From Streptomyces coryli (GTDB lineage Bacteria; Actinomycetota; Actinomycetes; Streptomycetales; Streptomycetaceae), in assembly GCF_011044975.1 (NCBI RefSeq), contig NZ_JAAKZV010000040.1:1-45153 (forward strand): DNA of 45,153 bases, in the 5' to 3' direction. Under the pieces are notes generated by a model. The model was not told the origin of the DNA, did no database searches, and saw only the letters and a list, made by a program, of their open reading frames with translations. Positions 1 to 45,153 of this stretch are shown here, piece by piece. Numbering within the stretch: the stretch's first letter is position 1; every line of letters starts with the position of its first letter. A program made the position numbers and the translations under genes.

Positions 1-660
1 CCCCGCGCCACCGGCCGCCCCTCCATCGCCGCGACCTGGGCCACCAACCGCCTCCTGTGGTCCTCCCGCCCGCGCCGGTACGTCTACCTGGCGCTCTGGC
101 TCCCCAACGGCCTGATCGTCGGCTGCGAATCCCTGTTCGTCTCGTACGAGCCCCGGCACGCGGGCGTCCTCTTCGCCGCCGCGGCCGCGGGCATGCTGAC
201 CGGCGACATCATCGGCGGCCGCTTCGTACCGCAAGGCCGCAGGGCGCGGCTCGGGGTGCGGATGCTGATCCTGCTCGCCGCCCCGTACCTGATCTTCGCC
301 CTGCACCCACCCCTCTTCCTCGCCGCGGCACTGGCCGCGATCGCCTCGGTCGGCTTCTGCGCCAGCCTGATGCAGCAGGAACGCCTGATGTCCCTCACCC
401 CTGACGAACTGAGCGGGCACGCCTTCGGCCTCCACTCGTCGGGCATGCTGACGATGCAGGCCGTCGCCGCGGCCCTGGCGGGGGCCATCGCCGAGTGGAC
501 GTCGCCGGGGACGGCGATGACGATCATGGCGGCGGCATCGCTTACGGTGACGGCGGCGCTGGCTCCCGGACTCGCCGTCCGGGGGCAGGCGTCCCGCATG
601 GCGGGACGGGTGGGTCCGGACGGCACCGCACCCGCCGACGCAACCGGCACCGGGCACTAG
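1..660 (+). CDS. MFS transporter, C-terminal part (5' truncated by window edge)
   Basis: The reading frame is open from base 1 and ends at a TAG at 658-660, so only the last 219 or so residues are present. The protein has several hydrophobic, alanine/leucine-rich membrane segments (around YVYLALWLPNGLIVG, GVLFAAAAAGMLTGDIIGG, MLILLAAPYLIFAL and AVAAALAGAIAEW) separated by short basic loops such as RRARLG. This is the pattern of the second half of a major facilitator superfamily transporter, and the basic loop after GDIIGGRFVPQG resembles the cytoplasmic loop between two MFS helices. The substrate cannot be told from this part. It ends 81 bases before the ada-alkA start. Family assignment is by overall pattern. 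Confidence 0.75.
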   Translation, partial: PRATGRPSIAATWATNRLLWSSRPRRYVYLALWLPNGLIVGCESLFVSYEPRHAGVLFAAAAAGMLTGDIIGGRFVPQGRRARLGVRMLILLAAPYLIFALHPPLFLAAALAAIASVGFCASLMQQERLMSLTPDELSGHAFGLHSSGMLTMQAVAAALAGAIAEWTSPGTAMTIMAAASLTVTAALAPGLAVRGQASRMAGRVGPDGTAPADATGTGH

Positions 661-715
661 CCGGCGCGCCACCCGCCCCCACCCACCGTCATGTCGGATT
701 CTCGCTAGCTTTAGG

Positions 716-738
716 CCCCAGCCTCAGCAAGGCTGGGG
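716..738 (+). promoter_or_regulatory. 8-bp-stem hairpin directly before the ada-alkA start codon
   Basis: CCCCAGCC (716-723) and GGCTGGGG (731-738) form a perfect 8-bp inverted repeat with a 7-base loop, ending three bases before the ATG at 742. The GGGG of the right arm is the only Shine-Dalgarno-like stretch for that gene, so folding would hide it. It could instead terminate the upstream MFS transcript. I see the repeat; either role is inference. Confidence 0.5.
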
Positions 739-741
739 TTC

Positions 742-2220
742 ATGCACACCGACACCGAGCGCTGCGTCCGCGCCGTCCAGTCCAAGGACGCCCGGTTCGA
801 CGGATGGTTCTTCACCGCCGTCCTCACCACCGGCATCTACTGCCGGCCCAGCTGCCCGGTGGTGCCGCCGAAGCCCGAGAACATGCGGTTCTACCCGAGC
901 GCGGCCGCCGCCCAGCTGGCCGGCTTCCGGGCCTGCAAGCGCTGCCGTCCGGACACCAGCCCGGGCTCTCCGGAGTGGAACGTCCGCGCCGACCTCACCG
1001 CCCGCGCCATGCGCCTGATCGCCGACGGCGTCGTCGACCGCGATGGCGTGCCGGGCCTCGCCGGCCAGCTCGGCTACAGCACCCGCCAGATCGAGCGGCA
1101 GCTGAACGCCGAGCTCGGCGCCGGCCCCCTCGCCCTCGCCCGCGCCCAGCGCGCCCAGACCGCCCGCATCCTCATCGAGACCAGCGACCTCCCCATGTCG
1201 GACGTCGCCTTCGCGGCGGGCTTCTCCTCGATCCGTACCTTCAACGACACCGTCCAGGAGGTCTTCGCCCTCGCCCCGTCCGAGCTGCGCCGCCGGGCCG
1301 CGACCCGTAAGCAGCCCGCCGCCGCCCCCGGCGTGATCTCCCTCCGCCTGCCCTTCCGCAAGCCGCTCACCCCCGACAACCTCTTCGGCCACCTGGTCGC
1401 CACCGCCGTCCCCGGCGTCGAGGAGTGGCGCGACGGGTCGTACCGGCGCACCCTCGCCCTCCCGTACGGGCACGGCACCGCCGCGCTCACCCCGCACCCG
1501 GACCACATCGAGTGCCGGCTCGCGCTGACCGACCAGCGCGACCTGGCCATCGCGATCACCCGCTGCCGCCGCATGCTCGACCTGGACGCCGACCCCGAGG
1601 CGATCGACGAACAGCTCTCCACCGACCCGCAGATGGCCGAACTGGTGGCGAAAGCGCCGGGCCGGCGGGTGCCGCGGACCGTGGACGGGGAGGAGTTCGC
1701 GGTACGGGCCGTGCTCGGGCAGCAGGTCTCCACGGCCGCCGCCCGCACCCACGCCGCCAGACTGGTCAAAGCACACGGCACCCCCGTCGAGGACCCCTTC
1801 GGCGGCGGCCTCACCCACCTCTTCCCCGATGTCCACGAGCTCGCCGCCCTCGACCCCGAGGCGCTCGCGATGCCGAAGTCCCGGCGTACGACCCTGACCA
1901 CCCTCATCGCCGCCCTCGCCGACGGCGAGCTCGACCTCGGCGGTGGCAGCGACTGGACCAAGGCCCGCGAGCAGCTCGCGGCGCTGCCCGGCATCGGGCC
2001 CTGGACCATCGAGGTCATCGCGATGCGCGGGCTCGGCGACCCGGACGCCTTCACCGCCACCGACCTGGGCGTACGCAAGGCGGCCGAAGCCCTCGGCCTG
2101 CCCTCATCGCCCGCCGCCCTCACCCGGCACGCCGAGGCGTGGCAGCCCTGGCGGGCCTACGCGGTCCAGTACCTGTGGGCCACCGACGACCACCCCATCA
2201 ACCTCATGCCTACGGAGTGA
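742..2220 (+). CDS. Ada-type regulator fused to AlkA DNA-3-methyladenine glycosylase
   Basis: A 492-residue protein for repair of alkylated DNA. The N-terminal Ada zinc domain carries Cys34, Cys38, Cys65 and Cys68 (CRPSC and CKRC). In the Ada family one of these cysteines accepts a methyl group from phosphotriesters, which turns on the protein as an activator. An AraC-type helix-turn-helix follows at about residues 85-185. The C-terminal part is an AlkA-like glycosylase with the helix-hairpin-helix LPGIGPWT (residues 415-422) and the catalytic aspartate Asp441 in TATDLGVRKA. AlkA removes 3-methyladenine and related bases. The start is the ATG at 742, which gives the usual MHTDTERCVRAVQSKDARFDGW beginning of actinobacterial members. 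ogt follows after 8 bases, so the two are one alkylation-damage operon. The upstream hairpin may affect translation. Confidence 0.93.
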   Translation: MHTDTERCVRAVQSKDARFDGWFFTAVLTTGIYCRPSCPVVPPKPENMRFYPSAAAAQLAGFRACKRCRPDTSPGSPEWNVRADLTARAMRLIADGVVDRDGVPGLAGQLGYSTRQIERQLNAELGAGPLALARAQRAQTARILIETSDLPMSDVAFAAGFSSIRTFNDTVQEVFALAPSELRRRAATRKQPAAAPGVISLRLPFRKPLTPDNLFGHLVATAVPGVEEWRDGSYRRTLALPYGHGTAALTPHPDHIECRLALTDQRDLAIAITRCRRMLDLDADPEAIDEQLSTDPQMAELVAKAPGRRVPRTVDGEEFAVRAVLGQQVSTAAARTHAARLVKAHGTPVEDPFGGGLTHLFPDVHELAALDPEALAMPKSRRTTLTTLIAALADGELDLGGGSDWTKAREQLAALPGIGPWTIEVIAMRGLGDPDAFTATDLGVRKAAEALGLPSSPAALTRHAEAWQPWRAYAVQYLWATDDHPINLMPTE

Positions 2221-2228
2221 CCTCAGAC

Positions 2229-2720
2229 ATGCGCACCCACACCGTCACCGACAGCCCGTGCGGCCCGCTCACCCTCGTGGCCGAGGACGGCGAGCTGACC
2301 GGCCTCTACATGACCGAGCAGCGGCACCGGCCGGGGGAGGAGACCTTCGGCGAGCGGGCCGACGCCTCCGAGGCCCCGTTCGCGGCGGCGATCGCCCAGC
2401 TCACGGCGTACTTCGCGGGTGAGCGGACCGACTTCGACCTGCCGCTGAAGATGACCGGCACCGCCTTCCAGCAGCGCGTCTGGAAGGAGCTCCAGGCGAT
2501 CCCGTACGGCGAGACCATCAGCTACGGCGAGCTCGCCGAACGCATCGGCAACCCGGCCGCCTCCCGCGCCGTCGGCCTCGCCAACGGCAAGAACCCGATC
2601 GGCGTCATCGTCCCCTGCCACCGCGTCGTCGGCGCCAACGGCAGCATGACCGGCTACGGCGGCGGCCTCGAGCGCAAGCAGCTGCTGCTGGCGCTGGAGC
2701 AGGAGGCAGCGGGGTCCTGA
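2229..2720 (+). CDS. ogt: Methylated-DNA--protein-cysteine S-methyltransferase
   Basis: A 163-residue suicide repair protein that transfers the alkyl group from O6-alkylguanine (and O4-alkylthymine) in DNA to its own cysteine. The acceptor motif IVPCHRV is present with Cys130, and the helix-turn-helix RIGNPAASRAVGLANGKNP precedes it, as in the family. The length is normal for Ogt. The start at 2229 lies 8 bases after the ada-alkA stop, so the genes are co-transcribed and translation is probably coupled. Its stop at 2720 lies 13 bases from the stop of the convergent beta-propeller gene. Confidence 0.95.
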   Translation: MRTHTVTDSPCGPLTLVAEDGELTGLYMTEQRHRPGEETFGERADASEAPFAAAIAQLTAYFAGERTDFDLPLKMTGTAFQQRVWKELQAIPYGETISYGELAERIGNPAASRAVGLANGKNPIGVIVPCHRVVGANGSMTGYGGGLERKQLLLALEQEAAGS

Positions 2721-2733
2721 CCGCAGGCGGCGG

Positions 2734-4149
2734 TCACATGCCGCGCTCCTCGATCCGGTGTTCCACGGAGACGAGCTGGTTGCCGAACCGGCCGACCAGG
2801 CCCGGGCCCGCGTCCATCAGCTGCGGCTGGGCGCCGGCCACCGCACGCGGGTCGGGCAGGGCGAGCTTCCGGCGGGAGAGCGGCGTGCCGTTCGCCGGAT
2901 CCACGGCGAAGAGCTCGGCGTCCGGGGTCAGGATGTACGTCCCGAGCATCGTCATCACGACCGCGGGCGTCCGCCGGCCCCACGATCCGGCGTCCATGTC
3001 CGACGGGGGTCGGAAGGTCCAGAGCCTCGTGCCGCCGGCCGCCCGGACCGCCGTGACGCTGCCGTCCGGGCCCGGAAAAGCGATGGTGCCGCTGTAGTCG
3101 TGAAAGCTGGGCTGCCGGGCGGCGGTCTCGGGGAACGGGTGGCTGCGGGCAGGCTGCAGATTCTCCGGCATGTCGCCCGGGGGCAGCGGGTTGACGATGT
3201 CCACCCGGTGGTAGCGCTTGACCGGCTTCCCGATGTCCTCGGGCCGGTATGCGGCGAAGTACAGCTTGGCCCCGCGGGAACCGAGGAATTCGGTGCTGCG
3301 GGGCAGCGTGGCGAGCGGGTAGGGCTGGTTGCTCTGCGGGTCGACGCCGATGAGGCGGAGGGTGTCGGACGTATCACCCGGTGCCGGCGGGCACAGGAAC
3401 GACGGTTTGTAGATGCTCGAGACCGGGGTGCACTCCTGCCCAGGGTCCGCGGGGTAGTCGGTGCTCCACAGGTACCGTCCGGTCTTCAGGTCGAAGCCGC
3501 CCATGGCGGGGTACTGCTCCGTCTGGGCGTAGAGCGTGTCGAAGCCGGGCTTCGCGGTCCGCGCGCCTGTGGCTTCGTCCGCGAGCTCCTGCTTCCAGAC
3601 CTGCTTGCCGGTGCGCCGGTCGAGAGCCGCCACGTTCGCTCCCGGGGCCGCGCCGGGGCCGCGGGAGCGGACGGCGAAGACCATGTCCTTACGGACTCCC
3701 AGCGGGGCGACCCGCGGTGCGGGGGCCTTGCCGGACGCCGCGGAGGGGAGCTTCCACCGCACCTGGCCCGTCGGCGTCCAGATCCGGATGGCGTCGTAGC
3801 CGGCGCCGTTGCAGTAGACGGAGTTCCCGTCCGCGGAGCACAGTGCGTCGCCCCGTACCGGCAGCGTCATCGACCACTCGGGGCCGCGCGGGCGGGGGCG
3901 CGGCTCGTCGGAGTCGGGCAGGCCGAGGGCCAGCAGGAATCCGGTGGCCATGGCTATGAGGGCGAGCGTCGTTCCGATCAGGACGCGGTGTCTTCGCCCG
4001 CGGTCCGCGCCGGTGCCGGCGGGCTTGGCGTCGACGGGTGCGGGAGCGGCTGTGGGCCGGGCATCCTCGGGCCCTCGCGCGTCTTCCGGCCCCGCATCCG
4101 CGCCCTTGCCCGCTCGCGCCCCCGCACCCGCAGCGTCCTTGATCCCCAC
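2734..4149 (-). CDS. Membrane-anchored PQQ-like beta-propeller protein
   Basis: About 471 residues from a GTG at 4149, preceded by a GAGGGGGG ribosome-binding sequence. The N-terminal 50 or so residues are Ala/Gly/Pro/Asp-rich and presumably cytoplasmic, then one membrane segment (VLIGTTLALIAMATGFLLALGL) leads to an external domain. That domain has repeated strands of the PQQ/quinoprotein type, such as DAIRIWTPTGQVRW, VAALDRRTGKQVWKQ, GGFDLKTGRYLWS, VTAVRAAGGTRLWTF and LFAVDPANGTPLS. The repeated A-x-D-x2-T/N-G-x2-x-W pattern marks beta-propeller blades. Many such actinobacterial proteins have no demonstrated cofactor or enzyme activity and may be scaffolds. It lies 68 bases downstream of the BCCT transporter in the same direction. 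The reading frame stays open upstream into the transporter gene, but codon use and the RBS support this start. No function is assigned. Confidence 0.8.
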   Translation of the reverse strand: MGIKDAAGAGARAGKGADAGPEDARGPEDARPTAAPAPVDAKPAGTGADRGRRHRVLIGTTLALIAMATGFLLALGLPDSDEPRPRPRGPEWSMTLPVRGDALCSADGNSVYCNGAGYDAIRIWTPTGQVRWKLPSAASGKAPAPRVAPLGVRKDMVFAVRSRGPGAAPGANVAALDRRTGKQVWKQELADEATGARTAKPGFDTLYAQTEQYPAMGGFDLKTGRYLWSTDYPADPGQECTPVSSIYKPSFLCPPAPGDTSDTLRLIGVDPQSNQPYPLATLPRSTEFLGSRGAKLYFAAYRPEDIGKPVKRYHRVDIVNPLPPGDMPENLQPARSHPFPETAARQPSFHDYSGTIAFPGPDGSVTAVRAAGGTRLWTFRPPSDMDAGSWGRRTPAVVMTMLGTYILTPDAELFAVDPANGTPLSRRKLALPDPRAVAGAQPQLMDAGPGLVGRFGNQLVSVEHRIEERGM

Positions 4150-4162
4150 CCGCGCCCCCCTC

Positions 4163-4180
4163 GCTTCCGGAGGGGGAAGC
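4163..4180 (-). terminator. Weak hairpin between BCCT transporter and propeller gene
   Basis: GCTTCC (4163-4168) and GGAAGC (4175-4180) pair across a six-base loop in the 68-base gap after the transporter stop. There is no clear T run, so it is only a possible partial terminator. Confidence 0.25.
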
Positions 4181-4217
4181 TTACGGCTCCGCGCAAACTC
4201 CAGGCACCCCGGCGGCC

Positions 4218-5933
4218 TCAGCCCTCCTCGTCCCGCCCCCTGATCGCCGCCGCGGCCCGTCGCAGGCGATAGTGCCGCTGCGGCCCGCGGCCGCCGCCCT
4301 GCTGTTCGTCGATCGCCTCGCCCACCATCGCGCGTACGGCGTCCTTGAGGCCGTGCATCGCGTGGTGCCGGGGCGGTCCCGCGCCCGGGTCGTCGCGCAA
4401 CTCCTTGAGCAAGGCCCAGACGACGACCAGCATCACGACCACGAAGGGCAGCGCCACCAGGATCGTCGCCGTCTGCAGCGAGTTCAGCCCGCCGGCGACC
4501 AGCAGCACCGCCGCCACCGCGGCCATCAGCACGCCCCAGGCCACGCTCACCCAGGTCTGCGGGTGCAGCGCGCCGCGCGACGTCAGCGAGCCCATCACCA
4601 GCGACGCCGAGTCGGCGCTGGTGACGAAGTACGTCATCACCAGCACGATCGCGATCCAGGAGGTGACGACCCCCAGCGGCAGCGCCTTCAGCAGCGCGAA
4701 GAGCGAGGCCTCGGCGCCGTCCTTGGCGGCCGTCGCCATGTCGGCGGTGCCCTTCTGGTCCAGCCGGATCGCGCTGCCGCCCATGGTGCAGAACCACACG
4801 ATCGTCGCGCTCGACGGCACCAGCAGCACCCCGAGCAGGAACTCCCGGATCGTGCGGCCGCGCGAGATCCGCGCGAGGAAGGTGCCCACGAACGGGGCCC
4901 AGGACAGCCACCACGCCCAGTAGAAGATCGTCCACGTGCCGAGCCAGGAGGCGTCGGTGAAGGCCCCGGTGCGGGTGGACATCTGCAGCAGGTGGTCCAT
5001 GTAGCTGCCGACGGACGCCGGGATGCTGTCGAGGATGTACACGGTCGGGCCGAAGATGAAGACGAACGCCATCAGCAGCGCGGCCAGCGCGATGTTGATG
5101 GTGCTCAGCCACTTCACGCCCTTGTTGAGACCGCTCATGGCCGAGACGACGAAGGCCGCGGAGAGCGACGCGATGATGATCAGGCTCAGGGCGGTGGAGG
5201 CCTTCACCCCGGCGGTGAGGTTGAGGCCTTCCGCGATCTGCAGGGCGCCGAGGCCGAGGCTGGTCGCGGTGCCGAAGACGGTGGCGAAGACGGCGAGCAG
5301 GTCGACGCAGCGGCCGGGCCAGCCGTCGGCGCGCCGCTCGCCGATCAGCGGGACCAGGACGGCGCTGATGCGGTTGCCGCGGCCCTTGCGGTACGCGGCG
5401 TAGGCGAGGGCCAGGGCGGTGATGCCGTAGATCGCCCACGGGTGCAGGGTCCAGTGGAAGAACGAGTACTCCATCGCGGCCCGCGCGGCGGCGTCGGTCT
5501 GCGGCTGGGCGCCGGAGGACGGCGGCGGGTCCACGTAATGCTGCAGCGGCTCGCCGACGCCGAAGAACATCAGGCCGATGCCCATCCCGGCGCTGAACAT
5601 CATCGCGATCCACGCCAGATTGTTGAACTCCGGCTCCTCGCCGTCCTTGCCGAGCCGCAGCCGCCCGTAGCGGCTGAGCGCGATCACCACGCACAGGACG
5701 AGGAAGAGGTCGGCGGCGACGACGAACAGCCAGCCGAAGTTCTTCAGCACCCAGGCGAGGGCCGTGCTCGACGAGCTGTCGAGGGAGTCCTTGCCGAAAG
5801 CGCCCCAGGCCACGACGGCCAGCACGACGAGGGCGCCGATGACGAAAACGGGCCAGTCCGGCGGCTGTGGCTGCGATCGAGGCGGCTCGGGTGGCTCCTC
5901 CGTCGGGGGCGCAGCGGTCTCGACGGTACTCAT
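4218..5933 (-). CDS. BCCT family (betaine/carnitine/choline) transporter
   Basis: A 571-residue polytopic membrane protein that should import a quaternary ammonium compound such as glycine betaine or choline with Na+ or H+. The glycine-rich segment GMGIGLMFFGVGEPLQH and the tryptophan-rich segment FYWAWWLSWAPFVGTFLARISRGRTIREF are signatures of the family. The latter holds the aromatic substrate box. About twelve hydrophobic helices can be counted. The C-terminal tail is basic and charged (RRHYRLRRAAAAIRGRDEEG region), which in osmosensing members takes part in activation, but I cannot tell whether this one senses osmolarity. The ATG at 5933 starts MSTVETAAPPTEEPP, and glycerate kinase starts 113 bases away on the other strand. 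Confidence 0.92.
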   Translation of the reverse strand: MSTVETAAPPTEEPPEPPRSQPQPPDWPVFVIGALVVLAVVAWGAFGKDSLDSSSSTALAWVLKNFGWLFVVAADLFLVLCVVIALSRYGRLRLGKDGEEPEFNNLAWIAMMFSAGMGIGLMFFGVGEPLQHYVDPPPSSGAQPQTDAAARAAMEYSFFHWTLHPWAIYGITALALAYAAYRKGRGNRISAVLVPLIGERRADGWPGRCVDLLAVFATVFGTATSLGLGALQIAEGLNLTAGVKASTALSLIIIASLSAAFVVSAMSGLNKGVKWLSTINIALAALLMAFVFIFGPTVYILDSIPASVGSYMDHLLQMSTRTGAFTDASWLGTWTIFYWAWWLSWAPFVGTFLARISRGRTIREFLLGVLLVPSSATIVWFCTMGGSAIRLDQKGTADMATAAKDGAEASLFALLKALPLGVVTSWIAIVLVMTYFVTSADSASLVMGSLTSRGALHPQTWVSVAWGVLMAAVAAVLLVAGGLNSLQTATILVALPFVVVMLVVVWALLKELRDDPGAGPPRHHAMHGLKDAVRAMVGEAIDEQQGGGRGPQRHYRLRRAAAAIRGRDEEG

Positions 5934-6046
5934 GTCGCCCCACTATGGTGCGCTATGTCCGTGATGTCGCCTCTGGCGCGCCGAACGTGGTGCCGGATAG
6001 TGTCGGCTCCGGCGCGACTGCACGTTCGACAGTAAGGAAATGCAAG

Positions 6047-7192
6047 GTGGCGGACGGAGCAGTGAACCGCGTGCTGATCGCCGCGGACAAGTTCAAGGGA
6101 TCCCTCACGGCCGTACAGGTCGCGGAGCGGGTCACGGCCGGGCTGCGCAAGGCGGCGCCCGGGGTGTCCGTGGAGGCGCTGCCCGTCGCGGACGGCGGTG
6201 ACGGCACGGTGGCCGCGGCGGTGGCCGGCGGCTTCGAGCGCCGCGAACTCGAGGTGACCGGGCCGGTCGGCGCGCCGGTCACGGCGGCGTACGCGCTGCG
6301 CGGCGACACGGCGGTGGTGGAGATGGCCGAGGCCTCGGGCCTGGCGCATCTCCCGGACGGCGTCTTCGCGCCGCTGACCGCCACCACGTACGGCAGCGGC
6401 GAGCTGCTGCGCGCGGCGCTGGACGCGGGTGCGCGCACCATCGTCTTCGGCGTCGGCGGCAGCGCGACCACGGACGGCGGCGCCGGGATGCTGGCGGCGC
6501 TGGGCGCCCGCTTCCTGGACGCGGACGGCGAGCCGGTGGCGCCGGGCGGCGGTCCGCTGCGCGATCTGGCGTCGGCGGATCTGTCGGGCCTGGACCCGCG
6601 CTTCGCGGACGTGGATCTCGTCCTCGCGAGCGACGTCGACAATCCCCTGACCGGGCCGAAGGGCGCGCCCGCGGTCTACGGGCCGCAGAAGGGCGCCTCC
6701 GAGGAGGACGTGGCGACGCTGGACGCGGCGCTCGCCCACTTCGCCGAGGTGCTGGCCGAGGCGATCGGCCCCAAGGCGACCGAGCTGGCGCTCCAGCCCG
6801 GCGCCGGCGCCGCGGGCGGCATCGGCTACGGCGCGCTGGTGGGCCTCGGGGCCCGCTTCCGCCCCGGCATCGAGGTGATGCTGGACGTCCTCGGCTTCGC
6901 CCCGGCCCTGGACCGCGCCGACCTGGTGATCACGGGCGAGGGCTCGCTCGACTTCCAGACCCTGCACGGCAAGGCCCCGGCGGGCGTCGCCGCGGCGGCC
7001 CGTAAAGCCGGCAAGCCGGTGGTGGCGGTCTGCGGCCGCCTCGCGATCGACGAGTCCGCGCTGCACGGCGCGGGCATCGAGCGCGCCTACGCCCTCGCCG
7101 CGCTGGAGCCGGACCCGGCGAAGTCGATGTCCCAGGCCGGTCCGCTGCTCGAACAGGCCGCTGAGCAGCTGGGCCGGGATTATCTGAGCTGA
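6047..7192 (+). CDS. Glycerate kinase (GK-II/GarK-type)
   Basis: About 381 residues, phosphorylating D-glycerate with ATP (to 2- or 3-phosphoglycerate). The N-terminal RVLIAADKFKGSLTAVQVAE and the segment VFGVGGSATTDGGAGMLAALGA are hallmarks of this kinase family, as are VITGEGSLDFQTLHGKAP and the end of the Rossmann-like domain VVAVCGRL. The GTG at 6047 is preferred because AAGGA lies nine bases upstream. A second GTG at 6062 would give the shorter family-like start MNRVLIAADKFKGSL but has poorly spaced Shine-Dalgarno bases. It is divergent from the BCCT transporter and ends just before a strong bidirectional terminator. No pathway partner lies beside it. Confidence 0.93.
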   Translation: MADGAVNRVLIAADKFKGSLTAVQVAERVTAGLRKAAPGVSVEALPVADGGDGTVAAAVAGGFERRELEVTGPVGAPVTAAYALRGDTAVVEMAEASGLAHLPDGVFAPLTATTYGSGELLRAALDAGARTIVFGVGGSATTDGGAGMLAALGARFLDADGEPVAPGGGPLRDLASADLSGLDPRFADVDLVLASDVDNPLTGPKGAPAVYGPQKGASEEDVATLDAALAHFAEVLAEAIGPKATELALQPGAGAAGGIGYGALVGLGARFRPGIEVMLDVLGFAPALDRADLVITGEGSLDFQTLHGKAPAGVAAAARKAGKPVVAVCGRLAIDESALHGAGIERAYALAALEPDPAKSMSQAGPLLEQAAEQLGRDYLS

Positions 7193-7201
7193 CCCGGCCG
7201 T

Positions 7202-7225
7202 GAGGGCCCCTACGCTGGGGCCCTC
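7202..7225. terminator. Bidirectional intrinsic terminator
   Basis: AGGGCCCC (7203-7210) and GGGGCCCT (7217-7224) form a perfect stem around the loop TACGCT, extended by one more G-C pair. It sits between the convergent ends of glycerate kinase (7192) and the small membrane protein (7236), so it can serve both strands. Confidence 0.8.
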
Positions 7226-7235
7226 GCGGACGGCT

Positions 7236-7424
7236 TTACGGCGTTGCCGTGGCGGATGTCTTCGATGGCTGCGACGGCTGCTCCGTCCGGTGCTCGCCGC
7301 CGGGCCGGGTGACCCAGCCCAGGCAGAGCGCCAGCGCCACGGTCGCGATCAGGCCGGCCCGCAGCCGCGGATCGGCGAAGTCCCGGCGCCATTGCCCGCC
7401 GGTGGCTATCTTCTCTTCAGGCAA
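7236..7424 (-). CDS. Small single-pass membrane protein, unknown function
   Basis: A 62-residue protein starting at a TTG (7424) with a well-placed AGGGGGA six to seven bases upstream. An upstream in-frame ATG at 7463 lacks such a site. It has a short charged N-terminus, one hydrophobic segment (LIATVALALCLGWV) and a Ser/Thr/Pro-rich tail ending SKTSATATP. Third codon positions are mostly G/C, which supports real coding. It lies 72 bases downstream of the PucR-type regulator on the same strand and ends at a terminator. I do not recognise a family. Confidence 0.6.
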   Translation of the reverse strand: MPEEKIATGGQWRRDFADPRLRAGLIATVALALCLGWVTRPGGEHRTEQPSQPSKTSATATP

Positions 7425-7496
7425 CGCAGTTCCCCCTGTACGTGCATGGTCAGACCCCCTCATCGCGCGGTGGTCAGCCGCGACGATCAAGTGCCG

Positions 7497-8690
7497 TTAC
7501 TCAACAGCATCCTCGCCGGTGAGCCGGTACGCGTCCAGCGCCAGCGTGATCTCCGTCAGATCGCGTGGCCGGGACAGCGAGCGCGATGTCAGCTGCTCCA
7601 CCCGGCGCAGCCGGTTGAAGACTGTATTGCGGTGGCAGTACAGGCGCGTGGCCGCCCGCCCCGCGGAGCCGCTGCACTCCAGCCACGCGTCCAGGGTCTC
7701 CAGCAGCACCGCCCGGTCCGTCGCCTCCAGCGCCATCAGCTCGCCGAAGACGTCGGCCACCAGCAGCCGCGCCAGCTCCGGCTGGCTCACCACGAAGGCG
7801 GCCGGCAACCGCCGGTCCAGGCGGACCACTTCCGTCGAGCCCGCCGGCACCGTCCGCAGCGCCAGCTCCGCCCACCGCCGCGCCCGGCCCAGCTCCGTAA
7901 GACCGCCGACGACCGGGCTGATCCCGCCCGGTCCCGCCGAGCGCGCCGCCACCGCGGCCGCCAGCTCCGCCGTGCCCGCCGCCTCGCCCAGCGCGACCAG
8001 GCCCACCTCCGAGTCCGGCCGGATCCGCCACAGGAACCGCATCCCGCCCGGCTCCCCGAACACCCCGTGCTCGGCGCCCCGCAACACCACCACCGCGTAC
8101 CGCCCCCGCACCGGCAGATCCAGCGCCGCCGCCGCGCGCTGCGCCAGCTCCGGCTCCGCGCCGCCCGCCAGCAGCGCGTCCAGCAGCGCCTGCACCCGCT
8201 CGTCCGTGCGGCGGCGCAGCTCGCGCTCCGTCGCCCGGTAGGCGTCCGTCACCGTCGCGGTCTGCCGGTCGGTGCCCGCCCAGATCACCGTCGCCGTGTG
8301 CCCGAGCAGCGGCAGCGCCTCTGGGTCCTTCGCCGTGACGATGTCCAGCAGCGTCTCCCAGACCAGATAACCGGCATGCCGGTACGCGTAGAGCAGCAGC
8401 TCCAGCGGCAGCCCTTGCTCGGCGCGGCAACGCCCCAGCTCCGCCGCGTACTCGAGGTCCCGCCGCGTCCCCTCGCGGGAGGTCACGATCGCCTCGATGC
8501 CGTAGCGCAGCGCCGCGTCGATCTGCCGCCAGTGCTCGTCCCGCGGCACCGCGAGGTCGTATTGCGGCGAGTGCGCGATCAGCTCCTCCAGTAGGCGGTC
8601 GGTGAGTTCAGGAACCCGGCTCGCCAGCTCGTCCGAGGCGCTGAGCAGCACCTCCCACTCCCGTTCCGTGCGCGCTCTCAAAACGGCCAC
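7497..8690 (-). CDS. PucR/CdaR-type transcriptional regulator
   Basis: A regulator of about 397 residues. The C-terminal helix-turn-helix is seen in GRAATRLYCHRNTVFNRLRRVEQLTSRSL, where the sequence Y-x-H-R-N-T-V is the hallmark of the PucR/CdaR C-terminal domain. A central GGDEF-like (CdaR-type) region is suggested by RYAVVVLRGAEHGVFGEPGG. The N-terminal part (about 1-160) is helical and presumably senses a ligand. It is divergent from the livFGHMK operon with 155 bases between starts, so it very likely controls that operon. I chose the GTG at 8690. A GTG at 8723 is also in frame, but it lies inside the palindrome at 8709-8726, which fits an operator better than coding sequence. The start remains uncertain. 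Confidence 0.88.
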   Translation of the reverse strand: MAVLRARTEREWEVLLSASDELASRVPELTDRLLEELIAHSPQYDLAVPRDEHWRQIDAALRYGIEAIVTSREGTRRDLEYAAELGRCRAEQGLPLELLLYAYRHAGYLVWETLLDIVTAKDPEALPLLGHTATVIWAGTDRQTATVTDAYRATERELRRRTDERVQALLDALLAGGAEPELAQRAAAALDLPVRGRYAVVVLRGAEHGVFGEPGGMRFLWRIRPDSEVGLVALGEAAGTAELAAAVAARSAGPGGISPVVGGLTELGRARRWAELALRTVPAGSTEVVRLDRRLPAAFVVSQPELARLLVADVFGELMALEATDRAVLLETLDAWLECSGSAGRAATRLYCHRNTVFNRLRRVEQLTSRSLSRPRDLTEITLALDAYRLTGEDAVE

Positions 8691-8708
8691 GCCGTCAAGA
8701 TGGCAGGC

Positions 8709-8726
8709 ATTGTGCGCATGCACAAT
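8709..8726. promoter_or_regulatory. Operator-like inverted repeat between PucR-type gene and liv operon
   Basis: ATTGTGC (8709-8715) and GCACAAT (8720-8726) are exact 7-bp arms around GCAT. The AT-containing arms stand out in this GC-rich window, and the site lies in the regulator/transporter divergent region. I infer it binds the PucR-type regulator. Confidence 0.55.
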
Positions 8727-8734
8727 CGTCCGGT

Positions 8735-8752
8735 TTCACGGGTGTTCACGGG
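8735..8752. repeat. Tandem TTCACGGG repeat, one helical turn apart
   Basis: TTCACGGG occurs at 8735-8742 and again at 8745-8752, a 10-base period, nine bases from the ATTGTGC palindrome. The spacing puts both copies on the same face of the helix, as for a second regulator-binding site. The function is inferred. Confidence 0.4.
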
Positions 8753-8796
8753 CAGCGATTCCGGCGCCAGCCGTGGACGCGCGGCGCCGCCCGGTG

Positions 8797-8825
8797 TTGT
8801 GGTATCCGCACTCCCGGTGAAACTT
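8797..8825 (+). promoter_or_regulatory. Possible liv operon promoter
   Basis: TTGTGG (8797-8802) and AAACTT (8820-8825) are separated by 17 bases, 20 bases before the livF ATG. The -10 element matches the consensus poorly. The RBS AAGGAG lies at 8834-8839. Confidence 0.35.
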
Positions 8826-8845
8826 CTCAGTAACAAGGAGCGCCG

Positions 8846-9646
8846 ATGCCGCACGCCGCCTTGCAAGTAGGCGCGCTGACCGCTGGATACGGACCTGTGC
8901 GGGCGCTGCGGGAGGTGACACTCACCGTCGGCGACGGCGCCGTGGTGGCTGTGCTCGGGGGCAACGGCGCAGGAAAGACGACGCTGTTGCGGGCCATCTC
9001 ACGGACGCTCGGCTTCCACGGTGGAGCGGTCGCCGGGGGCGAGATCAGCTTCGGGGAGACCCGCCTGGACCGGCTCGCCGCGCCGGAGGTCGTCGCGGCC
9101 GGAGTGGTTCAAGTGCCCGAGGGGCGGCGCGTGTTCGCCCGCATGACCGTCGCCGACAATCTGCGGGCGGGTGCGCTCGGCGCCCCGCGCGGCTCCCGGT
9201 CCGTATCGCTGGAGCGGGTGCACGACCTCTTCCCGGTCCTGCTGGAGCGGGCCGCGCAGCCCGCCGGGCTGCTCTCCGGCGGCGAGCAGCAGATGCTCGC
9301 CCTGGCCCGCGGCCTGATGGCGCAGCCCAAGCTGCTGCTGCTCGACGAGCCCACCCTCGGCCTGGCCCCGCTCGCCGCCGAGCGGATCGCCGAGCGGATC
9401 CGCGAGATCAACCGGCAGGGCACCTCGGTGCTGCTGGTCGAGCAGAACGCGGCCATCGCGCTGCGGGTCGCCTCCGAGGCGTACGTCCTGGAGACCGGCC
9501 GGGTCGCCCTCTCCGGACCGGCCGCCGAACTCGCCGCCTCGGACGAGGTCCGCAGACGCTACCTGGGCGTCGTCGATGAGGACGCGGCCGCGGACGCCGA
9601 ACGGATCGCGGACGCGGCCCCGGTGCTGCGGAGGTGGCAGCCGTGA
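8846..9646 (+). CDS. livF: Branched-chain amino-acid-type ABC transporter ATP-binding protein LivF
   Basis: A 266-residue ATPase of the HAAT (hydrophobic amino acid) ABC importer family. It shows Walker A GGNGAGKTT (residues 38-46), the signature LSGGEQQM (near 143), Walker B LLLLDEPTLGLAP and the switch histidine region replaced by the usual LivF VLLVEQNA. It starts at an ATG with AAGGAG nearby and is the first gene of a five-gene operon. Unlike the classical order with the binding protein first, here the order is livF-livG-livH-livM-livK. The transported solute is not certain: these systems also carry amides, urea and other amino acids. Confidence 0.92.
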   Translation: MPHAALQVGALTAGYGPVRALREVTLTVGDGAVVAVLGGNGAGKTTLLRAISRTLGFHGGAVAGGEISFGETRLDRLAAPEVVAAGVVQVPEGRRVFARMTVADNLRAGALGAPRGSRSVSLERVHDLFPVLLERAAQPAGLLSGGEQQMLALARGLMAQPKLLLLDEPTLGLAPLAAERIAERIREINRQGTSVLLVEQNAAIALRVASEAYVLETGRVALSGPAAELAASDEVRRRYLGVVDEDAAADAERIADAAPVLRRWQP

Positions 9647-10485
9647 CCGAGGATGCCCCCGAGAAGACCGCGGACGCCCCCGGGCAGACCCCGAGCCTCG
9701 AAGTCCGCGACCTCACCGTCCGCTTCGCCGGCCTCACCGCCCTCGACGCGGTGTCCTTCACCGTCGCCCCCGGCAGCCTGCACGCCGTCATCGGCCCCAA
9801 CGGCGCCGGGAAATCCACCTGCTTCAACGTCCTGTCCGGGGTCTACCGCGCCTCCGCGGGGCACGTCCACTTCGGCCCCGACGAGCTCACCGGCCTGCCC
9901 CCGCACCGCATCGCGGCCCTCGGCGTGGCCCGTACCTTCCAGAACATCGCCCTGCCCCCGTACGCCACCGTCGCCGACTCCCTCATGCTCGGCCGCCACC
10001 GCCTCACCAAGGCGGGCTTCCTGGCCGCGGGCCTGCGGCTGCCGTCCGCGGCCCGGGAGGCGGAGCGGCACCGCGAACGGGTGCAGGAGATCGCCGAGTT
10101 CACCGGTCTGGAGCGCTATCTGGACCACCCCGCAGCCGCGCTCCCGTACGGGCTGCAGAAGCTCGTCGAGCTCGGCCGGGCGCTGTGCATGGAGCCGCGG
10201 CTGCTGCTGCTCGACGAGCCGGTCGCTGGAATGACCTCGGACGAGCGGCGCCGCACCGCCGCAGTCATCGCGGGAGTACGGGAGGGCCTCGGGATCTCCG
10301 TCGTCCTGGTGGAACACGACATGGGGGTGGTCATGCGCCTCGCCGACGAGGTGACCGTGCTCGACTTCGGCCGCCGCATCGCGAGCGGGCCGCCCGCCGA
10401 GGTGCAGCGCGACCCTGAGGTCGTCCGCGCGTATCTGGGCGACACCAACAACTCCGAGGACGCAGAAGAAGGTGTGACCTCATGA
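9643..10485 (+). CDS. livG: Branched-chain amino-acid-type ABC transporter ATP-binding protein LivG
   Basis: A 280-residue ATPase partner of LivF. Walker A is GPNGAGKST (residues 51-59), the signature is LPYGLQKLVELGRAL, Walker B is LLLLDEPVAGM and the switch histidine is in VVLVEHDMGVVM, as expected for LivG. The start is a GTG at 9643 that overlaps the livF stop in GTGA, with GGAGG eight bases upstream. Translation is coupled to both neighbours, and its own stop overlaps the livH ATG as ATGA. Confidence 0.92.
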   Translation: MTEDAPEKTADAPGQTPSLEVRDLTVRFAGLTALDAVSFTVAPGSLHAVIGPNGAGKSTCFNVLSGVYRASAGHVHFGPDELTGLPPHRIAALGVARTFQNIALPPYATVADSLMLGRHRLTKAGFLAAGLRLPSAAREAERHRERVQEIAEFTGLERYLDHPAAALPYGLQKLVELGRALCMEPRLLLLDEPVAGMTSDERRRTAAVIAGVREGLGISVVLVEHDMGVVMRLADEVTVLDFGRRIASGPPAEVQRDPEVVRAYLGDTNNSEDAEEGVTS

Positions 10486-11372
10486 CCACCTTCTTCGAGT
10501 TGCTGATCAGCGGCATTTCGCTGGGCGCCGTCTACGCCCTCATCGCCCTCGGCTTCGTCGTCATCTTCCGCGCCACCGAGGTCGTGAACTTCGCGCACGC
10601 GTCGCTGCTGTTCGCCGGCGGCTATGTGACCGCGCTGCTCACCGACGACATCGGCTTCTGGGCGGCGCTCATCGTCGGCATCGCGGGCGCGGCGGTGGTC
10701 GGGTCGCTGGTGGAGTTCCTGGTCATACGGCGCTACCGGGGCCGCGACCACAGCGTCCTCGCGATCGTCACCATCGGCGTCGATATCGTGCTGCTCACCG
10801 ATCTGACCCGGCGGATCGGCACCGACGTGCTCCCGCTCGGCGACCCCTGGGGCGACAAGATCGTGCAGATCGGCCCGCTGGCCATACCGGAGACCCGGAT
10901 CGCCGCGCTGCTCACCGCCGCCCTCGTCATCGCCGTCTTCCTGCTCGCCTTCCGCTACACGTCCTGGGGCGTGGCCATGCGCGCCGCCGCCGAGGACCGG
11001 GAGGCGGCGGCGCTGATGGGCGTACGACTCGGGCGGGTGTCGCTGTCGGCGTGGGCGGTGGCGGGGGCGCTGGCGGCGATAGCCGCGCTCTTCCTCACCG
11101 TCTTCCCCACGCCGGGCCTGGAACGCAACACCTCCCTCGTAGCGCTGAAAGCCTTCCCGGCCGCCATCATCGGCGGCCTCGACTCGACGACGGGCGCGCT
11201 GGCGGGCGGCCTCATCGTCGGCGTCACGGAGGCGATGGTCACCGGCTACCAGGACGAACTGTCCTTCCTGGGCCGCGGCCTCGGCGAGGTGGCCCCGTAC
11301 CTGGTCATGCTGCTGATCCTGCTGGCGCGCCCGGCCGGGCTGTTCGGGACGAGGGAGCTGACCCGTGTCTAG
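10482..11372 (+). CDS. livH: Branched-chain amino-acid-type ABC transporter permease LivH
   Basis: A 296-residue integral membrane permease. The N-terminal LISGISLGAVYALIALGFVVIFRATEVVNFAHASLLFAGGYV is the very conserved LivH beginning (shown here in family terms), and about eight hydrophobic helices follow. The cytoplasmic coupling region AMRAAAEDREAAALMGV interacts with the ATPases in this family. The ATG overlaps the livG stop and the last eight bases overlap livM. Confidence 0.92.
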   Translation: MTTFFELLISGISLGAVYALIALGFVVIFRATEVVNFAHASLLFAGGYVTALLTDDIGFWAALIVGIAGAAVVGSLVEFLVIRRYRGRDHSVLAIVTIGVDIVLLTDLTRRIGTDVLPLGDPWGDKIVQIGPLAIPETRIAALLTAALVIAVFLLAFRYTSWGVAMRAAAEDREAAALMGVRLGRVSLSAWAVAGALAAIAALFLTVFPTPGLERNTSLVALKAFPAAIIGGLDSTTGALAGGLIVGVTEAMVTGYQDELSFLGRGLGEVAPYLVMLLILLARPAGLFGTRELTRV

Positions 11373-12420
11373 CCGCATCCGGATCGGACTCATCGCCGCC
11401 GGCGCCCTGGTCCTCCTCGCCCTCCCCTTCTACGTCGACCGCTTCTGGCTGCAGGCCGGCCTCTTCGCGATGGCGGCGTCGATCGGCGCCATCGGCCTTA
11501 ACCTCCTCACCGGCGCCACCGGCCAGCTCTCCCTCGGCCACGCCTTCTTCCTCGCCGTCGGCGCCTACGGCTACTGCGCCCTGGCCGACATCGTCCCCAC
11601 CGCGCTCGCCGCCATCGGCGCGGTGCTGGTCGCGGGCGCCGCCGGGGGCCTGCTCAGCCCGATCGCCGGGCGGCTCAGCGGCGCGTATCTGGGCATCGCC
11701 ACCCTGGCCCTGATCTTCATCGGCCAGCATGTGCTCTTCAACGCCTCCGACCTCACCGGCGGTTACAACGGCCGCGACGTGCCCGCGCTGAACATCTTCG
11801 GCCTCAGCTTCGACGACACCGAGACGGTCGTCCTCGCCGTCCCGTTCGAGTCGATGGAGAAGCTCTGGTACGCGGGCCTGCTGCTCCTCGCGGCCTGCGC
11901 CCTCTTCGCCCGCGGCGTGCTGCGCGGCCGCCCGGGCCGGGCCATGAACGCCATCCGCGACCACCGGGTCGCCGCCGGCGTGATGGGCGTGCCGGTGGCG
12001 CGGCTGCGGGCCTGGGTCTTCGTCCTGTCGTCGATGTACGCGGGCCTGGCGGGCGTGTTGCTGGCCCTGATCGTGCAGCGGACGACTCCCGAATACTTCG
12101 GCTTCGCGCTCTCCCTCGAGTACCTCGCCATGATCGTGATCGGCGGCCTCGGCTCGGTCGCGGGCGCGGTGCTCGGCGCCGTCTTCGTATCGCTGCTGCC
12201 GCAACTCTTCGACCGCTACAGCGAATCGCTGCCGCTCGTCTCCGCCTCCGGCACCGGCGGCATCGCCCCCGGCGAAGCGTCCTCGTACCTCTACGGCGCC
12301 GCCGTCGTGGCGGTGGTGCTGTTCCTGCCCGGCGGTCTGGTCCGGCTGGGCTCGGCAGCCACCCCACGCGCCCTCACCCTCAGGAAGAAGGAGCCGACCG
12401 ATGAAAGCGCACCCGCGTAG
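11365..12420 (+). CDS. livM: Branched-chain amino-acid-type ABC transporter permease LivM
   Basis: A 351-residue permease, the heterodimer partner of LivH. It has the LivM segments LNLLTGATGQLSLGHAFFLAVGAYGY and RAMNAIRDHRVAAGVMGV, the coupling loop, and ends with the typical YLAMIVIGGLGSVAGAVLGA region and a final helix FLPGGLVRL. It starts at a GTG overlapping the livH stop (GTGTCTAG). Its last 20 bases overlap the start of the binding-protein gene. Confidence 0.92.
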   Translation: MSSRIRIGLIAAGALVLLALPFYVDRFWLQAGLFAMAASIGAIGLNLLTGATGQLSLGHAFFLAVGAYGYCALADIVPTALAAIGAVLVAGAAGGLLSPIAGRLSGAYLGIATLALIFIGQHVLFNASDLTGGYNGRDVPALNIFGLSFDDTETVVLAVPFESMEKLWYAGLLLLAACALFARGVLRGRPGRAMNAIRDHRVAAGVMGVPVARLRAWVFVLSSMYAGLAGVLLALIVQRTTPEYFGFALSLEYLAMIVIGGLGSVAGAVLGAVFVSLLPQLFDRYSESLPLVSASGTGGIAPGEASSYLYGAAVVAVVLFLPGGLVRLGSAATPRALTLRKKEPTDESAPA

Positions 12421-13675
12421 ATCAGCAGTGGTGGCGGTGGCAGCGATCCTCGCCCTCACCGCGGCAGGCTGCAGCAGCAAGGCGAAGGACGACGACGGCG
12501 ACACCGGCGGTGGCAAGGGCGCGGGCGCGCTCAAGACCGGCGACGGCGTCACCGCCACCACCATCCCGCTCGGCGTGCTCACCGACATGACCGGGGTCTA
12601 CGCCACCCTCGGCAAGAGCGTCACCCAGGCCCAGCAGCTGTACATGAAGCAGCTCAACGACGATGGCGGCATCTGCGGCCGCAAGGTCCAGCTGACGATC
12701 CGCGACCACGGGTACGACCCGCGCAAGGCGGTCTCGGCGTACACCGAGCTGGAGCCGAAGGTGCTGGGCTTCCCGCAGTTCATCGGCTCGCCGTTCGTCG
12801 CGGCGCAGAAGAAGCGCATCGACGGTACGGACAAGGGCCTGGTCATCCCGCAGGCCTGGTCGGCGAACCTGCTCGGCAGCGAGTCCATCCGGCAGATCGG
12901 CGCCACCTACGACTACGAGATGATCAATGCCGTCGACTGGCTGGTGAAGTCGAAGAAGGTCAAGTCCGGCGACAAGATCGGCCACGTCTACTTCGAGGGC
13001 GACTTCGGCGAGAACGCCCTCGCCGGTTCGAAGTACGCGGCCGACGAGGCCGGCCTCGAGGTCGTGGAACAGAAGATCAAGCCCACCGACCAGGACATGA
13101 CGGCCCAGGTCACCGCGCTGAAGAAGGCCAAGGTGAAGGCCATCCTGATCAGCGCGGGCCCGGCCCAGTCGGCATCCCTGACGGGCGTTGCGGCAGCGGC
13201 GAACCTCCCGGTCCCGGTGGTCGGCAACAACCCGACCTTCGCCCCGCAGCTGCTGAAGACCCAGGCCGCCCCCGCGTTGCTGAAGAACTTCTACTTCCTC
13301 GCCTCCACGCTGCCGATCGGCGACAAGGGCTCGGGCCCGGCGGAACTCGCCAAGACCTACTCGGCCGAGTACAAGGGCGACCTGCTCGACAACGGCATCA
13401 TCGCCGGCTGGGCCGCGGCCGACGTCTTCGCCAAGGCCCTGGAGGGAGCCTGCAAGGACAAGAACCTCACCCGCGAAGGCGTCCGCAAGGCGCTGCTGTC
13501 GATGAAGTCCTACGAGGAGGGCTTCGGCATCACCCACGACTTCTCCGACCCGGCGGCCCCGTCGACAAAGGAGAGCTACGTGCTGCGCCCGGACGACAAG
13601 GCAAAGGGCGGCATGGCAGTGGCGGAGAAGGCCTTCACCGCACCGGCGGTTGAGGGGTACACGCCGGAGGGCTAG
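12401..13675 (+). CDS. livK: ABC transporter substrate-binding lipoprotein (LivK-type)
   Basis: A 424-residue exported lipoprotein that should deliver the solute to LivHM. The signal peptide ends in the lipobox LTAAGC with Cys24 as the lipidated residue, followed by a flexible Lys/Asp/Gly stretch. The mature part is a type I periplasmic-binding fold (Leu/Ile/Val-binding type), for example TTIPLGVLTDMTGVYATLGKS and QLNDDGGICGRKVQLTIRDH. The RBS AGGAAGAAGGAG lies inside livM. Its TAG stop (13673-13675) is shared with the convergent RNase HI gene in the palindrome CTAG. There is no room for a terminator. Confidence 0.92.
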   Translation: MKAHPRRSAVVAVAAILALTAAGCSSKAKDDDGDTGGGKGAGALKTGDGVTATTIPLGVLTDMTGVYATLGKSVTQAQQLYMKQLNDDGGICGRKVQLTIRDHGYDPRKAVSAYTELEPKVLGFPQFIGSPFVAAQKKRIDGTDKGLVIPQAWSANLLGSESIRQIGATYDYEMINAVDWLVKSKKVKSGDKIGHVYFEGDFGENALAGSKYAADEAGLEVVEQKIKPTDQDMTAQVTALKKAKVKAILISAGPAQSASLTGVAAAANLPVPVVGNNPTFAPQLLKTQAAPALLKNFYFLASTLPIGDKGSGPAELAKTYSAEYKGDLLDNGIIAGWAAADVFAKALEGACKDKNLTREGVRKALLSMKSYEEGFGITHDFSDPAAPSTKESYVLRPDDKAKGGMAVAEKAFTAPAVEGYTPEG

Positions 13676-14358
13676 TGGACCGCCGCGGCGCAGGCCTCGT
13701 GACCCCACCCCTCCGGGTTCTTCATGATGGTCTCGCCGCGGTCGTACGACTTCCCGCACCGGCAGCGGCCGGGGAACTTTGCCTTCACCGTGCCGCCGCC
13801 GGTGCGCCGCTTGGCGCCGGAGGCGGCGTTCGCGCGCGCCTTGGGGACCGACGCCTTCTTCGTCGGCGCGTCCGGCTCCGGCAACGCCGACCCGTAGGCG
13901 GAGCCGATCGCCTCCTGCGTCCGCGCCGCATAGCTCGCCGCGGCATCCGCGGCGGCGTTGTACGGGTCGCCGTCCACCTGATGCGCGGCCACGTAGACGA
14001 GCTCGACCTCGCGCCCGCTCAGCCGCTCGTCGATCGCGACGATCAACTCCTTGTTGGCCACCGGCTTTCCGGCCGCGGTCTTCCAGCCCCGCCGCCGCCA
14101 CCCGGGCAGCCAGTCCCGCACCGCCTGCATCGCATACGTGGAGTCCATCCGGACCTGCAGCGGCACCGCCGCATCCGTCGACTCCAGCAGCCGCAACAGG
14201 GCGGTCAGCTCGGCGATGTTGTTCGTCGCGGTGCCGAGCGGCCCGGCCTCCCAGCGCTCGACGCCGCCATCGGCGCCCGCGATGGCCCAGCCCCAGGCGG
14301 CACGTCCAGGGTTACCTTTCGACGCGCCGTCGCACGCCGCGATGATCAAGTCAGTCAC
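13672..14358 (-). CDS. rnhA: Ribonuclease HI with C-terminal Cys/His zinc-like domain
   Basis: About 228 residues from a GTG at 14358. The RNase H fold and its acidic catalytic set can be read as Asp10 (CDGASKGNPG), Glu50 (NNIAELTAL), Asp72 (RMDSTYAM) and Asp138 (NAAADAAA), with His126 nearby. The enzyme cuts the RNA strand of RNA-DNA hybrids. After a Lys/Pro/Ala-rich linker there is an extra C-terminal domain with GRCRCGKSYDRGETI and GWGHEACAA, whose Cys-x-Cys and His-x2-Cys residues could bind a metal. It is not part of ordinary RNase HI. The start overlaps the TetR stop by eight bases, so the two genes are co-transcribed, and the 3' end overlaps livK by four bases. Confidence 0.88.
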   Translation of the reverse strand: MTDLIIAACDGASKGNPGRAAWGWAIAGADGGVERWEAGPLGTATNNIAELTALLRLLESTDAAVPLQVRMDSTYAMQAVRDWLPGWRRRGWKTAAGKPVANKELIVAIDERLSGREVELVYVAAHQVDGDPYNAAADAAASYAARTQEAIGSAYGSALPEPDAPTKKASVPKARANAASGAKRRTGGGTVKAKFPGRCRCGKSYDRGETIMKNPEGWGHEACAAAVH

Positions 14359-14935
14359 CGGGCGATTCTCCCATCCCGGCGACCGATTCCCGGACCGAGG
14401 CGGCGATCGCGTCGAGGCAGGCGGCGAAGTCCTGTTCCCCGCGGGCCTCGATCCAGCGCTCGAAGGCGTTCTGGAAGACGACCGTGGCGAGCTGCGCCAC
14501 CAGCTTCGCGCGGTCGTCCGGCACCCCGCGCTGCCCCAGCGCATCGCGGATCGCGGCCCCGACCGCGGCGGTCTTGGTGCGCTCGCGCTCCTGGAGCTCC
14601 GGGCTGGCGTCGATCACGGCGCGGCGCTCGGCGATGTGGTCGAGGTCCTCGACGAGCCGGGTGCCGATCGGAGCGAGCGCGTCGAGAACCGCGGTCAGCG
14701 CAGGGGCGTCCGGATCGGCGGCGAGGACGGCCTCGGCCGCCGCGGGCGGCAGCTGCTCCGAGCCGGCGAAGAGCACCTCGCGCTTGTCGGGGTAGTAGCG
14801 GAAGAACGACCGCCTGGTGATCCCCGCGCGCTCCGCGATCTGGGTCACGGTCACCTGCTCGTATCCGTGCTCGCCGAAGAGCTCCAGCGCGGCCTTCTTC
14901 AGCCGCTCCTCCGTGCCGGGATCCCATCGCGCCAT
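14351..14935 (-). CDS. TetR family transcriptional regulator
   Basis: A 194-residue repressor-type protein with the N-terminal helix-turn-helix VTVTQIAERAGITRRSFFRYYPDKREVLF (about residues 25-53), typical of TetR. The remaining helices form an unknown ligand domain. The ATG at 14935 gives MARWDPGTEERLKKAALELFGEHGYE, a normal family beginning. It is divergent from the oxidoreductase gene with only 22 bases between the two start codons, so it very likely controls that gene. The ATG for an extended version at 14959 overlaps the other gene's start and is less likely. Confidence 0.9.
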   Translation of the reverse strand: MARWDPGTEERLKKAALELFGEHGYEQVTVTQIAERAGITRRSFFRYYPDKREVLFAGSEQLPPAAAEAVLAADPDAPALTAVLDALAPIGTRLVEDLDHIAERRAVIDASPELQERERTKTAAVGAAIRDALGQRGVPDDRAKLVAQLATVVFQNAFERWIEARGEQDFAACLDAIAASVRESVAGMGESPGD

Positions 14936-14957
14936 GGCCCCGACGAGGAGGACCGAC

Positions 14958-16037
14958 ATGAATACGCAGCCGGCAGAGGTATGGATCCTGGGCGCGACGG
15001 GCCGTATCGGCCGCGGCGTCGCCGCGGACCTGGCAGTGCGGGGCCTGGCCCCCGTCCTGGTCGGACGCGACGCGGAACGCCTGCGCAAGACCGCGGCGGA
15101 CCTCGGCCTCGGCTCCGGTACGAAGGTCGTCGCCGCCGACGGGGCGGACCGCATCGCCGCCGAGATCACCCGGCAGCGACCGGCCGTGGTCGTCAACACC
15201 ATCGGTGATTACGCCGACACGGCCGCGCGGATCGCCCGCGCCTGCATGCCAGGCGGCCACTACCTCGACTTCGCCAACGACCTGTACGCGACTCCCCGGC
15301 TGCTCGACCTGCACGACGAGGCGGCCGCGGCGGGCAGCACCCTGGTCACCGGCGCCGGCTTCGGCGTCCTGGCCACCGAGGCCGTGGTGGCGAAGCTCTG
15401 CGAGGGCCTCCCCGCCCCGGACCGGGTACGTATCGACGCGCTGCCGTCGGTCGCCTCCGAGGGCGGCGTCATGGGCGCCGCCCTCGCCGCCTCCGTCGTC
15501 GACGTGCTGGCCACGGGCGGGCGCCGGTACGCGAACGGCCGCCTGGCCAAGGCGCGGCTCGGCGCCGAGCCGCAGCGGCTCGCCCTCCCCGACGGGGAGA
15601 CGGCGCGGAGCGCGGGCGGCCCGTCGGGCGAGCTGTTCGCCGCCCAGCGGGTCAGCGGCGCCCCGAACGTCACCGCCACCTCGGTCCTGGTCCCGGCCGC
15701 CCCCGCCGTGGCGGCGGCTCTGTCGCTCCTCGGCAAGCTGCTGTCCGTACCGGCCCTGCGCCGCCTGGCCGTCCGCGGGATGGCCCGGATCTCGGTGAAG
15801 CCCGCCCCCAGGCCCCGGCAGCACTCCTGGGGCCACGCGGTCGCGCAGTGGTCCGACGGCACCCGCCGCGAGGGCTGGCTGCGCGCCGGCGAGGCCATGG
15901 ACTTCACCGTGTCCGCCGCCGCCGAGACCGCCGCCCGCCTCGCCAGGGGCGAGGGCAAGCCCGGCGCCTATACGCCGGCCGCCGCCCTGGGGCCCGAGCT
16001 CGCGACCGCCGCCGGCGGCACCTTCATCCTCGGCTGA
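14958..16037 (+). CDS. Saccharopine-dehydrogenase-like NAD(P)-binding oxidoreductase
   Basis: A 359-residue cytoplasmic protein. The N-terminal Rossmann motif is VWILGATGRIGRGVAADL, followed by LVGRDAERL and the acidic segment VVAADGADR. The segments VVNTIGDYADTAARIARACMPGGHYLDFANDLY and LVTGAGFGVLATEAV resemble saccharopine dehydrogenase / trans-acting enoyl-reductase-like proteins. The substrate is unknown. GAGGAGG stands seven bases before the ATG. It is divergent from the TetR regulator (22 bases apart), which likely represses it, and its 3' end overlaps the convergent glycoside hydrolase by 14 bases. A lysine-pathway role is not supported by any neighbour. Confidence 0.8.
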   Translation: MNTQPAEVWILGATGRIGRGVAADLAVRGLAPVLVGRDAERLRKTAADLGLGSGTKVVAADGADRIAAEITRQRPAVVVNTIGDYADTAARIARACMPGGHYLDFANDLYATPRLLDLHDEAAAAGSTLVTGAGFGVLATEAVVAKLCEGLPAPDRVRIDALPSVASEGGVMGAALAASVVDVLATGGRRYANGRLAKARLGAEPQRLALPDGETARSAGGPSGELFAAQRVSGAPNVTATSVLVPAAPAVAAALSLLGKLLSVPALRRLAVRGMARISVKPAPRPRQHSWGHAVAQWSDGTRREGWLRAGEAMDFTVSAAAETAARLARGEGKPGAYTPAAALGPELATAAGGTFILG

Positions 16038-17997
16038 CGGACTGGCCGAGCTCTCCGGGGCAGAGGGTCCGCGCCGCCTCGTCCCCGCGGAGTTCCGCCC
16101 GCACGCACCCGCCGTCGACTCCGGCCCGCCGCTGGTCGCCGAAGTTCGCGGTGACGGTGAGCTTGCCGTCGCCGAAGGTGGTGCGCTGCACCGTCCGGTC
16201 TTCCGTAAGCCGGTCGAACGCCGTCATCGGCTCGGTGCCCACCGCCTTATGCAGCGGCGCGAAGTACCGCTGCAGCGCGGCGAGCTCCTTGCCGTGCTGG
16301 TCGATGGCCGGGCCGTCCAGCACAAAGTTGAGCGGGATGTTGTAGAGCATCGCCAGCAGCGCCCGGTCGGTCTTCTGCGCGGGCAGCTTCTCGTACGACA
16401 GCTCCCACCGCTCGGCGCCGACCAGGACGTCGTGCAGGGCGGTCTCGTAGAGCGGGACGCGGTAGCGCGGGTCGTACATCTCCTTGGCGAGCTCTGCCGG
16501 GAGCTCGACCGGCTTGAAGAAGAACGCGGGCGCGTTGTGCGGCGCGTAACCGCCCCACGCCTTCTTGTCGTTCTGCAGCGCCCACAGCCCGTCGGCCACC
16601 GGGGTCGCGTTGCCGTGACTGTACGCGAGCGGGCCGGAAGCCCACGCGCCCGCGGACTCCGAGCCGAGGACCAGGCGGCGGCCGGGGGAGCCGAGGCGGT
16701 GCATGCGCTCGAGCCGATTGGCCCGGTCCTGGCGCTGGTTCATGGGATGGGTCGCGCTGTGGTCGGCGAAGAGCTCACCCGCGGCGTCCACGTCGAGGAA
16801 GTAGCTGCGCGCCCCGTTGCCGGTGAACTTCGCGGTGTGCTCGTCGAGCAGCCGCTGCCCCTTGGCGCCGGTGAAGGCCTGCGAGCTGAGGTAGCAGCCA
16901 CGGCCGCCGAAGCCCGGCTTGACGCTGCCGTCGGCGCGGCGCACGCAGGCGTCCTGGTAGACCGGATCCGGCCAGACGGACGTGGGCGCGTCGGCGCTCT
17001 CCGGGGCCTGGGCATTGGCGTACGAGTCGTACGGCCCGACCAGATAGCCCGCCCGCTGAGCCGCGCGCACGGCCGCCTTCGTCATCGGGGTGTCGTCGGC
17101 GTCGTAGCCGAGCCACATCCGGTCGATGCCGAGCTTGCGCAGCTTGGCGACGCCGTTCGCGGTACGGGCCTGCCCCCAGCCGTACGCGTGGAAGGCGCCC
17201 AGCAGCCGCTCGGTGTCCGGGTTGGCCGCGATCTTCTCGCGCAACGAGGTCAGGTCGCCGTGCTCGCGCATCCAGGACCGGTAGTCGGCGGCGGCCGCGA
17301 CCGGCGAGGCGTCGGTGAGCTTGAAGGTGACGGTGTACGTACGCGTGTCCGCGGCCTTGGAGAACTCGTGGCTCGCCGCCGTACGCAGCCGGCCGCCGGA
17401 CGAGCCGACGTCGAGGGTGGTGCCGATCGGGTCCGGGACGAGGTAGCTGACGCCGGCCTTGCCCGACGTATAGCCCCAGAGGGGGAGGGTGAGTCCGGCG
17501 GTCATGTCCATCGGCTCGGCCTTGACCAGATCGGACTCGGTGTTCCACCACGTGTCTCCGGCCGGTACGGACAGGCCGCTGCCCTTGGGGAGCTGCAGGG
17601 CATCCGCCCCGGCGCCGGTGCGCGGCCAGTCGAGCGTGCCGTCCTTCGCGGCCCGTACGGACATCTCCAGGCGGCCGTGGCGGGCGGCGGCGGTGACGGT
17701 GAGGCCGCGGTCGGGATAGCGCCAGCGCGCGCCACCCGGGACGGTCTCGGGGTCGGTGGGGGTGCCGAGGCCGGTCGCGGAGGCCCCGGAGAGGGTGAGG
17801 TCCTGCCCGGAGCGGGTGCGGGCGGTGACGGCGAGCGTGCCGGGGTCCACGGTCGCCGTGCCGCCGGTGACCCGGACGCGTATCCCGTCCTGGTCCTCCT
17901 CGGGCGACCCGGTCGCGACGGTCGGCACCAGCGCGCCCGCCACGCAGGCCCCCGCTGTGAGCAGCGCCGCGCGGCGCTTCGTCAGGTTCCATGGCAT
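16024..17997 (-). CDS. Secreted glycoside hydrolase (putative TIM-barrel type)
   Basis: A 657-residue exported protein with an N-terminal signal peptide (basic NLTKRR, then hydrophobic ALLTAGACVAGALVPTVATG). A beta-rich domain (about residues 35-240) precedes a barrel-like domain with RMWLGYDADDTPMTKAAV, YFLDVDAAGELFADHS and LVLGSESAGAWASGP. The strand-end Asp (in FLDVDA) and Glu (in GSESAG) are the best candidates for catalytic acids. The layout resembles GH101/GH129-like enzymes that act on alpha-linked amino sugars, but I cannot fix the family or substrate. A small beta domain ends the protein. A 37-base palindromic region lies before the start codon and may control it. Confidence 0.72.
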   Translation of the reverse strand: MPWNLTKRRAALLTAGACVAGALVPTVATGSPEEDQDGIRVRVTGGTATVDPGTLAVTARTRSGQDLTLSGASATGLGTPTDPETVPGGARWRYPDRGLTVTAAARHGRLEMSVRAAKDGTLDWPRTGAGADALQLPKGSGLSVPAGDTWWNTESDLVKAEPMDMTAGLTLPLWGYTSGKAGVSYLVPDPIGTTLDVGSSGGRLRTAASHEFSKAADTRTYTVTFKLTDASPVAAAADYRSWMREHGDLTSLREKIAANPDTERLLGAFHAYGWGQARTANGVAKLRKLGIDRMWLGYDADDTPMTKAAVRAAQRAGYLVGPYDSYANAQAPESADAPTSVWPDPVYQDACVRRADGSVKPGFGGRGCYLSSQAFTGAKGQRLLDEHTAKFTGNGARSYFLDVDAAGELFADHSATHPMNQRQDRANRLERMHRLGSPGRRLVLGSESAGAWASGPLAYSHGNATPVADGLWALQNDKKAWGGYAPHNAPAFFFKPVELPAELAKEMYDPRYRVPLYETALHDVLVGAERWELSYEKLPAQKTDRALLAMLYNIPLNFVLDGPAIDQHGKELAALQRYFAPLHKAVGTEPMTAFDRLTEDRTVQRTTFGDGKLTVTANFGDQRRAGVDGGCVRAELRGDEAARTLCPGELGQSVSRG

Positions 17998-18012
17998 GCC
18001 GGCGGACGCTAG

Positions 18013-18049
18013 GCGCGGGTTCTAAGAGCGGCCTCTTAGAACCCCGCGC
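18013..18049. promoter_or_regulatory. Long palindrome upstream of the glycoside hydrolase gene
   Basis: TTCTAAGAG (18020-18028) and CTCTTAGAA (18033-18041) pair exactly around CGGC. The match continues outward through GGG/CCC, and after a one-base bulge through GCGC. It ends 16 bases before the hydrolase start. The AT-containing core suggests a dimeric repressor operator rather than a terminator. It could also form a hairpin in the mRNA leader. Confidence 0.55.
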
Positions 18050-18052
18050 AAA

Positions 18053-18091
18053 CGGCCCCGGGCCCACGTCCAAGACGTGGGCCCGGGGCCG
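18053..18091 (-). terminator. Strong intrinsic terminator after pssA
   Basis: A perfect 17-bp stem (18053-18069 with 18075-18091) with the five-base loop CCAAG. It lies 20 bases after the pssA stop, and on the minus strand it is followed by TTT. Confidence 0.85.
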
Positions 18092-18111
18092 TAGAGCTTC
18101 AGATACGGGTG

Positions 18112-18969
18112 TCAGCCCTGGGCAGCAGCCCGCGCTTCGCGGCGATTGTCGCGGAAGGCGTTCACCCGCCGCGCCGTCGCGAAGAGCGGGATGACCGCGG
18201 CCATCACGATCTGCAGCGAGCAGCCGGTCTGCAGCAGCAGCTGTGCGCCGGGCGCGTCGAGCGCCCAGGACGCCAGGCAGCCCATGCTGATCGCCGCCCA
18301 GATGAGGGTGGCGAGCGCCAGCCGGCCGCGCGGCTTCGGGTACTCGACGCGGCTCACCATCAGCCACGCCACGCCCACGATCGCCAGCAGCGTCGGGATG
18401 AACGGCAGCTCGAGCAGCACCACGGAGATGACCGTCAGCGCCCCGAAGGGCGACGGCAGCCCCTGGAAGCCCCCGCCGGGGACCTCCGTGCACGAGAACC
18501 GCGCAAGCCGGAGCACCACCGCCAGCAGGACGACCACCGCGGCGACCGCGGAGATCCGCTCGTGCGCGCCCTCGGTGACCATGCCGTAGACCAGCACGAA
18601 GTACGCCGGCGCCAGGCCGAAGCTGATCAGGTCGGAGAGGTTGTCCAGCTCCGCGCCCATGGCCGAGGAGCGCAGCTTGCGCGCGACCAGGCCGTCGAAG
18701 AGGTCGAAGACCGAGGCCAGCAGCATGAGCATCACAGCGGTAGCGGCGCTGTGCCTGGCCATGCCGCCGTCGCCCTCGCCGGTGATGTGCGGCATCAGGA
18801 CGCCGGTCGTCGTGAAGTAGACCGCCAGGAAGCCGCAGGTGGCGTTCGCGAGGGTCAGGGTGTCCGCGATGGACAGCCGCGTCGACAGCGGCATGTCGTC
18901 ATCGTCGTCCGCGGCGGGCTCGGGGACCCACTGCGCGTCGGCTGAGGTACTGGGATCAGTCACGGTCAA
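18112..18969 (-). CDS. pssA: CDP-diacylglycerol--serine O-phosphatidyltransferase
   Basis: A 285-residue integral membrane enzyme that makes phosphatidylserine from CDP-diacylglycerol and serine. The CDP-alcohol phosphotransferase motif is complete: Asp89, Asp92-Gly93, Ala96-Arg97, Gly105, Asp109 and Asp113, with seven residues between Arg97 and Gly105. Several hydrophobic helices surround it. The N-terminal 30 residues are acidic (five Asp in a row), which is common in actinobacterial members. The ATG at 18969 lies inside the 3' end of psd (14-base overlap), so both steps of phosphatidylethanolamine synthesis are made from one transcript, closed by the terminator at 18053-18091. Confidence 0.94.
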   Translation of the reverse strand: MTVTDPSTSADAQWVPEPAADDDDDMPLSTRLSIADTLTLANATCGFLAVYFTTTGVLMPHITGEGDGGMARHSAATAVMLMLLASVFDLFDGLVARKLRSSAMGAELDNLSDLISFGLAPAYFVLVYGMVTEGAHERISAVAAVVVLLAVVLRLARFSCTEVPGGGFQGLPSPFGALTVISVVLLELPFIPTLLAIVGVAWLMVSRVEYPKPRGRLALATLIWAAISMGCLASWALDAPGAQLLLQTGCSLQIVMAAVIPLFATARRVNAFRDNRREARAAAQG

Positions 18970-19615
18970 GGCGTGTCACCCCCGCGGTAGTGGCCTGGCC
19001 GACCTCGACGGCCGGCTCGACGCCCTCCGGGAGGTAGACGTCGACACGCGAGCCGAACCGGATGAGTCCGATCCGCTCGCCCTGCTCGACCTTCGCCCCG
19101 GCGTCCACGTACGGCACGATGCGGCGCGCCACGGCGCCGGCGATCTGGATCATCTCCACATCGCCGATCTCCGTGTCGAAGTGCCACACGACGCGCTCGT
19201 TGTTCTCGGACTCCTTGTTGAACGCCGGTACGTAGCCGCCGGGGATGTGCTCGACGGAGGCCACCGAGCCCGCGAGTGGGGCGCGGTTGACGTGGACATT
19301 GAGGGGGCTCATGAAGATCGCGACGCGGGTGCGCCCGTCCTTCCACGGCATGATGCTCTGCACCACGCCGTCAGCCGGGGAGATCACGCGGCCGGTGGCG
19401 ATCTCTCGCTCCGGGTCGCGGAAGAACCACAGCATGCCCGCCGCGAGAGCGGTGGAGGGCACGGCTGCGGCCGCCCACTTACCCGAGCGGCGGGAGCGGG
19501 CGAGGCTGACGGCTGCGGTGGCCAAGGTCGGCAGGAGCCACGGCGAAGCGCCGCGCGCCAGGCTCACCTTCCGAGGTGCCTGGCTGCGCGGTGCTGAGGG
19601 GTTGCTGTGGGGCAT
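18956..19615 (-). CDS. psd: Phosphatidylserine decarboxylase proenzyme (short, archaeal-type)
   Basis: About 219 residues. It decarboxylates phosphatidylserine to phosphatidylethanolamine. The self-cleavage site is seen as IRFGSRVDVYLP, where the Gly-Ser bond is cut and the serine becomes the pyruvoyl group. His in SPLNVHVNRAPL and the segment WFFRDPER are further family marks. The short length and the single N-terminal hydrophobic stretch fit the compact class. The ATG at 19615 has GAAGG at a good distance. A TTG at 19651 is in frame but lacks support. The 3' end overlaps pssA. Confidence 0.93.
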   Translation of the reverse strand: MPHSNPSAPRSQAPRKVSLARGASPWLLPTLATAAVSLARSRRSGKWAAAAVPSTALAAGMLWFFRDPEREIATGRVISPADGVVQSIMPWKDGRTRVAIFMSPLNVHVNRAPLAGSVASVEHIPGGYVPAFNKESENNERVVWHFDTEIGDVEMIQIAGAVARRIVPYVDAGAKVEQGERIGLIRFGSRVDVYLPEGVEPAVEVGQATTAGVTRLDRD

Positions 19616-19674
19616 GAATGACCTTCGTAGCGGAGGATGCCGCGTAGACAAGGGGGACGGCGGCTTCCCGGGAT

Positions 19675-19703
19675 GTTATCGGTTGACACCGGCAACTCGG
19701 CAA
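19675..19703 (-). promoter_or_regulatory. Possible psd-pssA promoter
   Basis: On the minus strand, TTGCCG (19703-19698) and GATAAC (19680-19675) are 17 bases apart, about 60 bases before the psd ATG. The -10 element is only a moderate match. Confidence 0.4.
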
Positions 19704-19728
19704 GCGCGCGTGGGTAGTCCACACCCGT

Positions 19729-19750
19729 AAAACGGTGACTGGGGGTCACC
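19729..19750 (-). terminator. Intrinsic terminator of the ethylmalonyl-CoA operon
   Basis: On the minus strand GGTGAC, loop CCCCA, GTCACC (19750-19734) is followed by GTTTTA, the arrangement of a rho-independent terminator. It lies about 34 bases after the stop of the acyl-CoA dehydrogenase gene, the last gene of the operon. Confidence 0.7.
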
Positions 19751-19783
19751 TGGTTCCCGGACGGGCTGCCCCAAACGAGACAT

Positions 19784-20989
19784 TCACCCTTGGCTCTTGT
19801 ACTCCTCGAGTAGTCGGCGTCCAATGATCATTTTCTGGATCTCGGCGGTACCTTCACCGATCAGCAGCATGGGCGCCTCCCGGTAAAGACGCTCGATCTC
19901 GTACTCCTTGGAGAAGCCGTATCCGCCATGGATGCGGAAGGCGTCCTCCACAACTTCTTTGCAGTATTCGGAGGCGAGGTACTTCGCCATGCCTGCTTCG
20001 AGGTCGTTCCGTTCCCCGGTGTCCTTTTTGCGTGCTGCTCTCACCATCATCGCATGGGCGGCCTCGACCTTGGTAGCCATCTCGGCCAGCCGGAACTGAA
20101 TCGCCTGGTGCTGGGCGATCTGCTTGCCGAAGGTGTGTCGCTGCTGGGCGTAGTCGATACCCAGCTCGAATGCACGCTGTGCGACGCCGCAGCCACGCGC
20201 CGCTACATTCACCCGGCCGACCTCGACACCGTCCATCATTTGGTAAAAACCTCGGCCCGTCTCACCACCCAAGACACGGTTGGCCGGAATGCGTAGTCCG
20301 TCCATGATCAACTCGGTGGTGTCGACGCCCTTGTAGCCCATCTTGTCGATCTTCCCGGGGATGGTGAGCCCTGGTCGGACCTCCCCGAAGCCGGGCTCCT
20401 TCTCCACCAGGAAGGTGGTCATCTTCTTGTGCGGCGGGGCGTCCGCCGGCTGCCCCTCGTCCGTGCGACAGAGCACGGCTACGAGAGTTGACGAGCCGCC
20501 GTTGGTGAGCCACATCTTCTGGCCGGTGAGGGAGTAGTGATCTCCGTCACGAACACCCTTGGAAGTGATGGCCGACACGTCCGAGCCGAGCGCCGGCTCG
20601 GACATGGAGAAGGCGCCGCGCACCTCTCCGGTGGCCATCCGGGGGAGGAAGTAGTCCTTCTGCTCCTGGGTGCCGTGCTGCTTGATCATGTACGCCACGA
20701 TGAAGTGCGTGTTGATGATCCCCGACACGCTCATCCAGCCGCGGGCGATCTCCTCGACGCACAGCGCGTACGTGAGAAGGGACTCACCGAGGCCGCCGTA
20801 CTCCTCCGGGATCATCAGGCCGAAGAGGCCGAGTTCCTTGAGGCCGTCGACTATCTGCTGCGGGTACTCGTCCTTGTGCTCCAGTTCCGTAGCCACCGGG
20901 AGGATCTCTTTGTCGACAAAGTCCCGGACGGTGGACAGGATTTCCTGCTGGATGTCGGTCAGACCCTCGGTCTGCGCGAGACGGCCCAT
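19784..20989 (-). CDS. mcd: Acyl-CoA dehydrogenase, probable (2S)-methylsuccinyl-CoA dehydrogenase
   Basis: A 401-residue FAD enzyme. The acyl-CoA dehydrogenase marks are clear: FGLMIPEEYGGLG, the flavin and substrate segment AFSMSEPALGSDVSAI, WLTNGG, and the C-terminal IHGGYGFSKEYEIERLYREAP with LIGEGTAEIQK, where the Glu before Gly-Thr is the usual catalytic base. Its place as the last gene after ccr-ecm-mcl-mch points to methylsuccinyl-CoA oxidation to mesaconyl-CoA, so the specificity is inferred from context. The ATG lies two bases after the mch TGA. The terminator at 19729-19750 follows. Confidence 0.88.
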   Translation of the reverse strand: MGRLAQTEGLTDIQQEILSTVRDFVDKEILPVATELEHKDEYPQQIVDGLKELGLFGLMIPEEYGGLGESLLTYALCVEEIARGWMSVSGIINTHFIVAYMIKQHGTQEQKDYFLPRMATGEVRGAFSMSEPALGSDVSAITSKGVRDGDHYSLTGQKMWLTNGGSSTLVAVLCRTDEGQPADAPPHKKMTTFLVEKEPGFGEVRPGLTIPGKIDKMGYKGVDTTELIMDGLRIPANRVLGGETGRGFYQMMDGVEVGRVNVAARGCGVAQRAFELGIDYAQQRHTFGKQIAQHQAIQFRLAEMATKVEAAHAMMVRAARKKDTGERNDLEAGMAKYLASEYCKEVVEDAFRIHGGYGFSKEYEIERLYREAPMLLIGEGTAEIQKMIIGRRLLEEYKSQG

Positions 20990-20991
20990 GG

Positions 20992-21498
20992 TCAGCGCTC
21001 CTGAAGTTCCGGGCGGCCGGGCTGCTCGCCGCCGCGCTCCTTGATGTAGGTGGCCGTCGGGACCATCACCTTGCGCTTGAACACGCAGACGAGGGTGCCG
21101 TCCTGCTTGTAGCCCTTGGTCTCGACGTGGACGATCCCGCGGTCGTCCTTCGACTTGGACGGCCACTTGTCCAGGACCGTCGTCTCGCCGTAGATGGTGT
21201 CGCCGTGGAAGGTCGGCGCCACGTGCTTCAGCGACTCGATCTCCAGGTTGGCGATCGCCTTCCCGGACACGTCCGGGACGGACATGCCCAGCAGCAGCGA
21301 GTAGATGTAGTTGCCCACGACGACGTTCTTGCCGAAGTCGGTCGTCCGCTCCGCGTAGTTCGAGTCCATGTGGAGCGGGTGGTGGTTCATGGTGAGAAGG
21401 CAGAAGAGGTGGTCGTCGTACTCGGTGACCGTCTTGCCGGGCCAGTGCTTGTAGACCGCGCCGACCTCGAACTCCTCATAGGTGCGTCCGAACTGCAT
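20992..21498 (-). CDS. mch: MaoC-family hydratase, probable mesaconyl-CoA hydratase
   Basis: A 168-residue single hot-dog-fold protein. The R-hydratase-like region EYDDHLFCLLTMNHHPLHMDSNYAERTTDFGKNVVVGNYI contains the catalytic-type Asp and His residues (shown in outline), and FHGDTIYGETTVLDK is a second family segment. In the pathway it adds water to mesaconyl-CoA to give beta-methylmalyl-CoA. The enzymes first described in proteobacteria are about twice as long with two hot-dog domains, so this one would act as a dimer. It starts five bases after the mcl stop with GGAGG in the end of mcl. Confidence 0.85.
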   Translation of the reverse strand: MQFGRTYEEFEVGAVYKHWPGKTVTEYDDHLFCLLTMNHHPLHMDSNYAERTTDFGKNVVVGNYIYSLLLGMSVPDVSGKAIANLEIESLKHVAPTFHGDTIYGETTVLDKWPSKSKDDRGIVHVETKGYKQDGTLVCVFKRKVMVPTATYIKERGGEQPGRPELQER

Positions 21499-21503
21499 CT
21501 CGC

Positions 21504-22469
21504 TCAGGCCTCCGGCGGGGTGAAGGTGGTCGTACGGTGCATGCCGGCCGCGCGGCCCTTGCCGGAGATGACCAGCGCCATCTTGCGGCTGGCCTCGTCG
21601 ATCATCTCGTCGCCGAGCATCGCCGAGCCCTTCTTGCCGCCCGCCTCTGACGTGTAGTACTCGTACGCGTCCAGGATCAGCTCGGCGTGGTCGTAGTCCT
21701 CCTGGGAGGGCGAGAAGACCTCGTTCGCCGCCGTCACCTGGCCCGGGTGCAGCACCCACTTGCCGTCGAAGCCGAGCGCGGCCGCGCGGCCCGCGACGGT
21801 GCGGAAGCCGTCGACGTTCTTGATCTGCAGGTACGGGCCGTCGATCGCCTGGAGGTCGTTGGCGCGGGCGGCCATCAGGATCTTCATGAGGATGTAGTGG
21901 TACGCGTCCGCGTCGTAGCCCGGCGGCTGCTCGCCGACGACCAGGGACTTCATGTTGATGGAGGCCATGAAGTCGGCCGGGCCGAAGATGATGGTCTCCA
22001 GCCGGGGGGAGGCCTCGGCGATGGCGTTCACGTTGTTCAGGCCGCGGGCGTTCTCGATCTGCGCCTCGATGCCGATGCGGCCGACCTCGAAGCCCATGGT
22101 CTTCTCGATCTGGGTGAGGAGCAGGTCGAGCGCCACCACCTGCTGGGCGTCCTGCACCTTCGGCAGCATGATGCAGTCGAGGTTGGGGCCCGCACCCTCG
22201 ACGACCGTCACCACGTCGCGGTAGGTCCACTCGGTGGTCCAGTCGTTGACCCGCACGACGCGCGTCTTGCCGGTCCAGTCACCCTCGTTCAGGAACTTCA
22301 CGATGGTGTGCCGGGCGTCCGGCTTCGCCAGCGGCGCGCAGGCGTCCTCCAGGTCCAGGAAGACCTGGTCGGCCTCGAGCCCCTGCGCCTTCTCCAGGAA
22401 GCGCGGGTTGGAGCCCGGTACGGCCAGGCAGGAACGCCGGGGGCGCAGGCGGTTGACGGGGGCGGTCAT
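21504..22469 (-). CDS. mcl: CitE-like lyase, probable L-malyl-CoA/beta-methylmalyl-CoA lyase
   Basis: A 321-residue TIM-barrel lyase that should split beta-methylmalyl-CoA into glyoxylate and propionyl-CoA, and possibly malyl-CoA into glyoxylate and acetyl-CoA. The family is marked by RSCLAVPGSNPRFLEKAQG, VFLDLEDACAP, the metal-binding Glu in GIEAQIENARG and Asp in IFGPADFMASI, and WVLHPGQV near the end. The ATG at 22469 overlaps the stop of ecm by four bases (ATGA), so translation is coupled. Assignment of substrate relies on the complete pathway set around it. Confidence 0.88.
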   Translation of the reverse strand: MTAPVNRLRPRRSCLAVPGSNPRFLEKAQGLEADQVFLDLEDACAPLAKPDARHTIVKFLNEGDWTGKTRVVRVNDWTTEWTYRDVVTVVEGAGPNLDCIMLPKVQDAQQVVALDLLLTQIEKTMGFEVGRIGIEAQIENARGLNNVNAIAEASPRLETIIFGPADFMASINMKSLVVGEQPPGYDADAYHYILMKILMAARANDLQAIDGPYLQIKNVDGFRTVAGRAAALGFDGKWVLHPGQVTAANEVFSPSQEDYDHAELILDAYEYYTSEAGGKKGSAMLGDEMIDEASRKMALVISGKGRAAGMHRTTTFTPPEA

Positions 22470-24487
22470 GCGGGGACCTCCAGGGGGTCGAGCTTTCCAG
22501 CGGTGCGAATCTCATCGACGATACGGCCGATGATCTCCGTAAGGTCGAAGTCCTTGGGTGTGAAGACGGCGGCCACTCCGGCGGCCCTGAGCGCCTCGGC
22601 GTCGGCGGCCGGGATGATGCCGCCGGCGATGACCGGGACGTCGTCGACGCCCGCGGCGTGCAGCCGCTCCAGCACGTCCGGGACGAGCGCGGCATGCGAG
22701 CCGGAGAGGATCGACAGGCCGACGCAGTGCACATCCTCGGCGATGGCGGCGTTCACGATCTGCTCGGGCGTGAGCCTGATGCCCTGGTAGACCACCTCGA
22801 AGCCGCAGTCGCGGGCGCGGACGGCGATCTGCTCGGCGCCGTTGCTGTGCCCGTCGAGGCCGGGCTTGCCGACCAGGAGGCGGAGCTTCCCCACGCCCAG
22901 GTCGGCGGCGGTGCGGTCGACCTTGTCCCGGACACGGGACAGCGGGGAGCCCGCCTCGCCCGCCACGGCGAGCGGGGCGGAGCTGACGCCCGTAGGAGCG
23001 CGGAACTCGCCGAAGACGTCCCGCAGCGCCCACGCCCACTCGCCGGTGGTGACGCCGGCGCGGGCGCATTCGAGGGTGCGCTCCATCAGGTTCTCGTCGC
23101 CCGCGGCGCCCGCCTTGAGGGCGGAGATGGCCTTCTGGGCGTGCTCGTCGTCGCGGTGCAGGCGCCAGTCGTGCATGGCGCCGACGACCCGGGCCTCGTT
23201 CTCCGGGTCCACCGTCATGATGGCCGTGTCGAGGTCGGCGGTGAGCGGGCTGGGCTCGGACTCGGTGTAGCTGTTGACCCCGATGATCTTCTCCTCGCCC
23301 GCCTCGATACGGGCCCGGCGCTCGGCGTGCGAGGAGACCAGCTGCGACTTGAGGTACCCGGACTCGACGGCGGCGAGGGCGCCGCCCAGGTCCTGGATGT
23401 GCTCGATCTCGGCGAGCGCCGCCTCGGTCAGCTCGGCGGTCTTCGCCTCGACGACCTTCGAGCCCTCGAAGAGGTCCTCGTACTCCAGCAGGTCGCTCTC
23501 CTGGGCGAGGACCTGCTGGATCCGCAGCGACCACTGCTGGTCCCAGGGCCGGGGGAGGCCCAGGGCCTCGTTCCAGGCGGGGAGCTGGACGGCGCGGGCG
23601 CGGGCGTCCTTGGAGAGGGTGACGGCCAGCATCTCCAGGACGATCCGCTGGACGTTGTTCTCCGGCTGCGCCTCGGTCAGGCCGAGGGAGTTGACCTGGA
23701 CGCCGTAACGGAAGCGCCGATGCTTGGCGCTCTCGATCCCGTAGCGCTCCCGGGTGATCTTGTCCCAGATGCGGTTGAAGGCCCGCATCTTGCACATCTC
23801 CTCGACGAACCGGACGCCGGCATTGACGAAGAAGGAGATCCGCGCGACCACGTCGCCCATCTTGTCCTGCGGCACCTGTCCGCTGTCCCGGACGGCGTCC
23901 AGGACGGCGATCGCGGTGGACATGGCGTAGGCGATCTCCTGGACGGGAGTCGCCCCGGCCTCCTGCAGGTGGTAGCTGCAGATGTTGATCGGGTTCCACT
24001 TGGGGATGTGCGCGACGGTGTACGCGATCATGTCCGTCGTCAGCCGGAGGGAGGGGCCCGGCGGGAAGACGTACGTCCCCCGCGACAGGTACTCCTTCAC
24101 GATGTCGTTCTGGGTTGTCCCGGACAGCTTGGTGATGTCCGCGCCCTGCTCCTCGGCGACCACCTGATAGAGCGCCAGCAGCCACATCGCGGTGGCGTTG
24201 ATGGTCATCGAGGTGTTCATCTGGTCGAGCGGGATGCCGTCCAGCAGCTTGCGCATGTCGCCCAGGTGCGAGACCGGGACCCCGACCCGGCCGACCTCGC
24301 CGCGGGCGAGGATGTGGTCGGGGTCGTAACCGGTCTGCGTCGGCAGGTCGAAGGCGACCGACAGGCCGGTCTGGCCCTTGGCGAGGTTGCGCCGGTAGAG
24401 GGCGTTGGACGCCTCGGCGGTGGAGTGCCCCGCGTAGGTCCGCATCAGCCAGGGCCGGTCCTTGGGGGGCCGTTCTGCCGGTGCCAT
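22466..24487 (-). CDS. ecm: Ethylmalonyl-CoA mutase (MeaA-like, B12-dependent)
   Basis: A 673-residue single-chain acyl-CoA mutase. The N-terminal barrel has RTYAGHSTAEASNALYR and GLSVAFDLPTQTGYDPDH, and the C-terminal cobalamin domain has DGHSNG at residues 545-550 (His547 would be the cobalt ligand), then LSILSGSH and VIAGGIIP, the DxHxxG...SxL...GG set. In this operon it converts ethylmalonyl-CoA to methylsuccinyl-CoA. The closely related methylmalonyl-CoA and isobutyryl-CoA mutases are usually split or differently arranged, and the neighbours ccr and mcl support ethylmalonyl-CoA. Its ATG shares one base with the ccr stop (TGATG). Confidence 0.93.
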   Translation of the reverse strand: MAPAERPPKDRPWLMRTYAGHSTAEASNALYRRNLAKGQTGLSVAFDLPTQTGYDPDHILARGEVGRVGVPVSHLGDMRKLLDGIPLDQMNTSMTINATAMWLLALYQVVAEEQGADITKLSGTTQNDIVKEYLSRGTYVFPPGPSLRLTTDMIAYTVAHIPKWNPINICSYHLQEAGATPVQEIAYAMSTAIAVLDAVRDSGQVPQDKMGDVVARISFFVNAGVRFVEEMCKMRAFNRIWDKITRERYGIESAKHRRFRYGVQVNSLGLTEAQPENNVQRIVLEMLAVTLSKDARARAVQLPAWNEALGLPRPWDQQWSLRIQQVLAQESDLLEYEDLFEGSKVVEAKTAELTEAALAEIEHIQDLGGALAAVESGYLKSQLVSSHAERRARIEAGEEKIIGVNSYTESEPSPLTADLDTAIMTVDPENEARVVGAMHDWRLHRDDEHAQKAISALKAGAAGDENLMERTLECARAGVTTGEWAWALRDVFGEFRAPTGVSSAPLAVAGEAGSPLSRVRDKVDRTAADLGVGKLRLLVGKPGLDGHSNGAEQIAVRARDCGFEVVYQGIRLTPEQIVNAAIAEDVHCVGLSILSGSHAALVPDVLERLHAAGVDDVPVIAGGIIPAADAEALRAAGVAAVFTPKDFDLTEIIGRIVDEIRTAGKLDPLEVPA

Positions 24488-25824
24488 CAGATGTTCCGGA
24501 AGCGGTTGATGGCGTCGAGGTGCGTGGCGCGCTTCTCCTCGTCGCGCACGCCCAGGCCCTCCTCGGGGGAGAGGCAGAGCACGCCGACCTTGCCCTGGTG
24601 GAGGTTCTTGTGCACGTCGTACGCGGCCTGGCCGGTGTCCTCCATCGAGTACGTCCGGGACAGCGTCGGGTGGATCTTGCCCTTGGCGATGAGGCGGTTG
24701 GCCTCCCAGGCCTCGCGGTAGTTGGCGAAGTGGGAGCCGATGATGCGCTTCAGGGACATCCACAGGTAGCGGTTGTCGTACTGGTGCATGTAACCGGAGG
24801 TCGAGGCGCAGGTGGTGATGGTGCCGCCCTTGCGGGTGACGTACACGGAGGCGCCGAAGGTCTCGCGTCCCGGGTGCTCGAAGACGATGTCGATGTCCTC
24901 GCCGCCGGTCAGCTCGCGGATGCGCTTGCCGAAGCGCTTCCACTCCTTCGGGTCCTGGGTGTTCTCGTCCTTCCAGAACTTGTAGTCCTCGGCGTTGCGG
25001 TCGATGATCGCGTCGGCGCCCATGGCGCGGCAGATGTCGGCCTTCTGCCGGCTGGAGACCACGCAGATCGGGTTGGCACCGCCGGCGAGCGCGAACTGGG
25101 TCGCGTACGAGCCGAGTCCGCCGCTCGCGCCCCAGATCAGGACGTTGTCGCCCTGCTTCATGCCGGCGCCGTTACGGGACACCAGCTGCCGGTACGCGGT
25201 GGAGTTGACCAGGCCCGGGGCCGCGGCCTCCTCCCAGGAGAGGTGGTCGGGCTTGGGCATCAGCTGGTTGGACTTCACCAGGGCGATCTCGGCGAGGCCG
25301 CCGAAGTTGGTCTCGAAGCCCCAGATGCGCTGCTCCGGGTCGAGCATCGTGTCGTTGTGGCCGTCGGCCGATTCGAGCTCGACGGACAGGCAGTGCGCGA
25401 CGACCTCGTCGCCGGGCTTCCAGGCGTTGACGCCGGGGCCGGTCTGCAGCACCACGCCCGCGAGGTCGGAGCCGATGACGTGGTACGGCAGGTCGTGGCG
25501 CTTGGTGAGCTCGCTGACGCGGCCGTAGCGCTCGAGGAAGCCGAAGGTGGAGAGCGGCTCGAAGATGCTCGTCCACACGGAGTTGTAGTTGACCGAGCTG
25601 GCCATGACGGCCACCAGGGCCTCGCCAGGGCCGAGTTCCGGGGTGGCGACGTCCTCGACGTGGAGCGACTTGCGGGGGTCCTTGTCCTTGGTGGACAGGC
25701 CCTCGAACATGTCGGTCTCGTCCTTGTGGACCGTCACCGCCCGGTAGTGGTCCGGGATGGTCAGCGCCGCGAAGTCGGCGGGGGTGGTGTCGGCGGCCAT
25801 GATGGCGTCGCGGATCTCGTTCAC
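24487..25824 (-). CDS. ccr: Crotonyl-CoA carboxylase/reductase
   Basis: A 445-residue NADPH-dependent enzyme of the medium-chain reductase family that reduces and carboxylates crotonyl-CoA to ethylmalonyl-CoA, the entry to the pathway. The Rossmann motif is VLIWGASGGLGSYATQFA (near residue 228). Counting from the GTG at 25824, Asn81, Phe170, Glu171 and His365 are all present. These are the CO2-binding residues described for the Kitasatospora setae enzyme, and the numbering matches exactly. This supports true carboxylation rather than plain reduction. GGAGG lies seven bases before the GTG. It heads the five-gene operon, and a promoter with a palindrome lies about 210 bases upstream. It also supplies ethylmalonyl-CoA for polyketide extender use in some streptomycetes. 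Confidence 0.96.
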   Translation of the reverse strand: MNEIRDAIMAADTTPADFAALTIPDHYRAVTVHKDETDMFEGLSTKDKDPRKSLHVEDVATPELGPGEALVAVMASSVNYNSVWTSIFEPLSTFGFLERYGRVSELTKRHDLPYHVIGSDLAGVVLQTGPGVNAWKPGDEVVAHCLSVELESADGHNDTMLDPEQRIWGFETNFGGLAEIALVKSNQLMPKPDHLSWEEAAAPGLVNSTAYRQLVSRNGAGMKQGDNVLIWGASGGLGSYATQFALAGGANPICVVSSRQKADICRAMGADAIIDRNAEDYKFWKDENTQDPKEWKRFGKRIRELTGGEDIDIVFEHPGRETFGASVYVTRKGGTITTCASTSGYMHQYDNRYLWMSLKRIIGSHFANYREAWEANRLIAKGKIHPTLSRTYSMEDTGQAAYDVHKNLHQGKVGVLCLSPEEGLGVRDEEKRATHLDAINRFRNI

Positions 25825-25962
25825 GGTGTGCCTCCGGCGGAAAGCGGTGCCCGTGCGGGGCGCTTGAGGGACGTCGGGTGCAGCTGCCGTCGGTTCGGTG
25901 TGCCTGCGGCGAGCGCGATGGCGCTCGTTCCGGTCTGTGACGGGACCGGGGGGACCGGGCGG

Positions 25963-25980
25963 GCCAGCGGGTGCGCTGGC
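25963..25980. repeat. Inverted repeat in the ccr mRNA leader
   Basis: GCCAGCG (25963-25969) and CGCTGGC (25974-25980) pair around GGTG within the predicted 5' leader of ccr, about 140 bases before its start. It could be a leader hairpin. No function is shown. Confidence 0.35.
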
Positions 25981-26033
25981 TGGGACAGCCGGCTCGCGGA
26001 GTTGCGCTACGAGCCGGCCGCCCGGATGTCCTC

Positions 26034-26062
26034 ACCGTATGGCACGCGGTGCCAGCTGACAA
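26034..26062 (-). promoter_or_regulatory. ccr operon promoter with palindrome in the spacer
   Basis: On the minus strand TTGTCA (26062-26057), a 17-base spacer and TACGGT (26039-26034) match a sigma-70-type promoter well. The spacer contains the palindrome TGGCAC-GCG-GTGCCA (26040-26054). The 9-mer GCTGGCACC in the spacer is repeated upstream of the -35 element at 26071-26079, 23 bases away. A repressor bound here would block the polymerase. The leader would be about 200 bases long. The 309-base gap to the divergent lipoprotein gene holds this promoter, the inverted repeat at 25963 and no gene that I can support. Confidence 0.55.
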
Positions 26063-26133
26063 GACACTGGGTGCCAGCAATCTTTCCGGCGTACCGCTGG
26101 GGTGACCGAGTCGGCCTGGTGCATCCTTTCCGG

Positions 26134-27533
26134 ATGCCCGGACTTCGCAGCCGCCTCGTGTCCGTAGCGCTCGCCGGTCTGTGCACCGCGGGGTTGCTGA
26201 GCCTCGCCGGCTGCTCGGTGGACCAGGCGGTCGAGCGGGGCGAGGACCCGCTGCCGGGCTGGTCGAAGTCCCGGGAGCGGGACGCGGGCGAGGCCAACCG
26301 CGACGACATCGACGGCGACGGCCACGCCGACGCCGTGATCGGCGATCACGTGGCCCTCGCCCGGCCGGGCAGCAAGGACCCGGCCGCCGCCCTCCGCCGC
26401 GCCGAGCCGTTGCCCCCTCTGCCCGCCCCGAAAGGCCTCGAGCCGTTCCCGGGCGAGGCCCCCACCGCCCGCACCGGCGATCTCGACGACGACGGCTACG
26501 CCGACATCGCCGTCGTACAGACCCTGCAGGGCGAGCGGCGCGCGGAGGGGAACAAGACCGAGGGCTACACGGTCCCGGTGCAGCGCGTCGTCTGGAGCGG
26601 CCCGGACGGCGTCGGCGAGGTCACCGAGCTCCCCGGGAAGTTCGGCAAGATCACCGCCATCGGCGACTTCGACGGCGACGGCGCCCTCGACCTCCTCACC
26701 CTCGGCCCGGCGGCCACCGAGTCCGACCACAAGGGCAAGCGCCAGTGGGCCACCGTGCTGCACGGCCCGCTGAACCGGGCGGGCGCGCGGCCCCGCACCA
26801 CCACCCGGATCGACGTCGGCTACGACGGCTGGGTGCCGGTGGCGCACGCCGTCGTCGGTGACTTCGACGGCGACGGGCGCGACGACCTGGTGACCAAGGC
26901 CGAATGCGGGGAGGAAGACGGCCGTCTGGAGGGTGACGCCCCCGACCTCGACGACGCCACGTACTACCGCGGCACCAAGGAGGGCCTCGAGAACGCCGGC
27001 TCCGTACCGGGCATCACCGAAGGTGACACGCCCGTCCTGGCCGCGGACTTCAACGGCGACGGGCGCGACGACATCCTCGGCGCCAACTCCTACGACGGCG
27101 AGGCGGGCGGAAGCATCGTCTACGGCGCCGCGGACGGACCGGGCGAGGGCCGCAAGTCCACCAGCCTGACCGGCGGCTGGGTGCCCGGCGGCGTCGCGGG
27201 CGAGTGGAACGGCGACCGGCGGGCCGACGTCGCCATGCGCGACACCGTCGGCGACCGGATGCACGGGGAAGTGTCGGTGAGCGGCACCCGTATCGACGCG
27301 TACGAACTCGCCCTCGCCGGCGATGCGAAGCGCAAGGGCTACGCGTCCGGTTTCGCCCGGGAGGTGTACGGCGCGGATCTCGACGCGGACGGGACCGACG
27401 AGCTGGTGCTCAGCCACAACGGCTTCCACAAGCCGCGCAAGGACCCCGGCTACTGGATCCTGCGGGGCACCAGGAGCGGGCCGTCGATGACGGGCCGGTC
27501 TTCGTCAGGACGAAGGACTTGCGGAGGAGCTAG
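26134..27533 (+). CDS. FG-GAP/VCBS beta-propeller lipoprotein, 3' end frameshifted
   Basis: An exported lipoprotein: signal peptide with the lipobox LSLAGC (Cys27), then seven calcium-loop motifs of the D-x-D/N-x-D-G type (DIDGDGHAD, DLDDDGYAD, DFDGDGALD, DFDGDGRDD, DFNGDGRDD, EWNGDRRAD and DLDADGTDE), which suggests a seven-bladed integrin-like propeller. Up to about 27490 the frame is normal. Beyond that, the native frame (from 27483, coding VDDGPVFVRTKDLRRS and stopping at 27531-27533) has high G/C third positions, while the frame of the upstream part loses this bias. A one-base loss in the GGG/CC/GG run near 27492-27498 would explain it; restoring one base gives a 466-residue protein. As written, the reading frame instead runs on to 27828. 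Neighbours do not reveal its role. Confidence 0.72.
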
Positions 27534-27624
27534 CGCTTACCCGGCGTTTGAAGGTTTCGCCCAGGCATCCTGCGGCGCGGTCCGTAAAACCTTCACCGCA
27601 CGGTTCAATGAGACCGTTGAAGGC

Positions 27625-27828
27625 ATGGAAAACGCGAAGTTCGTTCTCGAGGTCGACCTGTCCGCCGACACCTTCCGCGCCGACGCCGCCGGCGAGCTCG
27701 GTCGCATCCTGCGCTACTGGGGTGGCAGCCTCCGCCACTACGAGCTCACGCCGGGCACCGCCGAGACGATCTACGACTCGGCGTACAACGAGGCAGGGAC
27801 CTGGCGGATCAGTCCGAAGGGTGCTTGA
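27625..27828 (+). CDS. Small conserved-looking hypothetical protein (67 aa)
   Basis: Starts at ATG 27625 with GAAGG just upstream. The sequence (start MENAKFVLEVDLSADTF, then LGRILRYWGGSLRHYEL and ending RISPKGA) is soluble, with mixed charge and high G/C third codon positions, which supports coding. It is in the same frame as the unshifted lipoprotein frame, so a naive caller would fuse the two. An inverted repeat (TGAAGGTTT 27549-27557 / AAACCTTCA 27587-27595) lies in the short gap before it. Its end overlaps the convergent TetR gene by 20 bases. I do not recognise a family. Confidence 0.65.
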   Translation: MENAKFVLEVDLSADTFRADAAGELGRILRYWGGSLRHYELTPGTAETIYDSAYNEAGTWRISPKGA

Positions 27829-28612
27829 GGGCCTTCTCGATCGTGCGCATGACCTCGCTCAGCGGCGCGTCCGTGCGGGTCACCGTCACCAGCACCTCGT
27901 CGGAGCTCCGCGCCGTGGCCGTCGTCGCCGCCCCGCCGGAGCCCGAGACCCGGCCGCGGCGGCCGATGCCCGCGCCGAAGGTCTCCCTGACCACCTCGAA
28001 GGCGTGGTCGAGCTGGCCCTCCACATCGCCCTGGCCGCCGGCCCGCAGCCAGCGGCGCAGGACGTGGTTGTGCGCCGTGACCACCGCGGACGCCGCGACC
28101 TCCGCCAGCAGCGGGTCGTCGTCGCCGTCGCGGTGGGCGCCCTCGTCGAAGTGGCCGAGGAGATAGCGGGTGAAGACCCGCTCGTAGCGCGAGACCGAGG
28201 CGATCTCGCGCTCGCGGAGCGTCGGGACCTCGCGGGTGAGCTGGTAGCGCTCCACCGAGACCGCGGGGGAGGCCGCGTACATCCGCATGACCTCCTTGAT
28301 CCCGCGGCAGATCGTGTCCAGCGGGTTCTCGTGCGCGGGGGCCGCGTCGAGCACCGCGATCACGCGGTCCAGGGTGTCGTCGTGGTCCGGGAAGATCGCC
28401 TCTTCCTTGGAGCGGAAGTGCCGGAAGAAGGTCCGCCGGGCCACCCCGGCCGCCGCCGCGATCTCGTCGACGGTGGTCGCCTCGTACCCCTTCGTCGCGA
28501 ACAGCTCCATCGCTGCCGCCGCGAGCTCGCGGCGCATCTTGAGTCTCTGACCCGCGGCTGTGGTGCGGGCGGCGGACGTCTTCTGGGCGGCGGCAGGCTG
28601 GGGCTGGGACAT
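27809..28612 (-). CDS. TetR family transcriptional regulator
   Basis: A 267-residue regulator from the ATG at 28612. After a basic Ala/Gln-rich N-terminus, the helix-turn-helix ATTVDEIAAAAGVARRTFFRHFRSKEEAIF is typical. The C-terminal 160 residues are helical with no recognised ligand site, then a Gly/Ser-rich tail. It lies 92 bases downstream of the 3-hydroxyacyl-CoA dehydrogenase gene on the same strand and close to the ethylmalonyl-CoA operon. A role in fatty-acid/C4-CoA control is plausible but not shown. Two copies of a 12-base sequence sit just upstream and are likely its own operator. Confidence 0.88.
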   Translation of the reverse strand: MSQPQPAAAQKTSAARTTAAGQRLKMRRELAAAAMELFATKGYEATTVDEIAAAAGVARRTFFRHFRSKEEAIFPDHDDTLDRVIAVLDAAPAHENPLDTICRGIKEVMRMYAASPAVSVERYQLTREVPTLREREIASVSRYERVFTRYLLGHFDEGAHRDGDDDPLLAEVAASAVVTAHNHVLRRWLRAGGQGDVEGQLDHAFEVVRETFGAGIGRRGRVSGSGGAATTATARSSDEVLVTVTRTDAPLSEVMRTIEKALKHPSD

Positions 28613-28615
28613 GAC

Positions 28616-28655
28616 TGGAACGTACTCCATAGGTCGGTGGGAAACGTACTCCATT
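28616..28655. promoter_or_regulatory. Duplicated operator-like sequence upstream of tetR
   Basis: AACGTACTCCAT occurs at 28619-28630 and at 28643-28654, 24 bases apart (about two helical turns). The first copy is part of the near-palindrome TGGA-ACGTAC-TCCA (28616-28629). Both copies lie between hbd and the TetR start, so autoregulation is likely. Confidence 0.5.
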
Positions 28656-28704
28656 GCCTGGTGGCCGGGCCGTCCCGGGCCCCGGCCCGCCGCTCGCCGC
28701 GAGG

Positions 28705-30495
28705 TCAGCGCCGCGCGTACTCCCGGAAGCCCCGCCCGGTCTTACGGCCCAGGCACCCGGCCGCCACCAGGTGCTCGAGCAGCGGCGCCGGGGCCAGACC
28801 CGGGTCGCGGAACTCGCGGTGCAGCACCCGCTCGATGGCGAGCGAGACGTCCAGGCCGACCACGTCCAGGAGCTCGAAGGGCCCCATCGGATAGCCGCCG
28901 CCCAGCTTCATCGCGGTGTCGATCGCGTCGGGAGTCGCGTAGTGCTCCTGGACCATCTTCACGGCGTTGTTCAGGTACGGGAACAGCAGCGCGTTCACGA
29001 TGAAACCGGCCCGGTCGCCGCAGTCCACCGGGTGCTTGCGGAGCCGCCCGGTGACCTCGCGGACGGTCGCGTGCACGTCGTCGGCGGTGAGCACCGTGCG
29101 GACCACCTCGACCAGCTTCATGGCCGGGGCGGGGTTGAAGAAGTGCATGCCGATGACGTCCTGCGGGCGGCTCGTCGCCCGCGCGCAGGCGATCACCGGC
29201 AGCGACGACGTGGTCGTCGCCAGCACCGCGCCCGGCTTGCAGATCTTGTCGAGGGTGGCGAAGAGCTGCTGCTTCACCTCGAGGTCCTCGGCCACCGCCT
29301 CGACCGCCAGGTCGGCCTCCGCGAGGCCGTCCAGGGAGCCGACGGGCGCGATGCGCTCCAGCGCCGTCTCGCGGGCCTCGGCGGACATCCGGCCCTTGTC
29401 GACAGAGCGCTGAAGTGACTTGGCGATACGTGCCTTTGCCGACTCGGCCTTCTCCAGCGAACGGGCCGCGAGGACGACGTCGTAACCGCCCTTCGCGAAC
29501 ACTTCCGCGATCCCGCTCGCCATCGTCCCGGACCCGGCGATCCCGACGCTGCGCACCTCGCGCGCCGGCGCCTGCCCGGCGCCGCCCGCGGCCGGGGTCT
29601 CGGCATCCGCCACCACCGTGGCGCTGCCCGGCGTCTCGTACGTGTAGAAGCCGCGGCCCGCCTTCCGGCCGGTCAGCCCCGCCGCGCTGAGGTGCCCCAG
29701 GATCGGCGCGGGCGCGTGCAGCCGGTCGCGCGATGCCTTGTACATCGCCTCCAGCACCGTCCGGGCCGTATCGACGCCGATCAGGTCGAGCAGCGCCAGC
29801 GGACCCATCGGCAGGCCGCAGCCCAGCTTCATCGCCGCGTCGATGTCCTCGCGGGTCGCGTACTTCGACTCGTACATCGCCGCGGCCTGGTTGAGATAGC
29901 CGAACAGCAGCCCGTCGGCGACGAAGCCTGGCCGGTCGCCGACCGCGACCGGTTCCTTGCCGAGCTCGCGGGCGAGCGCGGTCACCGCCTGCACGGCCTG
30001 CGGGTCGGTGAGCACCGACGACACCACCTCGACGAGCTTCATCGCCGGGGCGGGGTTGAAGAAGTGCAGGCCCAGGACGCGTTCGGGGTGGGCGGAGTCG
30101 GCGGCGAGGCGGGTGACCGACAGCGCGTTGGTGCCGGTGGCCACGATCGCGTCGGGGCGCAGCACGCGGTCGAGCGACGCGAAGACGTCCCGCTTCAGCT
30201 CCTCGCTCTCCGGCACCACCTCGACCACCAGGTCCGCGTCCGCGGCCGCCTGGATGTCGGAGAAGGTACGGAACCGGGCGAGGACGTCGCGGCGTTCGGC
30301 GCCGGTGAGCCGCTCGCGCTCCACGGCGCGGGCCGTCGAGCGCTCCAGCGCGGCGACCGCCTGCGCGGCGGCGGCCTCGCTGACGTCGATGCCGATGACC
30401 TCGCGGCCTGCGCGGGCCAGCACCTCGGCGATACCTGTGCCCATGGTGCCAAGGCCGACGACGGCGACAACGGGGAAGGGGACATTACGGTCCAT
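28705..30495 (-). CDS. hbdA: Two-module 3-hydroxyacyl-CoA (3-hydroxybutyryl-CoA) dehydrogenase
   Basis: A 596-residue protein made of two tandem copies of the 3-hydroxybutyryl-CoA dehydrogenase fold. Each has a NAD-binding motif (VVGLGTMGTG near residue 10 and VGIAGSGTMASGIAE near 310) and the catalytic-His segment HFFNPAPAMKLVEVV, which occurs twice almost identically. Single-copy enzymes are about 285 residues. The reaction interconverts acetoacetyl-CoA and 3-hydroxybutyryl-CoA, the step before crotonyl-CoA, so it could feed ccr. A crotonase is not seen in the window. The ATG at 30495 has GGAG eight bases upstream. The TetR gene follows in the same direction. Confidence 0.9.
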   Translation of the reverse strand: MDRNVPFPVVAVVGLGTMGTGIAEVLARAGREVIGIDVSEAAAAQAVAALERSTARAVERERLTGAERRDVLARFRTFSDIQAAADADLVVEVVPESEELKRDVFASLDRVLRPDAIVATGTNALSVTRLAADSAHPERVLGLHFFNPAPAMKLVEVVSSVLTDPQAVQAVTALARELGKEPVAVGDRPGFVADGLLFGYLNQAAAMYESKYATREDIDAAMKLGCGLPMGPLALLDLIGVDTARTVLEAMYKASRDRLHAPAPILGHLSAAGLTGRKAGRGFYTYETPGSATVVADAETPAAGGAGQAPAREVRSVGIAGSGTMASGIAEVFAKGGYDVVLAARSLEKAESAKARIAKSLQRSVDKGRMSAEARETALERIAPVGSLDGLAEADLAVEAVAEDLEVKQQLFATLDKICKPGAVLATTTSSLPVIACARATSRPQDVIGMHFFNPAPAMKLVEVVRTVLTADDVHATVREVTGRLRKHPVDCGDRAGFIVNALLFPYLNNAVKMVQEHYATPDAIDTAMKLGGGYPMGPFELLDVVGLDVSLAIERVLHREFRDPGLAPAPLLEHLVAAGCLGRKTGRGFREYARR

Positions 30496-30892
30496 CGCGG
30501 ACTCCAAGCTGCAAGTCTCGCCCCGGCGGCGGGGCATGGCGACTGATGAGGGGTCGAGCCCGGGCCATGGCAACGCACACGCCCATGGCGGGGCTCGTGA
30601 AGGGTGGAGAGCTGCGACCGGCCCTGTCCCGGGGCCGGGCCGTACTGAAAAGTCGCCGAACCGACTGCAAGCTTGGCGGCTGCGTCACCAGCCGCACGGA
30701 CGCTCCAGGGCGTCCGTGTCTTCGACGTTAACTCAGCAGTAGCCAAATGCGCCAGGGGGCCTCACATATGAGCGGTTGTGAAGCAGGGCACGTACCCGGC
30801 ACCTCTTTGGGGTGAAGAAATGGCCGGTCATGGGCTCTCAGCGGGCGCGGATTTCCCTACCCTGAGGGGCGTAACACCTAAAAGGGGGCGGT
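30496..30892. other. 397-base divergent intergenic region (hbdA / HEAT-repeat gene)
   Basis: No gene that I can support lies here. It must hold the promoters of hbdA (left) and of the HEAT-repeat gene (right). It contains the hairpin at 30695-30718 and the palindromic stretch around CTCACATATGAG near 30762-30773. Third-position bias and RBS evidence do not support the small open frames inside it. Confidence 0.5.
30695..30718. promoter_or_regulatory. 9-bp-stem hairpin in the hbdA upstream region
   Basis: CACGGACGC (30695-30703) and GCGTCCGTG (30710-30718) pair exactly around a six-base loop, about 200 bases upstream of hbdA. It could be a leader structure of hbdA or an operator. There is no clear T run for a terminator. 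Confidence 0.4.
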
Positions 30893-31522
30893 ATGGACGA
30901 CGAGTTCACAGCGCTGACACGCCGGGTGCAAGCCGAATTGCACGGACATGCCGCATGGGCCGCCTATGAACGCGTCGTCTCCCTGGCGCGGGCGGCGGCC
31001 GTCAACTCCACCGCCCGCGACACCCTCGCCGGATATCTGGACGCGCCCGCGCAGCCGCTGTGGGCGCGCGAGGTGGCGGCGTACGCGCTGGGCGCGGCCG
31101 GCGACCGGCGCGCCTTCGAAACGCTCGTGCTGCTGCTCAACTACCGCGATCCGGCCCGCGGCGCGACCGCCGCCGACGCTCTCGCCAAACTCGGCGACCC
31201 GCGCACCGCCCGCGCCGCGGCCGCGCTCGCCACCAACCCGCTGCGCACCTCCTACGCGCGGCACGCCGTCCTGCTGCTCGGCCGGCTCCGGGCACCGGAG
31301 TCGGTGCCGGCGCTGATCAGCACCCTGGAGCGGCTGGTCCGCGGGCCCGACCACCACTGGCCGGTGGCGAACGCCTGCATCGCCGGGCTCGGCGCGGCGG
31401 CGGACGAGCGGGCGATCCCGGTGCTCACCTCGGCTCGGGTCTTCCCGGAGCTGCGGGACACGGCGGCGGAGGCGCTCGCCCGGATCTGGCGGCAGGCGCC
31501 GCCGTCGAGCTCCAGCGCCTGA
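30893..31522 (+). CDS. HEAT-repeat protein
   Basis: A 209-residue, probably all-helical cytoplasmic protein. Repeats of about 30 residues with the A-x-x-A-L-G-x-x-G-D pattern are visible, such as AREVAAYALGAAGDRRAFETLVLLL, ATAADALAKLGDPRTARAA, YARHAVLLLGRLRAPESVPALISTL and NACIAGLGAAADERAIPVL. Such repeats form a scaffold for protein-protein contact. Some bacterial members assist phycobilin or other enzymes, but nothing here indicates that. GGGGG before the ATG is a usable RBS. It ends at a hairpin terminator. The function is unknown. Confidence 0.8.
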   Translation: MDDEFTALTRRVQAELHGHAAWAAYERVVSLARAAAVNSTARDTLAGYLDAPAQPLWAREVAAYALGAAGDRRAFETLVLLLNYRDPARGATAADALAKLGDPRTARAAAALATNPLRTSYARHAVLLLGRLRAPESVPALISTLERLVRGPDHHWPVANACIAGLGAAADERAIPVLTSARVFPELRDTAAEALARIWRQAPPSSSSA

Positions 31523-31544
31523 GGGGGCGCGGTCCGCGGCCCCC
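31523..31544. terminator. Bidirectional G/C hairpin terminator
   Basis: GGGGG-CGCGG (31523-31532) pairs with CCGCG-GCCCCC (31534-31544) with one bulged base, immediately after the HEAT gene TGA and five bases before the convergent lyase stop. Confidence 0.6.
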
Positions 31545-31548
31545 GCGC

Positions 31549-32466
31549 TCACCGTCCGGCGTGCCGGCGCAGCAGCTCCCGGGCGGTGGCGGCCATCGCC
31601 TCGTCGACCATCTCGCCCTCGAAGGCCACGGCGCCGGCGCCGCGGGCCCGCGCCTGCTCGACGGCGGCGATCAGGCGGGCGGCGCGGTCGAGTTCCTCCC
31701 GGGCGGGGGTGAACACCTCGTTGATCACGGGGACATGGCTCGGGTGGATCGCCATCATCCCGGCGTAGCCGAGCGAACGGTTCTGCGCCGCGAAGGTGCG
31801 CAGCCCGTCGAGGTCGCCGACGCGGGTCCACAGCCCCGCGACCGGGTGCGGAGCGCCGGCGGCCCGCACGTCCAGCAGCGCGCGGGCGCGGAGGTGGTAC
31901 GTCTCCGTGCCCTCCGGGCTCCAGCGATAGCCGATGGCGCGCTCGACGTCACCGCCGGCGCCGGTGACCGCGCCCGCGTACGCGACCCGGGGCGCGGCCG
32001 CCGCGCAGTCGCGGGCGGCGTGCAGGGCGGTGGCCGTCTCCAGCAGCGGGAGCAGGGCGAAGTGGCCGTACGGCAGGCCGTGTTCGCGTTCCGACCAGGT
32101 GAGCAGGCGGTCGGCCAGGCGGATGTCGTCAGGGCCGGTGACCTTCGGCAGCACGATGCCGGTGAGGCCGGGACGGGCGAGGGCGCGCAGCTCCTCGGCG
32201 GCTGCCCAGCGGTCGAGCGGGTTGATCCGTACGAAGAGCGCCGGGCCGCCGTCCGCGTCGTCGACGGCCGCGGCCACCTGGTCGCGGGCAGCCGCCTTGC
32301 CGTCCTCGGGGACCGCGTCCTCCAGGTCGAGGATGACCGCGTCCGCCCCGCAGGCGCGCGCCTTCGGCAGCAGGTCCGTACGGCTGCCGGGGACGAAAAG
32401 CAGGGACCGGAGAAGGGCGCGGGCGGCCGGCCCAGATGACGTCCGGGCGGCCGGCTCAGATGACAT
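31549..32466 (-). CDS. CitE-like CoA-ester lyase (HpcH/HpaI family)
   Basis: A 305-residue TIM-barrel lyase. It has RSLLFVPGSRTDLLPKARACGADAVILDLEDAVPEDGK at the start (in outline), the Glu in LPLLETATAL, and the variant metal segment GAVTGAGGDVERAIGYRWSPEGTE instead of the more usual FGAEDLA type. This GGD variant marks a distinct subgroup from the mcl of the same window. Lyases of the family split acyl-CoAs such as malyl-, citramalyl- or methylmalyl-CoA. The ATG overlaps the end of the CoA-transferase gene by 11 bases, so activation and cleavage are translated together. The substrate is not known. Confidence 0.85.
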   Translation of the reverse strand: MSSEPAARTSSGPAARALLRSLLFVPGSRTDLLPKARACGADAVILDLEDAVPEDGKAAARDQVAAAVDDADGGPALFVRINPLDRWAAAEELRALARPGLTGIVLPKVTGPDDIRLADRLLTWSEREHGLPYGHFALLPLLETATALHAARDCAAAAPRVAYAGAVTGAGGDVERAIGYRWSPEGTETYHLRARALLDVRAAGAPHPVAGLWTRVGDLDGLRTFAAQNRSLGYAGMMAIHPSHVPVINEVFTPAREELDRAARLIAAVEQARARGAGAVAFEGEMVDEAMAATARELLRRHAGR

Positions 32467-33676
32467 CGCGCTCCTCCAGCTCCGCCAGCTCGCCCTCGCC
32501 GAGGCCCAGCCACTCGCGGTAGACGAGGTCGTTGTCCTGGCCGAGGGCCGGACCGGTGCGCCACACCTTCCCTGGCTGCTGCCGGAAGTGCGGGAGGACC
32601 GCCTGCATCCGTACGGGCCCCAGGTCGGCGTCGGCCACCGTGACGATGTCCGCGCGCTCGGCGTAGACGGGGTCGGCGGCGATGTCGGCGGCGCTGAACA
32701 CCCGCGAGGCCACCACCTCCGCTGCCGCGAAGGCCGCCAGGCACGCGTCCGCGGTGCGCTCCGCGACCCAGGCGCGCAGGCCGTCGTCGAGGCGGCCGCG
32801 GGCGGCGTACTGCTGCTCGGAGGTGGCGAATTCGGTCTCGTCCCAGCCGAGGAGGCGGGCGACGTTACGCACCGAGCGCACCGTCGCGGAGGTGACGGTG
32901 ATCCACTCGCCGTCGCCGGAACGGTAGGTGTTGATCACGGCGGCGGGCGCCACGGCGAGCTGGTTGCCGGAGCGTTCCGGGACGCTGCCCAGCTGGTCGT
33001 GCACGATGACCTGCCATTCGATGAGCCGGTACAGCGGCTCGAAGAGCGCGAGATCGATCCATTCGCCCTCAAAGCCGGGGTCCGTCTCGCGGCGGTGCAG
33101 CGCGGCGAGCACGGCGTACGCGCCCATCAGGCCGGTGACCGCGTCGCCGTGCGAGAAGCCGGTGTGCACGGGCGGTCCTTCGGCGAAGCCGGTCAGGTGC
33201 ACGACCCCGCTGCGCGCCTCGCCGACCTTGCCGAAGCCGGGCTCGTCGGCGCGGGTGGAGGTGGCCCCGTAACCGGATATCTGCAGCAGCACCGCCCTGG
33301 GGTTGAGGCGGTGCACCGCCTCCCAGTCCAGGCCCCAGGCGCGCAGCCGGCCGGCGCGCAGGGTGACGATGACGACGTCGGCCCAGGCGACGAGGCGGTG
33401 GGCGAGGGCGCGGCCCGAGGCGTGGTGCAGGTCGAGGGTGACGGAGCGCTTGTTGCGGCCCGCGACCTTGAACCACAGCGGGTGGCCGTCTTTTACGGGA
33501 CCCATCGCGCGGGCCGCGTCGCCGGTGCCCGGCGGCTCCACGTGGACGACGTCGGCGCCCTGGTCGGCGAGCATGGAGCCGGCCAGCGGCCCGGCCACCA
33601 CATGCGCGAATTCCACCACCTTCAGCCCGCTCAACTGCCCCTGCCCGCCGCCCTGCCCACGCTCGTCCGCCACCAT
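32456..33676 (-). CDS. Class III (CaiB/BaiF) CoA-transferase
   Basis: A 406-residue enzyme that moves CoA between carboxylic acids. The N-terminal LKVVEFAHVVAGPLAGSMLADQGADVVHVEPPG is the family beginning, Asp178 in HTGFSHGDAVTG is the expected anhydride-forming nucleophile (equivalent to Asp169 in formyl-CoA transferase), and EGEWIDLALFE follows. Members activate oxalate, carnitine, malate, mesaconate, itaconate and citramalate. It is co-transcribed with the CitE-like lyase, and a LysR-type box lies about 84 bases upstream of its start, so it belongs to a regulated pair for CoA activation and cleavage. Confidence 0.88.
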   Translation of the reverse strand: MVADERGQGGGQGQLSGLKVVEFAHVVAGPLAGSMLADQGADVVHVEPPGTGDAARAMGPVKDGHPLWFKVAGRNKRSVTLDLHHASGRALAHRLVAWADVVIVTLRAGRLRAWGLDWEAVHRLNPRAVLLQISGYGATSTRADEPGFGKVGEARSGVVHLTGFAEGPPVHTGFSHGDAVTGLMGAYAVLAALHRRETDPGFEGEWIDLALFEPLYRLIEWQVIVHDQLGSVPERSGNQLAVAPAAVINTYRSGDGEWITVTSATVRSVRNVARLLGWDETEFATSEQQYAARGRLDDGLRAWVAERTADACLAAFAAAEVVASRVFSAADIAADPVYAERADIVTVADADLGPVRMQAVLPHFRQQPGKVWRTGPALGQDNDLVYREWLGLGEGELAELEERDVI

Positions 33677-33758
33677 CGCGCTCCCTGTGCTCGCTTCCAG
33701 CGGCTTTCAGGGTGACCAGGCCGGGGAATGCCCGTCCAGCAAGAAATCTCCATGAATC

Positions 33759-33775
33759 CATGCGACTTGCGCATG
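33759..33775. promoter_or_regulatory. LysR-type box upstream of CoA-transferase/lyase operon
   Basis: ATGCG (33760-33764) and CGCAT (33770-33774) flank ACTTG, giving a T-N11-A core inside a slightly longer inverted repeat. It lies 83 bases before the CoA-transferase start. The same sequence with another spacer occurs at 34773-34787. The neighbouring lysR gene makes the assignment likely. Confidence 0.65.
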
Positions 33776-33796
33776 AATCGAGGGCGGGCCGGGCTG

Positions 33797-34726
33797 CTAC
33801 GCCCAGGTCACCCCCGGCGGCAGCGGGCGCTCTTCGGCGCGGAACGCCTGCAAGGTGTCGAGGAAGTGCTGCGCCGTGAGCGGCAGCGGGCGGCGGGCCC
33901 GTAGCGCGATGTCCAGGCGGCGGTCGACGACCGGGCCGGTGAGCGGCCGGTGCACCAGGGCGCCGGCGCCCAGCAGCGGCAGGACGAGCGCGGGCAGGGC
34001 GGTGACGCCGAGTCCGGCCGCCACCAGGCCGCCGACCGTGGCCACGCTGCCCGCCTCGGCGGCCGGCGCGGTCCGCGCGTCGACCTGCGCGAACGCCGCG
34101 TCCACCAGGCGCCGTACGCTCGACTCCCGGCCGACCGCCAGGAACGGCTCGCGGGCCAGCTCCTCCCAGCCGACCGCCTCCTGCTCGCCCCGCTCCGCCA
34201 GCGGATGCCCCTCGGGCAGCACCGCCACGAACCGGTCGCGGACCAGCGGGCGGTGCTCCAGCTGACCCGACGGCTCGCCGGTGGTGATCGCGAAGTCGGC
34301 GTCGCCCGCCAGCACCCGGCCCAGCACCGACTGCTCCAGGCCGTCCATGATCTGCACCGCCACCCGCGGCCGCCGTTCGCGGAAGCCGGAGATCACCCCG
34401 GGCAGCAGCACCGCCGCGACCGACGGCAGCGTGGCTACGGCGACGGTGCCGGACTCGCCGAGCAGGAAGCGCTGCAGCTCCTTCATGCCGGACCGGTGCG
34501 CGTTCACGATCTGCTCGGCTATCCGCAGCGCCTCGACGCCCGCGGCGGTCAGCTGGACGTTACGGGTGTCCCGTTCCAGCAGCTGGGCGCCGACCTGCCG
34601 CTCCAGGTCGGCGACCGCGCGGCTGAGCGAGGACTGGGAGACGTGCAGTTGCGCGGCGGCCGCGGTGAAGCTGGCGGCCCGGGCGACGGCGGCGTACGCG
34701 CTCAGCTGGCGGAGGGTGGTGTCCAT
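33797..34726 (-). CDS. LysR family transcriptional regulator
   Basis: A 309-residue LTTR. The N-terminal winged helix is LRQLSAYAAVARAASFTAAAAQLHVSQSSLSRAVADLERQVGAQLLERDTRNVQLTAAG (in outline), and the rest is the inducer-binding domain with RPRVAVQIMDGLEQ, LVAAGLGVTALPALV and similar segments. Start is the ATG at 34726. It is divergent from the CitMHS transporter and lies directly upstream of the CoA-transferase/lyase pair. Identical boxes at 33759 and 34773 suggest it controls both and itself. The inducer is unknown, presumably the carboxylate or its CoA ester. Confidence 0.92.
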   Translation of the reverse strand: MDTTLRQLSAYAAVARAASFTAAAAQLHVSQSSLSRAVADLERQVGAQLLERDTRNVQLTAAGVEALRIAEQIVNAHRSGMKELQRFLLGESGTVAVATLPSVAAVLLPGVISGFRERRPRVAVQIMDGLEQSVLGRVLAGDADFAITTGEPSGQLEHRPLVRDRFVAVLPEGHPLAERGEQEAVGWEELAREPFLAVGRESSVRRLVDAAFAQVDARTAPAAEAGSVATVGGLVAAGLGVTALPALVLPLLGAGALVHRPLTGPVVDRRLDIALRARRPLPLTAQHFLDTLQAFRAEERPLPPGVTWA

Positions 34727-34772
34727 GGCCGGTGAGCGTAGGTCGCTATCGCCGCGCCGGACAGCCGGATTG

Positions 34773-34787
34773 ATGCGGACAACGCAT
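34773..34787. promoter_or_regulatory. LysR-type box between lysR and the transporter gene
   Basis: ATGCG (34773-34777), spacer GACAA and CGCAT (34783-34787) form the same inverted repeat as at 33760-33774. Both sites are followed by GAA, so ATGCG-N5-CGCATGAA is shared. It lies 47 bases from the lysR start and 58 bases from the preferred transporter start. Confidence 0.65.
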
Positions 34788-34845
34788 GAACACATCTCGG
34801 TTTGATGCTGGACGCCGATCTGTCGCCGCTTCGACACTCATCCGC

Positions 34846-36207
34846 ATGCCGGCGACTCTCGGATTCCTCACCATCGGCCTGTTCCTGTTGCTCACCATGA
34901 CGAAGCGGGTCTCCGTCCTGGTGGCGCTCGTGCTGCTCCCGGTCCTCGCCGCCCTCGTCGGCGGCCACGCCGGCGACCTCGGCGACATGGTGCTCACCGG
35001 CCTCACCACGGTGGCGCCGACCGGCATCATGATCGCCTTCGCGGTGCTGTACTTCTCGCTCATGGTCGATGCGGGCCTCTTCGACCCGCTGATCCGCGTG
35101 CTGCTGAAGTTCGCGCGCAACGACCCGGCGCGGGTCGCGGTCGCCACGGCGGTGCTGACGATGTGCGTGGCCCTGGACGGCGACGGAGCATCGACATTCC
35201 TCATTACGGTCTCCGCGCTGCTGCCGGTCTACCGGCGGCTGCGGATGAGCCCACTGGTGCTGTCAGGCGTGGTCTGCCTGGGCGCGGGCGTGATGAACAT
35301 GGTCCCGTGGGGCGGGCCGACGGTCCGGGCGATGGCGGCGCTGAAGCTGGAGAGCTCGGAGGTCTTCACGCCGGTGCTGCCCGCGATGGGGGTCGGGATC
35401 CTCTGGGTGCTGCTGGCGGCGTATTGGATCGGGCGGCGGGAGCGACGCCGGCTGGCGGGGGAGAGCGGGGAGAGCGAGTCGAGCGAGGAGAGCAAGGCGA
35501 GCGCCGAGCCCGCCGGCCCGCAGGTCGCCCCGCTGCCGGGCGACGGCCCCGGCACCCCGCTGCTGCCCGCCGCCGAGACGCGGCCGCCTGCCTGGCTGAT
35601 GGTCTTCAACGCTGCGCTCACCGTGGTGCTGCTCGTCGCCCTCGTCATGGAAGTGATGCCGCTGCCGGTGCTGTTCGCGCTCGCCTTCGCGGTGGCGCTG
35701 CTGGTCAACCACCCGACCTGGGAGCAGCAGCAGGCGCTGCTGGAGAAGCACGCCAGGAGCGTGGTGCTGGTCACCACCATGATCTTCGCGGCGGGGGTGT
35801 TCACCGGCGTGCTCACCGAGACGAAGATGATCACCGAGATGGCGCAGGCGCTGGTGGACGTGGTCCCCGACTCCTTCGGTGGCCATCTGCCGCCGCTGGT
35901 GGCCATCGCCGGGATGCCGCTCAGCCTTGCTTTCACGCCGGACGCGTTCTACTTCGGGGTGCTGCCGGTGCTCGCCGAGACGGCGGCCGGCTTCGGCACC
36001 GGGCAGGAGGAGATCGCCCGGGCCGCGATCCTCGGCCAGATGACCACGGGCTTCCCGCTCAGCCCGCTCACCGCCTCCACCTTCATCCTGCTCGGGATGA
36101 GCGGCGTCCAGCTCGGTGAGCACCAACGGTTCATCTTCCGCTGGGCGTTCGGCACCACGCTCGTGATGACGGCGGCGGCGCTGGCCACCGGCGCGATATC
36201 GCTCTGA
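34846..36207 (+). CDS. CitMHS-type citrate/carboxylate transporter
   Basis: A 453-residue polytopic transporter of the CitMHS family, which in Bacillus moves metal-citrate complexes and in others moves di- or tricarboxylates with protons. The start MPATLGFLTIGLFLLLTMTKRVSVLVAL matches the family N-terminus, so ATG 34846 is preferred over the ATG at 34786, which lies within the LysR box. The conserved GDGASTFLITVSALLPVYRRLRM and VMNMVPWGGPTVRA segments are present, as is TPDAFYFGVLPVL near the end. A long hydrophilic Ser/Glu/Pro-rich loop (about 205-250) splits the protein. It is divergent from lysR, and the next gene follows after 30 bases. Confidence 0.88.
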   Translation: MPATLGFLTIGLFLLLTMTKRVSVLVALVLLPVLAALVGGHAGDLGDMVLTGLTTVAPTGIMIAFAVLYFSLMVDAGLFDPLIRVLLKFARNDPARVAVATAVLTMCVALDGDGASTFLITVSALLPVYRRLRMSPLVLSGVVCLGAGVMNMVPWGGPTVRAMAALKLESSEVFTPVLPAMGVGILWVLLAAYWIGRRERRRLAGESGESESSEESKASAEPAGPQVAPLPGDGPGTPLLPAAETRPPAWLMVFNAALTVVLLVALVMEVMPLPVLFALAFAVALLVNHPTWEQQQALLEKHARSVVLVTTMIFAAGVFTGVLTETKMITEMAQALVDVVPDSFGGHLPPLVAIAGMPLSLAFTPDAFYFGVLPVLAETAAGFGTGQEEIARAAILGQMTTGFPLSPLTASTFILLGMSGVQLGEHQRFIFRWAFGTTLVMTAAALATGAISL

Positions 36208-36237
36208 GGGCACGACCAACGAAGGGAACGCCTGCGC

Positions 36238-37848
36238 ATGCCCGAGCCCGAGTCCGTACCCGACCGTCACCCGCAACCGGCGCTCTCCCGCCGGACTCTC
36301 TGCGCCCTGGGCGCGGCCGCCGGCATCGGCGCGGCCCTGGCACCCGCGACCGCCGCCCGCGCGTCGGCCGGGCAGATCGCCGGTGAGCCGACCGGAGGGC
36401 CGCCCGACCCGTTCTTCGCCTACGACCGCCCCGCCGCCTACGGCGTCGTCCGCGAGGACGTCAAGGTCCCGCTGCGCGACGGCAGTCACCTCGCGGCCCA
36501 GCTCTACCGCCCCGCCGACGCCACCGGCCGGCCCGCGGCGGGGACCTTCCCCGGCATCGTGTACGAGTACACCGCGTACGCCCCCTCGCTGGAGCAATTC
36601 GGCACCGACGCCGCCTATTTCGTCCGCCGCGGCTACCTCGCGCTGGTCTGCCAGGTGCGCGGCGCGGGCGCCTCGCCGGGCACCGTCGACCCCTTCGGCC
36701 CGCAGGAGCAGCGCGACAACCACGACGCCATCGAATGGCTCGCCCGGCACGCCGCCTGCGCCGGCCGCATCGGGCAGATGGGCGTCAGCTACGGCGGCCA
36801 CACCACGGTCCTCGCCGCGGCCAACCGCCCCCCGTCGCTGAAGGCGATCATCCCGGTCAACGCCATCTCCGACTGGTACGAGAACACCATCTACCGCGGC
36901 GGCATCTACTCCGCCCGGATCCGCGACTGGCAGCGCCAGTGGGCCCCCGGCACCCTCACCAGCTACGCCGAGCACCCGCTCCACGACGACTTCTGGCGCG
37001 ACCGCAGCGTGAAGACCCGCTGGGACGCGCTCACCATCCCCATGCTGGGCATCAACGGCTGGTACGACCGCTACCGCGACGGCATGGTGCAGAACTACCT
37101 GGCCCGCCCCGACCACGTCTGGCTGGTCTCCGGCCCCTGGGAACACGGCTCACCGCAGGGCCAGTACGCCGGCATCGGCCCCGGCGGCTACCTCGCCTGG
37201 TGGGACCGCTGGCTGGCCGCGGACGCGCGGGCGCCCCTGCCCGCCGCGCACATCACCTCGTACGAGGTGCCGGGTCCCGGCGCGGGCGCGGGCTGGCAGC
37301 AGTTCGGCCAGTGGCCGCCGCCCGACGCCCGCCGCCGCACCCTCAGCCTGCGCGCCGACGGCTCGCTCCACACCGGCTCCGGCCGCCCGGCCACCACCGG
37401 CTTCGACGTCAACACCGGCACGGGAGCCCCCGGACCGCACCAGCAACTGACCTTCTCCACCCCGCCGTTGCGCCACGCCACGGTGCTCGCCGGCGACGCC
37501 ACGGCCCGTATCCGCGCGGCCTTCACCGCCACCGACGGCAATATCGCGACGATCCTCTACGACCGGGCGCCCGACGGCAGCACCACCTGGATCACGGCCG
37601 GCTGGCTGAAGGCGAGCCACCGCCGCGGCCACACGGCACTCACCCCCGTTACCCCCGGCCGCGATCACGACCTCGACGTGCACCTGTGGCCGACGCACTA
37701 CCGCCTCGCCGCCGGCCACCGGCTCGTGCTCCGGGTCTCCGCCGACGACTATCCGGAGATCGACTCGGACGCGCCGCCGGGTCGCGTGCGGCTACGGCTC
37801 GGGGCGGGTGGCTGCGCGCTGGACCTCATGGTCCGTACGCCGGGGTGA
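36238..37848 (+). CDS. Tat-exported CocE/NonD-family hydrolase
   Basis: A 536-residue alpha/beta hydrolase with a twin-arginine signal (SRRTLCALGAAAGIGAALAP, Arg18-Arg19). The catalytic triad can be read as Ser184 (MGVSYGGHT), Asp277 (INGWYDRY) and His303 (GPWEHGSP). The C-terminal jelly-roll of X-prolyl dipeptidyl-peptidase/cocaine-esterase-like enzymes follows, ending VLRVSADDYPEI. Substrates of the family are esters or amides and cannot be predicted. The gene starts 30 bases after the transporter stop with AAGGGAA upstream, so it is probably in the same operon. It may release a carboxylate outside the cell for the transporter, which is inference. Confidence 0.88.
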   Translation: MPEPESVPDRHPQPALSRRTLCALGAAAGIGAALAPATAARASAGQIAGEPTGGPPDPFFAYDRPAAYGVVREDVKVPLRDGSHLAAQLYRPADATGRPAAGTFPGIVYEYTAYAPSLEQFGTDAAYFVRRGYLALVCQVRGAGASPGTVDPFGPQEQRDNHDAIEWLARHAACAGRIGQMGVSYGGHTTVLAAANRPPSLKAIIPVNAISDWYENTIYRGGIYSARIRDWQRQWAPGTLTSYAEHPLHDDFWRDRSVKTRWDALTIPMLGINGWYDRYRDGMVQNYLARPDHVWLVSGPWEHGSPQGQYAGIGPGGYLAWWDRWLAADARAPLPAAHITSYEVPGPGAGAGWQQFGQWPPPDARRRTLSLRADGSLHTGSGRPATTGFDVNTGTGAPGPHQQLTFSTPPLRHATVLAGDATARIRAAFTATDGNIATILYDRAPDGSTTWITAGWLKASHRRGHTALTPVTPGRDHDLDVHLWPTHYRLAAGHRLVLRVSADDYPEIDSDAPPGRVRLRLGAGGCALDLMVRTPG

Positions 37849-37879
37849 CGCGAGCGCGGGGCGCGGTTAATGTCCGGTC

Positions 37880-38269
37880 ATGGCCGTTGATTTGAATCAC
37901 ACCATCGTCGCCGCGCGGGACAAGAAGGAGTCGGCGGAATTCGTCGCCGGCATCCTGGGCCTCGAGGTCGGGCCGCAGTACGGCCCGTTCCTGCCCGTCG
38001 TCACCGCCAATGGCGTCGCCCTGGACTTCATGGACGCCGACCCGTACCACCCCATCAATGAGCAGCACTACGCCTTCATCGTCACGGAGGCCGAGTTCGA
38101 CGAGATCTTCGGGCGCATCAAGGAGGCCGGGATCGAATACTGGGCGGACCCCGGCCACCGGCAGCCCGGCGAGATCAACCATAACGACGGCGGCCGCGGC
38201 GTCTACTTCCCGGACCCCAGCGGCCACAACCTGGAGATCATCACCCGGCCTTACGGCAGCGGGAGCTGA
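37880..38269 (+). CDS. VOC family (glyoxalase-like) protein
   Basis: A 129-residue vicinal-oxygen-chelate protein. The N-terminal LNHTIVAARDKKESAEFVAGILGLEVG and the C-terminal RGVYFPDPSGHNLEIITRP are family hallmarks; His7 and Glu in NLEI are the usual metal ligands. The reaction is unknown; VOC members include dioxygenases, isomerases, glyoxalases and resistance proteins. It is 31 bases after the hydrolase. Its TGA is directly followed by the convergent radical SAM stop, so there is no intergenic space. Confidence 0.85.
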   Translation: MAVDLNHTIVAARDKKESAEFVAGILGLEVGPQYGPFLPVVTANGVALDFMDADPYHPINEQHYAFIVTEAEFDEIFGRIKEAGIEYWADPGHRQPGEINHNDGGRGVYFPDPSGHNLEIITRPYGSGS

Positions 38270-39310
38270 TCACAGCAGCGTCAGCTGGGTGGGAGCGGCC
38301 TCGGCGGTGTCCGACGGCCGCTCCGGCTCCGGGAGGCGCCGCGCGACGCCCCGCCCGGAGGGCCCTATTCCGGCCGCCTCCGCGAACTCGTGCACCTGCC
38401 GCGTGATCCGCCGCTGATACCACTTGGGCGCGTAGGCCCCGTACGCGTACATCCGCTCGTACCGCCGCACCAGATGCGGATGATGCGCCCCGAGCCAGCT
38501 CATGAACCACTCCCGCGCCCCCGGCCGCAGATGCAGCACCAGCGGCGTTACGGATGTGGCCCCCGCCGCGGCGATCGCCTGGACGGTGGCCTCGAGCTGC
38601 TCCGGGGAGTCGCTGAGGAACGGGATCACCGGCGCCATCAGCACCCCGCACTGGATCCCGGCGTCGGTGAGCGTCCTGACGACGTCGAGGCGCCGCTGCG
38701 GCGCGGGCGTCCCGGGCTCGACCGTGCGCCACAGCCCCTGATCGAGGAAGCCGACGGAGACGGCGACGCCGACCTCGGTGACCTCCGCGGACTGCTGGAG
38801 CAGCGGGAGGTCGCGGAGGATGAGGGTGCCCTTGGTGAGGATCGAGTACGGGTTCGCGTAGTCGCGGAGGGCGGAGAGGATGCCGGGCATCAGCGCGTAC
38901 CGGCCCTCGGCCCGTTGATAGCAGTCGACGTTCGTGCCCATGGCGATGTGATCGCCGTGCCAGCGCGGGGAACGCAGCTCGCGGCGGAGCAGGTCCGGGG
39001 CGTTGACCTTCACCACGATCTGCGAGTCGAAGCCCTGGCCCGTATCGAGGTCGAGATAGCTGTGCGTCTTCCTCGCAAAGCAATACACGCACGCGTGTGA
39101 GCAGCCGCGATACGGATTCACGGTCCAGTCGAAGGGCATCCGGGATGCGCCCGGCACGCGATTGACGATCGAGCGGGCGCGGACCTCGTGGAAGGTGATG
39201 CCTGCGAACTCAGGGGTGTCGAAGGTCCGCGTCACCACATCCGTCCCGAAGAGGGCGGGAGCAGCCGCACCGTCCCCGGCTCCGTCCTGGCTCAGGTTCT
39301 GCCAGCGCAT
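38270..39310 (-). CDS. Radical SAM protein of the Rv2578c/SplB-like family
   Basis: A 346-residue protein with the 4Fe-4S radical-SAM motif CSHACVYC at residues 70-77 (Cys70, Cys74, Cys77) after NPYRGC. It is similar in layout to spore photoproduct lyase-like proteins and to mycobacterial Rv2578c (splB). The biochemical reaction is unproven, and DNA photoproduct repair is only a family-based idea. GGAGG lies eight bases before ATG 39310, so this is preferred over the GTG at 39319. The promoter carries a LexA-type box, which fits a role in the DNA-damage response. Confidence 0.88.
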   Translation of the reverse strand: MRWQNLSQDGAGDGAAAPALFGTDVVTRTFDTPEFAGITFHEVRARSIVNRVPGASRMPFDWTVNPYRGCSHACVYCFARKTHSYLDLDTGQGFDSQIVVKVNAPDLLRRELRSPRWHGDHIAMGTNVDCYQRAEGRYALMPGILSALRDYANPYSILTKGTLILRDLPLLQQSAEVTEVGVAVSVGFLDQGLWRTVEPGTPAPQRRLDVVRTLTDAGIQCGVLMAPVIPFLSDSPEQLEATVQAIAAAGATSVTPLVLHLRPGAREWFMSWLGAHHPHLVRRYERMYAYGAYAPKWYQRRITRQVHEFAEAAGIGPSGRGVARRLPEPERPSDTAEAAPTQLTLL

Positions 39311-39342
39311 CGCACGCACCTCCGCTTGTATCGACTCCGCCG

Positions 39343-39360
39343 AGAATAGAACACGCGTTC
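39343..39360 (-). promoter_or_regulatory. LexA/SOS-box-like operator at the radical SAM promoter
   Basis: GAAC-ACGC-GTTC (39349-39360) has all eight core bases of the actinobacterial SOS box GAAC-N4-GTTC, though not the outer TC/GA. On the minus strand a TATTCT -10 element (39348-39343) follows immediately, so LexA bound here would block transcription of the radical SAM gene. Confidence 0.6.
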
Positions 39361-39393
39361 CCTTCGCGTCGAGTCCACGATCGGGTGAGCCCG

Positions 39394-39422
39394 TTGTGCG
39401 GCGTAATACCTAGCGGTACTAT
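39394..39422 (+). promoter_or_regulatory. padR promoter and overlapping inverted repeat
   Basis: TTGTGC (39394-39399) and TACTAT (39417-39422) are separated by 17 bases. The inverted repeat TACC-TAGC-GGTA (39407-39418) overlaps the -10 element, a common place for PadR autoregulation. The operator is inferred. Confidence 0.55.
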
Positions 39423-39462
39423 GCATCGCGGACTTAGGCATGCAGCCCCCGGAGGAGGCCCC

Positions 39463-39837
39463 GTGAAAGTCACCAAGGATCTGGTCGCCGCATCGGCGAC
39501 GCCGATCGTGCTGGGCATCCTGGCCGAGGGGGAGAGCTACGGGTACGCCATCCTCAAGCGGATCAGCGAGCTGTCCGGCGGCGAGCTGGACTGGACCGAG
39601 GGGCTGCTCTACCCGCTGCTGCACCGGCTCGAGCGCCTCGGGCACGTGGAGTCGGCCTGGCAGGCGGTCGCCGGTGAGCGGCGGCGCAAGTACTACCGCA
39701 TCACGGACGGCGGCCTGGCCGAGCTTGCCGAACAGCGCCGCCAGTGGGACACGGTGGTGGACGCCCTGAAGAAGGTCTGGCAGGACGCCGGTGATCTGGG
39801 GACGCGAACGGCACGACCGCTGGAGGGGCTGGCATGA
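39463..39837 (+). CDS. PadR family transcriptional regulator
   Basis: A 124-residue winged-helix regulator from a GTG with a GGAGGAGG site four bases upstream. The PadR pattern is clear: ILGILAEGESYGYAILKRISELSGGELDWTEGLLYPLLHRLERLGHVESAW and KYYRITDGGLAELAEQR (in outline). A short C-terminal helix replaces the longer domain of subfamily 2. Its stop overlaps the ATG of the membrane protein (ATGA). PadR proteins usually repress a neighbouring membrane gene, which fits here. Confidence 0.92.
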   Translation: MKVTKDLVAASATPIVLGILAEGESYGYAILKRISELSGGELDWTEGLLYPLLHRLERLGHVESAWQAVAGERRRKYYRITDGGLAELAEQRRQWDTVVDALKKVWQDAGDLGTRTARPLEGLA

Positions 39838-41207
39838 CCGCGCTGGATGACCGCGGCGGGCTGGAGGCCCAGTTCGCCGAATGGCGTCATTACGTGCAGC
39901 GGCGGCCGGAGTTGCGGACGTCCGATGCCGAGGAGCTGGAGGACCACCTGCGGGGTTCCGTCGAGGAGCTCACCGCGCTCGGGCTGCGGGCGGAAGAGGC
40001 GTTCCTGGTCGCGGTCAAGCGCATGGGCGGCCTCGACGAGCTGTCCCGCGAGTTCGCCCGGGAACATTCGGAACGGCTGTGGAAGCAGCTGGTGCTGACC
40101 GGCGAGGCCGACAGCCCGGCGGCGGACTCCCGCGCCCGCCGCGACCTGCTCGCGCTGGTGGTCTGCGCGGCGGGCGCGGCGGTATCCGTCAAGCTGCCCG
40201 CGCTGTTCGGGATGAGCCTGGCGGACGATGCCGGGTTCTACGGGCGCAACATCGCCCTGTTCGCGCTGCCTTGGCTGGCGGCCTTCCTGGCCTGGCGCCG
40301 GCAAGTCGGACCGGCGCTGATCGGCGTGCTGGTGGGGCTGTTCGCGCTCGGCGCCGTGGCGGCCAATGTGTATCCGCTCGCCGAGGACTCCCAGTCGGTG
40401 GTGCTGACGGCCATCCACCTGACGATCGCCCTGTGGTTCGCGGTCGGTCTGGCCTACGTGGCCGACGACCTGCGCTCGTCACGCCGGCACATGGACTTCA
40501 TCCGCTTCACCGGCGAATGGTTCGTCTATCTCGCCCTCATGGCCGCCGGCGGCGGGGTGCTGACCGCCTTCACCTTCGGGACCTTCCGGGCCATCGGGAT
40601 CGTCCCGGAGGACGCCATCCAGCAGTGGCTGCTGCCCTGCGGCGCCGCGGCGGCGGTCGTCGTGGCCGGCTGGCTCGTCGAGGCCAAGCAGAGCGTGGTC
40701 GAGAACATCGCGCCCGTGCTCGCCCGGCTGTTCACCCCGCTGTTCGCCGCCACCCTGCTGGCCTTCCTCATCACCTTCGGCTTCAACAGCTCCGGCATCG
40801 ACGTGGAGCGCGAAGCGCTGATCCTCTTCGACCTCCTCCTGGTCGTCGTCCTGGGGCTGCTGCTGTACTCCATCTCGGCCCGCGAACCGCTCGCCCCGCC
40901 CGGCCTCTTCGACCGGCTGCAACTCGCCCTCGTCGCCGCCGCCCTCGCCATCGACGTGCTGGTCCTGGTGGAGATCGCCGGGCGCATCTCCGAGTACGGC
41001 ACCACGCCCAACAAGACCGCGGCGCTCGGCGAGAACGTCATCCTGCTCGCCAACCTGGCGTGGTCCGCCTGGCTGCTGCTGTCCTTCATCCGCCACCGGC
41101 AGCCGTTCTCTGCGCTCGAACGCTGGCAGACCTCGTACCTGCCGGTCTACGCGGCATGGGGCTGGGCCGTGGCCCTGCTCTTTCCCCCGCTTTTCGGCTA
41201 CGCCTGA
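39834..41207 (+). CDS. Permease-prefix-domain multi-pass membrane protein
   Basis: A 457-residue protein. The first 90 residues (LEAQFAEWRHYVQRRPELRTSDAEELEDHLRGSVEELTALGLRAEEAFLVAVKRMG) are a cytoplasmic helical domain of the permease-prefix type, which is often found fused to membrane proteins next to PadR genes. About ten to eleven transmembrane helices follow. Transport function is not established. The gene is translationally coupled to padR and is probably its regulatory target. Confidence 0.8.
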   Translation: MTALDDRGGLEAQFAEWRHYVQRRPELRTSDAEELEDHLRGSVEELTALGLRAEEAFLVAVKRMGGLDELSREFAREHSERLWKQLVLTGEADSPAADSRARRDLLALVVCAAGAAVSVKLPALFGMSLADDAGFYGRNIALFALPWLAAFLAWRRQVGPALIGVLVGLFALGAVAANVYPLAEDSQSVVLTAIHLTIALWFAVGLAYVADDLRSSRRHMDFIRFTGEWFVYLALMAAGGGVLTAFTFGTFRAIGIVPEDAIQQWLLPCGAAAAVVVAGWLVEAKQSVVENIAPVLARLFTPLFAATLLAFLITFGFNSSGIDVEREALILFDLLLVVVLGLLLYSISAREPLAPPGLFDRLQLALVAAALAIDVLVLVEIAGRISEYGTTPNKTAALGENVILLANLAWSAWLLLSFIRHRQPFSALERWQTSYLPVYAAWGWAVALLFPPLFGYA

Positions 41208-41282
41208 CCGGCCCCGGCGGCAGCCGCTCCGTTACGCTGTCCGGCGACCGTGCGGCGGCTGGGGAGCAGGGGGTTTCGGGGG

Positions 41283-42704
41283 ATGCGTGCGCTGGGGGCC
41301 GGCGATCCGCGCCGGATCGGCGAGTACGAGCTCGACGGCGTCCTCGGCGAGGGCGGCATGGGGAAGGTCTACCTGGGGCGTTCGCCGGGCGGCCGGAAAG
41401 TGGCGGTCAAGCTCGCCAAGCCGGAGCTGGGCGCCGATCCGCGCTTCCGGGACCGCTTCCGGAGCGAGGTCGCGGCGGCCCGTAAGGTCGGCGGCTTCCA
41501 CACCGCGCCCGTCGTCGACGCCGACCCGGACGCCGAACTGCCCTGGATGGTCACGGCGTTCATCCCCGGCCCGTCGCTGGGCGAGCTGCTGCACCGCGAC
41601 GGGCCCCTCGACGAGTCCCGGCTGCGCGGCCTCGGCGCCGCCCTGGCGGAGGCGCTGCGCGCCATCCACGCCTGCGACCTGGTGCACCGGGACCTGAAGC
41701 CCTCCAACATCATCATGGCCGCGGACGGCCCCCGCGTCGTCGACTTCGGCATCGCCCGGGCCCTCGGCGAGACGCGGCTGACCACGGCGGCCGGGGTGGT
41801 GGGCACGCCCGGCTTCCTCGCGCCGGAGCAGATCAGCGACCCCGGCCGGATCGGCCCGGCCTGCGATGTGTTCGCGCTCGGGGCGGTGCTCGTACAGGCC
41901 GCCGGCGGCGTGCCGTTCGGCGACGGGGACCTCATGGCGCTGATGTACCGGGCGGTGCACGAGGCGGCGGACGTGAGTGCGGTGCCGGCGGAGCTGCGGC
42001 GGCTCGTAGCGGCGTGCCTGGAGAAGCGGCCCGAGGACCGGCCGACGCCGGCCGCGATCCTCGCGGAGCTGACCGGCAGGGCGGCGCCCGTCCGCGACCT
42101 GCCGCCGCCGCCCGTGCAGGACGTCCTGCCGCCCACGAGGGAGGCGGCTGCTGCCGCGGCGCCCCCGGTGGTCTTCGCGTCGCAGTGGACCGGGGGGACC
42201 TGGCGCTTCTGGCGCCTGGTCCTGCTAGTGCTGGCCCCGGCCGTGGGCGCGGGATACATATCGGAGGGCGATGTCGCCGCAGGGTTCGGTGTGGTGGGCC
42301 TGGGCGCGTTGTTGTACGTCCTCGCGCTGGTGCCCGCCCTCGTCGGCCGGCCGACCGCGACGTTCGACAGCGGGGGCATCCGCGTCGAGCGGCATCGCAA
42401 GACGGTGGGCGGCACGAAGACGCAGCACGCGGCGTACTACCGGTGGAGTGACGTCACGTCCGTCCGCCGGGCGGCCGCCGACAAGGGAAAGATGCCCGTC
42501 CAGCTGCTGCTGACCACGCAGGACGGCGGGACGACGCCCGTCATCGTGCCCTGGCCGCTCCGACCGGTCGAGCTCAAAGCGCTCACAGCCGTCCCTGCCT
42601 ACCGCTCCGCCGCCGCCCTCGGCACCAACGACGGCGCCTGCGAGCTCATCGTGCGCACGGCGATACGGGAGTTCGCCCCGCATGTCCGCGTGATCAACCT
42701 CTGA
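41283..42704 (+). CDS. Serine/threonine protein kinase with membrane and PH-like C-terminal domain
   Basis: A 473-residue Hanks-type kinase. The P-loop is GEGGMGKV (22-29), the lysine is Lys43 (VAVK), the catalytic loop is HRDLKPSN with Asp137, DFG is at 154-156, and the activation end is GTPGFLAPEQ. A Pro-rich linker (about 275-300) is followed by two hydrophobic segments (about 315-355) and a C-terminal domain with FDSGGIRVERHRK and YYRWSDVTSVRRA that resembles bacterial PH-like domains. The PASTA repeats of cell-wall kinases are absent. ATG 41283 is preceded by GGGGA. The 3' end overlaps the convergent aminotransferase by 11 bases. Targets are unknown. Confidence 0.88.
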   Translation: MRALGAGDPRRIGEYELDGVLGEGGMGKVYLGRSPGGRKVAVKLAKPELGADPRFRDRFRSEVAAARKVGGFHTAPVVDADPDAELPWMVTAFIPGPSLGELLHRDGPLDESRLRGLGAALAEALRAIHACDLVHRDLKPSNIIMAADGPRVVDFGIARALGETRLTTAAGVVGTPGFLAPEQISDPGRIGPACDVFALGAVLVQAAGGVPFGDGDLMALMYRAVHEAADVSAVPAELRRLVAACLEKRPEDRPTPAAILAELTGRAAPVRDLPPPPVQDVLPPTREAAAAAAPPVVFASQWTGGTWRFWRLVLLVLAPAVGAGYISEGDVAAGFGVVGLGALLYVLALVPALVGRPTATFDSGGIRVERHRKTVGGTKTQHAAYYRWSDVTSVRRAAADKGKMPVQLLLTTQDGGTTPVIVPWPLRPVELKALTAVPAYRSAAALGTNDGACELIVRTAIREFAPHVRVINL

Positions 42705-43929
42705 GCGCCGTCAGGGCATCCCGCAGATGGGCCAGCGAGCCGGCGACCCACGGCAGACCGGCGGGGGAGTCGCTGCGCAGCGACTCCCAGCGGCGGGCGT
42801 CCGTATCGCCGTACAGCAGGCTCGTGGCCACCCGCACGCGCAGCGCCTCGGGCGCGTCGCCGAAGGCCTCGCCGGGCAGGACGCCGACGCCGTGCCGGTT
42901 CAGCAGTGCCGCCGCGAGGGCGGCGCCGGTGTCGATTCCCTGCCGGGCGAGCCGGGGCCGTAGCGGCTCGAAGTCCGGGTAGAGGTAGAACCCTGCCTCC
43001 GGCGGGCGGCAGTTCACGCCCGCGGCCGTGAACTCGGCGTGCACGGCCCGCGCCACGGCGCCGTGCAGCCGGCGGGCGGCGGCGATGTGCTCCCGTATCG
43101 CGGGCGGCTCGGCCAGCACGTGCGCGGCGACAGCCTGCATCGGAGCGGCCAGGCTGGACCAGATCTCACTGGCGATCCCGGTCAGTTCGGCGTGCAGCCG
43201 CTCGCCCCAGGCGCCCGCGGGCAGCCGGGCGCAGCCGATCCGCCAGCCGCCCAGCGCCATGGACTTGCTCAGCCCGGTGGTGACGACGGTGCGTTCCGGA
43301 AGGTATTCCGCCGGACTGGGGGCGCGGGCGCCCGAGTGCACCAGCTCGCCGTAGATCTCGTCGGCGATGATCGCGAGGCCGTGCCGGCCGGCCACTTCGC
43401 ACACCGCGCCTACGTGGTCGGGGCGGGCCACCGTCCCGGTCGGGTTGTCGGGCACGGTGAGCACCAGCATCCCGGCGTCCGGCGCGTCCCGCAGCGCCCG
43501 CGCCAGCAGGTCCGGGTCGGGTACGCCACCCGCCTCCGCCGGGACCGGGACGCCCAGCGTGCGCTTCCCCGCCAGCGCCGCCTGCGCGGCATAGCTCACC
43601 CACGACGGCCGCGGCAGCACCACATCGCCCGGGAGCGCGAGGATCAGCGCGTAGAGCAGCGCCTTGCTCCCCGGCGCGAACAGCACCTGCTCCGGCTCCG
43701 TGGCGAGCCCCCGGCGCGCGAAGAAGCCGGCCGCTGCCGCCCGCGCCTCGGGCGACCCGGCCACGGGCCCGTAGCCATTACGTCCCGCCGCTTCCGCCAG
43801 CTCCGCCGCGACCGCGGCCGGTACCGGCAGCCCGGCTTCGCCGAACCCCAGGTGCAGGACCTTCTCGCCCGCTCTCCGCCGGGCCCGCAGCTCCTCGTCG
43901 ATGGCCAGCGTGGCCGAGTACGCCGTCAT
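42694..43929 (-). CDS. PLP-dependent class I/II aminotransferase
   Basis: A 411-residue fold-type I aminotransferase. PLP-binding residues can be read: Asn162 (PDNPTG), Asp190 and Tyr193 (IIADEIYGE), Lys222 in TTGLSKSMALGGWR and Arg230. The C-terminal Arg-containing segment is RVRVATSLLYGD. The sequence is similar to aspartate aminotransferase-like enzymes, but the amino-acid substrate cannot be set. ATG 43929 has GGAGGGG upstream; an earlier in-frame start at 43962 lacks support. It is divergent from the roadblock gene and overlaps the kinase at its 3' end. Confidence 0.88.
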   Translation of the reverse strand: MTAYSATLAIDEELRARRRAGEKVLHLGFGEAGLPVPAAVAAELAEAAGRNGYGPVAGSPEARAAAAGFFARRGLATEPEQVLFAPGSKALLYALILALPGDVVLPRPSWVSYAAQAALAGKRTLGVPVPAEAGGVPDPDLLARALRDAPDAGMLVLTVPDNPTGTVARPDHVGAVCEVAGRHGLAIIADEIYGELVHSGARAPSPAEYLPERTVVTTGLSKSMALGGWRIGCARLPAGAWGERLHAELTGIASEIWSSLAAPMQAVAAHVLAEPPAIREHIAAARRLHGAVARAVHAEFTAAGVNCRPPEAGFYLYPDFEPLRPRLARQGIDTGAALAAALLNRHGVGVLPGEAFGDAPEALRVRVATSLLYGDTDARRWESLRSDSPAGLPWVAGSLAHLRDALTALRG

Positions 43930-43983
43930 GGCCGACCCCCTCCGTACGGGCGGGCACCGCACGCTGCTGTTAGCACAGAATGC

Positions 43984-43999
43984 ACACCCTTATCGGTGT
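43984..43999. promoter_or_regulatory. Small inverted repeat in the aminotransferase upstream region
   Basis: ACACC (43984-43988) and GGTGT (43995-43999) around CTTATC, in an AT-richer stretch between the divergent aminotransferase and roadblock genes. It is short and may be chance. Confidence 0.25.
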
Positions 44000-44091
44000 A
44001 ATCAGTAACTTCACCTTTTCAGGCCACTTCTGAATAACCTCCTCGGCACCGCTTCCGCAAGGGGTGGGGGCAGCGGTGAGGGGAGGGGCGG

Positions 44092-44499
44092 GTGTCCGCG
44101 ATGGAGGACCACCTGCATGAGGCCATGGCCCTGCCCGGTGCGCGCAACGCGGCGGTGGTCGAGTGCGCAACCGGGTTCGTGCTGGCGGCTGTTGGAGCCA
44201 CGCCGCGGGGCAGTGCGGACGAGACCGCCGTGGAGACGGCGGAACTGGCCCGGATGGCCATCGAGCACGCGGCGTTCGCGGGCGGCGACGACCCGGGCGG
44301 CAGTGCCCACCGGCCCGGCGACTCCGGTGTGGAGGACGTCATCGTGACCACGCGCACCGCGTATCACGTGCTGCGTTTTGTCGACGCCGCCTTCGACGGC
44401 GGCGTGTTCGTGCATCTGCGGCTCGATCGCAGCACGGGCAACCTCGCGCTGGCGCGGATCCGGATGCGGAGCGTCGCCGAACGCCTGGTGGGGGCCTGA
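44092..44499 (+). CDS. Roadblock/LC7-like small protein
   Basis: A 135-residue protein from GTG 44092 (GGAGG five bases upstream; ATG 44101 is an alternative). The pattern of a hydrophobic strand (AAVVECATGFVLAAVG), a helix with ETAELARMAIEHAA, and a second strand pair (EDVIVTTRTAYHVLRFVDAAFDGGVFVHLRLD) resembles the Roadblock/LC7 fold, which in bacteria regulates small GTPases. No GTPase is in the window, but the gene continues beyond it. The stop overlaps the next gene's ATG (TGATG). Confidence 0.7.
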   Translation: MSAMEDHLHEAMALPGARNAAVVECATGFVLAAVGATPRGSADETAVETAELARMAIEHAAFAGGDDPGGSAHRPGDSGVEDVIVTTRTAYHVLRFVDAAFDGGVFVHLRLDRSTGNLALARIRMRSVAERLVGA

Positions 44500-45153
44500 T
44501 GGCCGGGGAGTTGCTGCTGCGGCTCGCCGAGGAGCGGGCCAGCGGGGCGGTGCTGTGCGACGCCGGCACGGTCTTCCTCCGCGACGGCGCCGTGGTGCAC
44601 GCCGAGAGCCCCGCCGCGCCGGGTGTCGAGGCGCTGCTGATCGGCGGCGGACTGCTGCCGGCCGACCGGTGGCAGGAGGCGATCGACGCGGCCGGGGCGC
44701 GCAACGGCGTCGCCCGGCATCTCGTCGACTCGGGCCGGGTGGGGGCGCCCGTACTGGAGATGCTGCACCTCAGCGCCGTTTACGACGCGGCGTATTTCGC
44801 GCTGGCCGCGGGCAGCACGGCGCGCCGCTTCCGCGCCGGCGTGGCGCACTGGCTCGGTCCGGTCTGCCCGGTGACCGCGCCATCGCTGCTGCGGGAGTCG
44901 GCGCGCAGGGCCGAGCTGCTCGCCTCCCTGTGGCCGCATCCGCAACTCGACCAGGTGCCGGTGGTCCGCCGCGACCCGCCGCGGCCGCCCATGATCGGGC
45001 GCCGGCAGCGCACGGTGCTGGATGCCGCCGACGGGAAGCGCACGCCCTCCGTGATCGCACGGCTGCTTGCCCGCCCCGCCTTCCACACGCTGCTCGATGT
45101 CCGCCGGCTGGCGGCAGCCGGACTGATCGCCACCCCGCGGCCCCGGCCACCGG
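44499..45153 (+). CDS. Roadblock-partner regulator-like protein (3' truncated by window edge)
   Basis: At least 218 residues, running off the end of the window. The N-terminal part (MAGELLLRLAEERASGAVLCDAGTVFLRDGAVVHAESP) resembles the DUF4388/PatA-N type domain that detects partner proteins. Near the C-terminus, QRTVLDAADGKRTPSVIARLL and LLDVRRLAAAGLI resemble a winged helix. It is translationally coupled to the roadblock-like gene. Together they are part of a larger regulatory cluster whose remainder is not seen. Confidence 0.6.
   Translation, partial: MAGELLLRLAEERASGAVLCDAGTVFLRDGAVVHAESPAAPGVEALLIGGGLLPADRWQEAIDAAGARNGVARHLVDSGRVGAPVLEMLHLSAVYDAAYFALAAGSTARRFRAGVAHWLGPVCPVTAPSLLRESARRAELLASLWPHPQLDQVPVVRRDPPRPPMIGRRQRTVLDAADGKRTPSVIARLLARPAFHTLLDVRRLAAAGLIATPRPRPP

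Follow-up and report, generated by a model that had tools for sequence, protein, structure and literature searches.

The window analysed here is a stretch of 45,153 nucleotides of Streptomyces coryli DNA, in which five neighbouring genes and several short promoter elements are found. Each of the five genes is an open frame at the position given by the first-pass annotation, and the families proposed there (a CitE-like lyase and a CoA-transferase in an overlapping operon, a LysR gene, a CitMHS transporter and a Tat-type hydrolase) are borne out by matches above the Pfam cut-offs:

31549-32466, minus strand: CitE-like CoA-ester lyase (HpcH/HpaI); PF03328, 113.7 bits against a Pfam cut-off of 25
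32456-33676, minus strand: class III (CaiB/Frc-type) CoA-transferase; PF02515, 343.5 bits against 23.3
33734-33742, minus strand: conserved half-element TTGCTGGAC, 32 nt from the start of box 2
33760-33774: LysR box 2 (ATGCG-N5-CGCAT), perfect palindrome between lysR and the transferase gene
33797-34723, minus strand: LysR-type regulator (LTTR); PF03466 and PF00126 above the Pfam cut-offs
34773-34787: LysR box 1 (ATGCG-N5-CGCAT), perfect palindrome between lysR and citM
34805-34813, plus strand: conserved half-element ATGCTGGAC, 32 nt from the start of box 1
34846-36207, plus strand, open frame from 34786: CitMHS transporter; PF03600, 110.7 bits against 31.9
36238-37848, plus strand: CocE/S15-type ester hydrolase; PF02129 and PF08530 above the Pfam cut-offs

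The lyase and transferase frames share 11 nt. CitM is predicted to belong to the CitMHS citrate:proton symporters, since it scores 466.6 bits against the TIGR00784 cut-off of 259.7; no solved structure matching its sequence was found. Its start is probably at 34846, because the box runs into the first ATG (34786) and neither the conservation nor the TIGR00784 match extends upstream of residue 21. A second CitMHS, also above the TIGR00784 cut-off, is present in 4 of the 6 genomes searched and belongs to the same subfamily, but it is only 42-45% identical to the carrier of the window. The hydrolase begins 30 nt past citM, scores 203.1 bits against the 66.3 cut-off of TIGR00976 (CocE/NonD) and carries an N-terminus, SRRTLCALGAAAG, which by eye is of the twin-arginine type. 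Moreover, its GVSYGG, GWYD and WEHG motifs, which presumably carry the catalytic triad, align with cocaine esterase.

As regards the cytosolic enzymes, residues E48, D49, R79, E142, D172 and D287 of the lyase do not vary across the family: each is kept in 70 or all of 71 rows, and a row without it has a gap there. Mapped through alignments, they correspond to the catalytic residues described for CitE-like enzymes in PMC3832036, so that the Glu/Asp pair, the Arg, the Mg2+-binding Glu and Asp and the lid Asp of this superfamily are all present. The transferase is likewise a predicted class III enzyme, with PF02515 above the cut-off and an Asp177 that aligns with the Asp of Frc-type enzymes (formyl-CoA transferase 10uh) and is kept in 77 of 79 family rows, the remaining two being gaps; we take this residue to be the catalytic Asp. 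Beyond the superfamily level, neither enzyme reaches an NCBIfam equivalog cut-off: the transferase scores 177.6 bits for succinate-glutarate CoA-transferase (cut-off 750) and 171.7 for succinyl-CoA:mesaconate CoA-transferase (700), and the lyase 165 for the citrate lyase beta subunit CitE (TIGR01588, 443.4) and 129.1 for RipC (375). That the two enzymes are simply orthologues of Ict/Ccl, CitE, MCL or SUGCT-type enzymes was accordingly rejected. It follows that the acid is not readable from orthology.

A gene-neighbourhood survey of the kind proposed at the outset was carried out over 62 related loci. CitM, LysR, transferase and lyase occur in the same order and orientation at 51 of the 53 loci with CitM, the exceptions being a locus without a LysR match (L056) and one whose contig ends before the lyase (L047). 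The lyase was found in 31 of 392 Streptomyces genomes drawn, a count that misses one genome (G008) whose module is visible among the surveyed loci (L045); the corresponding 31 rows have the transferase in 31 cases, LysR in 30 and CitM in 30. These rows (L076-L106) and the surveyed loci (L001-L062) overlap in genomes (for example, G002 is L005 and G019 is L007), which means that their counts are not additive. The five-gene set originally described thus stands in part: its four-gene core is wider than the set, and the fifth gene is one occupant of a variable hydrolase slot, not a fixed member. In a full-text search of the open PMC library, no prior description of the gene set was found by title or abstract start, and a query with S. 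coelicolor locus tags chosen as a guess (SCO0713-0716) brought up a single paper, which to judge by its title concerns another esterase. Isolated relatives exist as well: a lyase in G696 (44%) has no other queried gene nearby, related transferases at seven loci (L048, L049, L052-L054, L059 and L060) have other neighbours, and in Mycolicibacterium rufum and Sphingomonas relatives carried on plasmids are found within ring-dioxygenase clusters.

The slot downstream of citM, on its strand, holds one of three mutually exclusive types of exported hydrolase at 37 of the 53 CitM loci; counts were taken from tblastn, as gene calling missed some genes. The occupants are CocE in 7, a homologue of 3-hydroxybutyrate-oligomer hydrolase (3HBOH) in 10 and an EstA-like esterase in 20, with a PETase-like gene beside 19 of the latter. 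PETase-like proteins are, on the other hand, common in these genomes regardless of the module, which counts against the regulon proposed below. CocE orthologues adjoin citM at 7 of the 62 loci, and the 2 of 353 Streptomyces genomes with one (E <= 1e-90) both have it at the module. A strong PF10605 (3HBOH) match (E <= 1e-50) was found in 7 of 392 Streptomyces genomes, beside citM in all 7, of which 3 had already been seen before that search. The EstA and CocE searches covered 353 drawn genomes, not 392; EstA orthologues were present in 20, of which 18 are among the 31 lyase genomes, one is G008 with its module on L045, and in one (G137) CitM and LysR lie beside EstA. The remaining 16 CitM loci show none of the sampled hydrolases; two of them are cut by contig ends, and for some an unlinked EstA with a box is known elsewhere in the genome, whereas in others, G028, G029 and G033 among them, neither EstA nor box was present at the PETase-like place opened. 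Since the hydrolase types are largely clade-bound (3 changes for three groups on a tree from which 4 short transferase rows were dropped), loci within one type are not independent.

The first-pass annotation had linked the genes by shared LysR boxes. The motif is a T-N11-A palindrome, and boxes 1 and 2 are its sole perfect matches in the window. The number of window matches at up to one mismatch (3) is reached by 39 of 100 shuffles and is not above chance; the count was rejected as stand-alone evidence, and the evidence for the box is its conservation. Among 94 rows (62 loci, 31 further rows and the window), the 82 with all three neighbouring genes were scored, including genomes fetched twice (69 and 70 distinct sequences for the two regions). 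At up to two mismatches the box stands in both intergenic regions of all 82 rows, which bears the claim out; at up to one mismatch it is found in 79 and 77, and perfectly in 47 and 47. Mononucleotide shuffles of the CitM-LysR region, the one used as control, gave it in 17 of 1640 at up to one mismatch and 147 of 1640 at up to two. Such a conserved palindrome at the promoters is what would be expected of an LTTR-regulated divergent operon.

Furthermore, the box together with the ATGCTGGAC element recurs at EstA copies unlinked to citM. In total, 17 such copies were examined, 14 with a perfect palindrome of their own, 2 with one mismatch and 1 with none. The EstA search yielded 10, with the box within 400 nt upstream perfect in 9 and with one mismatch in 1; 7 more came from PETase matches (5 perfect, 1 with one mismatch, 1 without), the boxless copy being that of G020, whose upstream region is cut by the contig start. 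G026, found by both routes, was counted once, and G019, where CitM fragments lie between box and EstA, and G137 were left out. Nine intact CitM-linked copies show at least 3 mismatches in their best match within 400 nt upstream. Among the 14 PETase-like places opened, EstA was found beside 9 (G001, G024, G025, G026, G027, G019, G020, G007 and G009) and at none of the other 5 (G028, G029, G033, G011 and G008); the places in the first three of these held no box either, and the lone PETase-like genes of G011 and G008 (85% identical) have no box of up to one mismatch nearby. The promoters of the unlinked EstA genes look descended from a citM promoter, to which the CitM fragments in G019 also point, and part of the box retention may therefore reflect common descent. 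A further point against the regulon is that in G087 the unlinked EstA has two LysR genes in its vicinity which are not related to that of the module (29-31%). At the 50 loci around other perfect boxes in 15 genomes, the combination of box and ATGCTGGAC element at 0-1 mismatch was not found, and the second element at 2 mismatches, present in 3, was taken as chance. Those of the 50 that recur between genomes yielded no further regulon members: they fall within open reading frames or in the gap that separates a dehydrogenase-like gene from a different LysR.

The computed findings, namely which genes are present, how they are conserved, how the slot occupants are swapped, the promoter element in common and the catalytic residues, allow the following route to be proposed. 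An exported hydrolase (CocE in the window, a 3HBOH homologue or an EstA-like/PETase-like pair in relatives) would free an ester-bound acid outside the cell, and the CitMHS carrier would import it, a direction of transport that we infer. The class III transferase would then put CoA onto the acid, probably from succinyl-CoA, and the lyase would cleave the resulting beta-hydroxyacyl-CoA to give an oxo acid together with acetyl-CoA. LysR may bind ATGCG-N5-CGCAT before citM, the transferase-lyase pair and the unlinked hydrolase genes, presumably as an activator. The four steps, from ester cleavage by an exported enzyme through uptake and activation with CoA to C-C cleavage, very probably belong to a single regulon, in agreement with the regulated unit first suggested; release of the acid from an ester is now supported more strongly than could be known from the window, through the swapping of exported hydrolases and the shared box. 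No recurring hydratase was seen, and apart from core and hydrolase genes no cluster of genes, within the limits of an imperfect gene calling, occurs in more than 7 of the 62 loci; the acid therefore probably arrives already hydroxylated, as one version of the initial proposal had it. On balance, a LysR-controlled regulon scavenging a hydroxylated di- or tricarboxylic acid from an extracellular ester or polyester is the probable reading. The acid is most likely of the citrate type (citrate, citramalate or 3-hydroxy-3-methylglutarate) rather than malate from polymalate, although citrate itself would need no CoA route, which counts against this choice.

Polymalate nevertheless deserves consideration, as an unlikely donor: the hydrolases would free L-malate, and after import this would be converted to malyl-CoA, from which the lyase would produce glyoxylate and acetyl-CoA. 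The ester chains on which 3HBOH acts consist of 3-hydroxy acids, and beta-poly(L-malate) is that backbone with a side carboxylate. Bacteria that degrade polymalate exist, according to PMC9210645, and the F5/8 domain carried by one PETase-like gene (L012) suggests a polymer. However, the characterised polymalate hydrolases are reported to lack serine-esterase activity, malate requires no CoA route, and the lyase does not resemble malyl-CoA lyases in two respects. The insertion after the sixth strand, which PMC3832036 describes as specific to those enzymes, is absent from it (304 aa versus 333 and 339), the additional residues in the alignments to 5ugr and 4l9y standing in those two chains only. 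In addition, the Trp in GKWAIHP of the aligned malyl-CoA lyases, which appears to be the Trp meant in that paper, is replaced in the module family by Met, Ala, Leu, Val, Thr or Ile. Use of 3-hydroxybutyrate from PHB, to which the PF10605 homologue at 10 of the 62 loci might point, is scarcely credible, given that the carrier is a strong CitMHS member and that in the CitE-like Rv2498c Mg2+ is bound by a carboxylate which is missing from 3-hydroxybutyryl-CoA (PMC6689899).

The hydrolases might also be unrelated neighbours of a core that by itself imports a free acid and splits it. The 16 CitM loci with no linked hydrolase of the sampled types and the two lone PETase-like genes without a box would fit this, but the 7 of 7 strong-3HBOH and 2 of 2 CocE Streptomyces genomes with the gene at the module, together with the perfect box at 14 of 17 unlinked EstA copies, make it quite improbable. 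Finally, the first-pass annotation had envisaged that the hydratase (mch) of the neighbouring ethylmalonyl-CoA (EMC) operon might allow mesaconate or similar acids to be re-assimilated. EMC-type genes are indeed close in the window: CCR, above its cut-off, at 24487-25824, and at 20992-24943 a mutase, a CitE-like protein and a MaoC-type hydratase-like protein, the latter two below equivalog cut-offs. Nevertheless, seven flanking genes used as queries (CCR, 3-hydroxyacyl-CoA dehydrogenase, TetR, HEAT, VOC and, named by eye, radical-SAM-like and PadR-like genes; mch was not among them) matched at none of the 62 related loci, where the contig has room for the dehydrogenase position in 58 and the CCR position in 49, and the EMC operon has a CitE-like protein of its own, only 30% identical to the module lyase. 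The 31 Streptomyces rows, which contain no EMC genes, extend no more than some 1.5 kb beyond the lyase and are no test of the link. The link was thus rejected, and this version is very improbable.

The scavenging regulon favoured here shares features with several known systems. Like the itaconate cluster (Ict-Ich-Ccl/RipABC), a three-step pathway according to the abstract of PMC12290011, it has a CoA-transferase and a C-C lyase, acting in that case on a C5 acid; it differs in the RipC score below the cut-off, in the added carrier and exported hydrolases and in the absence of a recurring hydratase, none being found by Pfam among the five window genes. Citrate lyase (CitDEF) also has a CitE-like subunit, but the module lyase stays below the TIGR01588 cut-off and the five genes include no acyl-carrier or CitF-type gene by Pfam, so that a free CoA ester would be expected. 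Rv2498c of Mycobacterium tuberculosis, a beta-hydroxyacyl-CoA lyase of the same superfamily, cleaves (S)-citramalyl-CoA and (R)-HMG-CoA (PMC6689899), though the module lyase is further from it (69 bits) than from 1sgj (127), CLYBL (100) and malyl-CoA lyases (112-115). In Proteobacteria, clusters with a LysR, a CitMHS carrier and a cytosolic protein pair have AtuA and a small partner where the module has transferase and lyase; a 3HBOH protein lies within such a cluster in two Microvirga and in Pseudomonas luteola, and Streptomyces G137 bridges both kinds with EstA, LysR, CitM, AtuA and AtuA_ferredoxin.

These likenesses raise the tentative possibility, at present less than an even chance, that systems which scavenge citrate-type hydroxy acids from esters form a class spanning phyla. 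Its members would combine an exported hydrolase from any of several unrelated families (CocE, 3HBOH, EstA/PETase-like and possibly tannase-type), a citrate-type carrier, a LysR and either the class III CoA-transferase and CitE-like lyase or AtuA and its small partner. If this were true, many annotated 3-hydroxybutyrate oligomer hydrolases would not act on 3-hydroxybutyrate, and AtuA would act on tertiary hydroxy acids. For Streptomyces and some Proteobacteria, the present results suggest that 3HBOH annotations may mislead, and the module offers a context for AtuA. Exported polyester-type hydrolases (EstA/PETase-like, 3HBOH-like and CocE) are tied to one route of uptake and cleavage, partly via a shared DNA element, so that the cytosolic enzymes open a way to test what these hydrolases act on in nature. 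If soil bacteria do use a natural ester or polyester of a citrate-type acid, this would matter for polymer turnover as well as for enzyme discovery.

The five module genes of the window were all confirmed by profile comparison, with family scores exceeding the curated cut-offs, so the gene set proposed in the first-pass annotation stands. It consists of:

31549-32466, minus strand, CitE-like lyase
32456-33676, minus strand, class III CoA-transferase
33797-34723, minus strand, LysR regulator
34846 (probable start) to 36207, plus strand, CitMHS carrier (citM)
36238-37848, plus strand, hydrolase CocE
33760-33774 and 34773-34787, LysR box (palindrome ATGCG-N5-CGCAT)

The reading frames of lyase and transferase share 11 nt, and CocE could be read from the citM promoter, since only 30 nt separate both genes. 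The start of citM is probably at 34846, as the earliest ATG overlaps the end of the LysR box and sequence conservation begins from residue 21. In the tree, the window transferase groups within Streptomyces sequences (S. oryzae fork 86/78, wider clade 100/96).

Other genes of the window also deserve a comment. The HEAT-repeat protein at 30893-31522 also matches the NF006501 "adenylosuccinate lyase" model (217.8 bits versus a cut-off of 310), a name which looks misleading for a HEAT protein. Past CocE, a small glyoxalase-fold protein (37880-38269) gives weak matches to fosfomycin-enzyme models; as all fall far under the cut-offs (best 38.5 bits versus 180), they are not evidence for resistance. 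Overlapping phosphatidylserine synthase (pssA) and phosphatidylserine decarboxylase genes (18112-19651) adjoin the ethylmalonyl-CoA genes.

The conservation of the core was surveyed by a transferase scan with one genome per species, which yielded 62 loci, mostly from Streptomyces, with three from Streptosporangiaceae (L032, L040, L044) and a small number of distant ones. Of these loci, 53 contain CitM, and 51 of them keep CitM, LysR, transferase and lyase in identical order and orientation, the exceptions being one locus with no LysR match (L056) and one that stops before the lyase (L047). Among 392 drawn Streptomyces genomes the lyase was found in 31 (E ≤ 1e-80), accompanied by the transferase in all 31 and by LysR and CitM in 30 each. 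Across the phylum, 2 of 396 drawn genomes matched (E ≤ 1e-60), namely the genome on which the draw was centred and a 44% relative lacking the other module genes. Furthermore, a Rhodococcus koreensis plasmid carries adjoining transferase (77%) and lyase (63%) genes, with CitM about 5 kb away.

Downstream of CitM and on the same strand, 37 of the 53 loci carry a hydrolase, always of a single type out of three: CocE in 7, a homologue of the L033 protein that matches PF10605 (646.8 bits; 3-hydroxybutyrate oligomer hydrolase, 3HBOH) in 10, and an EstA-like exported esterase in 20, accompanied in 19 of these by a PETase-like gene, whose L012 representative bears an F5/8 domain. In the representatives that were read, export signals are visible by eye. 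None of the three types was found at the remaining 16 CitM loci, two of which are cut by contig ends.

The association was also examined in the converse direction, by seeking the hydrolases in genomes drawn regardless of the module. Of 392 Streptomyces genomes, seven gave a strong PF10605 match, which adjoined citM in every case; three of the seven were already among the known loci, and in two of them all the gene is fragmented. CocE orthologues were found in 2 of 353 genomes, both at the module, and EstA orthologues in 20 of 353, 18 of them on the lyase-genome list; of the other two, G008 has its module on L045, and in G137 a more distant CitM and LysR adjoin EstA. PETase-like proteins by themselves are common in these genomes, which counts against a specific association.

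The LysR box probably ties unlinked EstA genes to the core. It occurs at two mismatches or fewer in both intergenic regions in 82/82 scored rows. The EstA search gave 21 places, nine by an intact CitM, ten unlinked, and two (G019 and G137) set apart. A perfect box lies within 400 nt upstream of nine of the ten unlinked copies and a one-mismatch box at the tenth, with 0-3 of 200 shuffles per locus scoring as well. At the nine CitM-linked copies the best upstream box has at least three mismatches, as expected for a gene inside an operon. Seven extra unlinked copies, obtained through PETase matches and partly noticed through the box itself, comprise five with perfect boxes, one with a single mismatch and one with none (G020, whose contig begins immediately before the gene); pooling both routes, 14 of 17 unlinked copies have a perfect box. 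No box with one mismatch or fewer was found at two lone PETase-like genes lacking EstA (G011, G008).

Beyond the box, a half-element, ATGCTGGAC, lies 32 nt past the box start in both window promoters and in most unlinked EstA promoters. Variants have one mismatch within the last eight bases (G289), one mismatch plus a one-base shift (G007), a one-base shift (G128) or, at the 69% EstA copy of G008, two mismatches; the element is absent at the G137 EstA promoter. At 0-1 mismatch it followed no box in the 50 loci that contain the remaining perfect boxes of 15 genomes. Frames near the box at the four first-inspected unlinked loci (L122-L125) gave no blastp match to the window LysR, and G087 has two unrelated LysR genes (29-31%) at least 1.7 kb from EstA. 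In G019, whose intact module carries CocE, CitM fragments are flanked by a perfect LysR box on one side and an EstA-PETase pair on the other (L182:2604-3462). This suggests that loci of this kind are what is left of earlier modules; common descent thus explains some of the promoter resemblance. The palindrome is mostly still perfect although the EstA proteins have diverged to about 68-86% identity. In two CocE-type genomes (L151:9606-11690, L160:3055-5189), an identical palindrome separates another LysR gene from one that by eye resembles zinc alcohol dehydrogenases.

A single run in G137 (L222:6466-12215) comprises EstA, which has a perfect box of its own, followed by LysR, CitM (45%), AtuA and AtuA_ferredoxin; it is by its gene content a putative module in which AtuA, with AtuA_ferredoxin, replaces transferase and lyase. 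AtuA may instead work alongside such enzymes, since a Salipiger abyssi plasmid (L246:1-6625) holds AtuA, CoA-transferase, MaoC dehydratase, CoA ester lyase and a TRAP carrier in one run. Streptomyces 3HBOH queries matched four plasmid records; in three (two Microvirga, one Pseudomonas luteola) the 3HBOH lies within a cluster of LysR, AtuA, a small protein and a carrier (tricarboxylate binding protein or citrate symporter), and the fourth, from Paraburkholderia phymatum (unannotated), matched the 3HBOH queries only. The Microvirga and P. luteola proteins (L233, L234, L235) are themselves annotated as 3-hydroxybutyrate oligomer hydrolases in LysR-AtuA-tricarboxylate-carrier clusters, and the VF16 cluster also holds a tannase/feruloyl esterase gene. 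The P. luteola AtuA matches 70 plasmid records; in ten further ones inspected among the 40 matches listed, a citrate:proton symporter adjoins AtuA in five and LysR is annotated in seven. As none of the ten has an annotated 3HBOH within 5 kb of AtuA, the hydrolase is the exception in these clusters, at least as regards 3HBOH.

In the proposed pathway, the exported hydrolase would release an acid, CitM would import it, the class III transferase would put CoA on it and the lyase would split the alpha-beta carbon bond. In the alignments, the transferase has Asp177 and the lyase every catalytic residue of its superfamily. No hydratase was seen to accompany the core repeatedly, and besides core and hydrolases no gene-call cluster occurs in more than 7 of the 62 loci; the acid should thus arrive already hydroxylated. 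Polymalate is the main rival as its source, given that 3HBOH enzymes cleave chains of beta-hydroxyacids. A citrate-type acid is favoured over it on sequence grounds, because the carrier scores as a citrate symporter and the lyase departs from malyl-CoA lyases: by criteria taken from PMC3832036, it lacks their insertion, and in 51 of 71 lyase rows Met stands where the aligned malyl-CoA lyases have Trp.

The first-pass annotation had read the genes as a candidate C4/C5 carboxylate salvage module, possibly tied to the neighbouring ethylmalonyl-CoA operon. Its outline holds; the tie is unsupported, as seven flanking genes, including, from the ethylmalonyl-CoA side, CCR and the dehydrogenase, matched in 0/62 loci, with room for the dehydrogenase position in 58 and for that of CCR in 49; and the hydrolase has a greater role than was stated. 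The module is a variant of the known acid catabolism by CoA-transferase and CitE-like lyase, and the unusual part of the system is its interchangeable exported front end.
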